Origin: Pseudomonadota bacterium
Lineage (GTDB): Bacteria > Myxococcota_A > UBA9042 > GCA-2863065
Assembly: GCA_005776585.1 (NCBI GenBank)
Contig: SXOX01000162.1
Coordinates: forward strand, 1-64,000
Reading direction: 5' to 3'
DNA: 64,000 nucleotides
Made by a program: the position numbers and the translations under genes. The notes under the pieces were generated by a model that saw nothing but the letters and a program-made list of their open reading frames with translations, searched no databases and was not told the origin of the DNA. Each line of letters starts with the position of its first letter. The first letter of the stretch is position 1. Of the stretch, positions 1 to 64,000 are shown in pieces.

Positions 1-256
1 CGGTGCCAACGACAGCGCGGAGGACGACGGCGACGAGGACCGGTCCGACGACGCCACCGAGCGTGCGCTCCGCGGTGCCATCCGGTTGTCCGTCGGGTCC
101 CCAGTGAACGACCCAGCGCTCGGGCAGACGCGACCACAGCGCCACGAGTGCGCCGGTCACGGCGACGACCATCAGGCGCGGAAGCCGTTCGAGCCACGGT
201 CGCGTCGGGATCGCGTCATAGAGGGCGGGTGAGGCAGGTTGGGCGGTCGTGCTCAC
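1..256 (-). CDS. DUF1648 (SdpI-like) membrane protein, partial
   Basis: The 5' part of a gene that runs off the left edge. It starts at GTG (256-254) and is open for 85 codons to the edge. The N-terminus is followed by a hydrophobic stretch (about residues 24-40) and then the sequence LPERWVVHWGPDGQPDGTAE, which matches the DUF1648 signature found in SdpI-type and related integral membrane proteins. A second hydrophobic segment follows. DUF1648 proteins are usually multi-pass membrane proteins, some of them immunity or signalling proteins in SdpC-type toxin systems, but nothing here indicates a toxin. It is divergent from the heat-shock gene. The start is inferred: no clear Shine-Dalgarno sequence is visible, and the rest of the protein is missing. 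Confidence 0.7.
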   Translation of the reverse strand, partial: MSTTAQPASPALYDAIPTRPWLERLPRLMVVAVTGALVALWSRLPERWVVHWGPDGQPDGTAERTLGGVVGPVLVAVVLRAVVGT

Positions 257-274
257 GCCGCGATGCTAGCGCAC

Positions 275-399
275 CTTGGGCTCGGCTGCGCGCCGACCCA
301 TGGACCGACAGACGGGTGGGACGCCGCTCCTCGTCGATGGGGCACGGTGGTGGGATTGAACACCCCGCTCCCGGTGGGTTCGAACTCGAATCGAGCGGG
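275..399 (+). promoter_or_regulatory. Leader of hsp20: possible heat-shock promoter and hairpin
   Basis: This is the 248-base gap between the divergent DUF1648 and hsp20 genes. CTTGGGC at 275-281 and an ACCCATG element at 296-302 resemble, at reasonable spacing, a sigma-32 type promoter (CTTGAAA / CCCCAT). Downstream, CCCGCTC (364-370) can pair with GAGCGGG (393-399) around a 22-base loop that holds the palindrome GTTCGAAC. No CIRCE element is seen. The promoter match is partial and both elements are inferences from inspection only. Confidence 0.25.
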
Positions 400-504
400 C
401 CGGCGGTTACGCGTACGCTACGTCTATGTGGCACGGCGGATGCCTGCGAAGCAGCGCAGATAGATTCCCGCGGGCCAGGTCAGTGGCCCCGGCAAGGAGA
501 ACTT

Positions 505-981
505 ATGAAGATGCAACGATGGAACCCCTTCCTGAGTCGGCCGCTGCTGGCGCCGATGCGCCCAGTCTCGGCGCTGCAACAGGACCTCGGCCAGCTGCTC
601 GACACCTTCTTCCGCTCGGCTGAGCCGTTTGGCGGCATGCCCGACGCGTACCTTCCCGCAATGGACGTCGTGGAGAACGACAAGGAGATTCGCATTGCGG
701 TCGACCTGCCGGGCTTCGACGAGAAGGATCTCAACGTCAGCGTTCACAAGGACGTGCTGAACATCCGCGGTGAGCGCAAAGGCAAGCACAAGGAGGACGG
801 CGAGGACTGGCACATGACGGAGCGCTATGAAGGTCGCTTCGAGCGCAGCTTCGCCTTGCCGACGGAGGTGGACACGGAGAAGATGTCGGCGGTCTTCAAG
901 AACGGCGTCTTGAACGTGACGATGCAGAAGGCGCCGTCGGCCCGTTCGGAAGCGCGTCGCATCGCGATCCGCTCCGCCTGA
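505..981 (+). CDS. hsp20: Small heat shock protein, Hsp20/alpha-crystallin
   Basis: ATP-independent holdase chaperone of 158 residues, the usual size. The start at ATG 505 is favoured by a good ribosome binding site (AAGGAG at 494-499) and by the typical opening MKMQRWNPF. The frame is open further upstream but without family-like sequence. The alpha-crystallin domain covers roughly residues 48-150, with the conserved DLPGFDEKDLNV segment and the late GVLNV strand motif. The C-terminal I-x-I motif used for oligomer assembly is present as IAI (residues 153-155). It is followed after 8 bases by a flavoprotein gene on the same strand, so the two may be cotranscribed. Confident assignment. Confidence 0.95.
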   Translation: MKMQRWNPFLSRPLLAPMRPVSALQQDLGQLLDTFFRSAEPFGGMPDAYLPAMDVVENDKEIRIAVDLPGFDEKDLNVSVHKDVLNIRGERKGKHKEDGEDWHMTERYEGRFERSFALPTEVDTEKMSAVFKNGVLNVTMQKAPSARSEARRIAIRSA

Positions 982-989
982 GGTGCGGC

Positions 990-2132
990 ATGCAAACCGA
1001 ACCCGACGGTCGACACGCGTCAACGGAAGCTCGGGCGACCGTAGCGATCGTTGGCGCGGGGCCGTCGGGTACGGCGACAGCCCTGCGGCTCGCTCGGCTC
1101 GGCTTCAGCGATGTCCTGCTGCTCGACGCCTTCGACTTCCCGCGTGACAAAACGTGCGGCAGCGGACTGTCTCATCGCAGCGTCGAGGTGCTGCGTGAGC
1201 TGGGTCTCTACGAGCGCATCCGGCCAATGTCCTACCCGATACACGGGATGCGACTCGTGACACCCGGCCGGCGCGAGCTGGTGCTCTCGTCGGGCGACCA
1301 CGAGCAAGCGCTCATCTGCCGGCGGCGCGACCTGGACGAGGTGATGCTCACTGCCGCAATCGGTCGCGGTGTAAAGTTCGTACCCCACTTTCACGCAGTG
1401 GAGCCGCTGCTCGAAGGAGACCGGTGGATCGGGGTTCGGGGGCGCGACGGGCGCGTCGTTCGAGCCGAGACCGTCGTCATTGCCAATGGCGCGCATTCTC
1501 GACTCGTCATTGACCAGTCGCCGCGCCGAACGATTCACACGCTGATGGGCTGGTGGAGTCACGTCCCGTACGCAGCGCACACCGCGGAGATGGTGTTCGA
1601 TCCCATGCTGTCGCCGTACTATGGATGGTTGTTCCCGGAGACGGAAGACCGCGTCAACATCGGGATCACCTACGAGGACGATGCGCTGCGCCTCAACCCA
1701 CGCGACCTCTTCATGCGCTTCCTGGACGCCAACTACGCCGATCGACTTCGCGGCGCGAGACCGGTCCGGGACTGGCGGGGGCACCCTATCGTGTACACGT
1801 ACGCGATACGGGATCTGACTTCGCCGGGCCGAATCGTCGTCGGTGAGGCCGGTCGCATGACACACCCCGCGACCGGCGAAGGGATCTACCACGCCATGCG
1901 CTCTGGAGTGTTCGCCGCAGAGGCGATCTATGACATCGCAGTACGTGGACACGCCGAGGCTGCGGCCTACCGGCGCTATATCGAGCGCTGCCGGGGGACG
2001 TTCCTGCCTGGCTTCTGGCTGGGCAGGTTCTTCCGAGGTCTCGTGCGGACCCCACTCCTCGACTGGATCGCCGACTTTGGCTCGCTCCCAGCCGTCAGTC
2101 GCGCGACCGGGACACTTCTGTCAAGCTTGTGA
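990..2132 (+). CDS. FAD-dependent oxidoreductase, geranylgeranyl reductase family
   Basis: A flavoprotein of 380 residues. The N-terminal Rossmann motif is VGAGPSG (G22-x-G24-x-x-G27). It is followed by the DKTCGSGLS segment, in which geranylgeranyl reductases carry a conserved Cys, and near residue 290 by the second FAD motif (VVGEAGRMTHPATGEGIYHA). The family saturates prenyl chains of lipids, quinones or chlorophyll precursors, and related members act on secondary metabolites or membrane lipids, so the substrate here is unknown. The start at ATG 990 has GAGGTG upstream. It sits 8 bases after hsp20, probably in one transcript. It could equally be annotated as an NAD(P)/FAD-dependent oxidoreductase. 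Confidence 0.85.
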   Translation: MQTEPDGRHASTEARATVAIVGAGPSGTATALRLARLGFSDVLLLDAFDFPRDKTCGSGLSHRSVEVLRELGLYERIRPMSYPIHGMRLVTPGRRELVLSSGDHEQALICRRRDLDEVMLTAAIGRGVKFVPHFHAVEPLLEGDRWIGVRGRDGRVVRAETVVIANGAHSRLVIDQSPRRTIHTLMGWWSHVPYAAHTAEMVFDPMLSPYYGWLFPETEDRVNIGITYEDDALRLNPRDLFMRFLDANYADRLRGARPVRDWRGHPIVYTYAIRDLTSPGRIVVGEAGRMTHPATGEGIYHAMRSGVFAAEAIYDIAVRGHAEAAAYRRYIERCRGTFLPGFWLGRFFRGLVRTPLLDWIADFGSLPAVSRATGTLLSSL

Positions 2133-2198
2133 TCAATCGCCGCAGAGGCGGGCGAGAGCACGCCGGTGGCAAATAGGCACAGTGCCTTGCTCCGGAGT

Positions 2199-3797
2199 CT
2201 AATCTGGTTTGAACTCGATGCGATGCGTCCGATTGGCGTGGAGCTTCGTCACGGTCTGGACTTGACCGTGGGGCCAACGAACGAGCACCTCGTCGACCAT
2301 CTCCGCCGCGCCCAGTCCGAAGTGGACCTCCGCGGACGACGAGCCGCCATAGCTTGCGGTCCCTTGCACCCACCGGCGCTGCTTCCGCTCGCCGACCGTG
2401 ATGGTGACGATCGCACCGACCGGCGGGTCGAGCTGTGGGTGTCTGAGGTCGAGCTTGAGCCAATGGCCGCGCCCGAGCTCGTTGCGCAGGACGTGGAGCG
2501 GGCCGTCCTCGTTGGCGACGACGACGTCGAGATCCCCGTCACCGTCGATGTCTCCGAACGCCGCGCCGCGGGAGCCGGCCAAGATGTCGAGCGCGGTGCC
2601 CGGAGCGCCCGTCACGCGCGTGAAGTGCCCCTCGGGCGTGCCGTCGTAGTACGACTTGGGCTGCGCGCCACCCGAGCATCCATAAAAGGGCAGTCCGTTG
2701 GCGAGGAACGCGTCGAGGTCGCCATCGAGATCGAAGTCCTCGAATGCAAAGCCCCACGTCGTCAGGCTCTCGGTGTCTCCCAGCCCGCGCGCGTTGGCCT
2801 CCTCCCGATAGCGCCCGTCATCGCCGCGCACATAGAGGATGCCGCCGCCCTTGGCCTGATCGTCGGACACGAAGAGATCCAGGTCGAGGTCCCCATCGAC
2901 GTCCATCGCTTGAAAGCCCATCGCGGACGTCTTGCGGTCAATCCCCAGCGCGGCGCTACTCTCCTTGAAGTGCCCCTGGCCGTCGTTGAGCCAGATCTGG
3001 TCGAGCTCCTTGGACTCCGAGCCCACGAGCAGGTCGAGGTGGCCATCCCCGTCGAGGTCGACCGTCGCAAGTGCCTGAGTGCGCAGCGCGTGCGTGTCGA
3101 CACCGGACTCAGCCGTGAGGTCCGCAAACGCGCCATTGGCAAACTCGAGCACCATGGACGAAGCGAGCTCCTCTTTCTCGGTCGACCGTCCCCCCCCGTC
3201 GCCTCCGATCGTGGCGCAGTCGAAATCCGGCTCGGTGTCGCCGCCCGCCGGAGCGCCCGCGATCATGCCGACGACCAGGTCGAAGGTCCCTCGCCCGCGG
3301 AAGTCGCCGAAGGTCGCGATCGACCCAATTCCGGTCAGCGTCGGCAGCTCGATCATCGCTGTAGATTCTGAGAGGCCCAGCGGTCCGGCGAGCACGACAC
3401 GCGCGTGCCGTTCGCCGATGAGCAGCAGGTCGCGGCGACCGTCGCCATCGAGATCCAGGACATACGGCGCGGTGCCGACGAGATCGGCGTGACTCAGCGT
3501 GCGCGTGTGCTTGAAGCGTCCGTCACCGAGGTTCATGAAGAGCTGTGTCTCGCGCTCGAGTCCAACGACCAGATCTGGGGCGCCGTCGCGGTCGAGATCG
3601 GTCAGCGCGACACCGACCGGCGCCGTCAGCCCGCTCAGGCCCGACCACGTCGTGATGTCGACGAAGAGGAGGTCAGGCGCCGCGGGAGGCACGGGACCGG
3701 TGGTCGTCTCGGCGCCGCTTGGTGCCACGAACGGCTGAGGCTCAGCCGTTGCGCAGGCAAGCATGGCGTGGCTGCACCCCAGCAGCGCAAGAGACAC
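2199..3797 (-). CDS. CRTAC1-type FG-GAP/VCBS repeat lipoprotein with ASPIC/UnbV domain
   Basis: Secreted beta-propeller protein. At least five Asp-rich FG-GAP/VCBS calcium-loop motifs are visible, such as DLDRDGAPDLVVG, DLDGDGRRDLLLIG and DIDGDGDLDVVVA. They are followed by a C-terminal ASPIC/UnbV domain (VQGTASYGGSSSAEVHFGLG). The N-terminus has a hydrophobic stretch ending in a lipobox (MLAC), so it is probably a lipoprotein. The start is uncertain: GTG at 3797 is used here (532 residues). A CTG at 3821 would give a better basic n-region (SSRR). Longer starts would overlap the upstream gene by more than 100 bases. It lies 47 bases after the next cysteine-rich lipoprotein gene on the same strand. 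Function is unknown; the family is often implicated in adhesion. Confidence 0.85.
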   Translation of the reverse strand: MSLALLGCSHAMLACATAEPQPFVAPSGAETTTGPVPPAAPDLLFVDITTWSGLSGLTAPVGVALTDLDRDGAPDLVVGLERETQLFMNLGDGRFKHTRTLSHADLVGTAPYVLDLDGDGRRDLLLIGERHARVVLAGPLGLSESTAMIELPTLTGIGSIATFGDFRGRGTFDLVVGMIAGAPAGGDTEPDFDCATIGGDGGGRSTEKEELASSMVLEFANGAFADLTAESGVDTHALRTQALATVDLDGDGHLDLLVGSESKELDQIWLNDGQGHFKESSAALGIDRKTSAMGFQAMDVDGDLDLDLFVSDDQAKGGGILYVRGDDGRYREEANARGLGDTESLTTWGFAFEDFDLDGDLDAFLANGLPFYGCSGGAQPKSYYDGTPEGHFTRVTGAPGTALDILAGSRGAAFGDIDGDGDLDVVVANEDGPLHVLRNELGRGHWLKLDLRHPQLDPPVGAIVTITVGERKQRRWVQGTASYGGSSSAEVHFGLGAAEMVDEVLVRWPHGQVQTVTKLHANRTHRIEFKPD

Positions 3798-3844
3798 AAC
3801 GGTCGTACGTCGCGAACTCAGAAAAGAATGCGGGCGGTTCGACC

Positions 3845-5626
3845 TCAGGGCGTGCAGTACTTGTAGGTCCCGACGCCGGGAATGGTGACCGAGAACTTGC
3901 AGCCGCTGCCGGCCTCGCAGTCGGAGTCCTTCGTGCAGAGGTGCGAGCAGATGGACTTGCCGTTGACCTCGGCGCAGGCGTTGGAGTTGCACTGGCCCTT
4001 GTCACTGCACGCGCAAAACAGCGGGCGGCCCTTCGTCAGCGAGCACGAGTCGACGCACTTGCCCGCGTCACACGACTTGCCGGCCGTGCAGGGACTCCCG
4101 CAGGTCCCGCCACACCCGTCGTCACCGCAGGTCTTGTTGGTGCAGTTGGGCGTACAGAAGCACTTCGGGTCGCAGATGGTGGGCGCGGTGAGCTTGACGT
4201 TGGCTAGATCGCCAGAGCAGGCGGAATCGGTGCAGAGCGCTTTGAGCCCCGGAAACGCGATGGAGTTACACGTCTTGCAGCCGTTGGCCTTGTAATCGTT
4301 CGCGATTGCATACTGACACGCCTTGGAGACGCCGGTGCAGATCGCTGCCGCCGGGCTCGGCTGACACTTGCCGATGAGGCACGCACAACCATCGGGCGCA
4401 GCCACGCAAGGATCGGTCGGAGCGCACTTGTCATTCGTACATGTCTCGCCGGACTTGCAGCTGCACTTCGCGCCGCAGCCGTCGGAGCCACAGGACCCGG
4501 CGTCGCACTTCGGGGCGCAGACGCACTGGCCGTTCGAGCACGACTCTTGAGCGCCAGTGCAGACGCCGCAATCGCCGCCGCAGCCATCGGGCCCGCACTT
4601 GTTGCCGTTGCACTGCGGCACGCACTTGACGCATTCGCCGGCCTTGCAGTCATAGCCCGCGCTACAGGCCGCGCACGTGCCGCCGCAGCCGTCGTCGCCG
4701 CAGCTGAGCGGGCCACACTTGGGCACACACGCACAGCGATTCAGCGTTCCGCCCTTGCCGGTAGGTATCTCAGCACAGGCGGTGTACTGGGCGCCGCCGG
4801 GATGGACGACCGCGCAGTCGATGGACGTGAGCTTGCCGTCTGCGCCGCAGTAGACGACCTTGTCGTTCGTTGCGCCAAAGCAGGTGCCTTGGAAGGTGAT
4901 TGCGCCGCAATCGGCGGCCTGACACCAGGTCACGTTCGCCGGGTCAGCGCCGCAGAGCGTGCCGGTGTAGCACTCGCCGCAGCCGGACAGCGGCTGTCCC
5001 TCACACGCCTTGAGCAGCGCGTAACACGCGCCACCCGGCTCCTGGGCTGCGGTGAGGCAGGTGCCGGTGGCGTCCGGGCAGGCCTTGTCGATACACATGA
5101 CAATGGCATTGTATTGGACCTTGGCCGCGGGGAGCGCCTTGTCACCGCAGGCGTCGAAGCACGCGCCGGAATCGCTCCCACCGACGCAGGTATTGGTGCA
5201 AGCGATGAGCTCTGAGCACGTCGCGATGACCGTGCCGGTCGTATCGGGTGACCCCGTCGTATCGAGTGACCAGGGGAGCTCTCCCGAGGCCAGATCGGTC
5301 GCCTGCGGCGTGTCGGCCGAGACGAGGCCGTCCTCGCCGACGTTGGTGTCGCCCGACCCTCCGCCCGTCGTGTCTGGCGAAGGTAGGTTGGCGTCCCCGG
5401 CAACGGCGGCGTCGGTCGGCGCATCCGGGAGCGTGATGAGGTCGTTCGATGCGACGCCCGTCGCGCCCCCGTCGGCGCTCGTGCCTCCGGTGGCAGCCGT
5501 GTCGCTGGTGCCACCAGCACCGTCGCCGCTTGGCGTCGCGCTGCAGGCGCCGAGCGCAAGGACACTCGAGGCGAACAGGACGAGCGCCGCGTTGGCGTCG
5601 CGACGAAGGCGTCGGCTGGTCGTCAT
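3845..5626 (-). CDS. Cysteine-rich secreted lipoprotein with CGDDGCGG repeats
   Basis: 593 residues. The Sec lipoprotein signal has an RR-rich n-region and the lipobox LGAC, with the lipidated Cys near residue 28. A low-complexity Gly/Ala/Asp/Thr linker (about residues 30-130) follows, then a cysteine-dense body. The centre has repeated units of the type CGxDGCGGxCxxC (about residues 300-400 and again near 500), a module common in Myxococcota surface proteins. The ATG at 5626 is preceded by GAAAGGG. It is likely extracellular and disulfide-rich, exposed on the cell surface. No enzymatic motif was recognised. It may be cotranscribed with the CRTAC1-type gene downstream. Confidence 0.85.
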   Translation of the reverse strand: MTTSRRLRRDANAALVLFASSVLALGACSATPSGDGAGGTSDTAATGGTSADGGATGVASNDLITLPDAPTDAAVAGDANLPSPDTTGGGSGDTNVGEDGLVSADTPQATDLASGELPWSLDTTGSPDTTGTVIATCSELIACTNTCVGGSDSGACFDACGDKALPAAKVQYNAIVMCIDKACPDATGTCLTAAQEPGGACYALLKACEGQPLSGCGECYTGTLCGADPANVTWCQAADCGAITFQGTCFGATNDKVVYCGADGKLTSIDCAVVHPGGAQYTACAEIPTGKGGTLNRCACVPKCGPLSCGDDGCGGTCAACSAGYDCKAGECVKCVPQCNGNKCGPDGCGGDCGVCTGAQESCSNGQCVCAPKCDAGSCGSDGCGAKCSCKSGETCTNDKCAPTDPCVAAPDGCACLIGKCQPSPAAAICTGVSKACQYAIANDYKANGCKTCNSIAFPGLKALCTDSACSGDLANVKLTAPTICDPKCFCTPNCTNKTCGDDGCGGTCGSPCTAGKSCDAGKCVDSCSLTKGRPLFCACSDKGQCNSNACAEVNGKSICSHLCTKDSDCEAGSGCKFSVTIPGVGTYKYCTP

Positions 5627-5748
5627 CAGGTGGCCCTTTCAGGTCGTGCGCGTTGATCGTTGCCGCGAGTCCCGAGCCCGCTGGCCGCAAACGCTACTCA
5701 AGGCCACGCATCGGTGTCAAACACCGGACCTTCCCGTCGGGCAGGTGG

Positions 5749-6384
5749 TCAGGCGACGAGCTGCGTATCGAGACCGTAGCGAATGATGTCGGCCGTCGTG
5801 CGCAACCCGAGCTTCTCCATGAGCCGCGAGCGATAGGTCGAGGCGGTACTGACGGCGACGTCGAGCTGCGCGGCGCACTCCTTCAATGACTTGCCGGAGG
5901 CCAGCGCGTGGAGGACGTCGTACTCCTTGGGCGAGAGCCGGTCGACCCCAGTCCGCTCGCCGCGGCGCCCGTGGATGAGGCCAAGCAGGCTCTTAACGAC
6001 ACCTGGGGTCACGAACACGTCTCCGGCCTGGATGCGCTGCACCGCCTCGACGATGGTGCTCACGGGGCCCGACTTCATCACCGCGCCGTGGGCGCCAGCG
6101 TCGAGCGCGCGCGCGACGTGGTGAGCGCCGTCGTGGACCGTCAGCACCAGAACGCGGACCTCCGGACTCCGAGCCTTGAGCCGGCGGATGACGCTCGGGA
6201 CGTCGGCGTCTGGCAGGGAATCGTCGAGCACGACCACGTCCGCCGCCGTCCGCGCGGTCACCTCCACGGCCTGGTCGGCCGCGCCGGCCTCGCCGACGAC
6301 GGTCAGCCCGGGGATCTCACCGAGGACGTTCCGCAGGCCGGCACGAACGATAGGGTGGTCATCAACGAGCACGAGTCGAAGCAT
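5749..6384 (-). CDS. NarL/FixJ-type two-component response regulator
   Basis: 211 residues. The N-terminal receiver domain (1-120) has the acidic pair D8/D9, the phospho-acceptor D54 in VVLDDSLPD, T82 and K104, so all key residues are present. The C-terminal LuxR-type helix-turn-helix (about 145-208) contains LSPKEYDVLHALASGKS and a recognition helix around VSTASTYRSRLMEKLG. It is a DNA-binding transcription factor presumably driven by a sensor kinase, but no kinase gene lies next to it, so it is an orphan in this window. It is divergent from the ECF sigma gene across a 515-base gap. Start ATG 6384. Confidence 0.95.
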   Translation of the reverse strand: MLRLVLVDDHPIVRAGLRNVLGEIPGLTVVGEAGAADQAVEVTARTAADVVVLDDSLPDADVPSVIRRLKARSPEVRVLVLTVHDGAHHVARALDAGAHGAVMKSGPVSTIVEAVQRIQAGDVFVTPGVVKSLLGLIHGRRGERTGVDRLSPKEYDVLHALASGKSLKECAAQLDVAVSTASTYRSRLMEKLGLRTTADIIRYGLDTQLVA

Positions 6385-6899
6385 TGCCTACGTCTCCTTT
6401 GTCGCAGCCCCTCGGTGGCTGGTTCCCCGCCCAATGGGTGCACGCGCTGTGCCCGATGCGCTACGCCGCGGTGTGCCACGATCGCAAGCACTTGGCTGTG
6501 CCGGGGGCTCGGGATCCCACGACATGCCGTGGGATCGTGTCGCGGGACCGCGAGATGTCGTGGCTCCCGCACCCGCTGCGGCTCACGGTTTGAAGGAGGC
6601 GTTCACGTACGGACCAGTGATGACGTCCAGGCCGGTCGTTGGATGGGTGACTGCCGTGACGACGCCCGAAGGCCAGTAGCGGATACAACGACAGCGACGA
6701 CGAACCAGCGGGAGCGTGTGCGGAGGAGTCGATTGACGGACGGGGCACCTTGGGGCTCAGCCCGCTATCAAAGAACGAACGTCCCGACGGAAACATGACA
6801 GCACGTGCAGGTCAACATGCGATCGCAGGGCCTAAGCAACGTTACTAGATAAAGGCTTTTATCGTGACGTTCCGGTGACACCATGCTACCGTGTGATCC
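6385..6899. promoter_or_regulatory. Divergent intergenic region with hairpins and a GATAAA palindrome
   Basis: No convincing gene was found in this 515-base stretch. It holds a perfect hairpin, GATCCCACG (6513-6521) with CGTGGGATC (6528-6536) and a 6-base loop. CCACGACAT (6517-6525) can instead pair with ATGTCGTGG (6555-6563), which excludes the first hairpin. A small CGCGG/CCGCG stem (6541-6552) lies between the arms. Nearer the sigma gene, GATAAA (6848-6853) and TTTATC (6858-6863) form an AT-rich palindrome about 40 bases before the start. The region must carry the promoters of both the response regulator (minus) and the sigma factor (plus), but no consensus promoter was identified with confidence. 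Confidence 0.4.
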
Positions 6900-7493
6900 T
6901 TGAACGCACGCGCTTTCACCGACATCGAGGCCGACTCGGCGATGGAGCGATACGCCGCCGGTGACGACGCCGCCTTTGGCCAGCTGTACGACGCGCTGGC
7001 GCCTCGGCTGTACGGCTACGTGCTCCGCCGGACCGGGAGTCCCAGTAGCGCGGAGGACCTCGTGCAACAGACGCTCCTTCAGCTCCATCGCGGCCGAGGC
7101 AGCTTCATCGCCGGCGCCTCGGTGCTGCCGTGGGTTCTCGCCATCGCTCGGCGGCTCATCATCGACACGTATCGGCGCGATCGCCGTGAGGTCCCCTGCT
7201 GCCAGGACGATACCGCGCTGCTCGCGGCCGTCGCCGACGACGCCGGTCCGGAGGCGCAACTCCGGGCGGTCGAGCTGGCGGGGCGACTGCGCGAGACTCT
7301 GGCCAAGCTGCCGGAGAATCAGCGCGTCGCCTTCGAGCTGCTCAAGCAGGACGGCCTGTCGCTCTGCGAAGCGGCAGCGGTTCTTGGAACGACGGAGACC
7401 GCCGTAAAGCTGCGCGCACACCGGGCGTACGAGGCGCTCCGCGTCATTATCGACGAACGCGCCGAAACTCGCCCCGCACCCCGGCGTACCTGA
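6900..7493 (+). CDS. ECF-type RNA polymerase sigma factor
   Basis: Extracytoplasmic-function sigma factor of 197 residues. Region 2 (about residues 17-85) includes SSAEDLVQQTLLQLHRGRGS and the -10 binding helix VLPWVLAIARRLIIDTYRR. Region 4 (about 130-185) has the pattern LPENQRVAFELLKQDGLSL and an HTH. An in-frame TGA lies just upstream. The usable starts are TTG 6900 (taken here) and ATG 6942, which would still leave both domains intact. The gene is followed after 4 bases by an NrsF-like anti-sigma factor, the classic sigma/anti-sigma arrangement, so its activity is probably held at the membrane until a signal arrives. Confidence 0.93.
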   Translation: MNARAFTDIEADSAMERYAAGDDAAFGQLYDALAPRLYGYVLRRTGSPSSAEDLVQQTLLQLHRGRGSFIAGASVLPWVLAIARRLIIDTYRRDRREVPCCQDDTALLAAVADDAGPEAQLRAVELAGRLRETLAKLPENQRVAFELLKQDGLSLCEAAAVLGTTETAVKLRAHRAYEALRVIIDERAETRPAPRRT

Positions 7494-7497
7494 ATCG

Positions 7498-8160
7498 ATG
7501 GAGAACCCCTTCTCGCCGCCTTCCGACCTGCGCTCGCGCGTCCTCCAGGAGGCGCAACGTGAACGTGCGCCCACGCGAGGTGAGGTGGCGCGGCAGTCGA
7601 TGATCGTGCTGTTCCTCGGCTTCGGTGGCTTGCTGACTGTGTTTGCCATCGCGGGCGGCGTCCGCCCTGGACCTCGACCGACCCTGCTGTTCGCGACGAC
7701 GGCAGCCGGCGCCATCGTACTGGCGCTCGCGGCGGTCTGGGGGGCCTTCGGGCGCGGGCGATCGATGCTCGGTCGATCGACGTGGCGTCTAGTCGCACTG
7801 TCGCTCACGATTCCGGCGATGCTCTTCGCCTGGAAGCTCGGTTGGAGCACGCGCTTCGAACTCGTCGAGTGGTGGCCGGGCCGACCGGGCCTCCGCTGCT
7901 TGGGCTTGAGTCTGGCGATGGGCGTTACGCCGCTTGCGGCATTCGCCTTCTCGCGGCGGCGCAGTGACCCCGTCCACCCCGAGGCGCTCGGTCTCGCCCT
8001 TGGTGTCGCCGCAGGTGCTTGCGCGTGGTCGCTCGTCGATCTGTGGTGCCCGGTCGCCCACCCGGCGCACCTGCTCACGGGGCACGTCCTGCCGCTCGTG
8101 CTGCTCGCCGCCGCTGGCTGGGCGCTTGGGAGGACCGTCATCGCCGTTCGACGACGCTAG
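7498..8160 (+). CDS. NrsF-like (DUF1109) transmembrane anti-sigma factor
   Basis: 220 residues with a short cytoplasmic N-terminus (about 1-33) and then six predicted membrane helices. The conserved end of the NrsF/DUF1109 family is visible: a DPVHPEALGLALGVAAGA segment followed by a Cys in DLWCPVAH, and a histidine-containing helix (LLTGHVLPLVLL). In characterised systems the two cysteines of NrsF proteins sense oxidants or metals such as Cr/Cd and release the ECF factor. A Cys is also present at LRCLGL. It starts 4 bases after the sigma gene stop, so the pair is an operon. The family call is moderately secure; the sensed signal is unknown. Confidence 0.8.
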   Translation: MENPFSPPSDLRSRVLQEAQRERAPTRGEVARQSMIVLFLGFGGLLTVFAIAGGVRPGPRPTLLFATTAAGAIVLALAAVWGAFGRGRSMLGRSTWRLVALSLTIPAMLFAWKLGWSTRFELVEWWPGRPGLRCLGLSLAMGVTPLAAFAFSRRRSDPVHPEALGLALGVAAGACAWSLVDLWCPVAHPAHLLTGHVLPLVLLAAAGWALGRTVIAVRRR

Positions 8161-8186
8161 GGTCGTTCATCGCGCTGCGGGTGACG

Positions 8187-11100
8187 CTACCTCACGTAGA
8201 TCGCCAGTCGGCTGCCCTTGTACTGGTCGTTCTGCCCATTGCAGTAGTCGAAACTCGCTCCGACGTAAGCGGCGGTCCCGTCCTTCCAGGCGTTGTTCGA
8301 ATAGGCGCTCGCAAACGTGCTGGCCAATGGGTTCTTGCTCAGCGCAAAGATCGGCCCCGTGTGGGTGGCCGTTCCGAGGAAGACCGTGTTGGGGACGGAC
8401 GCGACCGTCCCCTTGACGACCGTGCTGCTGATGTTCACCCAATCGCCCGGCGTCCCCTGGCCGAAGTAGGCGGCGACCGCTGGGATGAGCGGGAGCGTGA
8501 TCATGGCGCTGCCACACTCGACGGCCAGCGCGTTCTCCGTTGCGGGCTGCGCGCCCAGCGGGATTGGGATACGACGCACGCAGCGAGTGACGGGATCGGG
8601 GCAGTCTCCGGCGTGACGGCCGCTGTCGAAGTGGTCGAAGTCGAACATGCCTCCATTTCGGCCGGCGAAGATCCGGGTCCAGCCACCACCCCCGTCCGTC
8701 ATGTTGCAGTACGCCTCATACGGCGTCTGTTGACCGTCGCTGAGCCAGTACACCCCGTCTTGCGTCGCGCCGGCCTGGAGGTGCGCCAAGCATGAGGCCT
8801 TGGCGTCCGCTGGGGCGCCGATCGCGCTGAGGGTGGCCCGCTCGCGGTAGGCCAGGCCAGCCATCGCCTCGACGCTGGTGACACCGTTGCAGAAGTCGTA
8901 GGCGGCGTCGGAGAGCGTCGACGCGAAGGTGTAGATACCGCTGAAGCTCGACTTGGCCAGCGCGAAGCTCGGGCTCGCGCCGTCGCCAGTCCAGAGCGAG
9001 TCAGGGACCTGGCTCACGGTGCCCGACAGCACCGTCGAGGCCACGGGGACCCACTTTGACGACACGCCCGCTGCCAACAACTGTTCGACGGGTCGCGACA
9101 TCGGGAAGCTCACGCTCGCACTGCCGCAGCTGACCAGGAGGTCGCCAGTCGACCCAGTCATTGGTATGCCGCCACGGCGGAGGCAGCGCGTCTCGGCGTG
9201 GGGACAGAGCCCCTGGTACTGTGGCGCGTCGAAGTGGTCGAAACGATCGGGAGACCCGTTCCGTCCCCGGAAGAGGAAGGTCCAGCCCCCGCCGTCGGTC
9301 GTCATGTCGCACGACGCCACGGTGGCGCCGCCTGGGTCGCTGAGCCAATAGGCGCCGCTGCCAAGCGAGGCGCCTGCGTCGAGGATCGCGCGGCACGAAG
9401 CGTAGGGCGACGTGGGCAGGTTCTTTGGCGCGACGGCGGCGGCCTCTCGAAAGTAGAGGCCATGGAGCGAGTCTCGGTCGAAGACGCCGACGCAGTGATC
9501 GAAGCTCGCCTCTTTCATTGAGGACGCAAACGTATAGATACCGCTGAACTGATTTTGGGTGAGCGCGAAGCTCGCAGTGGCGACATCCCCCGTAAACAGC
9601 CGATTCGGGAGGAGGCTGACGGTGCCCGCGATGGTGGTCGCTGTGACCGGGACCCAGCCGGCCGCCTTGCCGGTCGTGAGCCACTCGCGCACGGCCGTAC
9701 CGAGCGGAAAACGGACCATGGCGTTGCCACACGAGACGCCGATCTCCGCGGCAGAGTCGCCGAGAAGGGCCGGGGCGCGGCGGACGCAGTTGGTGGCGGG
9801 ATCGCTGCACGTACCGGCATAGAGCCCGGCGTCGAAGTGATCGCCGATCGACTCGCTGCCGTTCCGCCCCGCCAGGAGTCGGGTCCAGCCGCCGCCGTCG
9901 GTCGTCATGTCGCACGCAACCTGAAGGGGCGCAGCGAGCGGATCGGGACGGATCCAATACGTGCCGCTCGTGGTCGCGGCTCCGGCGTCGAGCAGCTCGC
10001 GGCAGGTTCGTGCAGTCGTGCCGGCGTCGTTGAGCGGAGCGGCGATGGGTCGCTCGCGATAGTAGATGCGGGCGAAGGAGACGCGATCGCTGACGCCATT
10101 GCAGAAATCGAAGCCGGTGTTGCCTTGACTCGACGCGAACGTGTAGATGCCACCATTGCCGTTCTGGGACAGCGCGTAGCTCGGAACCGTGACGTCCCCC
10201 GTCCACAGCCGATTGGGCAGCTTCCCGACCGTGCCTGCGATAGCGGTCGCCGTCACGGGCACAAGGCCCGCGGTCGTTCCGAGCTCGAGCCAGTCGCGCA
10301 CCCGGTTAGTCAGCGGAAAGCGCACCATGGCGCTGCCACACGAGACGGCGAGATCCACGAGGCCTTGCTTCAGCGACGTAGGCGCCCGCCGCAGACACCG
10401 ACCTGCGGGGTCGGCGCAGCGTTCGGTGTACAGGTCCGTATCGAGGTGCCCGAACGCGCCCTGGCTGCCGTTCTGATGCGAGACGAGCGCAGTCCAGCCG
10501 CCACCATCGGTGGTCATGTCACAGTAGGCCTGAACCACGGTGCCCGGCGCGGGTTGAATCCAATAGACGCCATCGCCGAGCGCGCTGCCAGCGTCGCGGA
10601 TCGCGCGGCAGCTCGCGAGCGCGCCAGCGGCCGTGTTCAGCGCGACCGGTGTCGCCGATTCGCGGAAGGCCAACGTCAGCGTGCTGCTCTGGTCAGCAAC
10701 GCCGTTGCAGTAGTCCCAGCTCCCCCCGCTGCTGGAACCCGACGCGAAGACATAGCTCGACGCAGACTTGTCCTTGCTGAGAATGAAGCTGCGAGTCGTT
10801 GCATTGCCGGTAAAGAACATCGTCGGGAGCAGCGCGACCTCGCCCTGGACGACGGTCGCGGAGATGGGCACCCAGTCGGACCGCGTGCCGGTCTGAGCCC
10901 ACTGGCGCACGGCCTCGGTCATCGGGAACACGACGCTCGCGGCGCCACAGCTGACGAGCACCTCGGTGGCGCGCTCGTCGACGACCGGCGGCGCCCGCCG
11001 AAGACAGCGCGTCGCTGGATCGGGGCAGGTCTCGGCGAAGTCGGCCGCGTCGAGTTGCGCCGGGGCGTTCAATGACCCGTTGCGCGTCGTGATGAGCCGG

Positions 11101-14100
11101 GTCCAGCCGCCCCCGGCGGTCGTCATGTCGCAATACGTCAGCGCGGGCGCTGCGACGCCGTCGCCCAGCCAGTAGAGCCCGCTCCCGGCGGCAAGGCCCG
11201 CCTCCTGAATCCTGCGACACGTGGGCTTCGCCTGCGAGCTGAGGTTCTTGGGAGACTCCGAAGCCGGCTCACGGTAGTACCACCGGACGACGGAGGTCGT
11301 GTCCAGAACGCCGTTGCAGGAGTTGTAGTTGGCCTTAGTGGAAGACGACGCGAAGACCTTGTTCCCGGCAAGCTGACCTTGGCTGAGAATGAAGCCGGAC
11401 TCACTGGCAGTGCCGGTCCAGAGCGTGTTCGGCGGCAGGGCGACGGAGCCCTCGAGCACCCTCGGGTTGGGCAGCGCAATCCAGCCGGCAGCGGCGCCGT
11501 TCGTGAGGTGGGCGCGTGCGGCGTTGGTGACCGCGAAAGCGACCTTGGTGGATCCACAGGTGAAGGCCATCTCGAACTCCCCCTGGGCCGCGGCCGCCGG
11601 CATGCGACGGACGAACGAACTCAAGGGATCGGTCTGCGTGCCAGTGTAGGAGCCCGCATCCAGGCTCTCGACGAAGTTGGCGCTGCCGTTCTTGCCGATG
11701 AAGACCGAGGTCCACCCTCCCCCATCGGTCGTCATGTCGCAGTAGACGGAGTAGGGCGCGCCGTCTCCTTCTTTCAGCCAGTAGACGCCGTCTCCTTTCG
11801 CGGAGCCCGACGCGAGGATCGCGCGACAGCTCGTGGCCGGGCTCACCAGGCTTCCGAGCTGGCAGGCACCGCAGGGGCCACCACAGTCGACGTCGAGCTC
11901 GCCCTGGTTCTTGATGCCGTCGACGCACGAGCAGCTCGGCGTGAACACACAGCCGGTCGCAGGGTTGCAGGAGTCGGCCGTGCACGGGTCCTGATCGTCG
12001 CAGACGATGGCAGGCCCAAGCTGGCACGCGCCGTTCGTGCAACTGCCGGCAGTGTGGCACTCGTCCGCCGCGGTGCACACGCGTGGAAGATTTACCACAC
12101 ACTGCCCCTGCTGACAGTGCGACGTGATGGTACAGCCGTCACCATCGACGCATGACAGGCCGTCGGGACGGTACGTCGGAGTTTGACAGCCGCCCTTGTT
12201 GGACAAGCAGGAGTAACTCAGACAGGGGTCCGTGCCACAGACGTTCGTGACGCCCTGCCCACATACGCCGCCAGAACACGTCTCGCCAGTAGTGCACGGG
12301 TTGCCATCGTCGCAGCCAGAGCCATCGCCCAGAGCCGTGGTCTGGCACACACCTGTTCCCGGGTCACAGACGCCAGATTGGTAGCAGGCATTCAGTGGCT
12401 GACAGACGATCGCGTCGGAGCTCGCGCAGCCGCCGTGGACGGTGAACGCCGCATAGTCACCGTAGAGGTCCCCGCTCTGGATCCCGAGCGACCGGAGAGC
12501 GATGGACGCGCCCTGAGCCTCGAGCACCGCGAGCGAGAGGCCGCCACCTCTGACGACGAGGATGCGTCCGCCGAGGTCCGCGAAGTCGCGCGCGGGCCGG
12601 TACTCGAGCTGATTATAGTTACGCAGTCGTCGTACGTAGGCAGCGTCGATGCCGCCGCCGCCGCACGGTGCATCCGGGATGGTAAACATGGTCCTTGCGG
12701 ACCCTGTAGAGGCGCTCATCGTCATGACCAGGCTCACCTGGCCCGACTCGTTCATCGCGTAGAGCTTACTCGCCCACTCGACAATGACGTGGCCACCGTG
12801 GCTCCCGAACGACTGCGGGGCGACCGCCGGACGCCCAGCCGGCACCGTGTTCCCCGGGGCCTGACCGAGCGACCCGATGACCGTCGCCGTACCATTGGCA
12901 TCCACGGCCCAGACCGTGGGCGAGACGGGATCCCTGGTGACGACGATGAGGCGGTGACCGAATAGTCCAACCTGATCGAAGGTCACATATCCGGCGTTGG
13001 CAATGGTCGCGAGCAAGGAAATCGTGAAGTCAGGCTTGAGGCGGTACAGGCCGTGCGTCAGGCTGATGGCGACCTCATCGACCGCGAATCCCCCGAAACC
13101 AGGTGACGTCGCCAGCCCATAGAGCTTTGTCGATCCCGTACCGCCAAACTCGGTGTAGAGATAAAGCTCACTCAGCTTCCCCCACCGACCCAGCGCTCGA
13201 AGGCTTACAAACGACGAACTGAGATAATCTGCGACCGTGTCTTTGCTTCTCAGTGCCAGCTGCGCCGTCGTAATCGATGGCACGACCGCGGTGCCTGGCG
13301 CAAAGCCACGACACACGCCCCCTTGGCAGTTGGACTGAGGCGTACACAGCGCGCCGTCGTCGCAGGGGGTGCCGTCGAGCGCGAACGTGCCGGCGCACGC
13401 GCCGCCGACGCAGGCGTCGCTGGTCGTACAATCGTCACCATCGTCGCAAGGCGCGGCGTTGTCGGCGTGCGTGCACCCGGTTCCCGGCGCGCAGCCGTCG
13501 TCCGTACAGGGCTCCCCGTCGTCACAGTCACGCGAGGCGCCAACGCATGCACCGCCCTCGCAGGCGTCGTTCGTAGTGCACACATTGCCATCGTTGCACG
13601 ACCCCGGGGCCGCGTCGTGGCGGCAGCCCATAAATGGCGTGCACGAGTCCGCAGTACACGAGTTACCGTCGTTGCAGGGCTTCGGCGTGCCGGGCACGCA
13701 GACCTTGTTCTGGCAGGTGTCGTTCTGAGTACACACATCCCCATCATCGCATCCACCGCTCTTGGCCGGATGAGTGCAGTTCCCGGCGCCGCCGCACACG
13801 TCGTCGGTGCACGGGTTGCCGTCGCCACAGTCCTTGGGCTTGCCTTTGCACTTACCGCGAGCGCACGCATCGTCGAGGGTGCACGCGTCGCCGTCGGAGC
13901 AGGTGCCGGACTGGGCCCGAAAGGCGCAACCGGTCTTCGCGCGGCAGAGGTTCTCCGTGCATGGGTTCTGGTCGTCACAGACCACATTGGCGCGAAGACA
14001 GCCGGTGAGCGGGTCACAGCCAAGCTCAGTGGTGCACGCGTTCTTGTCGTCGCACGACTTGGGCTGCCCGACGCAGAGCCCGCTCTGGCACCGATCGCTG

Positions 14101-14312
14101 CGGGTACAGGCGTTCCCGTCGTTGCACGCGCCGGTGGCGTGCGGATGGGTGCACTGGCCTCCCGAGCAGACGTCTTGCGTGCAGGCGTTGCCGTCGGCGC
14201 AGTCGGCGTTGCTCGTGCAGCTCTCGGCACGGGCGAGCGACGGCGTGAGACCGGCGCTGACGACGATGACACTGAGCGCCACCCGCGCCCAATTGCGAGA
14301 CTGGGAGCTCAT
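8187..14312 (-). CDS. Giant secreted protein: CTDC repeats plus six fibrinogen-C-like domains
   Basis: 2041 residues. The Sec signal (1-23) ends in SLARAESC. A first block of twelve CTDC-type cysteine repeats of the form C(D/N)DGNxCT lies at about residues 24-370. A propeller-like, Cys-poor region spans about 375-610, and a second short CTDC block about 620-810. Then come six tandem domains of about 200 residues, starting near 824, 1029, 1231, 1432, 1637 and 1839. Each opens with a SCRAILDAG-like motif and YW, followed by CDMTTDGGGWT and RNGS, the hallmark of fibrinogen-related (FReD/COLFI-like) domains. The ATG at 14312 has AGGAGG upstream and overlaps the stop of the preceding gene (ATGA). 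It is probably a surface lectin or adhesin. Confidence 0.9.
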   Translation of the reverse strand: MSSQSRNWARVALSVIVVSAGLTPSLARAESCTSNADCADGNACTQDVCSGGQCTHPHATGACNDGNACTRSDRCQSGLCVGQPKSCDDKNACTTELGCDPLTGCLRANVVCDDQNPCTENLCRAKTGCAFRAQSGTCSDGDACTLDDACARGKCKGKPKDCGDGNPCTDDVCGGAGNCTHPAKSGGCDDGDVCTQNDTCQNKVCVPGTPKPCNDGNSCTADSCTPFMGCRHDAAPGSCNDGNVCTTNDACEGGACVGASRDCDDGEPCTDDGCAPGTGCTHADNAAPCDDGDDCTTSDACVGGACAGTFALDGTPCDDGALCTPQSNCQGGVCRGFAPGTAVVPSITTAQLALRSKDTVADYLSSSFVSLRALGRWGKLSELYLYTEFGGTGSTKLYGLATSPGFGGFAVDEVAISLTHGLYRLKPDFTISLLATIANAGYVTFDQVGLFGHRLIVVTRDPVSPTVWAVDANGTATVIGSLGQAPGNTVPAGRPAVAPQSFGSHGGHVIVEWASKLYAMNESGQVSLVMTMSASTGSARTMFTIPDAPCGGGGIDAAYVRRLRNYNQLEYRPARDFADLGGRILVVRGGGLSLAVLEAQGASIALRSLGIQSGDLYGDYAAFTVHGGCASSDAIVCQPLNACYQSGVCDPGTGVCQTTALGDGSGCDDGNPCTTGETCSGGVCGQGVTNVCGTDPCLSYSCLSNKGGCQTPTYRPDGLSCVDGDGCTITSHCQQGQCVVNLPRVCTAADECHTAGSCTNGACQLGPAIVCDDQDPCTADSCNPATGCVFTPSCSCVDGIKNQGELDVDCGGPCGACQLGSLVSPATSCRAILASGSAKGDGVYWLKEGDGAPYSVYCDMTTDGGGWTSVFIGKNGSANFVESLDAGSYTGTQTDPLSSFVRRMPAAAAQGEFEMAFTCGSTKVAFAVTNAARAHLTNGAAAGWIALPNPRVLEGSVALPPNTLWTGTASESGFILSQGQLAGNKVFASSSTKANYNSCNGVLDTTSVVRWYYREPASESPKNLSSQAKPTCRRIQEAGLAAGSGLYWLGDGVAAPALTYCDMTTAGGGWTRLITTRNGSLNAPAQLDAADFAETCPDPATRCLRRAPPVVDERATEVLVSCGAASVVFPMTEAVRQWAQTGTRSDWVPISATVVQGEVALLPTMFFTGNATTRSFILSKDKSASSYVFASGSSSGGSWDYCNGVADQSSTLTLAFRESATPVALNTAAGALASCRAIRDAGSALGDGVYWIQPAPGTVVQAYCDMTTDGGGWTALVSHQNGSQGAFGHLDTDLYTERCADPAGRCLRRAPTSLKQGLVDLAVSCGSAMVRFPLTNRVRDWLELGTTAGLVPVTATAIAGTVGKLPNRLWTGDVTVPSYALSQNGNGGIYTFASSQGNTGFDFCNGVSDRVSFARIYYRERPIAAPLNDAGTTARTCRELLDAGAATTSGTYWIRPDPLAAPLQVACDMTTDGGGWTRLLAGRNGSESIGDHFDAGLYAGTCSDPATNCVRRAPALLGDSAAEIGVSCGNAMVRFPLGTAVREWLTTGKAAGWVPVTATTIAGTVSLLPNRLFTGDVATASFALTQNQFSGIYTFASSMKEASFDHCVGVFDRDSLHGLYFREAAAVAPKNLPTSPYASCRAILDAGASLGSGAYWLSDPGGATVASCDMTTDGGGWTFLFRGRNGSPDRFDHFDAPQYQGLCPHAETRCLRRGGIPMTGSTGDLLVSCGSASVSFPMSRPVEQLLAAGVSSKWVPVASTVLSGTVSQVPDSLWTGDGASPSFALAKSSFSGIYTFASTLSDAAYDFCNGVTSVEAMAGLAYRERATLSAIGAPADAKASCLAHLQAGATQDGVYWLSDGQQTPYEAYCNMTDGGGGWTRIFAGRNGGMFDFDHFDSGRHAGDCPDPVTRCVRRIPIPLGAQPATENALAVECGSAMITLPLIPAVAAYFGQGTPGDWVNISSTVVKGTVASVPNTVFLGTATHTGPIFALSKNPLASTFASAYSNNAWKDGTAAYVGASFDYCNGQNDQYKGSRLAIYVR

Positions 14313-16222
14313 GGGCACACCTCCTGGTGATCGGCGCAGCAGTCGCCGCGCGTGACGCACTCGGCGTCGCATTGACAGGTCGCGCCGGCCGCGAGGTCGG
14401 TACAGCCGCGGTCGAGGCAGCTCTGCGAGCGACAGAGGCCGTCGGTCGCGCAGTCGAGCGAGGCGGCGCACGCGCAGGTCCCGCCACAGCCGTCGCCTCC
14501 GCACGTGAGGCCACCGCAGGCGAGCGCGCACTTGCAGGTGGCGTCGAAGTCGGCGCAGCAGTCGCCATTCGTGAGGCACTCGGGGTCACACTGGCAGCTC
14601 GCGCCGCTCGTGAAGTCGCCGCAGCCGCGCAGCGCACAGGTGGTCGCGACGCAGAGCTCGGCTGCCGAGCAAGACAGGCCGGCGGCGCACGCGCAGGCTG
14701 TACCGCAGCCGTCGTCGCCGCACTTCGCGCCGTCGCAGGCGGGCACACAGGGGCAAGCCGTCGCGTGGTCGGCGCAGCAGTCGCCGCGATCGACGCACGC
14801 CGCGTCGCACTGGCAGCTCGCGTCCACCGTGAGGTCGGCGCAGCCGCGCACGACGCACGAGGTCGAGACGCACGCGCCGTTGGCTCCGCACGCGGTCCCG
14901 GCGGCGCAGTCGCAGGTCGCTCCGCAGCCGTCGTCGCCGCAGCTCTTGCCGTCACAGTTCGGCTTGCAGCCGCAGGTCTCCGCGTAGTCCACGCAACAGT
15001 CGCCGGTCGGGCCACAGGCGGCGTCGCATTGGCAGGTCGCGCCCGCGAGGGTCGTGCCGCAGCCGCGCACCGCGCAGGACGTGGAGAGGCAGAGCTCATC
15101 GGCACCGCAGGCGGTCCCGGGACCGCAGTCGCAGGGGGCGCCGCAGCCGTCGTCTCCACAGGCCGTGCCGTCGCACTGCGGCTTGCACGCGCACAGCGCC
15201 GCAAAGTCGGCGCAGCAGTCGCTCGTCGCCACGCACTCGGCGTCGCACTGGCAGGCGGCCGCCGCGTCATAGTCGCCGCAGCCGCGCTCTGCGCACGTGT
15301 CTGAGATGCAGTCTCCGTCCGGCCCGCACGATGTCCCGGACGGACAGGAGCACAGGCCGCCGCAGCCGTCGTCGAGGCAGGCGCTCCCATCGCACTGGGG
15401 AGCGCAGACGCAGCCCTGGGCGGAGTCGGCGCACACCGCGCAGCGGTCGGCGCAGCAGTCTTTGCGCGTGACGCACGCGTCGTCGCACTGGCAGGCGTCC
15501 GCCACGTCGAGGTCGCCACAGCGCAGCGCGCACGACTGCGCCCCCGTCGCGATGCAGGCTGCGGGGGCCTGCGCTGGGCAGGCAGTGCAGATGTCGTCGC
15601 AGCAGTCGCCCTCTGTCGCGCAGTCGACGTCGCACTGGCACGGCGCCGCCGCATCATACGCGCCGCAGTGGTCGACGCAGCTATCGGGGCCAACGGTGGC
15701 GACGCACTGACCCGCGTCGGTACAGGCCTGCCCCACCGCGCACGTGCCGCACGCACCGCCACAGCCGTCGGCGCCGCAGCCCTTGTTGGCGCAGGCGGGC
15801 ACACAGCCCGAGTCGGCGTCGGGAGCGGACAGGTCACCGGCCGCATCCAGCAGAGACTCGACCTCGGGCGCCGCGTCCACGGCGTCGCCCCCGAGCGTGT
15901 CGAGTGGAGCCGTCGCGTCGACGTCGTTGGGCGAGTGCCCCGAATCAAGCGGCGGTGTCACGTCCTCGGTGAGCGTATCGGTCATGCCAGGTCCCACGTC
16001 GGCGTCCGCCCCAGACGTACCGCCCGCATCCGAGACGGTCGCAGCGTCCGTCGCAGCGTCCGCCGCAACGTCACCGGCAGTGCCGTCCACCTGTGCCGGG
16101 GTGACGTCGGGCGCGGCGGAGCTGCACGCTAGACCACAGGCCGTCGTCGCGGCGACCCACAGGCACCCGAGGAGACGACGTGCAGATCGAGGGGAGGCGC
16201 AGAAGTGCCGAGGAATGGGCAT
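14309..16222 (-). CDS. Lipoprotein with seven somatomedin-B-like cysteine modules
   Basis: 637 residues from ATG 16222; a longer ATG at 16270 is possible but adds residues before a good signal. The lipobox is GLAC, followed by a Thr/Asp/Ala-rich linker. The body alternates two cysteine modules. One is CGxDGCGGxCxC. The other has the somatomedin-B layout C..(R)C....CQCD..C...GDCC.D....C, present seven times, for example CQCDAACVDRGDCCADHATA. In animals SMB domains mediate protein binding (vitronectin, enpp); in bacteria they are uncommon and unstudied. The last codons overlap the start of the giant fibrinogen-like gene, so the two are translated together and may form one surface assembly. Confidence 0.85.
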   Translation of the reverse strand: MPIPRHFCASPRSARRLLGCLWVAATTACGLACSSAAPDVTPAQVDGTAGDVAADAATDAATVSDAGGTSGADADVGPGMTDTLTEDVTPPLDSGHSPNDVDATAPLDTLGGDAVDAAPEVESLLDAAGDLSAPDADSGCVPACANKGCGADGCGGACGTCAVGQACTDAGQCVATVGPDSCVDHCGAYDAAAPCQCDVDCATEGDCCDDICTACPAQAPAACIATGAQSCALRCGDLDVADACQCDDACVTRKDCCADRCAVCADSAQGCVCAPQCDGSACLDDGCGGLCSCPSGTSCGPDGDCISDTCAERGCGDYDAAAACQCDAECVATSDCCADFAALCACKPQCDGTACGDDGCGAPCDCGPGTACGADELCLSTSCAVRGCGTTLAGATCQCDAACGPTGDCCVDYAETCGCKPNCDGKSCGDDGCGATCDCAAGTACGANGACVSTSCVVRGCADLTVDASCQCDAACVDRGDCCADHATACPCVPACDGAKCGDDGCGTACACAAGLSCSAAELCVATTCALRGCGDFTSGASCQCDPECLTNGDCCADFDATCKCALACGGLTCGGDGCGGTCACAASLDCATDGLCRSQSCLDRGCTDLAAGATCQCDAECVTRGDCCADHQEVCP

Positions 16223-16349
16223 TTTCGGAAGGTACGTGGGCGGCCTGGCCGACGTCAACCCGACCGGCATCGAACGAGCACCCCTCGTGACGGCGGGAAC
16301 GAACGCCCGACCGGTTGCGAGGCCGTCGCGTTGCCGCTACGGTCCCGCC

Positions 16350-18149
16350 ATGCCTCGCGCTGCACTCGCTCTCCTGGTCGCGGCCGTGCTGGGCTCGATG
16401 TTGTTGGCAACCGCCGTACGGGCTTCGGACGGCGCGTGCGTGGACAGCCCCGGCGTGCGCATCTTCGTCTCGCCGCGCGCACCGCAGCCGGGGCAGCGCC
16501 TCCGAGTCCTCGTCACGAGCGACGGGGCGCAGAGCGCGCCGGTCATCGTGGCGACCTCCCCCGACGGCAGGTCACAGACGGTCACGCCACGACGCTACGG
16601 CGTCGGCCCCTTCGGATTCGTCGCGGAGACAACGACGGCCACCGCGGGTCCGTGGCGCATGGAGCTCGCCAGCGCCACGACGCAGGCACCTCGCGCCATC
16701 GCCTGCCGCACGGTGCACGTCGGAGTCAGACTCCCCAGCGTGAAGCGTGCGCTCTGGGCGCGGGACACCGAGAATCTGTACAGTCTGTGGATCGAGCACC
16801 TCTTCGCTGCGCCCGAAGACGTCGACGTCAGCTGGCGGCCGCTGCATGACGTGCTTCGAGACGACAAGCGCAACCTGCTCTTCGGTCACCTTGGCCTCGA
16901 CGAGGACGCGCGGCTCGTGCTCCGGCCCGACTGTGCAGATCTGTCCTATGAGCTACGGGCGTACTTCGCATGGAAGCTCGGACTCCCGTTCGGCTATCGG
17001 ACCTGCACGCGTGGCAACGCGAGCCGCTCGCCGACGTGCGGCGAGCTCAACGGCATACGGCTGCCCAATCATCGGCGGTCCGCGATTCGGGAGTTCGAGA
17101 CCTATGTGCGCGGAGAGGTCGCGCGCGAGGCCCACTCGGGGAGCGGCAGGACGGCGCTGGAGACCGACCACTCAGATTACTACCCGGTGGCGCTGACGCA
17201 GGCGAGCCTGCGCCCGGGGACCATCTACGCCGACCCGTACGGTCATGTGCTCATGCTGAGCCAGTGGGTGCCTCCGTCGGCGGATCGCCCGGGGATCCTG
17301 TTTGCCGTGGACGCTCAGCCGGATCAGACCGTCGGTCGACGTCGGTTCTGGGCAGGCTCGTTCCTGTTTCCCGAGGACGGCGCGGTCGCCGGCGCAGGTT
17401 TCAAGCGCTTCCGGCCCATTCGGGCCATGGGACCGAACCGCTTTCGGGCGCTGAGCAACCGGGAGCTCGCGACCCACGCGGACTATGGCGACTTCTCACT
17501 CGACCAGGGCAAGCTTGGCAAGCAGGGCTTCTATGACACGATGGACGCGCTCATCAACCCCGGAGTACGTCCACCCGAGCGTGCGCTCGTGGCACTGATG
17601 GACGCGTTGACCGCGGAGGTGCAGCGACGGGTGTCGGCCGTCGACAATGGCGAGGAGTGGAAGCGCAAGAACCCGCGCGCGACCGCGACCATGCCGGTGG
17701 GCGCCGCGATCTTTCAGACCGCCGGGCCGTGGGAGGACTACGCCTCGCCGTCGCGCGACCTGCGCCTGCTGATCGCGCTCACGGTCGTCTTGGACTTTCC
17801 CAATCGAGTTCGGCGGCAGCCGCAGCGCTTTCAGCTCGCGCCGGGGACGTCCCCCGAGGCAGCAGCCAGCGCCATCGAGGCGCTCATCGCGGCCAACGCA
17901 GCGCGTCGCACGTTTGCCTACACGCGCTCGGACGGTAGCGCACAGACGCTGACGGTCGCCGACGTCATTGCGCGGCAGAAGGCGCTGGAGGTCGCGTACA
18001 ACCCCAACGACTGCCCCGAGGTCCGCTGGGGTGCACCCGCGGGCTCGGCCGAGCTCGCGACGTGCAAACGCCGCGCACCACGCGATCAACAGGTGAAGAT
18101 GGCGGCCTATCGCGCATGGTTCGCGCGTCGCCAGCGTCCGACGCGATGA
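16350..18149 (+). CDS. Secreted protein, possible papain/NlpC-like cysteine peptidase
   Basis: 599 residues from ATG 16350, with a clear Sec signal (MPRAALALLVAAVLGSMLLA). The frame stays open far upstream, but that part is antisense to the SMB lipoprotein. An Ig-like early region (about 30-130) precedes a conserved-looking core. In this core, C195 sits in PDCADLSYELRAYFAWKLG and H299 in ADPYGHVLMLSQW. A Cys at the start of a helix followed by a His on a strand is the arrangement of papain-fold NlpC/CHAP/transglutaminase enzymes, so a cell-wall or protein-cleaving activity is possible. This is inference; no family was recognised with certainty. It is divergent from the SMB gene across 127 bases and convergent with the next gene. 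Confidence 0.75.
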   Translation: MPRAALALLVAAVLGSMLLATAVRASDGACVDSPGVRIFVSPRAPQPGQRLRVLVTSDGAQSAPVIVATSPDGRSQTVTPRRYGVGPFGFVAETTTATAGPWRMELASATTQAPRAIACRTVHVGVRLPSVKRALWARDTENLYSLWIEHLFAAPEDVDVSWRPLHDVLRDDKRNLLFGHLGLDEDARLVLRPDCADLSYELRAYFAWKLGLPFGYRTCTRGNASRSPTCGELNGIRLPNHRRSAIREFETYVRGEVAREAHSGSGRTALETDHSDYYPVALTQASLRPGTIYADPYGHVLMLSQWVPPSADRPGILFAVDAQPDQTVGRRRFWAGSFLFPEDGAVAGAGFKRFRPIRAMGPNRFRALSNRELATHADYGDFSLDQGKLGKQGFYDTMDALINPGVRPPERALVALMDALTAEVQRRVSAVDNGEEWKRKNPRATATMPVGAAIFQTAGPWEDYASPSRDLRLLIALTVVLDFPNRVRRQPQRFQLAPGTSPEAAASAIEALIAANAARRTFAYTRSDGSAQTLTVADVIARQKALEVAYNPNDCPEVRWGAPAGSAELATCKRRAPRDQQVKMAAYRAWFARRQRPTR

Positions 18150-18167
18150 CGATCGGTGGCGCTGTTA

Positions 18168-19562
18168 TCAGGTGCTGGTGCGGACGGCGCGGATCGCGCG
18201 GCCCGCGCTCTCCATGAAGCGCTGATCCTTGTACGCCATCCTGCCGTTGACGTAGACCGCGTCAATCCCCTGAGAGTACTGGTTCGGGTTCTCGACGGTC
18301 GCGGGACTCGACACCTTGGCCGGGTCGAAGACGGTCAGATCCGCCCACGCGCCGTCTTCGATGCGACCCCGCCCGTCGAGATTCGGGCGCAGCAAGGCGC
18401 ACGGCCCCTCCGTCAGCTTCCACAGCATCGCCTCGAGGCCGAGCCCCGTGCGTTGCGCCCGCTGGAGTGCCGTCGCGAAGCAGCCGGCGCCGCGGGGATG
18501 GCTATTGGCGTGCCGGGCGTACTCGATGCCGCCATCGCTTCCGACGAGGCAAAACTCCTCCTTGAGCGCCAGATCGACCGTGCGATCGAGCGGCATCGAG
18601 CCCTCGGGGACGGCGACCAGGAGCCCATGGCGGCCACGGTACCTGGCAAACTTGGCCGCGGTGAGTCGCTCTCCCGTACCGACGACCGTCAGGTCATCGT
18701 AGTCGAGGCCGTAGCGCTCCTGCCACCCACGCGCGAAGCGCGTCGACGCCAAGTAGGTCGCCCAGCGCGAGTACGGGTAGACGCAGCACGTGATCTCGAG
18801 CCCCTCGGCTCGCGCGGCGCGAATCAGGTCCAGCGCCTTCTCCATGGCAAATGTGCCACCGGTGGAGTGGAGGTGGGAGATGTGCACTCGCGCCCGCGTC
18901 TGTCGCGCGAGGGCGATGGCCTCGGTGACGCCGTCGAGCTCTCGCGCCCGGTCGCTGTGTCGCAGGTGCAGGAAGAAGGGCCGGTCGTACTCGCGGGCGA
19001 GCTGCGCGTAGGCGACGAGCTCCTCGAATGGCGTCGGCTGATACTCGATGCTGTGCGACACCGCCAAGGCACCGGCCTCGAGGCAGGCGCGCGCCTCCCG
19101 CACGCGTCCGGAGAGGCTGTAGTGGCGGCCACGGATGAGCATGAGCTTGGTCGAGGCGCCGTAGTTGACGAGCTGGCGCCGCTGCGCCAACGCGGCGTAG
19201 TACCAGCGCGCGTTGCCGGTACCTCCATGCAGCTCGAGCGCCGTCGAGACTCCGTCGGAGATCTTGTACTTCTGAAAGGTCGACAGGACGCCGCGGGAGT
19301 TGTCGGCGAGGATGTCGATGAACCCCGGGCTGATGATCTTCCCGGTGGCGTCCACGACCTCATCGCCTTCGGTGGCATCGAGCACGATGCGACCGGCCTC
19401 GTTGATGCCCACGTCGCGCGGTTGCAGGGACCGGCCGATGAAGACGCGCCCGCCGCGAAGCAGCGTGGGGACCCTCCGCGCGCTGCCGGCCATGAGCTTG
19501 GCGAGGAAAGGCGCGACGAAGAGCTGGTTGAGGAAATCTCGGCGGGGGATCAGCACGCTCAC
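18168..19562 (-). CDS. Tat-exported D-aminoacylase-like amidohydrolase with altered metal site
   Basis: 464 residues from GTG 19562. A twin-arginine signal (PRRDFLNQLF and hydrophobic stretch) suggests folded export. The body matches the N-acyl-D-amino-acid deacylase branch of the amidohydrolase superfamily. It has the GKIISPGFID strand, HLRHSD, HISHLHSTGG (a ligand-like His), GSDGG (the catalytic Asp) and a C-terminal beta-sandwich with DLTVFDP. The usual H-x-H metal pair after PGFID is absent: it reads PGFIDILADNS. That predicts a changed or single-metal site, or loss of activity. It is convergent with the upstream peptidase-like gene. Substrate unknown. Confidence 0.85.
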   Translation of the reverse strand: MSVLIPRRDFLNQLFVAPFLAKLMAGSARRVPTLLRGGRVFIGRSLQPRDVGINEAGRIVLDATEGDEVVDATGKIISPGFIDILADNSRGVLSTFQKYKISDGVSTALELHGGTGNARWYYAALAQRRQLVNYGASTKLMLIRGRHYSLSGRVREARACLEAGALAVSHSIEYQPTPFEELVAYAQLAREYDRPFFLHLRHSDRARELDGVTEAIALARQTRARVHISHLHSTGGTFAMEKALDLIRAARAEGLEITCCVYPYSRWATYLASTRFARGWQERYGLDYDDLTVVGTGERLTAAKFARYRGRHGLLVAVPEGSMPLDRTVDLALKEEFCLVGSDGGIEYARHANSHPRGAGCFATALQRAQRTGLGLEAMLWKLTEGPCALLRPNLDGRGRIEDGAWADLTVFDPAKVSSPATVENPNQYSQGIDAVYVNGRMAYKDQRFMESAGRAIRAVRTST

Positions 19563-19758
19563 TCCGTGACCCGAGTCACCGCGCGATGGTCGCGGCGCCC
19601 TCCCGGTGCGTCAAGTTTCGCGCTCGAATCGCCCACCCGCACGAGCGGTGGCGACCCCGTCGAGCTTCTGGAAGCGCCGCCAATCGATGGTAGGTACGGC
19701 CTTGGGCCCTCGACGCAGTCGGGGACACGAACGTAAAGCAACGAACGGAGAATTTGCC

Positions 19759-20580
19759 ATGGACCCAAGATTCGCGAAGTCCCCGAGCGTGCTGTTGGCA
19801 GCGCTGGCCATCGCCTCGTGTCGCAGTGAGACGCCGCCCCCGAGTGACTCCGGCGGCACCGGGACCGGCAGCGACTCCGGCTCCGGCACTGGCTCGGGCG
19901 CGGATGGCAGCACCGGCGGGGGCTCGACGGGCGGCGCATTTTCTTTGAACGACGTTCACATCAACCTCATCAGCGCGCCCGATGAGCTCAAGAAGCGACC
20001 GCTCACCATCATGTTCGGCTGGAAGGGTTGCCCCGTGGCGGATTGCGCCACCGCGGAGGTGCTGATCAACGGCGAGTCCATTGGCAAGGTGTCGGATCTC
20101 GGCTCCACAGGTGTCGCCATGGCGCCGGCGATCGAGGCCTCCATCGTGGCGAAGCTGCGCCCCAACCAAGACCATGTGTTGAAGCTCAGCGTCGCAGGAC
20201 AGAGCACCGAGCTCACGATGCGGTGCCCCAAGCGCCCGGAGCTCACCGCGCCGACGGGCCCCATCGCCAGCCGTCCCGTGCAGGTCGCCTGGTCGCCTCT
20301 TGACGGCGTCGCCGCGAACTCGGGCGACACGCTGGCCGAGAGCTCGTGCAGCGTCGCGGTCCTCTCGTTCGGACCGGTGGTCGGCCTCGGGCTGCTCTCC
20401 AGCAAGCAAGTCAAGGCCACCGACACGACCGTGACCATGACCGTTCCGCCGAAGACGGACGCGCCCTTGGCTGACTCGCTGGTCCTGTCGATCAGCGCCG
20501 CGGGCACCGTCGCCCGAACGCCCCAGGGCGGCGAAGGTTCGTGCAACCAGACAATATACAGCAAATTTGACTGGAAGTAG
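19759..20580 (+). CDS. Lipoprotein of unknown function
   Basis: 273 residues from ATG 19759, preceded by GGAG at 19747-19750. The signal has the lipobox IASC and is followed by a Gly/Ser/Thr/Asp linker (about residues 25-60). The mature part is beta-rich with a few cysteines (CPVADC, MRCP, SSCSV, SCNQ). The Cys spacing suggests disulfides. No family was recognised. About 85 bases separate it from the next lipoprotein gene on the same strand, so they may share a transcript. The 196 bases upstream, back to the amidohydrolase, show no clear gene. Confidence 0.75.
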   Translation: MDPRFAKSPSVLLAALAIASCRSETPPPSDSGGTGTGSDSGSGTGSGADGSTGGGSTGGAFSLNDVHINLISAPDELKKRPLTIMFGWKGCPVADCATAEVLINGESIGKVSDLGSTGVAMAPAIEASIVAKLRPNQDHVLKLSVAGQSTELTMRCPKRPELTAPTGPIASRPVQVAWSPLDGVAANSGDTLAESSCSVAVLSFGPVVGLGLLSSKQVKATDTTVTMTVPPKTDAPLADSLVLSISAAGTVARTPQGGEGSCNQTIYSKFDWK

Positions 20581-20665
20581 GTCGGCCGGAAGGGCATTCA
20601 CAGGCCGTCGTGGCCCGACGCTCCGCGCGATTGCGTCGCGACGTGTGGCCACGCAAGATGCGCAG

Positions 20666-21919
20666 ATGCGAGCACCCATACTGGCAGGAGTCATCACGAC
20701 GGGGCTCATTCTGGGCTGCACGACCGATACGGGCACCAGCGGAGGCGTGGCAACCACCGGAGACGTGGCGGCGGCGGACGGAGGAGCTCTCGCTGAGACG
20801 CTCTCGCTAAGCGACGTCCAACGGGAGCTCCCGTTGGCGCCGAGCGACGCGAGCGCCGACACCCGAGAGGCGAGCGAGCTCGCCAGCGCAGACCTCGGTC
20901 CCGACGCCACCGAGCCCGGAGACGCCGTGCTCGGAGACACCGCGCTCGGAGACGCCTCGGACACGCCCGCGACGACCGAGCTTGTGGAGCCGAAGGACGT
21001 GGCCGGCGACTCCGATGCGACCTCAGCCATGTCCACGCCAGCGCTGGTACGGCTCGAACCGCCCGGGACGACCGCGGCCAAAGGCGCGACCGTCACCCTC
21101 GCGTGGACCGCGACAGGTGCGACGAGCTGCGGCGTGGCGGTCGACGGTACGGCGGCGGGGACAGGAACCCAAGGCAAGGTCGACGTGACCGTCGTCAACC
21201 TCCATCGTGTGGTCGTCACTTGCGAGCCCGAAGGTGCGGGCGCCATCGCTGCCGCAACGATCGCACGCGCCTGCGAGGGGAAGACGGTCGTCAAGGGGCT
21301 CCTCGGTTTGGGCGGGAGCCCGACCGACGGCTTGGGAAACGCGCTGCCGGAGAGCGATACGTGTCTCGAGATCGAGGGCGACGCCACGACCGCGGACCTG
21401 GAGCCCGCGCTGGTCGCCCGCATCACGCGCGTGACGGGAGCACTCACACTGTTTCACGGCGGGGACAACGGCCTCGACTTCGTGGCGCTCACGTCCGTGG
21501 GCAAGTTCCTCCCCGACTACCAGAACGGCGCCTTCCCTCCGGGCGTGGAGGGCGTGAACTTCGAGTACTTGTCCTTTCCAGTGCTTCAGGACCTCGGGAC
21601 GTTTCCAGCGCTCCTGCACGGCGGTCGCGCGGCGTTCCCCAAGCTGACGAGCGGCGGCATCTACGCCGTCGGCTCGGTCGAGACGTTCGACCTCCCGCCA
21701 GGCGCAACCCTCACCTCCTTCACCTACCGCGGGTCCACCCTGGATCTCGCCCCCCGCTTCTCCGCCGGGCCCCTCGCCGGCGTCACGGGAGACGTGGTCA
21801 TTCGCGACAACAAGAACCTGCCGGCAGCGCAGGTCACCGCCCTAGTCACCGCGCTCGGGACCATCGGCGGAAAGCTGACGGTGTGCGGCAACCTGGGAGA
21901 GCCCGAGTGTAGCGAATGA
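20666..21919 (+). CDS. Lipoprotein with receptor-L-like repeat region
   Basis: 417 residues from ATG 20666. The lipobox is ILGC, followed by an acidic Thr/Ala/Asp linker to about residue 110. A small Ig-like domain with paired cysteines (TSCGVAVDG...VVVTCEPEGAG) spans about 115-190. The C-terminal part (about 195-417) has short leucine-spaced strands (LTLFHGGDNGLDFVAL, ALVTALGTIGGKLTVCGN) resembling receptor-L/leucine-rich solenoids seen in other Myxococcota lipoproteins. It overlaps by four bases (ATGA) the start of the broken FG-GAP gene that follows, so the two were once a coupled operon. Confidence 0.75.
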   Translation: MRAPILAGVITTGLILGCTTDTGTSGGVATTGDVAAADGGALAETLSLSDVQRELPLAPSDASADTREASELASADLGPDATEPGDAVLGDTALGDASDTPATTELVEPKDVAGDSDATSAMSTPALVRLEPPGTTAAKGATVTLAWTATGATSCGVAVDGTAAGTGTQGKVDVTVVNLHRVVVTCEPEGAGAIAAATIARACEGKTVVKGLLGLGGSPTDGLGNALPESDTCLEIEGDATTADLEPALVARITRVTGALTLFHGGDNGLDFVALTSVGKFLPDYQNGAFPPGVEGVNFEYLSFPVLQDLGTFPALLHGGRAAFPKLTSGGIYAVGSVETFDLPPGATLTSFTYRGSTLDLAPRFSAGPLAGVTGDVVIRDNKNLPAAQVTALVTALGTIGGKLTVCGNLGEPECSE

Positions 21920-22558
21920 GGAGATCGGATGCCGGAACGCCGTGGCGACTCGTTCGGCGTCGCGCGGTCGCGGCGATTGGCACCATCGCCCTAATCACGT
22001 CCGCAGGGACCGCGAGCGGCTGCCGCGGCGAGGAGAGCGCGCCTCAGGCCACTCGAATGGACACCGTTGACGATGCCCCCCCGGGCTCGCTCAATGGGGA
22101 GCGACCGCTGGCGCTCGACGACCTCACTGGACGTTTTCCGCCAGACGTGGAGCGCGTCAACGGCGTGTCGACCGTCGACTATGACGTCGACGGCTGGCCG
22201 GATCTCACGCTCGGCGCCCTCAGCGGTCCGGTGCTGCTGCGAAACCGACGCAACGGGACGTTCGAGCCCGACACGCAGCGCGCTGGGCTGGTCCTGCCCA
22301 ACCTGGTCGCGACCGCGGCCCCGGTCTGGTTCGACATGGACGACGACGGGGACCTCGACCTCTTCTTCGCCGTGATGTAGCGGCCGTGTCGGCTCGTTCG
22401 CCATCGCGGCGGGGTGACGTTGGTCGATGAATCGGTCGAGTCGGGGTTCAACGACATCCCGTTGGCCAATGGCGCCGCGGCCGGCGACATCGACGGCGAC
22501 GGCGACCTGGATCTCCTGTTGGCCACCATCGGCTCAAGCGCGAGGGCGGGAGCTGCTG
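21916..22558 (+). pseudogene. Broken FG-GAP/VCBS lipoprotein gene: in-frame TAG and lost 3' end
   Basis: It starts ATG 21916, overlapping the previous stop. The first 154 codons encode a basic signal region with a lipobox-like SGCR and then VCBS calcium-loop repeats (VDYDVDGWPDLTLG, FDMDDDGDLDLFFAVM). A TAG at 22378-22380 stops the frame. The same frame continues unbroken with GGVTLVDESVESGFNDIPLA and GDIDGDGDLDLLLATIGSS, the expected continuation of this family. After about 22535 the frame ceases to look like VCBS sequence and runs into a different cysteine-rich coding frame. The gene is therefore interrupted by a nonsense codon and then fused to another fragment, lacking the rest of its propeller. 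Confidence 0.8.
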
Positions 22559-22814
22559 CATGGCGACGATGGCCGCGTGCGAGGGACCCGAGCCCGTCTG
22601 TCCGAGCGAGGTGAGCGACCGAACGACCGAGTGCGCGGCGGTCTGCGCGCAGCTCCTCTCCTGCGCCAGCGCGCTGGGCTCTGAGCGCGTCCCGAAGTCC
22701 GTGGCCGAGTGCCGCGACGAGTGCGCGAGTGATCCGCCGACACCCGACTGGTCGCGCTGCGTGCGACAGGCTCCGGCGTGTCCGGCGGTGGCGATGTGCC
22801 TGTCGATGCCGTGA
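22533..22814 (+). pseudogene. 3' fragment of a cysteine-rich secreted protein gene
   Basis: The frame that ends TGA 22812-22814 encodes a cysteine-rich C-terminus (CPSEVSDRTTECAAVCAQLL, CRDECASD, PAVAMCLSMP). Its Cys pattern resembles the helical cysteine domain of the lipoprotein at 28076-28912. The only ATG is at 22560, and no signal peptide or ribosome binding site precedes it; the frame simply emerges from the end of the broken FG-GAP gene. The best reading is a 5'-truncated remnant joined by a deletion. It is very unlikely to be translated as a functional secreted protein. A 26-codon open stretch at about 22844-22921 may be further debris. Confidence 0.6.
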
Positions 22815-22961
22815 TGTGAAGTCTCGTGCATCGCTGTGCGTATGGAGGCCGTCCCCGCGACCGCTGTCGCAGGCACCCGCTACGACGAGCGGCAGATGCG
22901 GATGCTCGACAGCGAGCGCTAGAAGTCGGGGAACCACCGCCAGTCCAGCCCCCTCGCGGGA

Positions 22962-23126
22962 CTACGGGAGCGCGTCGAGCGTCGCGTGAACGAGGCCGTA
23001 CCGGCCCGTCGGGAGCCACACGTCGTTCCCGGAGGTCGCGATGTCGTAGACCCAACCCTGGGTCGGGATGTAGCGGTCGAAGCGCGGGCGCGTGGCGTCG
23101 CTCACGTCCCAGACCTGCTGCAACGC
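22962..23126 (-). pseudogene. 3' fragment of an LVIVD-type beta-propeller gene
   Basis: On the minus strand a short frame ends TAG 22964-22962 and encodes LQQVWDVSDATRPRFDRYIP, then TQGWVYDIATSGNDVWLPTG, ending ATLDALP. The QVWDVSD and VWLPTGRYG phrases are typical of LVIVD/WD-like propeller blades in secreted Myxococcota proteins. There is no plausible start, and the frame meets a stop at 23156-23154, inside the end of the SGNH gene. It is therefore the last blade of a protein whose remainder is gone. It points against the two fragments to its left, so at least two rearrangement events are needed. Confidence 0.6.
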
Positions 23127-23142
23127 GACGCAACAGACCCGG

Positions 23143-24069
23143 CTAGCGGCCGTTCATGACGACCTTGCGACAGATGTCGCGCAAGGCGGCCGCGTCGCCC
23201 TCGGTGACGGCCTCCGGGCGCCACGTGACGGTCGCGGGCTCGACAGCGAACAGCGTGGCCGCAAAGACGCAAGCCGTAAGGTAGGTGCCGTTCTCAGAGG
23301 GATGCGAGCCGTCGGCCTGATAGAGGTCGATGGCCGGATGGGCTGCAATGGCGGACATCCACGCGTCGCCGACCTTGACCCGCACGCCGCCATGGGCGTC
23401 GGCTGCCGCCTGGTAGGCCACCTGCAGCTTGGCCGCAAACGCTGCGGGGGTCCCGCCGAAGACCGGGTTCTGGTACTCGCTGCTGCCCACCTTGCGCGGC
23501 CACGTCGTGTAGAACGCGCGCGTCGCCGACTTCGGCACCTTGTCGGCGAGCGCTTTGGCGCCCATCGCGAAGCTCTCGGGGCTGTCGACGGGCTCCAGCG
23601 ACTGCCCTTGGAGGACGACGTGCGTCCAGCCGCCTTTGTCGAGCGCTTGGGTGACCTTGGACCAAGAGGCGAGCCCGGAGAGGGTCACGCCGCCCTGCGT
23701 CACCGAGTCCGTCTCGATCACTGCGCCGCCGTTGGTCGCAAAGGCCGCGACCTTGCCGGGAAGGTCGTTGACGTACGTGTAGCTGTTGCCGAGAAAGAGC
23801 GCGCGGAACGGCGTCACGTCCACGGCGCTATCGGCGTCAGCGTCGGCGTCGGCCACGGTGGCCACGTCCGCGGTGACCTCGAGGCTCGTGTCCGGCGCGT
23901 CGAGCGGAGCGCCGGCGTCGACGGAATCCGGCACTTGGCTGGTGTCGGCGGCGGTGTCGGCGGCGGTGTCGGCGGCAACCGTGGTCGCGGGCGCATCCGA
24001 GGCGGGACACCCCAGCAGTGTCACGGCGAGCGCGAATGCACTCGCGAGGGTCGGAAGGGGCTGGGTCAT
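23143..24069 (-). CDS. SGNH/GDSL-type hydrolase lipoprotein
   Basis: 308 residues. The signal has the lipobox LLGC, followed by a long Asp/Ala/Thr linker (about 25-85). The catalytic domain then shows block I as FLGNSYTYVNDLP (the Ser nucleophile region is GNS), a Gly-containing block (VLQGQS) and the C-terminal block V as DGSHPSENGTYL, giving the Asp and His of the triad. SGNH enzymes hydrolyse esters of lipids or of acylated polysaccharides. The extracellular anchoring suggests action on envelope or external substrates. ATG 24069. It is followed upstream by a membrane glycosyltransferase-like gene on the same strand (64-base gap). Confidence 0.88.
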   Translation of the reverse strand: MTQPLPTLASAFALAVTLLGCPASDAPATTVAADTAADTAADTSQVPDSVDAGAPLDAPDTSLEVTADVATVADADADADSAVDVTPFRALFLGNSYTYVNDLPGKVAAFATNGGAVIETDSVTQGGVTLSGLASWSKVTQALDKGGWTHVVLQGQSLEPVDSPESFAMGAKALADKVPKSATRAFYTTWPRKVGSSEYQNPVFGGTPAAFAAKLQVAYQAAADAHGGVRVKVGDAWMSAIAAHPAIDLYQADGSHPSENGTYLTACVFAATLFAVEPATVTWRPEAVTEGDAAALRDICRKVVMNGR

Positions 24070-24133
24070 GGGTCGGTGCTCCCGAGTCAGGGCGTCGTCT
24101 CGCGAAGGCTCGTGCCCACGCGTCTCACGTCCT

Positions 24134-26071
24134 TCAGTAGATGTCGAGGTGGCCGAGCGGCACCACGGGACTGACGGTCACCACGAGGGGCTGGCGCGTC
24201 ACGTCGATGGAGTAGACCACATAGAAGGAGTCATGGGGGAGGCGCAGAACCGGGACGGGGCGACCGGAGGCGTCGGTGGCAGCCACGCGGATGTCGAACA
24301 TCTGGTCAGGGGAGCCCTTGGGTTCGGGGTTGTCGAAGCTGGCGATGAGCGTGAGTGGGGCGTCGCCCTCGACGCGCGGGAGGTGCAGCGTGAGCGGCTC
24401 TCCCGGCGGCCCGCAAGCCTCCGGTTCGGGGGGTGCTGCGAGCCCGACGGCGTCCAGCGCTGTGGCGTAGCGCGCCCGAAGATACGGCAGCGTGACGGGG
24501 CAATGCCGCCCTCTAGAGCGCGCCTGAATCGCTGCGTAGTCGAGGCGCGGACGAAAGGAGAGCACCTCCAGACTGCTGGTGTCGTCCTGCGGGACGGCGA
24601 AGAGGCGCTCCAGGCGGGTCGTCGCGGGTCGCGGGAACTCTGGAGGGAAGATGGCGAGGTGAATGCCCGGCGCTCCATCACCGCGAAAGCCCAGGCTTCG
24701 GCTCCAGTAGCGGACGGGGAAGTTGCTCGAGAAGACCGGTCCATGGACCCGCGTGAGGAGATCGGTCGCGCTCCACGGCCGCGACTCTGCGAGGACACTA
24801 AACGCGGACTGGAGCGGCTGAAGCAGCACGAGCGAGCCGGGCAGGTGATGGTGATGACCCTGGTCACCGGCGTCGCTCGCTTCCGACTCGTCGGGGGCAT
24901 GGGGGCCGAGGCTGGCCAGGAGCCCCCACGCGACGATGGCGCTGACGGCGATGCTCGCCGCCACCCGGGGCCGAGAGCGGGCCCGGCGCTGGAGCCACGC
25001 AACCGCGTCGTGCAACCCGATTCCCATCACCAGCACGGTGACGATGACCAGTCCCGTCATGTAGCGCGCGTCGAAGCACCACGCGTTGAAGATCGTCGCC
25101 GTGGCCACGCATGCGGCGAGCATCGCGGCGACGACGACGGTATAGGCGCCATGGTCACGGAAGGCCGAACGGCCGCGGCGCAGGGCGCCGAGTGCTGCGA
25201 AGAGGACGAGGGTCCCCGTCACGGCGCTCGGACCGGACGCCCCGTCGTTGATCGAGAGCAACTCGACGACTCCGCGCAACGTGCCCAGCAGGTCGACGCG
25301 GTGAGCCTCGGACGACCCCAGCGGAGGGAGCGTCTGTGTGTCGAGCGAGGCCAGTAGAAGGACGTGGTCGATGGTCAGCCAGGCGCTCACGGCAGCCGCG
25401 AGCCCCTCCGCCCCGGGCGCGGCCCGCCACCCATCGCGCCACCAATGAACGATCTGTGTGAGGCCGAGCGCGACGGCAAAAGGAGCCGCCGAGGCGTGCG
25501 TATGGAGCATGAGCGTCTGTACCAGCCAGGCGCACACGAGCGTCCAGCCGCGCGCCGGTGGCGTGATGCGTTGAAGCCCTCCCCACACCAGCCAGAACCA
25601 GGCCATGACGAGCCCCGGCATGAGTCCGTTGTGCCAGACAGGGACAAAGATGCGCTCGAAGTAGGTACCGCTGACAAGAATCGCGGTCAGGGCCACGGCT
25701 AGCGTGCGTGAGGAGAGCCGGCGAAGCACGTCGGCCAACGCCAGAAGGCCGAGCGCGGAGGTGACGACGTGCAGCCAGTGGACGCTGAGCGGGCCCGGCG
25801 CAATGGCCTGGGCCAGGGCCGCGACGTAGTAGTAGCCGGGGCCGAGACTGACATTGGTCGGAAAGACCCCTGGACCGTAGTCGGGGAGGACTCCGTAGTG
25901 TACGAGCGCGTGGACGCGCAGGAGATCCCGGGTGGTATCGGGACACCCGTCGAGTCGACCAGCGAAAGTGACGCCGTACGTCCAGATGAACCAGGCGAGC
26001 AGCGCGACGAGCGCGCCCACGTAGGCGATGCGCGCCGCGCGACTACTGGCTGGCACTACGCTGTCTTCCAA
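24134..26071 (-). CDS. Multi-pass membrane protein, probable GT-C (GT39-like) glycosyltransferase
   Basis: 645 residues. About eleven hydrophobic segments occupy the first 430 residues, followed by a soluble C-terminal domain (about 440-645). The first loop contains an acidic stretch (CPDTTRDLL), the usual place of the catalytic Asp in ArnT/PMT-type GT-C enzymes that use lipid-linked sugars. A HTHAS stretch and a H-rich loop (PGHHHH in reverse order GDQGHHHHLPG) are notable. The start is probably TTG 26071; GTG 26056 is an alternative. The substrate is not inferable. It lies upstream of the SGNH hydrolase on the same strand, so they may act together on a surface glycan. Confidence 0.7.
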   Translation of the reverse strand: MEDSVVPASSRAARIAYVGALVALLAWFIWTYGVTFAGRLDGCPDTTRDLLRVHALVHYGVLPDYGPGVFPTNVSLGPGYYYVAALAQAIAPGPLSVHWLHVVTSALGLLALADVLRRLSSRTLAVALTAILVSGTYFERIFVPVWHNGLMPGLVMAWFWLVWGGLQRITPPARGWTLVCAWLVQTLMLHTHASAAPFAVALGLTQIVHWWRDGWRAAPGAEGLAAAVSAWLTIDHVLLLASLDTQTLPPLGSSEAHRVDLLGTLRGVVELLSINDGASGPSAVTGTLVLFAALGALRRGRSAFRDHGAYTVVVAAMLAACVATATIFNAWCFDARYMTGLVIVTVLVMGIGLHDAVAWLQRRARSRPRVAASIAVSAIVAWGLLASLGPHAPDESEASDAGDQGHHHHLPGSLVLLQPLQSAFSVLAESRPWSATDLLTRVHGPVFSSNFPVRYWSRSLGFRGDGAPGIHLAIFPPEFPRPATTRLERLFAVPQDDTSSLEVLSFRPRLDYAAIQARSRGRHCPVTLPYLRARYATALDAVGLAAPPEPEACGPPGEPLTLHLPRVEGDAPLTLIASFDNPEPKGSPDQMFDIRVAATDASGRPVPVLRLPHDSFYVVYSIDVTRQPLVVTVSPVVPLGHLDIY

Positions 26072-26259
26072 GCCGTTCCATCCGCAAGTGCTGCCACGTC
26101 GCGCAACCTACGTTTGCCCGCCGTCGACCGTCAAGCGCCACGATGACCGTCGTCGCGCGCCAGCCACGGGCGACGGCGCCGCTGCGCACCCCGCGCCTTG
26201 CGGTCGAGCAGGCGGGCGTGTAGTTGTTGACGGGGTCCGTGAGGACGTGAAGGAATGGC

Positions 26260-26808
26260 ATGCTCCGTCGCTTCTTGGTCGTCTCCACCCTGCTGACCGG
26301 AATGGCGCGCTGCTCATTCGCGCCGGGCCACCCCCCGACTGCGCCAACGGATGCGGGGCCCATGCCAGACACCGAGAGCGACGACGCCATAGACGACGCC
26401 GACCCGGAGGCGCCGGTACGGACGCCGCTGAGCCTGCCCCCTGGGCCGCCGTACACCCACGCGAAGCACGCGCGACCGATCTACGCGCACTATTGCGGCG
26501 GCTGCCACACGGCGGATGAGACCGAGGGCCGCTGCGACGGCGCCACGTGCTTCGTCGGCAGGGCGGACCTGCTCGCTCAGCCCGGGTGCTGCTCCGAGGG
26601 TAACGGCTTTGCGACCTGCGGAGGGAAGGCCTCGGTCGTGCCGGGAACGACCCTCGCCCACTGCACGCTGCGCCGCATTCGCGACACGATCACGTCGACT
26701 CAGACGGGCAGCGGCCCGCTGTTGCTCGATCGCGGCGGACCGATCCTCGTCGACGAAGAGCATGTCGCGATCCTCGATGCGTGGGTCGCGGCAGGGCAGC
26801 CGCAATGA
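26260..26808 (+). CDS. Secreted cytochrome c-like protein, one CXXCH site
   Basis: 182 residues from ATG 26260, with AAGGA just upstream. The N-terminal export signal (MLRRFLVVSTLLTG) has a poor lipobox (MARC), so lipidation is doubtful. An Asp/Pro linker is followed by KHARPIYAHYCGGCHTADE, which contains the heme-binding motif CGGCH (about residue 79). Further cysteines (CDGATC, GCC, FATC, LAHC) indicate disulfides. The family of small cytochrome-like domains with the opening TPIYxxYCxxCH occurs widely in Myxococcota. The 188 bases upstream show nothing clear. It converges with the next gene. Confidence 0.75.
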   Translation: MLRRFLVVSTLLTGMARCSFAPGHPPTAPTDAGPMPDTESDDAIDDADPEAPVRTPLSLPPGPPYTHAKHARPIYAHYCGGCHTADETEGRCDGATCFVGRADLLAQPGCCSEGNGFATCGGKASVVPGTTLAHCTLRRIRDTITSTQTGSGPLLLDRGGPILVDEEHVAILDAWVAAGQPQ

Positions 26809-26856
26809 CCCGCAGCGACGCGGACGCCTCTGACCCACCGAGGCCGGTCTACGCGG

Positions 26857-27849
26857 TCAGAACACCTCGAGCTGAGTGAAGTCCCCTTCACACGCGGCGT
26901 CGTTACACGACGCCCAGCGCTCGAGCGAACCCGACCGGAGGTCGCGCGGCAACCACGCGATGCAGTGGCGCAGGGCCTCGGACCGCGCGAACGTCGGTGA
27001 CGGACCGCCGTCTCCGTTTCGAGACTGGTCGGCGATGGCCTTGAGTTGCCCCAACAGGCACTGACTGGTGATGGCGAGCCCCTGCACGCAGACCGCGTCG
27101 GCAAAGCACGCCTTGATGTCGGCCGTGCACTGCTTGCGCGCCGAAAGGCACAGCGCCGCGTTACGACAGTAGTCCCCCTCGGGCTGCCCCTGCGGTCCGT
27201 CAATGTAGCTCTCCCGAGAGCAGACGAAGCCGGCCGGGCAGTCGTAGTCGTGACAGAACGCGACACACCGCTTGTCCGAAGGGTGCGCGTTCGTGCCCTC
27301 GGCCCATGGAATGCACCCCGCGCTCAGTGCGCACTCTGCGCCGCCGAAGCACGGCTCCCCCGGCAAGGTCGCGCCACCCCGAGAGCAGGCGCCAGCGACG
27401 CACTGCATCGCCGGAGGGCACGCGACACCGGCGCAGAGATCGTTCGAGACGCCCGGCTCGGGCGCGTGGATCGTGTTGCAGACGCCGCCGGCGGGCCAGT
27501 CGCAGTCGTCGCCGAGGTGCGCGCCGTGGTAGGTGCAGTCCGCGTGCGAGTGGCACGGCATCGTCTTGCAGGACGGGTCGGTGATGCCGTCACCGTCGTC
27601 GTCGAGGAAATTGCATGGCTCGCGCGACGGTGTGCACGGCGGCAGCGCGGACTCGCGTGTCCGGCGGCCCATCTTGGGCGTCCAGCACAAGACGTCCGAC
27701 CCGGGCAGGTGCGGCTCCCACGGCGCGGGCTCGACCTGAGCCCCCGGGGCAGCCGCGTCCACGACCTCGTCGATGGCGGTCGATCGGCACCCGAGGACAC
27801 CCACGAAGACGGCGATGAGGGGGAGGGGAAGAGGGAAGGGGCGGAGCAC
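26857..27849 (-). CDS. Cysteine-rich lipoprotein
   Basis: 330 residues. GTG 27849 is chosen because AGGAGG lies six bases upstream and because it gives a short signal, VLRPFPLPLPLIAVFVGVLG, with the lipidated Cys next. The ATG at 27909 would add a basic, unlikely leader. The mature protein has a NFLDDDGDGITDPSC stretch (a MopE-like acidic loop) and several EGF/Dickkopf-like cysteine groups (CHSHADC, CAGVACPPAMQC, CHDYDCPAGFVC). Its C-terminal part is helical with Cys pairs. Extracellular, function unknown. It is divergent from the next lipoprotein across about 226 bases with no recognised gene. Confidence 0.75.
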   Translation of the reverse strand: MLRPFPLPLPLIAVFVGVLGCRSTAIDEVVDAAAPGAQVEPAPWEPHLPGSDVLCWTPKMGRRTRESALPPCTPSREPCNFLDDDGDGITDPSCKTMPCHSHADCTYHGAHLGDDCDWPAGGVCNTIHAPEPGVSNDLCAGVACPPAMQCVAGACSRGGATLPGEPCFGGAECALSAGCIPWAEGTNAHPSDKRCVAFCHDYDCPAGFVCSRESYIDGPQGQPEGDYCRNAALCLSARKQCTADIKACFADAVCVQGLAITSQCLLGQLKAIADQSRNGDGGPSPTFARSEALRHCIAWLPRDLRSGSLERWASCNDAACEGDFTQLEVF

Positions 27850-28075
27850 GCGGGGCCTCCTGCGGTGCGGCGCGTGGCTCAGCGCGGCCACTGCGAAGAC
27901 GGTACGCATTGTGCAGCGCGAGGTCAACGCCCTTCGAAGAACGAGAGGCGCGACGTGACCGATGAGTTGCAGTCGGGGTGGCCCTTGGCTACGCTCACCT
28001 GACGGAGCACGAGCGAACGCGCGACGGATGCGCGCGCTTGCGTCGCGTGAACGCTCCCCTCGAGGACGAGGAACG

Positions 28076-28912
28076 ATGCCTGCACGAGTTACCCGGTCCC
28101 TTTTGTTCTCCCTGTGCTTGAGCGGCTGCACCACGAAGGAGACGACGGTCTACGTGACGGTCGGTCCCGCGGACGCAAGCGACGCGCTGCAATCGAGCAA
28201 GAGTGAAGTCGACGTCGGTGGCAAGCAGGACACCACGCCGGCCAAGGATGGCGTGCAGGCAAACGACCTGTCCCCGAACAAGCCCGACTCGGACTCGGGA
28301 CCGTCGCAGGACCAGGGCAGCAGCGATCCCGGGCCGGGGGACGACCTCGCCGATGGCCCGGTCCTCCCGGACGGAGGTCCGACAGACGATGTGCACAAGC
28401 CCCCGCCGAAGGACGGGGGCGGTTTCGATACCTCGATCCCTGCGGGCGAATGCTGGAAGCCGGCCGGCGCGCCCATGGGCATCGACTGCGCGGCGTTCTG
28501 CGCCGCGGCGAAGAAGTGCGCCGTCGACACGGAGTGCGAGAGCGGCTGCGCGCTCGTCACGTCGTACCTCGAGCCGAGCGCCGGGGCGAAGCTGTTGGGG
28601 TGCATCCAGTCGGCCCCCTGCGGTTACACGAACGCGTTCGAACTCTTCCAGAGCTGCCTCATGCAGCTGCCGAAGCTCGGCTACACGGCACCGGCCGCCG
28701 CCAAGACGACGTGCGATGCGCTGAACGCGCAGCTTCAGTCGTGCGCCATCAACACGGGCTCCGCGGCGGCGGAGATGTGCTTCACGTTCTCGACGGCGTT
28801 TACCTCGGCGGCCATCGCGCAGGTCGAAGCCTGCGCCTCGGCGCCATGTGCGGACGTCAAGGCGTGCCTGCTCGCTGCCAACTGCACCCTCGGACCGGCG
28901 CTGGTCAACTGA
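28076..28912 (+). CDS. Lipoprotein with Asp/Pro linker and Cys-rich helical domain
   Basis: 278 residues from ATG 28076, with GAGGA upstream. The lipobox is LSGC. Residues 20-120 are a disordered Asp/Ser/Pro/Gly linker. The C-terminal domain (about 125-278) has about sixteen cysteines in a helical spacing (CWKPAG, DCAAFCAAAKKC, CESGCALV, CIQSAPCGY), the same kind of domain as the remnant at 22533-22814. Function unknown. The same Cys layout recurs in other lipoproteins of this group of bacteria. The next gene is on the opposite strand, convergent. Confidence 0.75.
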   Translation: MPARVTRSLLFSLCLSGCTTKETTVYVTVGPADASDALQSSKSEVDVGGKQDTTPAKDGVQANDLSPNKPDSDSGPSQDQGSSDPGPGDDLADGPVLPDGGPTDDVHKPPPKDGGGFDTSIPAGECWKPAGAPMGIDCAAFCAAAKKCAVDTECESGCALVTSYLEPSAGAKLLGCIQSAPCGYTNAFELFQSCLMQLPKLGYTAPAAAKTTCDALNAQLQSCAINTGSAAAEMCFTFSTAFTSAAIAQVEACASAPCADVKACLLAANCTLGPALVN

Positions 28913-28974
28913 GGTCCTTGCGGCAGGCCCATGGCCCCGCGCCAAGGCACCGTGCCCGCGAGAAACGTGGGACG

Positions 28975-31017
28975 CTATGGGTCCTTGAGCTCGACTCCAG
29001 ACTCCGAGCACCGCATGTGACCGTCAGGAAACAGCACGGGAGCGAGCCTCTGACAGAGCGATAGAAACGACGTGCCCTCCACGATGATGGGCATCGTCGA
29101 GCCGACCCGATCCGGGCCCGGGTCACCCGCCATGAGGAACTGCGGAGACCCGAGGATGACACCGCACGCCAGCCGAAGGTTGCCTTCGAGTCCAACGACC
29201 TCGGCGACGGGCGTGCCGAGCGAGGCGCCGAAGAGCCGCTCGAATGCCGCTCGGACGGCGGGGCTCTCGACCTTGGGATCGGAGATCAGGCGATCCTGGA
29301 GAGCGCCAATGATGTCTTCGAGACGCGTGTCCGGGCCCGCGGAGCGCACCAGTCGGTCGATGAAGTCGTCTGGGCGCGGATCGAGCCAGTAGGTCGAGCT
29401 GGCGAACTCCATCGGGTCGACGCACGCTCCGACGCCCGCCTCCCACGAGAGCATCGACAGCAGGCTCGCGCCGCGGAAGCCGCGCTCCGAGTCGGTGAGG
29501 TAGACGCCGATGTCGCGTTGGAAGCGGCCCTCGATCGGCAGCTGAACCGTCGCCGCGTCGGGCTCCTTCTCCGTGATGAACTCCCGGGGAGCAGGCCATC
29601 CCAAGGCGTACGCGACAGCCCCGTACGCGAGCCGTGGGTCCAGAGGCCGGAGCGCATCGCCCACGCCGTTGCGGCGGCGCTCGGGGAGCTCGTCGCTGAC
29701 CGTCCACGGATCGAAGATGGGCGGGAGGTGATACGGCGAGCCAGGCGCGTCGCACGCGGGCGGATTCGCCTGGTTGTAGGTCGGGTGGGTCACGATGGCG
29801 ACCAGCAGCTCCCGGAGAGAGAAGCCGCTACCGATGAACCGCTCCGCGAGATCGACCATCAGATCGCGCTGGAAGCGGTTGCGTGGGAAGTGGTTCGCGG
29901 TCGTCAGCGACCGACCGGTGACCTCGCGCCAGACCATGTTCGCGATGGAGAGCGATGTGAGGTACGCAAAGCCCACCTCGGGATCCATCGAGAGCTCGGG
30001 CCCGAGGACGAGCGGGGCGAGGCGCAGCTTGGCCAGGCCAGCGCTCAGATGGCGCTGAAGATCGAAAACGGAGCCAACGGTGCCCGTACTCTCGATGAAG
30101 AAGCCGACCTCCTTGCTACCGTTCGGCCCGATGGCCTCCGGTCGAACGAAGGTCCCACACTGGGCGCTCGCGCCCCACGGCTGGAAGCTCGGTACCGCGG
30201 GACGGGGCGGACCGTGGCGACCGCCATCGACGGGGACCAGTACCCCGCCCTGTCGAAACAGCGTGTGAACCGCGGTACCCGTCGGGCCCGGACCACCGCT
30301 GTTGCCGTAGAGCGCCTTCTCGAAGTGACCCGGCACGGACCACGCGCGCGAATAGCGCGGATCCGGGTCGAACAGTACGTTGTACTCAGAATTGTGACAG
30401 ACCATGCACTCCTGACTTCGATTCAAGTACGTGCGCTGAAACGTCTGAGACCACACCGACCTCTGCTCGGCATCCTCGGTGGGCGCGACCGGCGTTGCGG
30501 GGATCATGACGAGGTGCGCCTTCAACACGACCGACACGTCGTCCAGCTGAAGCGCCGAGCGAAACAGGTCGGTCAGGTTCCAATCGGTAATGGGTGGCGC
30601 GGACTCGGGCGCGTGGTCTCGGACCCACGTTGCCAGCTCGGTACCGGTCTCGGTGCGCATGGGTGCGCCGTAGCACGCCGGAGGAGCCCTCGGCCCAGCG
30701 CGGTTGACCTCGAGCCCGTCTTTGAAGAGCGACCACTGGCGCGTCGCGAACTCGTCGGAGCGCGACATGGCGCGGACCAAGGTGGCCCGGTCGGTCCGGC
30801 GAAGCACCTGCAGCAGGACGTCGACCTCGCGGATGGAGACGGGCCTCCTCCCCCAGAGAATCGGCACGATGCGCTTGATGAAGGCCTCGTCGCCAGCATC
30901 GCACACCGCCGCGGGGTCGACCTCGACCGCCACGACCGGTCGCGACGCCTCCGAAGGGGCTTCCCCGTCGTCGGACGCCATCGCCAGCGCGAAGGCCGCG
31001 ATGACGACCACGGTCAC
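28975..31017 (-). CDS. DUF1549/DUF1553-like protein with heme motif, DUF1501 partner
   Basis: 680 residues. It starts GTG 31017, which overlaps the stop of the DUF1501 gene (GTGA), so the two are translationally coupled. The N-terminal hydrophobic segment (MTVVVIAAFALAMA) suggests export. Residues 35-130 carry helices like those that open DUF1549-type proteins (VLRRTDRATLVRAMSRSDEF). A single heme-type motif CMVCH occurs near residue 205. The second half contains the FPRNRFQRDLMVDLAERF and SFSLRELLVAIVTHPTYN segments characteristic of DUF1553-like partners. In Planctomycetes and Myxococcota such proteins pair with DUF1501 proteins; the biochemical role is unknown. Confidence 0.8.
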   Translation of the reverse strand: MTVVVIAAFALAMASDDGEAPSEASRPVVAVEVDPAAVCDAGDEAFIKRIVPILWGRRPVSIREVDVLLQVLRRTDRATLVRAMSRSDEFATRQWSLFKDGLEVNRAGPRAPPACYGAPMRTETGTELATWVRDHAPESAPPITDWNLTDLFRSALQLDDVSVVLKAHLVMIPATPVAPTEDAEQRSVWSQTFQRTYLNRSQECMVCHNSEYNVLFDPDPRYSRAWSVPGHFEKALYGNSGGPGPTGTAVHTLFRQGGVLVPVDGGRHGPPRPAVPSFQPWGASAQCGTFVRPEAIGPNGSKEVGFFIESTGTVGSVFDLQRHLSAGLAKLRLAPLVLGPELSMDPEVGFAYLTSLSIANMVWREVTGRSLTTANHFPRNRFQRDLMVDLAERFIGSGFSLRELLVAIVTHPTYNQANPPACDAPGSPYHLPPIFDPWTVSDELPERRRNGVGDALRPLDPRLAYGAVAYALGWPAPREFITEKEPDAATVQLPIEGRFQRDIGVYLTDSERGFRGASLLSMLSWEAGVGACVDPMEFASSTYWLDPRPDDFIDRLVRSAGPDTRLEDIIGALQDRLISDPKVESPAVRAAFERLFGASLGTPVAEVVGLEGNLRLACGVILGSPQFLMAGDPGPDRVGSTMPIIVEGTSFLSLCQRLAPVLFPDGHMRCSESGVELKDP

Positions 31018-32642
31018 AGGGGGTACCCCAGGACCATTTCGCGCAGCCAGGCCGCGCCCTCGACCTCCGTGCCGATGTCCGGGAGATCGCCGACGGCGAA
31101 CGACTCCGGAGTGAATGGCCAGGCGCCCATCATCAGCAGCATGGCCGCGCGGTGTTGGGTCGGCGAGATGGAGCCCGAGCTGGCGATCGCGTTCTCGTCG
31201 AGGGCCCCGACGATCCCAGAGCGCTCTTCGTCGATGGGGCCCCCGAGCCCGACGACGACGTAACCGTACGGCCAGTGATCGGTTCCCCAGTTCTCGAGCT
31301 CACCGTCGGGACCCATGCGCTGCGGATATGGCGATCGGCCAAACTCCGTGTTCAACAGGACCATCGTCCTGTCGAGGTCGATCTTGGTCGGATCGCGCTC
31401 TCCAGGCTCATTGATTCGACTGACGAGGTGCTTCATGGAGTGAAGCGTGTTGCTCGCAGTCCAACGCACGTGGTCGAAGTGCGTGTCGTAGCCGGCCCCC
31501 AGCCGATCGGGGTACAATCCGCCTTCGATCACGCACACATAGCGCGCCGGATGGAGCGGATGGTTGGCAAGCTTGACGCCGAGGGCGATGGATGCGGCCG
31601 TATCGTCCGGACTGGGCTCCTTCTCGCACGTCTGCGCATCCGAGGGCGTCAGATCGGCGCCCGCGAAGATCTGCTGCAGGAGGCGAAAGCCTTCCACGGA
31701 GGTGTGGCCGTGCTCGAGGTCGGCCAGCGCAGGTGCGCGCATGTCGGCCCCGAGTCGCTGGCGGTAGTCCGCCAGGTAGGCGGCCGCCAGCGCATCGACC
31801 TGGGCGTGGCGATCGCCGATGACGCGCCGCTCCAGTCGTTGGAGGAACTCCCGCGACTGTGGTCCAAGGCGCAGACTGAGGGGCCGAGACGCCGCACGAT
31901 GGAGTCCAATCGCCGCAGCGGCGTCGGTGTTGGTGACGAGATCCGCCGCGCGCTGATACAGCGTGTAGGAGAAGGGCTGAATCACCTCGACGGGCACGCG
32001 GTCGCGGAAGAAGCGCTCCAAGTGCGTCCCCAGAGCCGCACCGCGGCTGCTCCCGCGTCGCAGCCCGGTCAAGCTGAACGGCACCGCGCCGACGTGGTCG
32101 AAGACATCGTGCCGCATCGTCCAGACGCGCATGCGCGCCAGGAGATCCGGACGCTCTCGCAAGGGAGCGATGAACGGGCCGAGATTGACGGTCTTGCCGA
32201 GGGCGTCGGTTCGCCACGGCGCGAGCAGCGGGCGATCCGCTCCGCCACAGCGCGCAAACTCCGAGCCAATGGTGCGCGCGACACCCGACTGGAACGTCCA
32301 CCACTGGCTTCCGCCCGTGTACGTCTTGCCGAGCTCGATCCCGTGCTCGATGCGGTACGGCTTCGGGTTGTTGGCCGGATCTCCGTACTCTGGAACGACG
32401 TAGAAGCTCTCCCAGGGCGACAAGCCGCCGTAGAGAAACAACTCGAGCAGGTTGAACGGCTGCCGTTCGGCGGGGAGCCGCACGGCCTCGAACGGGGCGG
32501 GGATCTGCGCCCACGGCGTGGACGTCCGCGGCGATCCCTGGGCGACCGCTTGGGTCGTCACGCCGCCTCCGCAACGCGCCGCACCGGCGAGGCCAAGCAG
32601 TGACGAGCAGGCCACGCGGCGCAGCAGCTCGCGTCGATGCAT
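31014..32642 (-). CDS. DUF1501 family protein, Tat signal
   Basis: 542 residues from ATG 32642 (a GTG 15 bases upstream is possible). The N-terminus MHRRELLRRVACSS with a hydrophobic stretch is a twin-arginine signal, as usual for this sulfatase-like family. Typical DUF1501 phrases are present: FLYGGLSPWESFYVVPEY, AALGTHLERFF, VCVIEGG, GYDTHFDHV, and TMVLLNTEFGRSPYPQR, the last close to the alkaline-phosphatase/sulfatase-fold metal region. The DTHFDH histidines are likely metal ligands. It is followed by the heme-containing partner with a four-base overlap. Precise role unknown. Confidence 0.9.
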   Translation of the reverse strand: MHRRELLRRVACSSLLGLAGAARCGGGVTTQAVAQGSPRTSTPWAQIPAPFEAVRLPAERQPFNLLELFLYGGLSPWESFYVVPEYGDPANNPKPYRIEHGIELGKTYTGGSQWWTFQSGVARTIGSEFARCGGADRPLLAPWRTDALGKTVNLGPFIAPLRERPDLLARMRVWTMRHDVFDHVGAVPFSLTGLRRGSSRGAALGTHLERFFRDRVPVEVIQPFSYTLYQRAADLVTNTDAAAAIGLHRAASRPLSLRLGPQSREFLQRLERRVIGDRHAQVDALAAAYLADYRQRLGADMRAPALADLEHGHTSVEGFRLLQQIFAGADLTPSDAQTCEKEPSPDDTAASIALGVKLANHPLHPARYVCVIEGGLYPDRLGAGYDTHFDHVRWTASNTLHSMKHLVSRINEPGERDPTKIDLDRTMVLLNTEFGRSPYPQRMGPDGELENWGTDHWPYGYVVVGLGGPIDEERSGIVGALDENAIASSGSISPTQHRAAMLLMMGAWPFTPESFAVGDLPDIGTEVEGAAWLREMVLGYPL

Positions 32643-32690
32643 GGACGTCACACCCACCCGATCGCCGTCGGCGCCAATCGCGCGACCACG

Positions 32691-34025
32691 CTATTTCGGT
32701 GCAGGCGGCGGTCGCGAGGCGTCCACGAGCGCGTCGACGTTCGTCCAGCCGCCGAGCCAGCGTGTTTTGCCGTCCTGCGTGACCGCCCCGCCTTTGCCCT
32801 GCGAGGCACCCATGATCTCATTGGTGCGCGGATCGTAGATGCGCAGCCCGCTCTTGGCGCCCTGGTTGTCGACCTTCCCCGGGACGTGAGCGCCGCCGTC
32901 GAAGGTCGTCCAGAGCTCCCGCCCGGTAGGCTTGCCGTCGGCGTCGGTCTCCGGTCGCAGGCCGTTGAAGAAGCCCACGTGCGAGAACTCGAGCCCGCCC
33001 ATGCGATTGCCACCCTTGAGGGCCTTCTCGGTGCCGGCCGTGGCTGCCGTCTTGGCGCGCGCCTCGGCGAGCTTGGCGTCGAGCTCTTGGAGCCGCTTGT
33101 CGTGCGCGGCCTTGAGCTCCTGGAGCCGGGCCTCGAGCTGCGGCACCTTGGCCTGTCCCGCCTTGGAGATGGCCTCAGTCGCGCTCTGCGACGCGGCCCG
33201 AGCCTCAGCGAGCTTCTTCTCGATGGACTTCACGTTCTGCGAATACATCGAGTACTGCGAGTTCTCGCCGTCGATGTCTCCCTGCACCTTGTCGGCGCTG
33301 CCACGCATCTCGAGGACGAGGATGTCCCCCGGCTGTGGGCGATTGGGCATGCCCGGCTTGGCCTCGACCCATGCCCCCCGTTTGGTGGCCTCGAGCCGTC
33401 CGAGCGTGCCGTAGGTGAACATGTCGAACTTGGCGGCGTCCGTCTGTTTGACGTGCTGCTGTGTGGCTTTGAACGCGGCCTCGAGCAGCTTGGTCTGGGT
33501 CGCGATGCACGTGGTGAAGTGCGAGTCGTCCTTCCGCGGCGGCTTCTTGTGAGTCTTGGCATACTCGGGGTTGGCCTTGCACTCCTGCTCCCACTTGGCG
33601 ACCTCGCCGGGCCAGACGTCCTTGTTGTAGACCTTGGCGTCGGCCTCGCTCTTCTGCCGGTCCTTCCACCACTGTTCGCCACAGATGGCCTCGAACTCCG
33701 CGTCGCCGACACCCTTGCCGTTGAGGGCCTGGAACTGCTGGAGCAGCGCTTGGCGCAGGGGGCTCAACGCCTCTGGTCCCGCAAGCGCGGCGGTGTCCGG
33801 GGCGCCGGCGTCAGTCGGTTGCGCGGTCGTCGTGGTGTTCGTCGCATCCGGCGCCTTGGCCGCCGCTCCCCTCGGCGAGAGCGCGGCCTGCTGCGCGGCG
33901 TAGCCGTCGAGACCGCCCACGAGCTGCTGTGTGCGGCTCGGTGCCGCCGGGGCGTCCGCGATCGCGGCAGCCGGCTGATTGGCGGGAACTTGGCTGGCGA
34001 GGGCCCGTTGAGGCTGACTACTCAT
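32691..34025 (-). CDS. Putative papain-fold hydrolase with inserted coiled coil
   Basis: 444 residues from ATG 34025, without a signal peptide. The N-terminal 90 residues are Ala/Pro/Gln-rich and disordered, opening MSSQPQRALASQVPANQ and containing GGLDGYAAQQAALSP, wording seen in Myxococcota proteins linked to contractile injection systems. A catalytic-type Cys lies at about residue 171 (FTTCIATQTKLLEAAF), then PGDILVLEMRG. A charged coiled coil (about 255-335) interrupts the fold before the His strand (LEFSHVGFFNG, His about 349). The Cys/GDI/SHVGF order is that of NlpC/P60 or CHAP amidases. A cytosolic or injected effector is possible. Inference only. Confidence 0.65.
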   Translation of the reverse strand: MSSQPQRALASQVPANQPAAAIADAPAAPSRTQQLVGGLDGYAAQQAALSPRGAAAKAPDATNTTTTAQPTDAGAPDTAALAGPEALSPLRQALLQQFQALNGKGVGDAEFEAICGEQWWKDRQKSEADAKVYNKDVWPGEVAKWEQECKANPEYAKTHKKPPRKDDSHFTTCIATQTKLLEAAFKATQQHVKQTDAAKFDMFTYGTLGRLEATKRGAWVEAKPGMPNRPQPGDILVLEMRGSADKVQGDIDGENSQYSMYSQNVKSIEKKLAEARAASQSATEAISKAGQAKVPQLEARLQELKAAHDKRLQELDAKLAEARAKTAATAGTEKALKGGNRMGGLEFSHVGFFNGLRPETDADGKPTGRELWTTFDGGAHVPGKVDNQGAKSGLRIYDPRTNEIMGASQGKGGAVTQDGKTRWLGGWTNVDALVDASRPPPAPK

Positions 34026-34223
34026 GACGGCTCCATGCTGCGGAAGGCGACCGAGGCGCGGCGCTCAAACGAGCGACGCGACGGCATGATACCTCGTTTG
34101 GCCGGCTCTCGGCAACCCGGAGTCCGCCGATGTTCGACGCGCTGGGTGCCTCTGCGGGTGCGCTTGATTCTCGCCGTGGACCTCACCGAGGATGGCGGAA
34201 ACGCACGAAGGGAGGGCCTCGCC

Positions 34224-37200
34224 ATGACCGCGCTCGCACGTACTCTTCTCGCGCCGTGCGTGGTCCTGTGCGCGACCTCGCCGCACGCCACGACGCGCAC
34301 GGCGGGCGCAGCGGGCGCGGGCTACACGACGATCCAGGCCGCCATCGACGCCTCGAGCAACAAGGACGAGAGCCTCGTCTTTCCGGGGACCTACCTCGGG
34401 ACCATCGACTTCAAGGGGAAGTCCCTCTGGCTCCACTCGCAGCAAGGCCCGGCCGTCACGACGCTCCAGGGCAGCGGCACGGTCGTGACCGTGAGCCAGG
34501 ACGAGACGTCGGACACGGTCATCGAGGGCTTCACGATCACCAGCAGCGGCACCGGGATCTACGTGGGCCGCGCCAGCCCGGTGCTCCAGGGGTGTACGTT
34601 CAAAAACGCGACGGGAACCTACGGCCTGACGGTACGCGAGGGCGGTACGCCGCTGCCGCGGAACCTCACGGTGACGAAGAATAAGGCGACGCATGCATTC
34701 TACATCGGTGATGTGGCCACGAGCGTCGTCATCGAGGACTCCACGCTCACACACAACGTCTCGGCGAACGGCGGGGCCATCACGATCGTCTACGGCGCGA
34801 CCGTCGAGGTCCGCCGATCGACCTTTACGGGCAACTCTGGAACGACGTACGGCGGGGCGATCTATGTCTCGGGTGCCAACCTGACTGTCTCCGACTCGAC
34901 GTTCTCGGGCAATGCCATCGTCGACTACGGCAGCGCGCTGTTCCTGGATGCGGCGGCCCCCTAACGTGTCCTCGTGCGGGGCTCCAAGTTCTTCGCCAAC
35001 ACGGCACGGCGTCGCGGCGCGCTGTACTTCGTCGGCGTCGGCTCCGCCACCGTCGCCGACTCGCTCGTCGTGGACAACACGGCCGTCGAGGACGGTGGCG
35101 GCGTCTACGTCAGCACGTCGGCCCGCGTGGCCTTCATCAACGACACGCTCTACCGAAACGAGGCGCCCCGCGGCGGCGGCCTGTTCCTGCGGGAGACGAG
35201 CGACGTCCTCCTGACGCAGTGCATCGTCGCCGACTCGACGAACGGCGAGGGCCTCTATGGCACGAGCAGCTCGAGCCGAGCGCTGATCACGCACAGCGCA
35301 ATCGCTGGCAACTACCAAGGAGCAGTGAAGAACCTCCCCGATCCCATCGGGTGCCTCGGCACGGTCGCGGTCGCGCCCACGTTCGTCGCGTTCTCGGACG
35401 ACGGCGACTTCGCCAACGACGACTTCCACCTGGCGAGCAGTAGCGCGCTCATCGACGCGGGCGACCCGGCGATCCTGGACCTGGACGGCACGCGCTCCGA
35501 CATCGGCGCGTATGGCGGCTCGGGCGGACCGGAGCTCGACAAGGATGGTGACGGCATCACGGCTTCGGGCGGTGACTGCAATGACACGGACCCGTCCATC
35601 TATCCGAACGCGGTCGAGCTCAAGGACTCGAAGGACAACGACTGCAACGGCACGATCGATGATCCGTATACCGATAAGGATAACGATGGCTACGATCCGG
35701 CCGCGGGCGATTGCAACGACGGGAACCCCTCGGTCCACCCCGGGGTCAAGGCGGTCTGCGACGGCAAGGACCAGAACTGCAACGGCAAGATCGACGAGGG
35801 CAAGCTCAGTACGTTCTACTTCGACAACGACGGCGACGGCGTGAGCCTGGCCACCAAGACGGTGACCGGGCGCAGCGCGCCGGCTGGGTACACGGAAACG
35901 CCGGGCGACGGCGACGACGGCGACGCGACTCGCCGCCCCGTACACGGCGAGGCCTGCGACCTCAAGGACAACGACTGCAACGGACTCACCGATGAGGGTG
36001 TCGAGACGACCTACTACCCCGATGGTGACGGTGATGGCTTTGGCGCAACCGCCGGAGCCGTGCTCGGGTGCACGCTGCCGCTGGGCTTCGTCAAGGTCGC
36101 GGGCGATTGCGACGACACCAACCCGCTCAAGAGCCCGGCGTCGCCTGAGGCCTGCAACGGGCAGGACGACAACTGCAACGTCGCCATCGACGAGGGGGTC
36201 ATGCTCACCTACTACTCCGAGACGCACGGCGACTGCGACGACGCGAAGCCGGCCGTACACCCGACGGCGACCGAGCTGAGCGACGGCGTCGACAACGACT
36301 GCGATGGACAGACCGACGAGACGCAGTCGGCGACCAAGGGTGACACGGACGACGACGGGCTCTCGGACGAGTTCGAGGTCGAGCACGGCCTCGATCCCGA
36401 GGATCCGGGCGACGGCGCGAGTGTGGCCCCGACGCTTCCGCTGGCGTTTGCGCCGGCGCAGGCCAGTTGCGCCGAGGGCGAGTCGTTCGGTCTGGCGCTC
36501 CTTGGCGGGGTCGGGCCGTACGCGTCGCTGTCAGTCGAGTCTGCGGCCGGTGTGGTGCTGGAGCTCTCTGTCGCGCAAGAGGACGCGCAGGGCCCGATGC
36601 AGCCCGCCCAGGCCACATGTCTCCGGGAGGGAACCGCGGACCTCGTGGGCGTCGACCCGAAGGGCACCGTCGTCCGCCTCGGCGTGACGGTCTCCGGGTC
36701 GACGATGAGCCTGGTTCCGAAGTCGCTCGCGCTCGTTGTGGGAGACGCGGCCTAATTCTCGGCTCAGGGCGGCGTGGCGCCCAGTGGCTACGTGTCGAGC
36801 CGACCGGACATCGCGACGGTGGAGGCGGCGACCGGTCGGATCGCCGCTGTGGCGGTCGGACAGGCGACGCTCACGGCAACCGCGGCGAATGGTCGGAGCG
36901 CGACGGCCGAGGTCACCGTGAGCACGCCCAAGGCCGTGGCGCCCGCCCTGGGGCTCGGCCCGACGAAGGTCACCATCGCCGTGCGACAGACCGTGACGCT
37001 TCAGCCGTATGGCGGCCAGGCTCCGTATGCGTGGACGGTCGACGACGCGGCCGTTGCGACCGTGAGCGCCGGCACGGCCACGGGTGTCGCCGTGGGCTCG
37101 GCGGTCGTCACCGTGACCGACGCGTTGGGCGCGCACGCGACGAGCATCGTGACCGTACTCGCCGAGCGGGTCGTGACCGTGGCCTCGCCGGTGACGGGAG

Positions 37201-37298
37201 GCTGCGGCGTTGGCGCGGGCGCGGCTCCGGGCAGCGCGTGGGTCCTCTTGGGACTGATCGTGGCGCTCCTGTGGAGGCGTCGGTCTGCGGCACGCTGA
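34224..37298 (+). pseudogene. Beta-helix/MopE/Big2 surface protein with two in-frame TAA codons and sorting tail
   Basis: One reading frame of 1025 codons from ATG 34224 (GGGAGG upstream) to TGA 37298, interrupted by TAA at 34962-34964 and 36753-36755. The frame never shifts. In order it holds an export signal, right-handed beta-helix repeats (about residues 30-420), at least five MopE-type calcium modules such as DCNDTDPSIYP and EACDLKDNDCNG (about 440-700), a Tsp3-like DTDDDGLSDEFE stretch, and Big2-like domains (about 830-990). A C-terminal Gly-Cys-Gly / TM / RRR tail of MYXO-CTERM type follows. One MopE unit reads GDGDDGDA instead of GDCDD, and another lacks a middle segment. Either a decaying gene or a read-through gene. 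Confidence 0.8.
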
Positions 37299-37464
37299 GG
37301 AACAGGGGCGCCGTCGCCGCATCGACGTCGGTTTCTGAGGCCACGTCACCGCCTCAGCGGAGGTCGTGCCAACGGCGCACTCGGGTTTCTCTGGTCGACG
37401 TCGTGACCGTTGACACCTGGTCGTGCCCGGCGTACCTGCCTGAGTGCGCTGGCGCGGAGGTCAC

Positions 37465-38100
37465 GTGGGTCGCATCTCCTCATCGCTCCTATTGTTTGGG
37501 ATCGTGGCGTGCTCGGACTCGGCGAGGCCGTCCACCTCGTCCTCGCAGGCTGCTGCGCCTGCAGCGACGACCGTGACGTCGGCGGCGCTGAGTGCAGTAC
37601 CGGCTGCGCCCACGCCGGAGCGCTACACGGACCCACGCTTCGGTTGGTCGGTCGAGTCGCTGGCGGACTTCGAGCCTGAGGTCACGTTCGACAACGCGGA
37701 CGGCGGACCGGAGGTCATCCGGCGGCGCGTCACCTGGCGGGGCACCGCGCGCGGAGACCTGGTCGTGGACGTGTGGCACGATCCCACCGCGGCCGGCCTC
37801 GACGCGTGGCTCGGGCGCGTAGGCCACGTCGTCATGTACTCGGGTTCGCGGGACGAGGGCACCGTCTCCGTCGGCGGTGGGCGCCTCGCTGGACGTCGCT
37901 GGTCAGTGCCGCGCGGACAGGCCTCGGAGAAGACCGTGGTCTTCGTGGCCGCCAGCACCTACGTCTTTCGCCTGATGTACGTCAACGGTGAGGGCGACAC
38001 CTCCGCCAGCGCGTTTGGTCGACTGGTGGACACCTTCATGCCTGACGCGCACGCTCGTGGCGCCCGCACATCCACCACGGGAGGGCCGACCCATGAGTGA
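37465..38100 (+). CDS. Small lipoprotein of unknown function
   Basis: 211 residues from GTG 37465, chosen because GGAGG lies five bases upstream; an upstream GTG at 37444 is the alternative. The lipobox is GIVAC. An Ala/Ser/Thr/Pro linker is followed by one compact domain (about 55-200) with the pattern DPRFGWSVESLADFEPEVTF and TYVFRLMYVNGEG, which resembles small PsbP-like or ligand-binding beta domains (a loose comparison). The last eight bases overlap the start of the CHAP gene. Together with the HTTM gene these three form a probable operon. Confidence 0.75.
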   Translation: MGRISSSLLLFGIVACSDSARPSTSSSQAAAPAATTVTSAALSAVPAAPTPERYTDPRFGWSVESLADFEPEVTFDNADGGPEVIRRRVTWRGTARGDLVVDVWHDPTAAGLDAWLGRVGHVVMYSGSRDEGTVSVGGGRLAGRRWSVPRGQASEKTVVFVAASTYVFRLMYVNGEGDTSASAFGRLVDTFMPDAHARGARTSTTGGPTHE

Positions 38101-39868
38101 GCCCATGACGGCGGCGCGAGCCTTCTCACTCCGAAGCGCCATCGCGGCCTGCGCGTTCGTGCTCGCCATGCTGACCGGGACCGCGACTCACGCCGTCTAC
38201 CAATGCGGCAACCAAAAGGACACGTGCACCTGCGGCAAGAACAACCCGTTCCCATGCTGCGACAACGGAGGCAACTGCACCTGGTGGGCGTGGGAAGGCG
38301 CCTGCTGTAGCTGGGGTGCACCGCCGCTGCCCACGTACGGCAACGCCAACGACTGGCTGAATGAGGCCCAGGCCGCGGGTTGGCCCACAGGGACGACGCC
38401 GCTCGTCGGCTCGGTCTTCGTGCGCACCGTGGGGCAGTATGGGCACGTCGGCTTCATCACGTCGGTCGACGCCTCGGGGGGCTTCTGCGCGACCGAGATG
38501 TCGTGCTGGGGCCAATACGGCAAGTACAACGCCTGCCACAAGGCCGGCTACGCGCAGGGATTCATCTGCAAGAAGGGCACAAACTGCGGAAACTGTGAGT
38601 GTAGCGCCGGGCAGTCGCAGTCCAAGGGTTGCGGCCGCTGCGGCACCCAGACGCGGGGCTGCGATGGCTGCCATTGGGGCGGCTGGAGCGGCTGCAACGG
38701 CGAAGGCGTCTGCTCTCCGGGCGAGCAGAGCTCGGGTGGCTGCGGCAACTGCGGCACGCATCAGCGCACGTGCACGGGCTCGTGCTTCTGGGGAGACTTC
38801 GGCGAGTGCACCGGACAGGGGGAGTGCGGGTCCGGCACGACCTCGACGCTCGCGTGTGGCGAGTGCGGCTACAAGGAGCGGACGTGCTCGGCGCAATGCG
38901 CGTGGGGCGAATTCGGCAAGTGCGTCTGGCTCGATCCGCAGGGCGGAACGCAGGCGTGTGACACGACGTTGGCGGGACAGTGCGCGCCGGGCTTCTTGAA
39001 GTGCCTGAGTGGCACCGTCGCGTGCGTCGGGAGCTTCACGTCGCAGCCCGAGGTCTGTGACGGGCTCGACAACGACTGTGACGGGGTGAGCGACGAGGAC
39101 CTCCCCGCCATGGGAACGACGCCGCCACCGTGGGGCGCGGAGCTCGTCGCCTCGCAGCTTCCGGCCCAGGTCATCACGGGGCAATCGTTGCCGGCGTCGA
39201 TGACCTGGAGAAACGTGGGCTCCGAGACCTGGCAGCCGGGCACGGTGGTACTGCGAGCGAAGGGCCAGGTCGACGGTCAGGCCTCGTGGCTGCGTCACGA
39301 CTCGTGGCCGGGTCTCTCGACAGCGGCGATCCTCAAGTCGCCGGTGGCACCGGGGGCGAGCGTCACGTTCGACTTCATGCTTCGCGGCCCGCCATTGGCT
39401 GACGCCTGTTCGACGTGCCTCACGGACTCGACGATCTCTGTACCGATCATGGAGACGTTCACGCTCCTCCACCAGGGTGAGGGCCGCTTCGCCTGCCCGA
39501 AGCCGTGGCAAGACGTCACGGTCACGGTGACCCCCGCGGTTGAAGCGAAGCCGACGGACCCGACGGAGATCGAGGGTCCCGGGGACCTCGTGCTCGAACC
39601 GCCCGACGCCTCGACGACGCCCCCAGACGGCGCCGACGTCGGCCCTGCGGAGCCTGCGGATGCCGGCGCGGCGGCGGCCTCGGTGCCGCACGCCGACGCA
39701 GGGACTCCCACGGACCTCGGTCCCGGGCCAGGGACTGGCACACGCAGCTGCGCCCCCGGGACGCGCGGCGGGCCGACGGGAGTCGCAGGAGCGCTGTTGC
39801 TTGCGACGGTGGGGCTCCTCCACCTCCGGCGCTCCGCGCGGCGACCACAGCGCTCGCCTCCAGGCTGA
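38093..39868 (+). CDS. CHAP-domain protein with cysteine repeats, FW-like domain and sorting tail
   Basis: 591 residues from ATG 38093, with GGGAGGG upstream. A Sec signal ends near residue 34. The CHAP amidase domain (about 35-160) has the catalytic Cys62 in GNCTWWAWE and His118 in QYGHVGFITSVD, so it should cleave peptidoglycan or another amide. Next come thrombospondin-like repeats of the type CGxCGTxxRxC..C.WG.W..C (about 165-300) and a MopE unit (EVCDGLDNDCDGVSDED). An FW/Nbr1-like domain (TGQSLPASMTWRNVGSETWQ, about 360-480) and a Pro/Asp linker follow. The C-terminus is Cys, a TM helix and an Arg-rich end, like MYXO-CTERM. Surface-anchored enzyme. Confidence 0.88.
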   Translation: MSEPMTAARAFSLRSAIAACAFVLAMLTGTATHAVYQCGNQKDTCTCGKNNPFPCCDNGGNCTWWAWEGACCSWGAPPLPTYGNANDWLNEAQAAGWPTGTTPLVGSVFVRTVGQYGHVGFITSVDASGGFCATEMSCWGQYGKYNACHKAGYAQGFICKKGTNCGNCECSAGQSQSKGCGRCGTQTRGCDGCHWGGWSGCNGEGVCSPGEQSSGGCGNCGTHQRTCTGSCFWGDFGECTGQGECGSGTTSTLACGECGYKERTCSAQCAWGEFGKCVWLDPQGGTQACDTTLAGQCAPGFLKCLSGTVACVGSFTSQPEVCDGLDNDCDGVSDEDLPAMGTTPPPWGAELVASQLPAQVITGQSLPASMTWRNVGSETWQPGTVVLRAKGQVDGQASWLRHDSWPGLSTAAILKSPVAPGASVTFDFMLRGPPLADACSTCLTDSTISVPIMETFTLLHQGEGRFACPKPWQDVTVTVTPAVEAKPTDPTEIEGPGDLVLEPPDASTTPPDGADVGPAEPADAGAAAASVPHADAGTPTDLGPGPGTGTRSCAPGTRGGPTGVAGALLLATVGLLHLRRSARRPQRSPPG

Positions 39869-39876
39869 GCGAATCC

Positions 39877-41211
39877 GTGGTGCCGCGCGCGTTCGCGCTG
39901 GACCTCGCCGCATTGCGCATCGCGGTCGCGGCCGTCGTGCTCACGAGCCCGGACGTGCGCGCAGCGCGCCTCGCGGCCACGTGGTCGGTCGACCTGCGCG
40001 CCGTGCCGTGGGGCCTCGGCTGGGTCGCGCCGGCGCTGCCGGGACCCGAGTGGCTGCCGCTGACGGCCACGGTCCTCCTGATGGCCGCAACGACGCTCCT
40101 CCTGGTGGGCCTCTGGACGCGCGCCTCGGCGACGCTCGCGACACTCTCGGCCGTCTACCTGCTGGCGCTCCCGCAACTCGTGGGGACCGTGCGACACACG
40201 CACCACCTCGTCTGGTTCCTCGCGCTGATCGCGTGCAGTCCCTGTGGCGACGCCGTCTCGCTCGACCGCCACTTTCGAGCGCGGCGCGGCGAGGCCGTGG
40301 CCGACGACGAGGCCACCCCGCGCTATGGAGTCCCACTGCGGCTCGGATTCGTCGTGCTAGGGCTAGTCTACTTCTTTCCCGGGCTCTGGAAGCTCGTTCA
40401 CGGCGGCTGGGCGTGGGTCGCCTCGGACCAGTTCATCCACCAGATGCATTGGAAGTGGGCCCAGATGGGTCGGGTGCCCGCGCTGCGGGTGGACCAGTGG
40501 CCCCTGCTCTGCCAGGTAGGCGCGGGGCTCACCGTCGCATTCGAGCTCGGGTTCCTGCCGCTCGCGGTGCTCACCCGATGGCGCATCCCGCTCGTCCTCG
40601 GCTGCGTCGCGTTTCACATCGCCATCGAGCAGGTGATGCTCATCCCATTCCAGAGCCTCTGGCTCTGCGCGCTCGGCCTCTGGCCGTGGACCGACGTACT
40701 TCGGCGCGTCGATGGCTGGCTCGGTAGGTCGAGGACATTGGCGAAGATGCTGCCGAGCCCGGCGCCGACGCGCGCGACCGCCTGGGGCGGGGCGCTCCTG
40801 GTCGCCGGGATTGGACTCGCCGGCGCGCGCGAGCAGACGGCGGGATGGCCGTTCGCCTGCTATCCGACCTTCGCGAGGATGGTTGGCGAGGCGATGCCGC
40901 TCCTCGAGGTGACACGGCGTGGCCCGGAGGGGCAGCGCGCGGTCGTCCCGCTGCGCCTCGCGGGCGTCGACGGGCAACGGCACCTCGGCCTCCAATGGCA
41001 ACTCGGCCTCGACGTGGTCGGCCCGCGACGCACGCGGGGGCTCACCGCCTACCTGCGCGCAGGGCTCCGTCCGAGCGACCGCTCTGGCGTCGTCTGCGTC
41101 GACCGGACGTGGGTCTCGACCGTCCCCGAGCGAGTCGGCCGCCGCATGCGGCGCGATCCGCTGGAGTGCTTCGACGGCCGCACGCTCGAGCCGCTGCCCG
41201 CGCGACCATAG
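39877..41211 (+). CDS. HTTM domain membrane protein
   Basis: 444 residues from GTG 39877; a second GTG follows at once. There are about eight hydrophobic segments with the HTTM/vitamin-K-dependent gamma-carboxylase-like signature: an early LAALRI start, VRHTHHLVWFLALIACSPCGDAVSLD, VYFFPGLWKLVHGGWAW and FHIAIEQVMLIPFQSLW. HTTM proteins of bacteria are widespread but mostly uncharacterised. A carboxylase-like activity is known for the eukaryotic relatives only. The soluble C-terminal tail (about 325-444) is unusual in length. It sits 8 bases after the CHAP gene and is convergent with the following operon. Confidence 0.88.
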   Translation: MVPRAFALDLAALRIAVAAVVLTSPDVRAARLAATWSVDLRAVPWGLGWVAPALPGPEWLPLTATVLLMAATTLLLVGLWTRASATLATLSAVYLLALPQLVGTVRHTHHLVWFLALIACSPCGDAVSLDRHFRARRGEAVADDEATPRYGVPLRLGFVVLGLVYFFPGLWKLVHGGWAWVASDQFIHQMHWKWAQMGRVPALRVDQWPLLCQVGAGLTVAFELGFLPLAVLTRWRIPLVLGCVAFHIAIEQVMLIPFQSLWLCALGLWPWTDVLRRVDGWLGRSRTLAKMLPSPAPTRATAWGGALLVAGIGLAGAREQTAGWPFACYPTFARMVGEAMPLLEVTRRGPEGQRAVVPLRLAGVDGQRHLGLQWQLGLDVVGPRRTRGLTAYLRAGLRPSDRSGVVCVDRTWVSTVPERVGRRMRRDPLECFDGRTLEPLPARP

Positions 41212-41232
41212 CCCGGACCCTTGGGGCCGCGC

Positions 41233-41787
41233 TCAGTGGCACGTCTTTGCGACGACCTCGGCCTCGAGCGTCGCGCCGGCCGTGGTGCAGCGGCCGGAGA
41301 GTGTGGCGTCCAGAGCGCGCACGCCGTTGATCCGAGTACTGGTCGTGTCCGTGGACCACGTCAGCTCCGGACACGCACCGGCTGGAAACGTCGCCAGGAC
41401 GCGGTCTTGCGCATCGAGGACGAGGACCGAGCCGCCCTTCGCGTAGCTGCCCTGAACGCGGATGCGCGTCCCTGACGCAACCGTCGGCACGAGCTCGACG
41501 CCCAGAAAGGGCGGGACCCAGCCGGTGCCCGCGCGACAGCCCAGCTCGTGGGACTCGATGCGCACGCCGTCGGGGAGCGTCACAAGTACACGGCCCTCGA
41601 CGCTCGACGAGAACAGGAAATAGAAGAGCACGCCCATGCCCGAGAACAGGATGAGGAGGCTCGTGACCAGCACCACGACGCCGCGGCGGCCAAGCGGGCG
41701 GCGGTGGCGGCGGGAGCCCGCGAGTTGGCCCTCCAGCTCCGCGACGCGCGCCTCGAGAGCGGCGATGTGTTCGCGGTCGGTAGCCAT
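41233..41787 (-). CDS. Membrane-anchored protein with N-terminal coiled coil
   Basis: 184 residues from ATG 41787. A short heptad-like N-terminus (EHIAALEARVAELEGQL) precedes one TM helix (about 37-58) and an exposed beta-rich domain with cysteines at HELGC, GACP, SGRC and KTCH. No family was recognised. It is the last gene of a three-gene minus-strand operon, seven bases after the ferritin-like gene. The exposed C-terminal cysteines could form disulfides in the periplasm. Function unknown. Confidence 0.75.
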   Translation of the reverse strand: MATDREHIAALEARVAELEGQLAGSRRHRRPLGRRGVVVLVTSLLILFSGMGVLFYFLFSSSVEGRVLVTLPDGVRIESHELGCRAGTGWVPPFLGVELVPTVASGTRIRVQGSYAKGGSVLVLDAQDRVLATFPAGACPELTWSTDTTSTRINGVRALDATLSGRCTTAGATLEAEVVAKTCH

Positions 41788-41794
41788 GCAGCCC

Positions 41795-42652
41795 TCAGTG
41801 CCGCGCGATCGGGCTCACGTCGCGCGGATCGAGGCCGCGGGCCGCGAGGGGCCCAAGGACGGCAGAGTCCAGCGCGGCGTGCGCCGTGCGAAAGTAGGTC
41901 TTGGGATCCATCCAGCCCAGCGTGCTCTGGTGCATGTCGGCCTCCGACGGCTCGGCGAACCGCTGCCAGGCGCCCAGGAGCTTGTCGATCTCGTCGCGCG
42001 CCACCCACCGCAAGCGCTGCCGCTCGGCCTCCGTCAGCAGCTCTCCGGCCCAGTCCAGGAAATACCACCCGAAGCGCCCGTGGGCGGCCTCGTCCTTGAC
42101 GATGCGCTGCAGCACGGCCCGGATGAGCGGCTGGCGCGCGTGACGAGCGCTCGCCCGGAGGATGGGGATGCTGACCGCCTCGCCGACGCAAAAGACACGC
42201 ATCACGACCTCGGCGCTGCGCAGCAGCGGTCGCGCTGACTCGCGTCCGGTCACGCCCAGCCGGTCGGGCTCATACAGCAGCGGTGCGGCGCCGCCGAGCT
42301 CGGCCAGAAGCCGCGCGCACAGCTCCACGTGGACGATCTCGTCGAGGGGGAAGCGCGTAGCGACGGCCACGAGATCGAGCGGCGCAGAGGCCTCCAGCAG
42401 CAGCCGTAGGGCAGTCGTGCAGGAGGCCCCCGTGCGGTACTCCTGAAACGCGGCCATCGTCCAGATGCGGCGGGCCTTTTCGACGACCGACGGCGCCTCT
42501 GTGGCGACCTCTGCCGCCAGCGAGCCCCAGGGCAGTCGCTCCACCTCGGGGCGCATCCGGCGGTACTGGCGCTCGAGCGCGCCGCCGAGCAGCCCGAGCT
42601 CGAAGCGCTCGAAGGAGTCGGGGACGTCGGCCAGCGTAAGTGGTGCGCTCAT
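41795..42652 (-). CDS. Ferritin-like diiron-domain protein
   Basis: 285 residues from ATG 42652. A four-helix bundle is suggested by two metal-type motifs, DEIVHVELCARLL (ExxH near residue 108) and VKDEAAHGRFGWYFLDWAG (ExxH near 187), plus the acidic helices AAFQEYRTGAS and GEAVSIPIL. The combination fits ferritin-like superfamily oxidases or hydroxylases rather than storage ferritin, which lacks this length. It sits between a repetitive lipoprotein gene (3-base gap) and the membrane protein. The substrate is unknown, and a role in modifying an envelope component is only a guess. Confidence 0.8.
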   Translation of the reverse strand: MSAPLTLADVPDSFERFELGLLGGALERQYRRMRPEVERLPWGSLAAEVATEAPSVVEKARRIWTMAAFQEYRTGASCTTALRLLLEASAPLDLVAVATRFPLDEIVHVELCARLLAELGGAAPLLYEPDRLGVTGRESARPLLRSAEVVMRVFCVGEAVSIPILRASARHARQPLIRAVLQRIVKDEAAHGRFGWYFLDWAGELLTEAERQRLRWVARDEIDKLLGAWQRFAEPSEADMHQSTLGWMDPKTYFRTAHAALDSAVLGPLAARGLDPRDVSPIARH

Positions 42653-42655
42653 GGC

Positions 42656-43144
42656 TCACCCGGCATCGGGCGGCGGTGCGATGACGTCAGTCTCGGGTGG
42701 CAGCAGGTTCCCGACCGGGGGCCCTTCGTCGGGGACGTCGGGTCCGGTGTCCGGGGGCGGCGTCACGACGTCCGTGTCGGGCGGCAGCAGGTTTCCGGCC
42801 GGTGGGCCCTCGTCGGGGACATCCGGTCCCGTATCCGGCGGCGGAGTGATGACATCGGTGTCTGGTGGCAGCAGATTACCCGACGAGATGGCCTCCGGAA
42901 CGTCGGGCGTGGTGTCGGTGGGGACCGGGCCGGCGTCGGGGGGCAGCAGGTTGCCGCTCACACCGAAGTCGGTCGTCTTGCCGTCCGTCTGTACGGAGTC
43001 CGAGGCCGGAGGCAGGGGGTTGCCCGTCGTGTTGCAGGACGACGCCATGCCCACGATGAGGATGCCCGTACCGCCAGCGGCGGTCAGCAGCGGCTTCCAG
43101 CGCAGCGCCGCGCCAAACTTCGAGTTCGTGTTCCAGAGCTTCAT
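42656..43144 (-). CDS. Repetitive proline/aspartate-rich lipoprotein
   Basis: 162 residues from ATG 43144. The N-terminus has a hydrophobic stretch and a Cys at MASSC (a weak lipobox). The rest is a Pro/Asp/Gly linker built on GNLLPPDTDVxTPPPDTGPD (28-residue unit). No folded domain is visible, so it may be a spacer or a surface coat. It is the first gene of the operon with the ferritin-like protein. The underlying DNA repeat is recorded separately. Confidence 0.7.
   Translation of the reverse strand: MKLWNTNSKFGAALRWKPLLTAAGGTGILIVGMASSCNTTGNPLPPASDSVQTDGKTTDFGVSGNLLPPDAGPVPTDTTPDVPEAISSGNLLPPDTDVITPPPDTGPDVPDEGPPAGNLLPPDTDVVTPPPDTGPDVPDEGPPVGNLLPPETDVIAPPPDAG
42701..42868 (-). repeat. Two 84-bp tandem units in the lipoprotein gene
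   Basis: Starting at 42701, 42785 and 42869 the DNA opens with the same CAGCAG(G/A)TT(T/C)CC-like start, a spacing of 84 bases (28 codons), with mostly synonymous and some conservative differences. Degenerate partial units continue on both sides (from about 42668 and to about 43020). Such repeats change copy number by slippage. Confidence 0.8.
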
Positions 43145-43231
43145 CGCGCGGCCTCCCAGCTCCTGTGGCGCTGCGCGCAGAATAGCCGGACTCGCGACGC
43201 GGCGCGAGCGAGCTTCAGGGGAGGCGCTGGG

Positions 43232-43516
43232 CTACGGCTGGAACTTGCAGCAGACGCCGAGGTTGTACGCGGTGCTCCCGGAGCCATCGCCGCGGTGTTT
43301 GGCCTCCAGGTAGGTCGCATCGGAGGCCGATAGCCCCGACATCCAGGTGACGCACGACCCGCTGCCGGCCCAGTTCCACTGCGGGGGTGACCCGAACACG
43401 CCGCACCAGCTCGCGTCCATGGCGCCGCCATAGCAGGCGACCTGCCCGGACGGGATGGAGATCGGGGGCGGAGCGCTGCAGTCCGCCGAGGTCGACGGAA
43501 GTATTGACCCATCTGA
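43232..43516 (-). pseudogene. Possible 3' fragment of a cysteine-rich secreted protein gene
   Basis: The minus-strand frame ending at 43232 encodes a plausible secreted C-terminus: SADCSAPPPISIPSGQVACY, then MDASWCGVFG, NWAGSGSCVTWMSGL and NLGVCCKFQP. Upstream (higher coordinates) it merges into sequence antisense to the cytochrome lipoprotein gene and offers no start codon or signal. It may be the last 80-90 residues of a deleted gene. Alternatively the pattern could be chance in GC-rich DNA. Region 43145-43633 otherwise shows no gene. Confidence 0.35.
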
Positions 43517-43633
43517 GTCCCGTTGCGACGGGATCGATCGTCCTGACGCGCCACACCGTTCTCGCCCCGTGCCCCGAACGAGCGCTGGTTGGGTGAGGGA
43601 GCGCTTGGAACGCCCGATGCAACGCGAGCCCCC

Positions 43634-46618
43634 ATGGTTCGCCCCGAGCGCCACGGGTGTCGTGTCCAGGCCGGCCCGAGCCGGCGCCGGCCGCGGGCCA
43701 CGCTCACTTGGCTCCTCTCGAGCCTCGCCGCAGTCGGCTGCCTCGACGACGACCGCGCGCTGTTCGAAGAACGCGTCGTGCCTGTGTTGGAGAGCCGATG
43801 CGCCGCCTCGACATGTCACGGGGTCCCCGCCGGCCTCGACGGCGTGTCGGTCGATCCGCGGTGGTTCGCCCTCGCGTTGGATGACCACGGCCACCTCTCC
43901 GATCACGACGACGCCTACCGGCAAGCCGTCGCGCGCGTCAACGCCGACGATCCGGCCTTGTCCACGCTGCTGCGCCGGACGTTGCCCGTAGCTCAAGGAG
44001 GCCTCGCCCACTTCGGCGGCGCGGTGTTCCCGTCACGTGCCCACGCCGCGCATGTGGCGCTCGAGGACTTCGCGCGCGCTACCGCCGGGCGAGAGGACGC
44101 CTCCGAGCCGCCGCTCACGACCCTCGAGCGGCGCTTCCAGGACGAGGTCTACCCCGTGCTCGTACGCCGCGGGTGCGTCGTGGCCACATGCCACGGCACG
44201 CTCAACTTCGGTGGCGCGGTGTTCCCTCCGCCACGCGATCTGAGCCGCCCGGTACTGTCGCGCTCAGAGCTGCGCCACGCGTCGACCGAGGCGCGCACGA
44301 ACCTGACGCTCTGGGCGCACCCGCTGCAGGCGCGACTCGTGCGCAAGATTCTGCCGCTCGAGCAGGGCGGCATCCCGCACAAGGGCGGCAACGATGTGTT
44401 CCTGGCCGCGGCTGCCGAGGCCGGTCTCGACCCGCGTGACTCGGACGAGGTCCGAGCGCTCCTGGGCTGGCAAGCTGCGGTTCGCGCCGAGGCGTTGGGT
44501 GGCGACGCCCCGGCGGCGGGCGCACTGGCGGGCGTGGTCGCAGTCGGCGGTCCGCTCTCGACCGGGGCGGTGTTCGAGCCACGGCCGTACGTGGGCCCGA
44601 CGGCGCTCTACCGCGTGGACGGTCCGCTCCCCGGCGGCACGGTCACCGATCTCACGACCGCCGCGCTCGGCACCGAGGCCGAGGTGCGCGACCCGGCCGT
44701 GTCGCATGACGGCCGCATGCTCGCGTTCTCGGCACGACGCGGCAAGGACGACGCGCTCAACGTCTACACGCTCGGCGTCGACGGCACCGGACTGCGCCAG
44801 CTGACGCGAGATGTCCCGGTCGCGGGGCGCATCGCCCACGTGCCGGCCAACATGTCCCCCACGTTCGGCCCGAGCGGCGGGCGAGGCACCGCCGGGCGCC
44901 TCTACTTCGTATCGTTCCGGGGCGACGTCGGTGATGCAGCGTCGGTGGCCAACAGCGATCTCTACGTCATGGACACCGACGGCGGTCACCCCGAGCGGCT
45001 GACCTGGACGGTCGTCCCGGAGGTGGCTCCCACCTTCCTGGCGGTGGGCGAATTTCACGGCACCGTGGCCTACACCATCAAGCGCGCATTCGACGCGGGA
45101 CCGAAAGGCGTGCTGTTTCGCTTCCCCATCGACCACGACCGCACCCGGCACCTCCAGCCCGAGGCGCACCCGCACTTCGGCATGTCCGAGCCGCCGCAGG
45201 TGTTTTTCGGGCTGCGCGAGCTGCCCGATGGTCGTGGCGTGATGACCCTGCTCGACGCCGCGAACCGCACGCTCGGGGGTCAGCTCGCCGTGCTCGATCG
45301 GCAGTTCGCCGTCGAGGTGCCCGAGGGCGCCGAGGCGACCGCCACCCTGCCCGGCTTCCGCCACGCGCTCACGAACCTGACGCCCCACGTGACCCGCGAC
45401 GGCCTGAGCCCCGGGGGCCTGTGGCGCGATCCGGTGCCGCTGCCCGACGGCGCTATCCTGGCTGCGCATGCGCCAGGGCCCGTCGACCTCAACGCGCCGC
45501 CTGCCGACCTGCGCACCGACCTCGTGAAGATCACGCTGCGCCACGAGCGCGCCACGCAGCGCCCCGTGCTCGACACCCAGACCACCTGGCTGAGCGGCGA
45601 CCGCGCCTGGTCGCAGCCCGTGCCGCTCGTGCCGCGACCGCTCGAGGACGACGCCCACGAGCGTGCGTGGACCAACGACGACACGCCGGCCCTCATCGTG
45701 CACAGCGGCGTCGATGTGGTCGAGGCGCTCCTGGCCCAGCTCCCGCCGGTAGGGCCGCGCACCGTGCGCACCGACCTCGCGGCCCTTCGGCTCGTCGCGC
45801 CGCTGCACGCGATCGCGTCGCTCGACCCCATCCCTGTGCCTGCCGCTGAGACACGCGACGGCCACCCGGGGGCGACGACGCTCTCGGTCTCGGGCCACAT
45901 GCCCTTGTTTGCGGCTGCGGAGGCGGCGCTCGAGAGCGACATGAGCCTCTCGGCCACCGTGCCACCGCGGGTGTCCGTGAGGGTGGTGACGCTCGACGCC
46001 TCTGGCATGGCCACGGGCGCGCTGCAGCCGCACTGGTACGCGCTGTTGCCCGGCGAGCGCTTCCCGGTCGGAGTCCAGCGCACGTCGTTCGAGGCCCGGT
46101 GCGCGGGCTGTCACGGCTCGATGTCGGGCGCACGCGGCGAGGTGCTCGGGCCTCCGGTCGACTTTCTCACGCAGGCCTCGGTCACGCGCGCCACTCACGT
46201 CGACGCCAACCGCTGGCGGCCCCGCGCACCGCCGAACGTGACGGCCGACGCCTTTCGCTTCGCCGACTTCAGGCAGGACGTCCTGCCGCTCCTCGAACGG
46301 CACTGCATTCACTGCCACAGCGGAAGCGCGCCCGCCGGCGGTCTCTCGCTCACCGCGACACCGACGACGCACTACGTCGACGCGTATGAGTCACTGCTGA
46401 CTCCGGGCATTGGCTCCACGGGCGGCTATCGATGGGTCGACGCCGCAACGCATCGCGCCCGCCGTTCGGCACTGGTCGAGCGGCTGCTGGGCCAGGAGCT
46501 CGACGCTCCGCGCACGGTGACGGGCCGCTGCCCGCCCGAGGCTCCGCTGCCCGAGGACGCGCGCCGCATCCTCGTGCGCTGGATCGAGCTCGGCGCGCCC
46601 TACCGAGGGCGACCATGA
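43634..46618 (+). CDS. Multi-heme cytochrome/TolB-like propeller lipoprotein
   Basis: 994 residues from ATG 43634, first of seven tightly packed genes. The lipobox is AVGC (Cys36). Two heme-type sites near the N-terminus have unusual four-residue spacing: CAASTCH (Cys56) and CVVATCH (about Cys181). A TolB-like propeller region spans roughly 340-600 (SHDGRMLAFSARRG, NSDLYVMDTDGG). The C-terminus has two normal sites, CAGCH (about 823) and CIHCH (about 891). It is likely an outer-surface or periplasmic electron-transfer protein. The frame is open upstream to a TTG at 43589, but that extension lacks a signal. Stop and next start overlap (ATGA). Confidence 0.85.
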   Translation: MVRPERHGCRVQAGPSRRRPRATLTWLLSSLAAVGCLDDDRALFEERVVPVLESRCAASTCHGVPAGLDGVSVDPRWFALALDDHGHLSDHDDAYRQAVARVNADDPALSTLLRRTLPVAQGGLAHFGGAVFPSRAHAAHVALEDFARATAGREDASEPPLTTLERRFQDEVYPVLVRRGCVVATCHGTLNFGGAVFPPPRDLSRPVLSRSELRHASTEARTNLTLWAHPLQARLVRKILPLEQGGIPHKGGNDVFLAAAAEAGLDPRDSDEVRALLGWQAAVRAEALGGDAPAAGALAGVVAVGGPLSTGAVFEPRPYVGPTALYRVDGPLPGGTVTDLTTAALGTEAEVRDPAVSHDGRMLAFSARRGKDDALNVYTLGVDGTGLRQLTRDVPVAGRIAHVPANMSPTFGPSGGRGTAGRLYFVSFRGDVGDAASVANSDLYVMDTDGGHPERLTWTVVPEVAPTFLAVGEFHGTVAYTIKRAFDAGPKGVLFRFPIDHDRTRHLQPEAHPHFGMSEPPQVFFGLRELPDGRGVMTLLDAANRTLGGQLAVLDRQFAVEVPEGAEATATLPGFRHALTNLTPHVTRDGLSPGGLWRDPVPLPDGAILAAHAPGPVDLNAPPADLRTDLVKITLRHERATQRPVLDTQTTWLSGDRAWSQPVPLVPRPLEDDAHERAWTNDDTPALIVHSGVDVVEALLAQLPPVGPRTVRTDLAALRLVAPLHAIASLDPIPVPAAETRDGHPGATTLSVSGHMPLFAAAEAALESDMSLSATVPPRVSVRVVTLDASGMATGALQPHWYALLPGERFPVGVQRTSFEARCAGCHGSMSGARGEVLGPPVDFLTQASVTRATHVDANRWRPRAPPNVTADAFRFADFRQDVLPLLERHCIHCHSGSAPAGGLSLTATPTTHYVDAYESLLTPGIGSTGGYRWVDAATHRARRSALVERLLGQELDAPRTVTGRCPPEAPLPEDARRILVRWIELGAPYRGRP

Positions 46619-47028
46619 GGCGACCGCTCGCTGCATTGATGCTCGCGTGTGCCGCCTGCGGTGACACCGGCGGCAGCACGACGCTCGCGAGCCCCGACGT
46701 GGCCCGGTTCGAGACACTGGTCGCACCGGTGCTCGAGACCTCGTGCGCCTCGGTGAGCTGTCACGGGGACGCGCAGCGTCCGCTCGCGCTCTACGCGCCC
46801 CGACAACGGCGGCTGGACCCCGCGGCGCGCTACGACAAGACCCCGCTCACGCCGGCCGAGGTACGCGCCAACTACGACGCGGTGCGCGGGTTCCTGGACG
46901 CGGCCTCAGCGTTGGACACGACGCTGGTGCGCCGGCCGCTCGGGTACGCGGGCCACACCGTGGTGTTCGAGGCGCCGAGCGACCCCGGCTGCCGCGCCTT
47001 GCGCGAGTGGCTCGAGGGCCCGCCATGA
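46615..47028 (+). CDS. Small heme-type lipoprotein
   Basis: 137 residues from ATG 46615, overlapping the previous stop. A very short signal (MRRPLAALMLAC) gives a lipobox near Cys12. One heme-type motif with four-residue spacing occurs as CASVSCHGD (Cys44 to His50). The rest (YDKTPLTPAEVRANYDAVRG) resembles a single small cytochrome-like domain. The stop overlaps the start of the next gene (ATGA). It is probably a partner or donor for the propeller cytochrome. Confidence 0.75.
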   Translation: MRRPLAALMLACAACGDTGGSTTLASPDVARFETLVAPVLETSCASVSCHGDAQRPLALYAPRQRRLDPAARYDKTPLTPAEVRANYDAVRGFLDAASALDTTLVRRPLGYAGHTVVFEAPSDPGCRALREWLEGPP

Positions 47029-49544
47029 CGTCCCACCGCGCCACGTGGGCGCTCGTTGCATGGGTGCTCGCCACAGGGGCCCTGGCCTGCTCCGACGCCG
47101 CGACGCCGCGGGTCGTGGGCATGCTGGCCCCGCCGGTGAACCCCATCCCGCAGAGCGATCCGCTCTGGTCGCCTGCGCCGCATCGCGACCGACCGCGCGC
47201 CCTGTGCCTCACGCCTGACGGCCGGCGCGCGTTCGTCTTGCTCGCCGGCGTCGAGGACGACCCGGGCACGGCGGTGGCGGTCGTGGACCTGGTCCAAGGC
47301 CGTGTCACGCGCCGCATCCCCGTGGGCACCTCACCCTACGGCTGCGCCCTCGATCCCGCGGGCCGCTGGCTGGTGGTCACCCTGCGCACGTCCGACCACG
47401 CCGCCGTGCTGGACGTCGCCGCCGAGGCGGTCGCGGCGTGGGTGCCCACGCCCTCCTACACCGAGAGCGCGCTGTTCTCGGCCGACGGGCGCCGTGTGGT
47501 CCTCGCCAACCGCTGGAAGGACTCCGTGCTCGTCTGGGATCTGGCCGCGGGCCCCGACTTCGTGGTGACCGGCACCAACTACGACGGCCCCGACCTGCGC
47601 CCCGAAGACCCCATGGGCGCACCGGTGGGCGAGAACCCGGGTCCGATGGTGCTCTCGGCCGATGGCAGCCGCCTGTTCGTCGGCGCCGTCGCAGGCTGCA
47701 ACCTCACCGTGCTCGATGCCCACACGCTTGCACGCGTCGGGCAGCGCGACCTGCGCTCGCCCGTCGGTGGGCTCGCGGCCAAGGGCGACTACGTGTTCGT
47801 CAGTGACATGGGCCCGGGTCTCGGCCAGCACCCGACACAGGGCAACGACCTCGACGGCGATGGCGCGCCCGGCGACGGCACTGCCAACGTCATCTTCCAG
47901 GACCTGCAGAACGAGCTCGCCGTCATCGACGTCCGCACGCTGGCCGAGGTCCACCGGTATACGTCGGACACGACCTGCTGCCGCGACTTTCGCGACGTCG
48001 ATCCGGACGCTCCCGACCGCGGCACCCGGCTGCCGGCGCCCGACACCTGGAAGCCCGACGTCGTGGCATACCTGCCCCCGCGAAGCACTTGGATCGTGCG
48101 CGGCGCGCTGCCCGAGGCCATGACAGTCGACGCCGACACTCTCTGGGTCGCCTACGCAGGCTCGAACGAGGTCGAGGGCTTCACCATCGGCGCTGACGGC
48201 GCGCTCACGCCGCGTCCGGGCCCGACGCTCGCCACCGGCATGAATCCCAAGGCGCTCGCCGTCGGTGCCGACGGGCGGCTCTTGACCGTCGATCGGCTCG
48301 GCGAGAGCCTCACCATCCTCGATCCGACGGTGCCGTGGGTGGCCCCGCCCAGCGCGCTCGCCCCCGCAGGAACGACGCCGCCGGCCGATACGCGTGTGAT
48401 GACCGTCGTCGTCGGCGACCTGGCTCGGGGCGCCTTCCCAGCGACCGACGCGGAGCTCGGCGAGGCCATCAACGAGATGACGGCGGCCTTCACCATCGAC
48501 GGCGACCAGACCTGCGTGCACTGCCACCGCGACAATGGCGCCATCGCGCGGCCGATCATCATGCCGCTTCAGCAGAGCCGCTTGCATGGCGCGCGCAACG
48601 TCATGGCGCAGCGCGGCCTCTTCGAGACGCGGCCGTGGTTTTTCGAGTCGGCCATGACCGAGGAGAACTTCTTCCCTGTGCTCAACGAGTTCGCGCGCAA
48701 GGAGAACTTCTGCTGCGAGCAGCTCGACCCGACGGTGTGGAGCCAGTACCCCTCGGCTGGGACGTGCGCCCAGGCCCCTACGACACCGGGTTGCGTGCAC
48801 GTGCTCGATTGCGCAAACCACCCGCCGCCCGAGTGCGCCGCGCGCCCCTACGCTGAGGGCGCACCGCTGAAGCGCGCCGAGCTCATCAAGCAGGCCGCAC
48901 GACGCCTGTTCGGTCGCGACACGACCTTTGGCGACGTCCTCGTGACGACACGCGCCGACGGGAGCCGCGCACCAATGGCGCTCGACTTCGATGGCCTGAC
49001 GCGCGCCGTGGGCCTCTTCATGCTGCGAACCTCGCGCCTGTTGCCCAACCCGAACGCAGCGCTGGCCCTCCCGAGCGCGCAGCGGGGCCGCGCGGTGTTC
49101 GAGGACCCGAGCGTTGGCTGCGCGACGTGTCACCCCCTGCCGCTCACGACGACCGCCACGCTACCCGAGCCGTTTTCGCCGTTCGGGATGCCCATTCGCT
49201 TCCCGCCGGTGGTCACGCCCTCGCTCACGCCCGAAGGCGTCGACGCGTCGCGCGTCACAGCCGGCTTCCTGAGCACCTTTCCGCTCACGGTGCAGGGACC
49301 CGCGGGGCTGCATCTCGGTGCCACGCCGCTGCGAGGTCTCTGGGACCGCCCCGCGTCACGGCTGCTGCACGACGGCCGCGCCCGCTCGCTGCGCGAGGTG
49401 CTCGCCACGCCGGGTCATCCTGGACTGCGCAAGGGCGAGGTCGGGCGCAACGAGCGCGGCGGCGTCTTCGACACCCATGGCGGCACGAGCCACCTGCGCC
49501 CGGCCGACCTCGATGACCTCGAACAGTTCCTCCGGACCCTGTGA
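47025..49544 (+). CDS. YVTN-like propeller plus diheme cytochrome c lipoprotein
   Basis: 839 residues from ATG 47025. The lipobox is ALAC. An N-terminal YVTN/NHL-type propeller (about 60-460) has blades such as LTPDGRRAFVLLAG and VGTSPYGCALDPAGRWLVV. A C-terminal region has two heme sites, CVHCH (about 497) and CATCH (about 699), with the MauG/diheme-peroxidase style ending TPLRGLWDRPASRLLHDGRA. That resemblance suggests oxidative or peroxidase chemistry on a protein partner, but the relevant residues were not proved. The stop is at 49544; the next gene starts ten bases on. Confidence 0.85.
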   Translation: MTSHRATWALVAWVLATGALACSDAATPRVVGMLAPPVNPIPQSDPLWSPAPHRDRPRALCLTPDGRRAFVLLAGVEDDPGTAVAVVDLVQGRVTRRIPVGTSPYGCALDPAGRWLVVTLRTSDHAAVLDVAAEAVAAWVPTPSYTESALFSADGRRVVLANRWKDSVLVWDLAAGPDFVVTGTNYDGPDLRPEDPMGAPVGENPGPMVLSADGSRLFVGAVAGCNLTVLDAHTLARVGQRDLRSPVGGLAAKGDYVFVSDMGPGLGQHPTQGNDLDGDGAPGDGTANVIFQDLQNELAVIDVRTLAEVHRYTSDTTCCRDFRDVDPDAPDRGTRLPAPDTWKPDVVAYLPPRSTWIVRGALPEAMTVDADTLWVAYAGSNEVEGFTIGADGALTPRPGPTLATGMNPKALAVGADGRLLTVDRLGESLTILDPTVPWVAPPSALAPAGTTPPADTRVMTVVVGDLARGAFPATDAELGEAINEMTAAFTIDGDQTCVHCHRDNGAIARPIIMPLQQSRLHGARNVMAQRGLFETRPWFFESAMTEENFFPVLNEFARKENFCCEQLDPTVWSQYPSAGTCAQAPTTPGCVHVLDCANHPPPECAARPYAEGAPLKRAELIKQAARRLFGRDTTFGDVLVTTRADGSRAPMALDFDGLTRAVGLFMLRTSRLLPNPNAALALPSAQRGRAVFEDPSVGCATCHPLPLTTTATLPEPFSPFGMPIRFPPVVTPSLTPEGVDASRVTAGFLSTFPLTVQGPAGLHLGATPLRGLWDRPASRLLHDGRARSLREVLATPGHPGLRKGEVGRNERGGVFDTHGGTSHLRPADLDDLEQFLRTL

Positions 49545-49554
49545 GGTGCCCGCC

Positions 49555-49785
49555 GTGTCTGCCTCTCGCCCGCACTCGCTCCTTCAAGCCGCCCTCGTTG
49601 GCCTCGCCCTGATGTGCGCATCGTGCGCGACCGTTCGGCCCTGGGAGCGCGGCGCCTTGGCCGACCGCCTCCTCCGGTGGGCGCCGTGCCCCGAGCGGTC
49701 CACGGCACGCGAACACGTGTTCGCGGTGCGGGAGGGCGTCCAGGGGGGACACGGCCACGACGGCGGTGGGTGCGGCTGTGACTGA
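49555..49785 (+). CDS. DUF4266 small lipoprotein
   Basis: 76 residues from GTG 49555 (GTG 49546 is an alternative), with GAGG upstream. The lipobox is CASC. The signature CATVRPWERGALADRLLR and the end REGVQGGHGHDGGGCGCD match DUF4266, a short family whose C-terminal Gly/His/Cys motif (GGGCGC) may bind a metal. DUF4266 genes usually stand next to DUF3570 genes, as here. Short genes like this are easy to miss. Eight bases overlap the next gene. Confidence 0.85.
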   Translation: MSASRPHSLLQAALVGLALMCASCATVRPWERGALADRLLRWAPCPERSTAREHVFAVREGVQGGHGHDGGGCGCD

Positions 49786-50914
49786 CGCGGGGTTCAAGGC
49801 GCGCCCGTGTGTCGTCGTGTGCCTGCTGCTTGTGGGGGGGACCGCCCGAGCCGGGGATCGCGCCAACGCCTCGCTGATGGTCTACGGCGACAGCGACCAC
49901 GTGCTCGTCTTTTCGCCCACGACCGCCGGACAGGTCACGGTCGGCCCCGTGGAGCTCGGAGCGCACGTGACCCTCGACATCATCTCGGCGGCATCGGTCG
50001 ACCTGGTGACCGCGGCGTCGCCGCGGGGCTACCGCGAGGTGCGCACCGAGGCGGGCGCCGGAGTCGCCTGGGACCTCACGCAAGGCGGGGGACGTCGGCT
50101 GGTGTCGCTCGGCTACACGACCTCGCAGGAGCCCGACTTCCGCACACACCAGCTCGCGGTCGGCACCTCGCTCGACCTGCTCGACCGCCTCGCCACGCTC
50201 TCACTGGGCTACGGGTTCGGCCACTCGCGCTACGGGCACGTCGACGCCCTGGACGACTGGCAGGCCCGGCTCACCCATCGCGTCGATGTCGGCTGGACCC
50301 ACGTGCTGCACCGGGCGGTCACGCTGGATGTGGCCTACGGCCTGACCATCCTCGACGGCGCCCAGCAGAGCCCCTACCGCTTCGTGCGGCTCTACGCGCC
50401 GGGCGCTCCCGCGGGTGCCACGCACACGACGGCCGTGGCCGAGGCCGTGCCGGACCTGCGGCTGCGCCACACGGCCACCGCCCGCGTTCGAGCGCGGCTC
50501 GTGCCGCACCTGTTCCTCATTGGCGACTACCGGTTCTACGGCGACTCGTGGGGCGTCGTGGGCCACACCGGCACGCTGCGGCTGGCGCTCGGCCTGCTCG
50601 ACGACGCGCTCACGATCGCCGTCGAGGGCCGCTTCACCCACCAGTCCGCCGCGACCTTCTACCGCGCACGCTACGAGTCCGTCACCGGCGCTGACGCGCG
50701 CATCCCAGAGTGGCGCACCGCCGACAAGGAGCTGTCGCCGCTCTGGACCACGCTCGCCGGCCTGCAGCTCGAGTACACCGCGCGCCTGGGCCAAGGCCAC
50801 GTGCTGCGCGTGGGTGCGGGTGCGGACGCCTACATCCTCGGCTACCTCGACTACGCCTACGCCTCGCGCCGCACGGCGTTCATCACCACGTTCGACCTCA
50901 CCTGGGAGCACTGA
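49778..50914 (+). CDS. DUF3570 outer-membrane-type beta-barrel protein
   Basis: 378 residues from GTG 49778 (GTG 49766 possible). A signal peptide is followed by alternating strands rich in aromatic termini (FRTHQLAVGTSLDLLDRL, LGYGFGHSRYGHVDA, LIGDYRFYGDSWG, ending FITTFDLTWEH). A terminal aromatic-containing strand is typical of outer-membrane barrels. DUF3570 proteins are poorly characterised and co-occur with DUF4266 and thioredoxin-like proteins. Here it could be the outer-membrane channel of the operon. Confidence 0.85.
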   Translation: MTDAGFKARPCVVVCLLLVGGTARAGDRANASLMVYGDSDHVLVFSPTTAGQVTVGPVELGAHVTLDIISAASVDLVTAASPRGYREVRTEAGAGVAWDLTQGGGRRLVSLGYTTSQEPDFRTHQLAVGTSLDLLDRLATLSLGYGFGHSRYGHVDALDDWQARLTHRVDVGWTHVLHRAVTLDVAYGLTILDGAQQSPYRFVRLYAPGAPAGATHTTAVAEAVPDLRLRHTATARVRARLVPHLFLIGDYRFYGDSWGVVGHTGTLRLALGLLDDALTIAVEGRFTHQSAATFYRARYESVTGADARIPEWRTADKELSPLWTTLAGLQLEYTARLGQGHVLRVGAGADAYILGYLDYAYASRRTAFITTFDLTWEH

Positions 50915-50916
50915 GC

Positions 50917-51465
50917 ATGGCCAACCTCACCCGCTGGGCAGGGTCGTTGACCTGCGCCGCCCTGACGCTCGCGTGCCCCGCGCCGGAGTCGACCCTGGGG
51001 CAGGCGCCCACCGACACCGTCGCACCGGTGTTGCCCGCCTGCTCCGAGACCGGTGTGATCACCTCGGTCAATCCGTCCGGCGATCTTCCCAGCACGGGAG
51101 GCACGCTTCCCGTCACGCTCGGCTTTCAGGGCTTCCAGTTTGCGCAGCTCGGCCTCCGCGCTCCGGTCGCGCTGTCGAGCCCCACGACGGTCCGTACGCG
51201 GGTGACCGTGCCCGGCAAGATGAGCACGAGCGCCACGTACGCGCGCGTGCGGCTGACGTCGGGCGGATCCAACCTGGCCACGGTGCCCCTGCTGGTGTTC
51301 TTCAACGACGTCCCGCTGGCGGAGCTCTACGGCCAGCCGGCCACGATCACGCTGGAGGCCTCGACCGGGACGTGCTGGGTCGCTGCCACCGTGACGGTCA
51401 CGCTCGGACAGGGCGGGTTTGCCGACGCCGACGCAACGCTTTGGGCCGACGGCGGGGCCCGATGA
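50917..51465 (+). CDS. Small lipoprotein of the cytochrome operon
   Basis: 182 residues from ATG 50917, three bases after the previous stop. The lipobox is TLAC. One Ig/TIG-like beta domain (about 45-180: SVNPSGDLPSTGGTLPVTLG, TVRTRVTVPG) has a cysteine pair. The stop overlaps the start of the TlpA gene (ATGA). No enzymatic motif. Confidence 0.7.
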   Translation: MANLTRWAGSLTCAALTLACPAPESTLGQAPTDTVAPVLPACSETGVITSVNPSGDLPSTGGTLPVTLGFQGFQFAQLGLRAPVALSSPTTVRTRVTVPGKMSTSATYARVRLTSGGSNLATVPLLVFFNDVPLAELYGQPATITLEASTGTCWVAATVTVTLGQGGFADADATLWADGGAR

Positions 51466-51953
51466 GCGCCATCGCGACCTTGGGCCGGCTCACTGCGCTC
51501 TTGGCCGTGTCCAGCGCTGCTGCCGACGGGCCGCCGCCCATGGCGCCGGAGCTGGCCCTGCCCGATCTCTCCGGCCGCGTCGTGCGGTTGAGCGCACACC
51601 GCGGCGCGTGGGTGGTCATCGACTTCTGGGCCACGTGGTGCGAGCCGTGCCGCGAGGCCATGGCGGAGCACGCCCGCCTCGCCGCCGCGTGGCCGAAGCG
51701 CCTCGTGGTGCTCACCGTGTCCGTCGACGAGGAGGACGCGCCCGTGCGCCGCTGGGTCGCCGAGCACGGCGTGACCCTGCCGGTGCTCCGCGATCCCAAG
51801 GGAGTCTCACCGGCGGCGTATGGCGTGACGGGGATGCCTTACGCGGTTCTGGTGGACCCCGAGGGGCGGCTGGTCTTCCGCGTGCCCGAAGCGCCGTACC
51901 CGCGGTTGCGCGACGAGGTCACGCGGCGACTCGGGGCCGACAGGGGCGAATGA
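51462..51953 (+). CDS. TlpA-type thioredoxin-fold disulfide reductase
   Basis: 163 residues from ATG 51462. A signal-like N-terminus is followed by a redoxin domain with the active site WCEPC in FWATWCEPCREAMAEH and the cis-Pro loop GVTGMPYAVLVDPEG. Exported TlpA proteins reduce periplasmic disulfides, often for cytochrome maturation or metal-site assembly, which fits the heme- and Cys-rich products of this operon. It is the last gene of the cluster. Confidence 0.9.
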   Translation: MSAIATLGRLTALLAVSSAAADGPPPMAPELALPDLSGRVVRLSAHRGAWVVIDFWATWCEPCREAMAEHARLAAAWPKRLVVLTVSVDEEDAPVRRWVAEHGVTLPVLRDPKGVSPAAYGVTGMPYAVLVDPEGRLVFRVPEAPYPRLRDEVTRRLGADRGE

Positions 51954-52009
51954 CCCGCTCCGCCCTCACATGGGGCGCATCGGCGCAACGGATCGCGTAG
52001 AGTCACCCG

Positions 52010-55000
52010 ATGCACACGGTCCAACGCCCTCCCCTGCTGTCTGTGATGGTCCTGCTCCTGTCTGCCGGATGTTCGGGAAGAGAAGAAGCGACACAGGCTC
52101 CGGCTCCGGCGTCGGCGTCGCTCGAAATCCTCGCGTTCGACGTCGTCGGCCGCCCGTGGGGCGACGCGCCGGTGACGTTGACCTTCGGTTGGTCCATTCG
52201 GGGCACGGATGGGCCGCTGACGTGCCAGCTCGACTGGGAGGGCGACGGCGTCATCGATCGCACGCTCGCGGACTGCCGTGCCGAGACGCTGTCCACGGGC
52301 GCCGGAGACGGCGCGACCACGACGTACACGAAGACCGGCGAGCACCGGCCCCGACTCGTGGTCACCGATGGCGTGCGCACGGCCGAGGCCAGCACCTCCA
52401 TCTTCGCGAACTTCATCACCCTCGCCCCGGGCGTGATCGAGCCGGCGCGGCTCCCAGGCTACGTCGCGCAAGAAGCGTCCTGGCCCCAAGCGAGCGACGT
52501 CGGCCGAGTGCCGCCGCACGTCGTGCTCACCTTCGCCGATCCGTCCCAGGTGCCGGTGCTGGTGCCCGGCACGATCGTCTGGGGCCAGACCTGGTACATG
52601 AAGGTCGCCGTCGCCGTCGCCTCGGGTGCGACGCTCGCCATCGACGGCGAGGCCATCCCGCTGACTGCGGCCGTTCAGGACGCCTTCGTCGGAGCGCGGG
52701 ACGTGGCGCCGCCGATGGGTGACGCGCGCTGCATCGCGGCCTCCTGTGAGGGCGCCGTCTTCGAGCCGCTCCCCGCGAGCAAGCCGCACGCCGTGCGGGA
52801 CGGGGCGCTCGAGTTCGAGGTGAAGAAGGGCTCGGCCGGCCTCAAGACGAAGCTGCCGGTCGGGAGCGCACAGGACTTCGAGCACACGCTGTTCGTCGGT
52901 ATCAAGGTGAACAAGGTCATCCTCGAGATCGGCGTCTTCGAGCTCAAGCGGCTCGAGGTCGACATCAACCCGAGCATCAAGTACGAGTTCAACCTCCTGG
53001 CCAACCTCTTCAAGCTCGACCCCGCGCTGTCGATCGGGCCCATCGTGCTGGGCACCATCCCGCTGAGCGCCTTGCCACCGATCGCGGTCGTCATCGCCCT
53101 CGTCGTGGACGTGAAGGCTCAGGCGGACTTCAAGTTCGGAGCGGCCATCGAGGTCAACGTGCCGCTCAAGGCCAACTACAATCATCAGAACCCGAACGCG
53201 TTCACCTTCGACGTCTCGCCGGAGCTCATCGCCACCCCGGGCTCCAAGGAGTGGTCGGCCGGCCTCGTCGCCAAGGTCTCGGTCATCCCCAAGCTCGAGA
53301 TCCTGCTCCAAGGGCTCGTGGGGCCGTATCTCGCGCCGGTCTTTTCGGTCAGCGGCGAGGTCAAGGGCAAGAAGGGCCTCCCGCCGTCCCCGTCGCCGGC
53401 CGTCTGTGCGTCTGACTGGGTCGCCGACTTCGTCTCGCTGAACGGCGAGCGGTTCTGTGTGGCGTACAAGTACGAGCTCGGCGGTGAGGTCTCGATCGCC
53501 GCGCCCTGGTTCGAGAAGATCCTCAAGGACCTCAAGGTCCCCAAGAAGGAGCTCACGTTCGCCGACATCACGCGCGAGCAGTGCTGGGGGTTCTGCCGGC
53601 CCATGGGCGCCGACGTCGTCTCGACGCCCGATGTCCCGCTGCCCGTCGACGCGCCGCTGCCCGTCGACGTCGCCGTAGTCACCGACCCGGGCGTACCCGT
53701 CATCGATCTCGGCCCCATCGACGCTGGCGGCGGGCTGGGGCTCGGCGCCGACTGCTTCGAGGGCATGACCGTCGCCATCCCCGGGACGCCGTCGTACGCG
53801 CCGAGCCTGATGACGGTGACGAACGTGACGGAGGTCAAGGGCGGCATCGCCTTCTACCCGACAGTCATCGTCAAGCCCGAAGTCGGCGACCAGAGCAGCA
53901 AGGTGCCGGCGGACGCGAAAGTGTTCACGTTTGGCGACCCCGCTCTCCTGCACGGCGTCAAGGGCTTCCCGGAGTGGATCCTCGGCCGTCCCGTCAATCG
54001 GTCGGGCAGGTCCAACCTGATCGCGGTATGGAACGACCCCACGACCGGCGCCTTCGAGTGGATGTTCAACATCAGCGCCGGGAGCTACACCTACACCGAC
54101 CAGGCCGTGCATCGGCAGTACCAGTTCATCTACGACACGCGCGCCAACCCCAGGTACGTGTATCGGAGCTTTGGCAGCGGCGACGGGGTCACCTGGAAAG
54201 AGCTCGACCCTCCGACGCCACTCACCGCGGTGGTGTCGCTGCCCAAGGACTGCTTCGCTTTGGCGCAGCTCGACGTCGCCCCAGCCTCGGCGTCGTTCGG
54301 GAGCACCGCCGTGGGCCAGACGTCGGCGGCCGCCGCCTTCACCGTGACGAACGTCGGCAAGGCCAAGTCCTCACCCCTGGCCATCGCCCTCGGAGGGCCC
54401 AATGTCGCGGTCTTCAGCGTGACCGGCGGCACCTGCGGGGCCGGAGGCGCCATCCTCGACGCCGGTGCGAGCTGCTCAATCGCGGTCACTGCGGCGCCGC
54501 TGGCGGGGTCGGCGCTCGGTCCAGCGACCGCGAGCCTCACCGTCTCGGCGACCCTGGGCGGCACGGCGGTCGCGACACTCTCGACCACGGTGACCGACGC
54601 CGGGCTCACGCTCAGCCCGAGCCCGCACGACTTCGGCGTGCTCATCGGCGGCGGTAGCAGCCCGGACGCGCCATTCCAGGTCGGCAACACCGGCACGGCC
54701 CCCACCACGGCGGTCACGCTCTCGCTCGACGGACCCGACGCCGCCGACTTCCAGCTCACGGGCGGCACGTGCAACAGCGGCGTCACGACGCTCGCTCCGG
54801 GCGCCACGTGCACGGCCGTCGTCCGGTTCTCCCCCGGCGCCGCCGCGCTGCCCGGGGTGCGGACCGCGGTGCTCACGGCCATCGCCGCGACGGGCGGCGT
54901 CGCCACGGCCGCCGTCGTCGGCACCGTCCAGGTCGCCGCCGCGCTCACCCTGCTGCCAGGCAAGCACGACGTCCCGCCCACGGCCATCGGCGCGACCAGC

Positions 55001-55261
55001 AGCGCGCTGTTCACGGTGACCAACGGCGTCGGCGCCGCACCCACCGGGCCGCTCGCGCTGGCGATGACGGGCACCGGGGCCAGCCAGTACGCGATCGGCG
55101 GCGGGACCTGCGTGCCCGGCGCGTCGCTCCCCGGCGGCGCGAGCTGCACGGTCGCCGTGACGTTCGCGCCGACGACGAAGGCCGCCTCTGCGGCCGCGCT
55201 GACGGTGACGGCGGTCCCCGGCGGCGCGCTCGCCGGCGCGCTCACGGGCGTGGGGTTGTAG
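52010..55261 (+). CDS. Large lipoprotein with three choice-of-anchor-D-type repeats
   Basis: 1083 residues from ATG 52010. The lipobox is SAGC. An early PKD/Ig-like region (about 35-130) is followed by a domain rich in beta strands (about 240-500). A Pro/Val/Asp hinge and an ordered domain (about 590-740) come next. At the end are three similar domains of about 105 residues (from about 753), each with the pattern LxVxPxSxxFGxxxxG...FTVTN and a GGTCxxG...CxxxVxxxP pair, as in choice-of-anchor D/HYDIN-like Ig domains. Surface or periplasmic; function unknown. Confidence 0.8.
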   Translation: MHTVQRPPLLSVMVLLLSAGCSGREEATQAPAPASASLEILAFDVVGRPWGDAPVTLTFGWSIRGTDGPLTCQLDWEGDGVIDRTLADCRAETLSTGAGDGATTTYTKTGEHRPRLVVTDGVRTAEASTSIFANFITLAPGVIEPARLPGYVAQEASWPQASDVGRVPPHVVLTFADPSQVPVLVPGTIVWGQTWYMKVAVAVASGATLAIDGEAIPLTAAVQDAFVGARDVAPPMGDARCIAASCEGAVFEPLPASKPHAVRDGALEFEVKKGSAGLKTKLPVGSAQDFEHTLFVGIKVNKVILEIGVFELKRLEVDINPSIKYEFNLLANLFKLDPALSIGPIVLGTIPLSALPPIAVVIALVVDVKAQADFKFGAAIEVNVPLKANYNHQNPNAFTFDVSPELIATPGSKEWSAGLVAKVSVIPKLEILLQGLVGPYLAPVFSVSGEVKGKKGLPPSPSPAVCASDWVADFVSLNGERFCVAYKYELGGEVSIAAPWFEKILKDLKVPKKELTFADITREQCWGFCRPMGADVVSTPDVPLPVDAPLPVDVAVVTDPGVPVIDLGPIDAGGGLGLGADCFEGMTVAIPGTPSYAPSLMTVTNVTEVKGGIAFYPTVIVKPEVGDQSSKVPADAKVFTFGDPALLHGVKGFPEWILGRPVNRSGRSNLIAVWNDPTTGAFEWMFNISAGSYTYTDQAVHRQYQFIYDTRANPRYVYRSFGSGDGVTWKELDPPTPLTAVVSLPKDCFALAQLDVAPASASFGSTAVGQTSAAAAFTVTNVGKAKSSPLAIALGGPNVAVFSVTGGTCGAGGAILDAGASCSIAVTAAPLAGSALGPATASLTVSATLGGTAVATLSTTVTDAGLTLSPSPHDFGVLIGGGSSPDAPFQVGNTGTAPTTAVTLSLDGPDAADFQLTGGTCNSGVTTLAPGATCTAVVRFSPGAAALPGVRTAVLTAIAATGGVATAAVVGTVQVAAALTLLPGKHDVPPTAIGATSSALFTVTNGVGAAPTGPLALAMTGTGASQYAIGGGTCVPGASLPGGASCTVAVTFAPTTKAASAAALTVTAVPGGALAGALTGVGL

Positions 55262-55388
55262 GTCAAGGGGGAGGCGGACGCCTACGCGACGGGGTCCGGA
55301 ACGACGGGCTCGGCCATTTCCTCGCCGGTCGCGCGGCGGGTCGTCGTGCGGATGCGGTCGGCGAACTCGTTCATGTCGGCGAGGATAG

Positions 55389-56666
55389 CTACGGGCAACT
55401 CTTCGGATCCGCGGCGTCGTCGCAGAGCGTCGCGCCGAGAAGACACGACCCGACACAGCACACGCCAGCGCCCTCCGGAGTCGCGCACGACGACCCGGAC
55501 GCCGGCGCGTCACACACGAGCGTCTCCGGGTTGCAGCGCACGCCGCACGGAGGCGCCGTATCGGGTCCACAGTCGCTATGGGCCGTGCAGGGCCGTCGGA
55601 TGCGCAGGCGATCGTCGAGGTTGCTGAGACCGCCGTTTGGCTCCGGGCCAATCCTGAGATGCGTCGACAGCGGCGTGTGTGCGGCCGAGAGCAGCGCGTT
55701 CCCGGGACCGACGGTCAGCGTGCCCCTCACCGCTTGCACGGCGCCGAGGCGCGGACCCACGCCTTCGACGACCGGACCGAGCAGCGACGGCACGCTCGCG
55801 ATCACACTCCAGTAGCCGCCGAGCATGGTGCGCAAGGTGTCCACTGCGCCGAGCAGGGCCGTCTGCCGCTCGGGCGTCTCCTGCGCGATGGCGTCGAAGT
55901 TCAGAAAGCGATAGTGCCCGCCGGTCAAGCACGCCAGCTCCTGCATGCGCGCGTCAGGCAGCGGATGCGCCCTCGACTGAAGCTGCACGAAGCTCGCGTG
56001 CTGGTCGTGACGTCCGAGGTCGGCAACGTCGGTGACGCGCTTTCGGAACGCGCCGTAGCTCACGGCGTTTTCGCAGGCCGGCTGGGCCTTGCCCTCCACC
56101 ACGACGCGGTCCTGCTCGCCGACCTTGAAGCAGTGCTGGAAGTGCTCGTTGCCGTCTTTGGCGCACGTATCCGGACCGTCGGCGAGGACGACAAGGTGCC
56201 GCACCGTCTCGGGCCGCGACGCGAGGAAGCTCCACGCGAGCTGCGCACAGCTCCAGAGATTGGACCGGCCCGCGCCGCTCTCACCCAGGTCCTGGTCGAT
56301 GCCGGGCATGAGCGTGTCCGTCCCGAGCGTGATGGCGCGATTGGTCGTGTAGCAGTGCTTCAGCTTGTCGTCCTCGGTGACGCCCTTCAGTCCAAGGACG
56401 TCCTCGACGTTGCAGACCACCTTGCAGCCGTCCTCGTTGAACGCGAACACGATGGCCGGGTCGGAGGGGTTGAGAAGGCCGAGCAGGTACCGCGCAGCAA
56501 AGGTACGCCGGCCCTGACGGTCCGAGGCGCACTTCCTCCGGCTCGCGGAGTCCCACGAGTCGATGGCGTCCTCCGCACCTTCGATGCACGTGTTGGGATC
56601 GACGTGGCCCGCCGCCAGAGCGCGAGTGCCGATGATACGCGGATTCCGTCCGGGGTTCGCTGGACC
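55389..56666 (-). pseudogene. 5'-truncated VWA-like cysteine-rich secreted protein gene
   Basis: The minus frame is open from a TGA at 56669-56667 to TAG 55391-55389. It encodes a coherent protein fragment: NPRIIGTRALAAGHVDPNTC, RKCASDRQGRRTFAARYLLG, IVFAFNEDGCKVVCNVED, HLVVLADGPDTCAKDGNEHF and a C-terminal Cys-rich end. The LVVLADGPDTC strand is typical of von Willebrand A-type folds. The expected N-terminus, with signal and the metal-site DxSxS, is absent, and no ATG exists upstream. The internal GTG at 56450 would not make a useful protein. The missing 5' end adjoins a truncated PIN toxin gene that faces away from it. Confidence 0.7.
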
Positions 56667-56699
56667 TCACGCCGGGCCGACTCGCGCGACCTTGCGCTT

Positions 56700-56843
56700 G
56701 GGCCTCTCTCAGGCTGCCAATCGCAATTTGCTGAAGCGCAGGCCATCATCACGCGCAATATCCGGGACGTGGCCAGAGGCGAGCTGCGCTTCCCGGACCT
56801 TGGAGTCCTGACGCCGCTCTCTTGCCTGGAGACGTATCCATGA
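56700..56843 (+). pseudogene. 3' fragment of a PIN-domain toxin gene
   Basis: The plus frame ending TGA 56841-56843 encodes FAEAQAIITRNIRDVARGEL and RFPDLGVLTPLSCLETYP. This is the classic C-terminus of COG1569-type PIN toxins (TRNxRDF, then VLTPxxxL). The catalytic N-terminal acids are gone, so no nuclease can be made. The stop overlaps the antitoxin start (ATGA), showing that the toxin once preceded its antitoxin in an operon. The upstream part runs into the truncated VWA-like gene on the other strand. Confidence 0.65.
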
Positions 56844-57058
56844 CGACTCTGACGATTCGACTCACCGACGACAAGGCTGTTCGACTCAAAGCGCTGGCCA
56901 AGGCCCGATCGACGAGCGTGAACAAGCTCGTCGACGAGCTCGCCACGGTCGCGCTGGTCGAGTTCGACGTCGAGACGCGCTACCGGGCCATGAGCGCGCG
57001 TGCAGACCCGCAGGCTGCGCTGGCCATACTCGACGCGCTCGATGCGAGCCGTGACTGA
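56840..57058 (+). CDS. Orphan ribbon-helix-helix antitoxin
   Basis: 72 residues from ATG 56840. The N-terminal MTTLTIRLTDDKAVRLKALA strand-helix, followed by STSVNKLVDELATVAL, is an RHH (Arc/CopG-like) DNA-binding fold. The C-terminal tail (YRAMSARADPQAALAILDAL) is the toxin-binding type. Its PIN partner upstream is truncated, so it may now be a solitary regulator or a remnant. The 165 bases following show no gene. Confidence 0.8.
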   Translation: MTTLTIRLTDDKAVRLKALAKARSTSVNKLVDELATVALVEFDVETRYRAMSARADPQAALAILDALDASRD

Positions 57059-57142
57059 GCCCGTCGCACTGCGTCGCCGCCTCCGCCCCAACGGTCCCGT
57101 TCACTGTCCCACCGGCGGTCCAGATAGTGCCGATCTTCGCAT

Positions 57143-57164
57143 CTTGTCCCTTGGGTAGGACAAG
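57143..57164. promoter_or_regulatory. Inverted repeat upstream of yceI
   Basis: CTTGTCC (57143-57149) and GGACAAG (57158-57164) form a 7-bp dyad around an 8-base spacer, about 60 bases before the YceI start. The dyad size and position suit a transcription factor operator. The LysR-type regulator encoded two genes downstream is a candidate. The DNA evidence is the palindrome alone. Confidence 0.4.
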
Positions 57165-57222
57165 CCCTAACCTTCGAGCACGGCCCCGACGTCCGAGGCC
57201 GCAACACTCTCGGAGGATCACC

Positions 57223-57840
57223 ATGCGTCCAGTCACCGTCGCCCTCATCTCGCTCGCGTTCCCGCTCCTGGCCTCGGCCGACCCGGTCAAGTTCACCATC
57301 CACTCGATGGGCATGAGCCGCGTCAGCTTCTCGTCGGAGGCCATGCTGGAGACCATCATCGGCAACACCAGCCACGTCACGGGCAGCCTCGAGGTCGACC
57401 TCGCCGCGCCCAACCGCGGCGCGCGCGGGCAGGTGGAGGTGGACATCGGCTCGCTCAAGACGGGCATCGACCTGCGCGACGAGCATCTGCGCGGCGAGCA
57501 GTGGCTCGACGCCAAGAAGTTCCCCAAGGCCACCTTCGCGCTCGACAAGGTCTCGCTGAAGGGGGCGCTGGTCGCCGGCAAGCGCGTGTCGGGGACGCTG
57601 TCGGGCACGCTGACCATCCACGGCGTAGCCAAGCCGGTCACGGTCCCCGTCGAGGTGGGCTTTCACAAGTGGTCGCCCGAGCTCAAGAACTTCGGCGTCG
57701 AGACGGACCTCATCCGCGTCAAGGCGGCGTTCAAGGTCGCGCTCTCGGACTTCGGCATCAAGGTCCCCGAGATGCTCGGCAAGAAGGTCGCCGAGACGCT
57801 CGAGATCGGGCTGAACCTCACCGCCACGCAGGCCAAGTGA
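57223..57840 (+). CDS. yceI: YceI family periplasmic protein
   Basis: 205 residues from ATG 57223, with GGAGG upstream and a signal peptide cut after LASA. The YceI lipocalin-like barrel is visible: SRVSFSSEA early, GSLEVDLA, then DIGSLKTGIDLRDEHLRGEQ, WLDAKKFPKATF and GTLTIHGVAKPVTVPVEV. YceI proteins bind polyisoprenoid or amphipathic lipids in the periplasm. It is followed by a tiny membrane protein (5-base gap) and a LysR regulator, together a likely operon. Confidence 0.93.
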   Translation: MRPVTVALISLAFPLLASADPVKFTIHSMGMSRVSFSSEAMLETIIGNTSHVTGSLEVDLAAPNRGARGQVEVDIGSLKTGIDLRDEHLRGEQWLDAKKFPKATFALDKVSLKGALVAGKRVSGTLSGTLTIHGVAKPVTVPVEVGFHKWSPELKNFGVETDLIRVKAAFKVALSDFGIKVPEMLGKKVAETLEIGLNLTATQAK

Positions 57841-57845
57841 ACGCG

Positions 57846-58028
57846 ATGAAGACGCCAACCAAGACAACCGCCCTCATCGCACTGGTCTCGGCCTTCCTTG
57901 GCGCGGCCGGCGGGTTCTTCGTTCACCGCGCGTGGTTCACCGAGGACAAGGCCTTCCTGGCCGCGAGCAAGGCGCAGGCCGAGCAGCTCGACGCGCTGGA
58001 CGCCGCGCTGGACGCCCCGCAAGATTAG
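57846..58028 (+). CDS. Small single-pass membrane protein
   Basis: 60 residues from ATG 57846. The N-terminus MKTPTKTTALIALVSAFLGA is a TM helix or uncleaved signal, followed by a charged, Ala-rich helix ending DAALDAPQD. It lies between yceI and the LysR gene with gaps of only 5 and 3 bases. Small and easily overlooked; function unknown. Confidence 0.6.
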   Translation: MKTPTKTTALIALVSAFLGAAGGFFVHRAWFTEDKAFLAASKAQAEQLDALDAALDAPQD

Positions 58029-58031
58029 CCC

Positions 58032-58973
58032 GTGCCTCACTCCGACCTCGACCTCAACGCCGTGCGGGTCTTCGTCGCGGTCGCCGACAGCGGAAGCTTC
58101 CGGGCGGCCGCTCGCACGCTCGGGGTCCCCAAGTCCACCGTCAGTCGCAAGCTCGCCGAGCTCGAGGCCCACCTCGGCACGCGGCTCGTGCAGCGCACGA
58201 CGCGGCAGGTCGCGCTCACCGAGGCGGGCGCCGTGTTCCACCGTGACGCGGCGCCGGCCGTCGCAGCGCTCGAGCAGAGCCAGCGGGCCATGGGCCAGCT
58301 CGCCACCACGCCGCGCGGCCTCCTGCGGGTGACGGGACCGCTCGACTTCGGACACCTCGTGCTCGCCGACCTGTGCACGGAGTTCCTGGTCCAGTGGCCC
58401 GAGGTGCGCCTCGATCTGGAGCTCACCGACCGCATCGTGGACCTCGTGGGCGAGGGCTTCGACGTCGCGATTCGCGCAGGTCGCCTCATGGACTCGTCGC
58501 TCATGGCGCGCGAGCTGCTCGCGACGCATATCGGCCTCTACGCCACGCCCGAATACCTCGCGGCACGGGGCACGCCGCAGCACCCGAGCGAGCTCGACGG
58601 GCACGACGCGGTGCTGTTCGCGCCGCGCCCCGAGATGCGCCTGTGGCACTTCCGCGGCGGCGCGGGGAGCGAGACCGTCGCGGTGCGACCCGTGCCGCGC
58701 GTCGTGGTCAACAACTTCATCTGCGCGCGCGACTTCACCGTCCGCGGCCTCGGCATCGGGCGCATGCCGGAGTTCCTGGCCCGCTGCGCGCTGGACACGG
58801 GCCGCCTGGTGCCCCTGCTCGAGTCCTGGGCCCCGCCCGAGGCGCCGCTGCACGCGGTCTACGCGTCGTCGCGGCACCTCTCGCCCACGATCCGGGCCTT
58901 CCTCGACCTCGTGGTCGCGCGGCTCGGCAAGGGCCGCACGTCGCCGGCGGGGCCCACGGGCGCGGTCGCGTAG
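58032..58973 (+). CDS. LysR family transcriptional regulator
   Basis: 313 residues from GTG 58032. The N-terminal winged HTH (about 5-64) reads DLDLNAVRVFVAVADSGSFR, then RTLGVPKSTVSRKLAELEAH. The C-terminal effector-binding domain follows (about 95-300: RLDLELTDRIVDLVGEGFD, VRPVPRVVVNNFICARDF). It is closest in style to the DNA-binding CrgA/LTTR group. It ends the yceI operon and probably acts on its own promoter region, where a palindrome occurs. Confidence 0.93.
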   Translation: MPHSDLDLNAVRVFVAVADSGSFRAAARTLGVPKSTVSRKLAELEAHLGTRLVQRTTRQVALTEAGAVFHRDAAPAVAALEQSQRAMGQLATTPRGLLRVTGPLDFGHLVLADLCTEFLVQWPEVRLDLELTDRIVDLVGEGFDVAIRAGRLMDSSLMARELLATHIGLYATPEYLAARGTPQHPSELDGHDAVLFAPRPEMRLWHFRGGAGSETVAVRPVPRVVVNNFICARDFTVRGLGIGRMPEFLARCALDTGRLVPLLESWAPPEAPLHAVYASSRHLSPTIRAFLDLVVARLGKGRTSPAGPTGAVA

Positions 58974-59087
58974 GCGACCGGCTTTCGGGTGGTTGGAAGG
59001 ACGGACAGCTGCGGTCGCAGACAGTGCAGCCGCGGCCGAGTCGGGCTCGATGTCGCCACGGCCGTTCCGTGCCGCGGCTAGTCAGGA

Positions 59088-61952
59088 CTACAGGTAGAGC
59101 CCGCTCGGCGACGCGATTGCGGTCGCCGACACGACTCCGGTGCCACCGGCCGTCGCCTTGATGTGGATCGTGCCGTTGCCATGGCCACTCAGCCCACCGG
59201 CGCCGCCGCAGCTGCCGCCCGCGCCACCACCGGAGGTCGTGACTCCGGTGCCCGTATTGCCCGGAGAGCCTCCAGTCACCACGAAGGTCGTGCCCGCCGT
59301 GCCGGAGGCGCCCGGCCCGATGAGGCGAATGATGCCGCCGCCGCCACCACCGGCGTCGCGCGTGGTCCCGTTCGCGCCATTGCCGCCTTTGGCCTGGATC
59401 GTCGCGCCCGCGCCCATGGTCAGCGAACCGCTACCCCAGGTCAGGAGGACGATGCCGCCGGCCCCGCCGCCACCGCCTGTCGTACCGCCGCTCGTCCCGC
59501 TGGTGCCGTTGGCGACAATCGACGCGCCTGGCCCGAAAGTGACCCCACTGCCTGCGCGGATCGCAAAGGTCCCGCCGCCTAGACCGCCTTGGCCGGTCCC
59601 GCTCCCTACTGATGACCCGCCACCTTCGCGTGGAGGATTGATGAGCGCCTGAATACTGCCGAGGGATGGCGCGGGGATCGCCGTCGAGGCGGCATTGCCG
59701 CTCATCTGAAGGAACACGCCAAAGCCCGGCGCTGACCCGCCGCTGGCATCGACCACGCTTCCCGTCGCTGGAATCCATGACTTCACGACGATGGTCGCGG
59801 CGCCCCCGTTGCCCAGGTTGAAGGCGCCAGTGCACCGCACCGTGAGCCCGCTCGGGACGGTGAGCGTCACACCGGAGGCGATGGTGCAGGTCGTGAACTG
59901 CAAGTTGCCACCGTTGGGGAGGCCCGTGGACCAATCCGTATCCGCCGTAATATTGAGCGCGCCAGCCGAACCGTCGCCAAAGATGGTCGCCGAGCCGGCC
60001 GGGCCTTGCGCGCCTTGAGCCCCGTTGCAGACGTAGCGCGTCGAGGCCGCGATGACCTCACCGGCGTCCAAGGTCGAGTTGCCGTTGGCGTCCAGCCCGA
60101 CCTCCACTTTGGTGCCTCCCGCGGCGCAGTTGGCTCCACTCGCTTCGTTGGTCAACTTCGTCAACGCGTTCTTTCCATCGGCTCCCGGGCTCCCGGAACC
60201 TCCCGCGGTACCGGTTGCGCCATTGCAGATGAACCGGGTGTTCGCCGCGATGACCTCGCCAGCGTCGAGGACGTTGTCGCCATCGGTGTCAGTCCCGGTC
60301 TCGAGCTTGGTCCCACCGGTCGCGCAGTTGGCGCCGACCGCCTCGGCGGTGGTCTTCGTGAGCGCGTTCTTGCCCGCGGCACCGGCCGCCCCGGCGAGGC
60401 CAGCCACACCATTGCAGACGTAGCGCGTGGCTGCGGCCACGACCTCGCCGGCCTCCAACGTCCCGTTGCCGTTGGCGTCGAGACCAATCTCGAGCTTGAC
60501 GCCGCCGGCCGCGCAGTTGCCGCCGATGGCCTCCGTCGCGATCGCGGTCAGGCTGTTCTTGCCATTGGAGCCATTGGCGCCGGCGGACCCCGTCGCGCCG
60601 TTGCAGATGGTCGTCGAACCCGAGGCCGAGGTAAGCTTGACGCCACCGAGGGCGCAGGTCGCGTTGCCAATAGCCAGAGTCTCCGACGTCACTGAGACGC
60701 CTGCCGGACCCGTGTCGCCCACCGCGCCCTGGGACCCCGGAGCGCCGGGATCGCCCTTGGGTCCCTGCGGGCCGCTCGGACCCGTGTCGCCCACCGCGCC
60801 CTGGGACCCCGGAGCGCCGGGATCGCCCTTGGGTCCCTGCGGGCCGCTCGGACCCGTGTCGCCCACCGCGCCCTGGGACCCCGGCGCACCGGGATCACCC
60901 TGGGGCCCCTGCGGGCCGCTCGGACCCGTGTCGCCCGCGTCGCCCTTGGACCCCGGCGCACCGGGATCACCCTGGGGCCCCTGCGGGCCGCTCGGACCCG
61001 TGTCGCCCTTGGGCCCCGGCGCACCCGGGTCGCCCTGGAGCCCCGGCGCCCCCTGCATGCCATGGCAGAGCACCTCACTACCGTTGGTGCCGATGACCTC
61101 GACGCCACCGGCAGGGCACGCCGCGGTGACGGGAGCCGTCGCGACACTGACGGACACGCCGTTGGCGCCCGGAAGTCCAGGCGAGCCGGCGAGTCCATTG
61201 CACAGATAGTGCGTATCGGCGCCGACGACGAGCTTGACGCCCCCTCCCGGACAGGCGACGTCGCCCTGAGGGACCGAGGAGCCCGCGACGACCACGGCAG
61301 GAGTCCCCGGAAGGCCGGGTTCTCCTTGGGGACCGGTGTCACCAGTGGCACCCGGGGGTCCCATCGGTCCCGTGGGTCCCGTGGGTCCCGTCGGCCCGGT
61401 CGCGCCGACCTCGCCCGGCAGCCCCTGCGGCCCCGTCGCGCCGGTGGGACCGCTCGGACCCGCCGGCCCGGTCTCGCCCTGAAGGCCCGTCTTCGGCCCG
61501 ATCCAGGCTCCCGTGGCGTCAATCAGCGGGATGCCGTTCACCGTGATGGACTTGGGGTGGATGTCACCGACGGCGTCGAGGGCGACCGCGGCGTAAGGGA
61601 CGCTGCCGATGGGCGTTCGCGGCGACATCTCGGCGTCGCCGTCGATCGTCACGGCGAGCCACCGTGGCCCGATGCCACCAAAGACGCCGTCGGTGAAGGG
61701 CACCGTAGAGCCGAGCGCAACGGCGAACCAACCCTGCCGCACCTCGACGGTTCGCGCCTCAGTCCACAGCACGGTGCCGCCCGACGCCGCATCGTGGATG
61801 GCGAACGTCATGCCGAGGTCGTCGTGGATGGGCACACCTCCCGGGTCGGTCAGTCGGCCCTGGTGGGTCAGGGTCTTGGGAACCTCGGCGGCGCTCGCCG
61901 AGGCGAGGCCGGCGGCGAGGAGGAGGACACTGCATCGTGTGAGGAACGTCAT
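59088..61952 (-). CDS. Secreted collagen-like protein with DUF7151-type modules
   Basis: 954 residues from ATG 61952. The Sec signal ends in SASA. A head domain (about 23-150) opens [16 protein letters not shown], common in secreted proteins of this kind. Two collagen-like Gly-X-Y tracts follow, at about 157-220 and 300-420, with [18 protein letters not shown] style. They are separated and followed by cysteine modules of the type CPxGGVKLxxGxDxNGNG...YVCNG (DUF7151-like, about six copies). The C-terminus is a Gly-rich, right-handed-helix-like region (about 660-954). Bacterial collagens form triple helices and may be fibrous surface structures. It overlaps the small lipoprotein stop by four bases. 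Confidence 0.88.
60709..61020 (-). repeat. 72-bp tandem repeats encoding Gly-X-Y triplets
   Basis: The start CCCGTGTCGCCC recurs at 60709, 60781, 60853, 60925 and 60997, a spacing of exactly 72 bases (24 residues, eight Gly-X-Y triplets). The first two units are nearly identical in DNA; later ones diverge (ACCGCGCCCTGG versus GCGTCGCCCTTG). Four complete units and a partial fifth. Nearly identical neighbouring units imply recent duplication or ongoing copy-number change. Confidence 0.9.
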
Positions 61953-62380
61953 GGCTTGCTCTCCTGGCGAGACTGGAGTCCGGTGGTCATGGTGTACTTG
62001 GGGCTGGAGGCCGACATCGGAGCTTCGAGCGGTCCGCCGAGAACGCTGACAAGCACGTACTTCGGGCTACCCGCTCGGCTGGCGCCGGAGATCAGGCCGC
62101 TGCCGGTCAACGTCGTGGCCGCATCGGGACTCCACGTGTCGGTGCCGGGTCCGGGCGTTCCGATGTCGGTCCCCGCGTCGGTCGCGTCGACGCCCGGCTT
62201 GGCGTCGAGACTCGCATCGGAGCCGACCGCATCGAGCGGCCCCGTCGTATCGCTGCTTGCGTCGGCCGTGACCTTGGCGTCGTTTCCGCCGACCGCATCG
62301 GACGGCGCAGCGTCCGAGCACCCGATCACCATGGCGATCGCGGCGCTGACGCCCGGGTAACTCCATCGTCTGTTTCTCAT
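61949..62380 (-). CDS. Small lipoprotein coupled to the collagen-like protein
   Basis: 143 residues from ATG 62380, with AGGAGG about 14 bases upstream. The lipobox is VIGC, and nearly all the rest is an Asp/Ala/Thr/Gly linker ending in a short Gly/Ser/Pro segment ([15 protein letters not shown], then SPKYTMTTG). The stop overlaps the ATG of the collagen-like gene. It may anchor or cap the collagen-like protein, but no domain is recognised. Confidence 0.7.
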
Positions 62381-62428
62381 CTTCTCAGTCGCCTCCTTAT
62401 GAGGTCTGGGCCTGTGGAGCAGGACGTA

Positions 62429-62458
62429 ACCCTCATTTCCGTTTGAGGGTAGTATATC
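62429..62458 (-). promoter_or_regulatory. -10-like box and inverted repeat before the collagen-like operon
   Basis: On the minus strand the sequence TATACT (62456-62451) is a near-consensus -10 box, with no clear -35. Immediately downstream, ACCCTCA (62429-62435) and TGAGGGT (62444-62450) form a 7-bp dyad with an 8-base spacer. This fits a promoter with an operator over the start point. The same dyad could form a weak terminator for the gene upstream, but no T-run follows. The interval 62381-62490 holds nothing else. Confidence 0.4.
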
Positions 62459-62490
62459 GTTCTGCGTGAGTCTAGCCCGCGCGACCCGAC

Positions 62491-64000
62491 CTACTTCAGC
62501 GCCTTGGCCCGCGACTCGGCGCGCTCCCACATGCGGATGTAGCCCTCGGCCGAGCGGACGAACGGCTCGAGCTCGGCATCGGTCATGCCCATGGCACGCG
62601 CGTCCTGAATGAGCTCGGGGAGCAGACCCACGTGCGCCATGCCCTCGGTGTTGAAGTCGAACGTGCGCTTCCCCGACACCGGCGACGAGAACGTGACGTC
62701 GCCCGCAAACGACGTGAAGGGGTAGGCGATGGGCTTGGTCTGCGGTGCCGTACACCCCGCGTTCTTGCCGAAGCGCGGCCCGGCCTGCGGGGCGAAGCCG
62801 TTGTTGTCGAGCGCCACGCCCTGCGCCGGGTAGCCGCCGTGGTCCTTGATGCGCGCGATGCGGGCCGCGAAGTCGTGGCCAACGTTGAGCTGGTCGGGCC
62901 GCTGGCAGCGCGGGAGGTTCGTGTTGGAGATCCCGCCGAGCGAGTAGAGGTCGCCGTCGTTGTCGCCCTGGTGCGTCCCTGCGGCGGGATAGTTGGCGGC
63001 GTGCAGGAGCTCGTAGGCGCGGACCCGCGACCGGCGCGGCATGTGGTCGATCTCGATGATGAGGCCCCGGAGCATCATCTCGTGCATCAGCGTCTCACCC
63101 AACGGCGTGAGCCCCGTCTGCTGGCAGTAGTCGCCTTCGAGCTTGGGCTCGGTGAGCTTGCTGAGCAGCGGCGCCAGGAACTCGACGGGGGACTTGGGAA
63201 AGGTCGAGGCGTCGAGCGGGGGCGGCCCGTCGAAGGTCGCGCGCGGCTGGTTCAGGCCGCCGAACGTGACGGCGCCGTGGTCGTAGCCGTCGGGCTGTAC
63301 GGGACAGGCGACGTTGGTGAAGTTGCCGTAGTAGCCGGTGTTGGCGACGTTCCCGATCTCGATGAACCCGCGATGGCCGTCCCCCGCCGAGAAGCCGTTG
63401 TCGAACTTGTGCACCGGGAAGATCGCGCGCACGCCGCGCTCCCGGTAGGTGTCGAGCTTGGCCTTGACCAGCTCCGAGGTGCACTTCGGGAAGCCGGGGC
63501 GCTCGGTGACGTAGCAGTCGAACAGCGTCGAGGTCTCGATGCCGAGCACCACCGCGAGCTTGCCTTGCTGGATGATCTTGCGCGCCTCGGCGGGCGTCGT
63601 GACGATGCGAAACCAGCCCTTGCCGGGGCCGCCGGCGTGCGCGTCGATGTAGCGCTCGAGGGCGCGCGTCGCGTCGAGGATGCGGTCTACGGCGACCATC
63701 TCGTTACACGACAGCCGCGGCTTCTGGAGGCCGAGGCCGGTGCTCATCTGGCAAAGGACCTCGTTGGTCGTCGCGTGCTGCACCAGGAGCCGCAGCCCGC
63801 CCATCCACGCGCGCTCGAGCCAGCGATGGTAGAGCCCCTGATGCGTCGCGCGCGCGGTGGTACCCGGCCAGTGCACGAAGTCGGGGTAGCCGTCGGTATG
63901 GTGGTTGAACGCCCCCGTGTCGCCACTCAACAGCGCTGCGGCCGCCGTCGCGGGGTCGAACGCGCCGCCGCCCATGAAGTAGCCGACGAGATCGCGCCGG
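62491..64000 (-). CDS. Renal dipeptidase-like (peptidase M19/amidohydrolase) protein, partial
   Basis: The gene runs off the right edge; from the edge codon RRDLVGYFMGGGAF it continues to TAG at 62491 with over 500 residues. An ATG at 63975 is internal, because coding continues upstream. Segments fit the membrane-dipeptidase/amidohydrolase barrel: GNVANTGYYGNFTN, HEMMLRGLIIEIDHMPRRSR (a metal-type His), HGGYPAQGVALDNNGFAP and FDFNTEGMAHVGLLPELIQD (HVGLLPEL type). A LAVVLGIETSTLFD segment provides the early Glu. Several Cys may stabilise an exported protein. Substrate unknown; confidence in the superfamily is moderate. Confidence 0.75.
   Translation of the reverse strand, partial: RRDLVGYFMGGGAFDPATAAAALLSGDTGAFNHHTDGYPDFVHWPGTTARATHQGLYHRWLERAWMGGLRLLVQHATTNEVLCQMSTGLGLQKPRLSCNEMVAVDRILDATRALERYIDAHAGGPGKGWFRIVTTPAEARKIIQQGKLAVVLGIETSTLFDCYVTERPGFPKCTSELVKAKLDTYRERGVRAIFPVHKFDNGFSAGDGHRGFIEIGNVANTGYYGNFTNVACPVQPDGYDHGAVTFGGLNQPRATFDGPPPLDASTFPKSPVEFLAPLLSKLTEPKLEGDYCQQTGLTPLGETLMHEMMLRGLIIEIDHMPRRSRVRAYELLHAANYPAAGTHQGDNDGDLYSLGGISNTNLPRCQRPDQLNVGHDFAARIARIKDHGGYPAQGVALDNNGFAPQAGPRFGKNAGCTAPQTKPIAYPFTSFAGDVTFSSPVSGKRTFDFNTEGMAHVGLLPELIQDARAMGMTDAELEPFVRSAEGYIRMWERAESRAKALK

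Follow-up and report, generated by a model that had tools for sequence, protein, structure and literature searches.

A Myxococcota gene cassette that joins hydrazine synthase-like heme proteins to a DUF4266/DUF3570 module

Hydrazine synthase (HZS) is the signature enzyme of anammox bacteria and, to our knowledge, was long believed to have no relatives outside them. HZS-like gene pairs are, however, already known from Planctomycetota and a few other groups; the available parts of two reports describe alpha/beta-gamma pairs of clades I to IV (Hagglund et al. 2025, PMC12758564) and hzs-like genes in Planctomycetota/KSB1 MAGs (PMC10732223). In these pairs, an alpha gene, mostly placed first, lies near a fused beta-gamma gene, key HZS residues are not conserved, and the neighbours encode FG-GAP or ABC substrate-binding proteins; the same parts of the reports mention neither Myxococcota members nor a DUF3570/DUF4266 partnership. 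DUF4266 and DUF3570 are known since 2021 as parts of a flavin/thiol redox module, flavinylated by ApbE and including a thioredoxin, for which DsbD is the proposed donor (Meheust et al. 2021, eLife, PMC8238504). That study describes a C-terminal CXC in DUF4266, whose redox cycling it offers as a suggestion only. It also connects flavinylation systems with iron reduction and extracellular reduction, and it reports VIT1 in 25 DUF3570 clusters. A limited literature search found nothing further on the two families. Given this description, they are not mere unknowns, and their characterization as co-occurring unknowns in a sequence-only reading of the present locus is outdated.

The locus comprises seven genes (Table 1) within a window of 64,000 nucleotides, the whole stretch of DNA that was analysed. 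Four junctions are overlaps of 4, 4, 8 and 4 bases (at 46615, 47025, 49778 and 51462, respectively) and the remaining two are gaps of 10 and 2 bases; alternative GTG starts lie slightly upstream of gene 4 (at 49546) and gene 5 (at 49766). Inspection by eye revealed a signal peptide or lipobox in all seven products. Heme motifs are found in gene 1 (two CX4CH and two CxxCH), gene 2 (one CX4CH) and gene 3 (two CxxCH). The sequence-only reading had claimed both this packing, with no gap above 10 bases, and the export of every product, and our re-examination agrees on each count. It had named separate internal promoters as evidence against a single unit; a sequence scan found neither a sigma-70-like promoter nor a terminator-like site within the cassette.

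Table 1. Genes and motifs of the cassette, in coordinates of the window.
Feature	Position	Strand	Remark
Gene 1, HZS-alpha-like tetraheme lipoprotein, 994 aa	43634..46618	+	
Gene 1 heme site 1, CAASTCH (CX4CH)	43799..43819	+	family-conserved
Gene 1 heme site 2, CVVATCH (CX4CH)	44174..44194	+	family-conserved
Gene 1 heme site 3, CAGCH, counterpart of heme alphaI	46100..46114	+	
Gene 1 heme site 4, CIHCH, counterpart of heme alphaII	46304..46318	+	
Gene 2, small lipoprotein, single CX4CH heme site	46615..47028	+	
Gene 3, HZS beta-gamma-fusion-like lipoprotein, 839 aa	47025..49544	+	
Gene 3 heme site CVHCH, counterpart of heme gammaI	48513..48527	+	aligned to gamma C102-H106
Gene 3 heme site CATCH, counterpart of heme gammaII	49119..49133	+	aligned to HZS gamma
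Gene 4, DUF4266 lipoprotein	49555..49785	+	PF14086
Gene 4 GGGCGCD tail, conserved C-terminal CXC	49762..49782	+	
Gene 5, DUF3570 protein, putative outer-membrane barrel	49778..50914	+	PF12094
Gene 5 flavinylation-like site 1, DIISAAS	49976..49996	+	canonical Dxx[ST]GA[ST], G to A
Gene 5 flavinylation-like site 2, DLVTAAS	50000..50020	+	G to A
Gene 6, small lipoprotein with invariant GFQ	50917..51465	+	22-sequence family
Gene 7, TlpA/ResA-type thioredoxin	51462..51953	+	PF00578
Gene 7 CEPC active-site motif	51639..51650	+	

Judged from their sequences, genes 1 and 3 are distant homologues of HZS, gene 1 of the alpha subunit and gene 3 of beta and gamma fused. Gene 1 encodes N-terminal CX4CH cytochrome domains, which are additional to those of HZS, a TolB-like propeller, and alphaI-like and alphaII-like heme domains. 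It is collinear with HZS alpha in a profile search (5c2v_A, E = 2.2e−34), and the same chain is the best PDB match of its AF2 model (pLDDT 88; Foldseek E = 9.8e−30, TMt 0.63). Gene 3, a beta-propeller with a diheme CcP/MauG-like domain, matches HZS beta (5c2v_B, E = 2.4e−21) and HZS gamma (5c2v_C, E = 5.7e−11 and 6.7e−13) in profile searches. The cassette thus holds homologues of all three subunits of HzsABC (PDB 5c2v/5c2w) and counterparts of heme sites alphaI, alphaII, gammaI and gammaII. The C-terminal half of gene 3 is also related, through HZS gamma, to the MauG and cytochrome c peroxidase diheme family, from which it differs by the propeller fused in front; compared by published description, as far as it is available, it lacks the c554-like domains of clade I of the HZS-like pairs. 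Both gene 3 heme sites are invariant (the CVHCH position across 36 sequences). A cysteine pair, CC563-564, is present in 35 of 36 gene 3 sequences at a spacing near that of gammaCys165, the third heme link, in a region that HMMER did not align. Since little of HZS gamma was aligned apart from its first heme motif and its C-terminal portion, this alignment assigned no equivalent of Trp/His144 or Cys165. The sequence-only reading overlooked the homology to HZS, the strongest clue.

Several features distinguish the cassette from HZS. Gene 1 scores 47 bits against NCBIfam NF052339 (E = 7e−13; cut-off 800) and gene 3 scores 34 bits against NF052342 (E = 1e−8; cut-off 1250), both far under the curated cut-offs. 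HZS alpha has Tyr591, a ligand of heme alphaI, four residues after the heme-binding histidine (CxxCHxxxY; CSGCHYGSY in HZS), whereas gene 1 has Ser at this position, and all 30 of the 30 copies have Ser, Asp or Asn. Most copies also have no evident equivalent of alphaHis772. Unlike HZS, moreover, the cassette encodes lipoproteins and shares its operon with DUF4266/DUF3570. Because no copy retains the active-site tyrosine of alpha, the sequences indicate that the cassette is not hydrazine synthase.

The adjacent genes 4 and 5 match PF14086 (58.5 bits, cut-off 27) and PF12094 (72.9 bits, cut-off 25), respectively. Similar to the system of PMC8238504, the DUF4266 protein has a C-terminal CXC, which reads CGC in every DUF4266 collected, the DUF3570 protein has two flavinylation-like sites, and a thioredoxin-like protein with a CEPC motif accompanies them. 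Unlike that system, an HZS-like cytochrome module is joined to the pair, and Ala replaces Gly in the motifs of gene 5, so that SAAS and TAAS stand in place of two [ST]GA[ST] motifs. In another flavinylation substrate, a Gly-to-Ala change lowered flavinylation to about half without abolishing it. Gene 5, likely an outer-membrane barrel, is the sole DUF3570 in the cassette genome (86.7% complete), in which no ApbE was found. Given this and the Ala in both motifs, the flavin step may be absent here. A general rule that hemes replace the flavin of a flavin-less DUF3570 was rejected, because SAAS and TAAS also occur in cassettes with ApbE and the type of motif does not follow the presence of that gene. 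The canonical TGA[ST] in gene 1 homologues was likewise discarded as a tracker of ApbE, being found in loci with and without ApbE and with no clear association.

To describe recurrence, we collected 36 loci with a gene 3 profile; the loci therefore describe the gene 3 clade and not all HZS-like pairs. Homologues of genes 1, 3, 4 and 5 occur together in 22/22 uncut loci of relatives, and the alpha-like gene is co-located with the fused beta-gamma-like gene in all of these as well as in the window. Gene 6 is present in 21 of the 22, gene 2 in 19, TlpA in 4, and ApbE, a component shared with the system of PMC8238504, in a minority of 7. The two largest genes of the cassette remain linked to DUF4266 and DUF3570 in over twenty relatives, most of them Myxococcota. 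Every labelled gene is co-directional across the 36 loci, and the same gene set appears in several orders, which argues for maintained linkage beyond chance. Searches of 90 genomes that were independent of gene 3 gave 15 with a gene 1 match of at least 200 bits, and in 13 of these DUF3570 lies beside the gene 1 homologue. Pairwise distances of genes 1, 3, 4, 5 and 6 co-vary (r = 0.79 to 0.97), although common descent alone also gives covariation. Further conserved flanking genes were sought around the cassette loci, and recurrence appeared only among close-strain neighbours. The sequence-only reading had proposed that DUF4266/DUF3570 and the cytochrome genes are a single functional unit, and had named their usual separation in relatives as evidence to the contrary; the neighbourhoods show the opposite of such separation, and the single unit is well supported. 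Its inclusion of TlpA as an integral member is not, since TlpA falls outside the conserved core.

We propose, with about even confidence, that the products of the cassette form a single redox assembly in the cell envelope, in which an HZS-superfamily multiheme oxidoreductase is combined with a DUF4266/DUF3570 electron-exchange module. The first module would consist of the tetraheme alpha-like protein of gene 1, the fused beta-gamma-like protein of gene 3 and, usually, the one-heme lipoprotein of gene 2, which has no family match in Pfam or NCBIfam scans and is similar to the domains at the N terminus of gene 1 (BLASTP, E = 2e−6). The second would pair the CXC lipoprotein with the DUF3570 barrel, accompanied by the lipoprotein of gene 6, a predicted beta-sandwich (AF2 pLDDT 82) whose model has no specific PDB match, only generic Ig-like ones (TM about 0.3). 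A small molecule would react at the peroxidase/MauG-like heme of gene 3, and the hemes of genes 1 and 2 would carry electrons. Their partner would be the second module, through its CXC thiols and, where ApbE is present, FMN on DUF3570. Here, the second module may be kept reduced by gene 7, an AhpC/TlpA-type thioredoxin (PF00578, 74.8 bits), and ultimately by a DsbD, which the same genome encodes. The packing, the homologies, the heme sites and the recurring co-occurrence are observed; we infer the single physical complex, the electron path and catalysis, and we can only guess in which direction the electrons flow. A further conjecture, which we consider unlikely, sees here an HZS-superfamily enzyme outside anammox, catalytic and anchored in the outer membrane, that acts on a small-molecule substrate with the thiol/flavin module as electron source; some alpha-like subunits may carry FMN at a DxxTxA[ST] motif adjoining heme alphaI. 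If so, no HZS-like system before it would have had a defined electron partner.

A role in transferring electrons outside the cell or in oxidising an external substrate, as suggested by the sequence-only reading, is possible. The cassette might accordingly be a conduit in which the propeller cytochromes exchange electrons through the DUF3570 barrel with an acceptor or donor outside the cell, and the HZS-like proteins serve as wires and not as enzymes. The seven c-heme sites, the lipoproteins and the likely outer-membrane barrel within one operon fit this explanation, as does the link drawn between flavinylation systems and iron or extracellular reduction (PMC8238504). We regard it as somewhat doubtful, given that the hemes are single or paired in propeller and CcP-like folds with conserved enzyme-like pockets, and that family scans revealed no MtrA-like multiheme protein or known porin-cytochrome family.

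The diheme domain of gene 3 could instead act in a MauG/MbnH-like manner, oxidising residues of a partner protein (gene 4 or gene 6) and not a free small molecule. Through its relation to HZS gamma, the gamma-like domain is a member of the CcP/MauG superfamily (GBE 2025), the invariant Trp538 is close to the pocket in sequence, and the small lipoprotein of gene 6 is nearly always there. In the 22 sequences of the gene 6 family, however, no Trp or Tyr is invariant, only the lipobox Cys and the GFQ of a GFQGF motif; family scans gave no MbnP-like match, and the tetraheme protein of gene 1 would be superfluous in such a system. Protein modification is thus quite unlikely.

Two independent modules that are chance neighbours under a shared promoter are more improbable still: each is indeed also found without the other (26 of 38 DUF3570 loci have no HZS-like pair, and the HZS-like pairs of loci L137-L140 have no DUF3570 nearby), but both are present, co-directional and in more than one gene order, in every uncut locus. 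True N-N bond formation, or other hydrazine or NO chemistry as in HZS, is very hard to credit: despite the homology to all three subunits and the cysteine pair, likened to gammaCys165 from its spacing only, the alphaTyr591 position and the low NCBIfam score argue against it, and GBE 2025 concludes, on grounds of the same kind, that related homologues do not function as HZS.

A conserved operon that joins an HZS-like pair to the DUF4266/DUF3570 redox module in many Myxococcota supplies the HZS-like family with a recurrent genetic partner and a testable electron route. It also broadens the known range of that family and bears on the origin of HZS from pre-existing heme proteins. ApbE enrichment with the HZS-like pair was considered and rejected (6/12 versus 8/26 clusters, Fisher P = 0.30). 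At L140, a separate Myxococcota HZS-like pair, the neighbours encode ApbE together with one FMN_bind and one RnfC-like protein, which connects HZS-like pairs a second time with electron supply through flavins.

All seven genes of the cassette (g1 through g7), together with the strands, overlaps and gaps that the sequence-only reading described for them, match the gene coordinates found in the window. The cassette is real and conserved, and it tells more than that reading recognized. For both g4 (DUF4266 lipoprotein) and g5 (DUF3570 protein), an upstream GTG is an alternative start. A scan inside the cassette detected no sigma-70-like promoter and no terminator-like site, which is weak evidence in a GC-rich genome. 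On the same strand, 57 bases past g7, starts a gene for a large protein with ASPM-SPD-2-Hydin-like repeats; no such gene adjoining the cassette recurs among relatives.

Pfam identifies g4 as DUF4266, g5 as DUF3570 and g7 as an AhpC/TlpA thioredoxin, and gives only weak cytochrome and propeller matches for g1 and g3. The lead to hydrazine synthase (HZS) of anammox bacteria came from NCBIfam, where g1 matches HZS alpha (E = 7e-13) and g3 matches the fused HZS beta-gamma family (E = 1e-8) with scores far under the curated cut-offs, and was firmed up by profiles using 15 orthologues. The g1 profile matches HZS alpha (5c2v_A, E = 2.2e-34), the match consisting of four collinear stretches spread over the profile from position 326 up to its end, and the g3 profile matches HZS beta (E = 2.4e-21) and gamma (E = 5.7e-11; C-terminal part of g3 alone, 6.7e-13). 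Because other propellers also match the propeller half of g3 strongly (1l0q, E = 5e-55), the specific weight rests on the gamma match and the beta-gamma order. The best PDB match of the AlphaFold model of g1 (pLDDT 88, pTM 0.88) is HZS alpha (E = 9.8e-30, TM 0.63 on target, 844 columns), followed by TolB (E = 5e-12). Unlike HZS alpha, g1 has about 300 additional N-terminal residues bearing two CX4CH sites; the one-heme lipoprotein g2 is similar to this extension.

We reject hydrazine synthase as the identity of g1 and g3. In the alignment, the alphaI heme site of HZS reads CSGCHYGSY, and its tyrosine at H+4 is missing from all 30 g1 copies, which have Ser, Asp or Asn there. Hagglund et al. 2025 (PMC12758564) deny HZS function to related pairs on similar grounds. 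Their four clades, from Planctomycetota and a few further species, pair an alpha homologue with a co-located, fused beta-gamma homologue; searching the paper's text returned no Myxococcota. Given these pairs, and the broad enzyme family proposed for hzs-like genes in a 2023 paper (PMC10732223), the cassette is an extension of an already known HZS-like superfamily, itself functionally blank.

Scanning genome contigs with the g3 profile yielded 36 loci, whose titles are nearly all Myxococcales, Myxococcota or Deltaproteobacteria MAGs (with one Oligoflexia and a few Proteobacteria titles). Among the 22 loci whose cluster no contig end cuts, g1, g3, g4 and g5 are each present in all 22, the small lipoprotein g6 in 21, g2 in 19, ApbE in 7 and TlpA in 4. 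Labelled genes are all co-strand, mainly in the orders g1-g2-g3-(ApbE)-g4-g5-g6 and g1-g2-g4-g5-g6-g3. Since all 36 loci were found via g3, searches of 90 genomes starting from other genes were added. Of these genomes, 15/90 have a g1 homologue scoring 200 bits or more, and 13 of the 15 carry DUF3570 on that contig no further than about 7 kb away (manual count); genomes G089 and G050 are the exceptions, and in G050 the genes are split between contigs. For g1, g3, g4, g5 and g6, evolutionary distances co-vary (r = 0.79 to 0.97), which common descent explains too. The HZS-like pair (g1-like and g3-like genes) is absent from 26 of 38 DUF3570 loci, and distant pairs without DUF3570 occur. Thus, two modules, each also living independently, are stably joined in the g3 clade. 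Six loci (L086, L087, L089, L090, L095 and L096) share a second recurrent layout, in which a g2-like CX4CH lipoprotein adjoins DUF3570 and DUF4266 is convergent on the opposite strand, with no ApbE nearby.

ApbE flavinylates a DUF3570 protein at two [S/T]GA[S/T] sites; DUF3570 clusters carry DUF4266 and a thioredoxin-like protein, often with DsbD, and redox cycling was suggested for the conserved CXC of DUF4266 (Meheust et al. 2021, PMC8238504). At the flavinylation-like sites, g5 has DIISAAS and DLVTAAS. Because a Gly-to-Ala change in another ApbE substrate lowered flavinylation to about half (review, PMC12052999), these Ala-type sites could still be modifiable by flavin, given ApbE. ApbE was not found in the source genome (86.7% complete) and is present in 77/90 genomes of the relatives search.

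Directly established for the cassette are its sequence, homology, heme sites and recurrent linkage. We propose that g1 and g3, usually with g2, would form an HZS-like multiheme oxidoreductase, in which a small molecule would react at the gammaI-like heme of g3, and with which g4 and g5 would trade electrons. In this cassette, TlpA (g7) would hold the CXC thiols reduced, probably fed by DsbD encoded elsewhere; a DsbD gene is present in the source genome outside the cassette, as are cytochrome c assembly genes. In Myxococcota locus L140 (G004:C287, 607-9871), one run without DUF3570 encodes an HZS-like beta-gamma protein, ApbE, an HZS-like alpha with a canonical DAVTGAS, a pentaheme c7-like protein, an RnfC/Nuo51-like iron-sulfur protein and an FMN_bind protein. 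The pair's position beside ApbE, FMN_bind, the RnfC/Nuo51-like protein and the pentaheme protein suggests electron input from the cell, and we therefore lean toward the cassette enzyme being a reductase; an electron conduit in its place is a live rival.

In 29/30 g1 homologues, a D-x-x-[TS]-x-A-[ST] motif about 16 residues past the alphaI-like heme resembles the one that ApbE flavinylates. The canonical Gly occurs in some copies, without association to ApbE presence, and the motif may be structural.

Coordinates of individual features in and around the cassette
Feature	Window position	Strand	Remark
D-x-x-[TS]-x-A-[ST] motif of g1	46160-46180		gene 1 residues 843-849
Protein with ASPM-SPD-2-Hydin-like repeats	52010-55261	+	
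Lipoprotein carrying five repeats of the GNLLPP[DE] type	42656-43144	-	
Ferritin-like, AurF/DUF455-like di-iron protein	41795-42652	-	PF11583 E = 5e-4, under cut-off

The repeat lipoprotein gene lies directly upstream of the di-iron gene, and in three loci of relatives (L146, L147 and L148) a lipoprotein with GNL[LIMV]xP-type motifs again precedes a di-iron gene. One possibility is that the two are a repeat substrate and its oxygenase.
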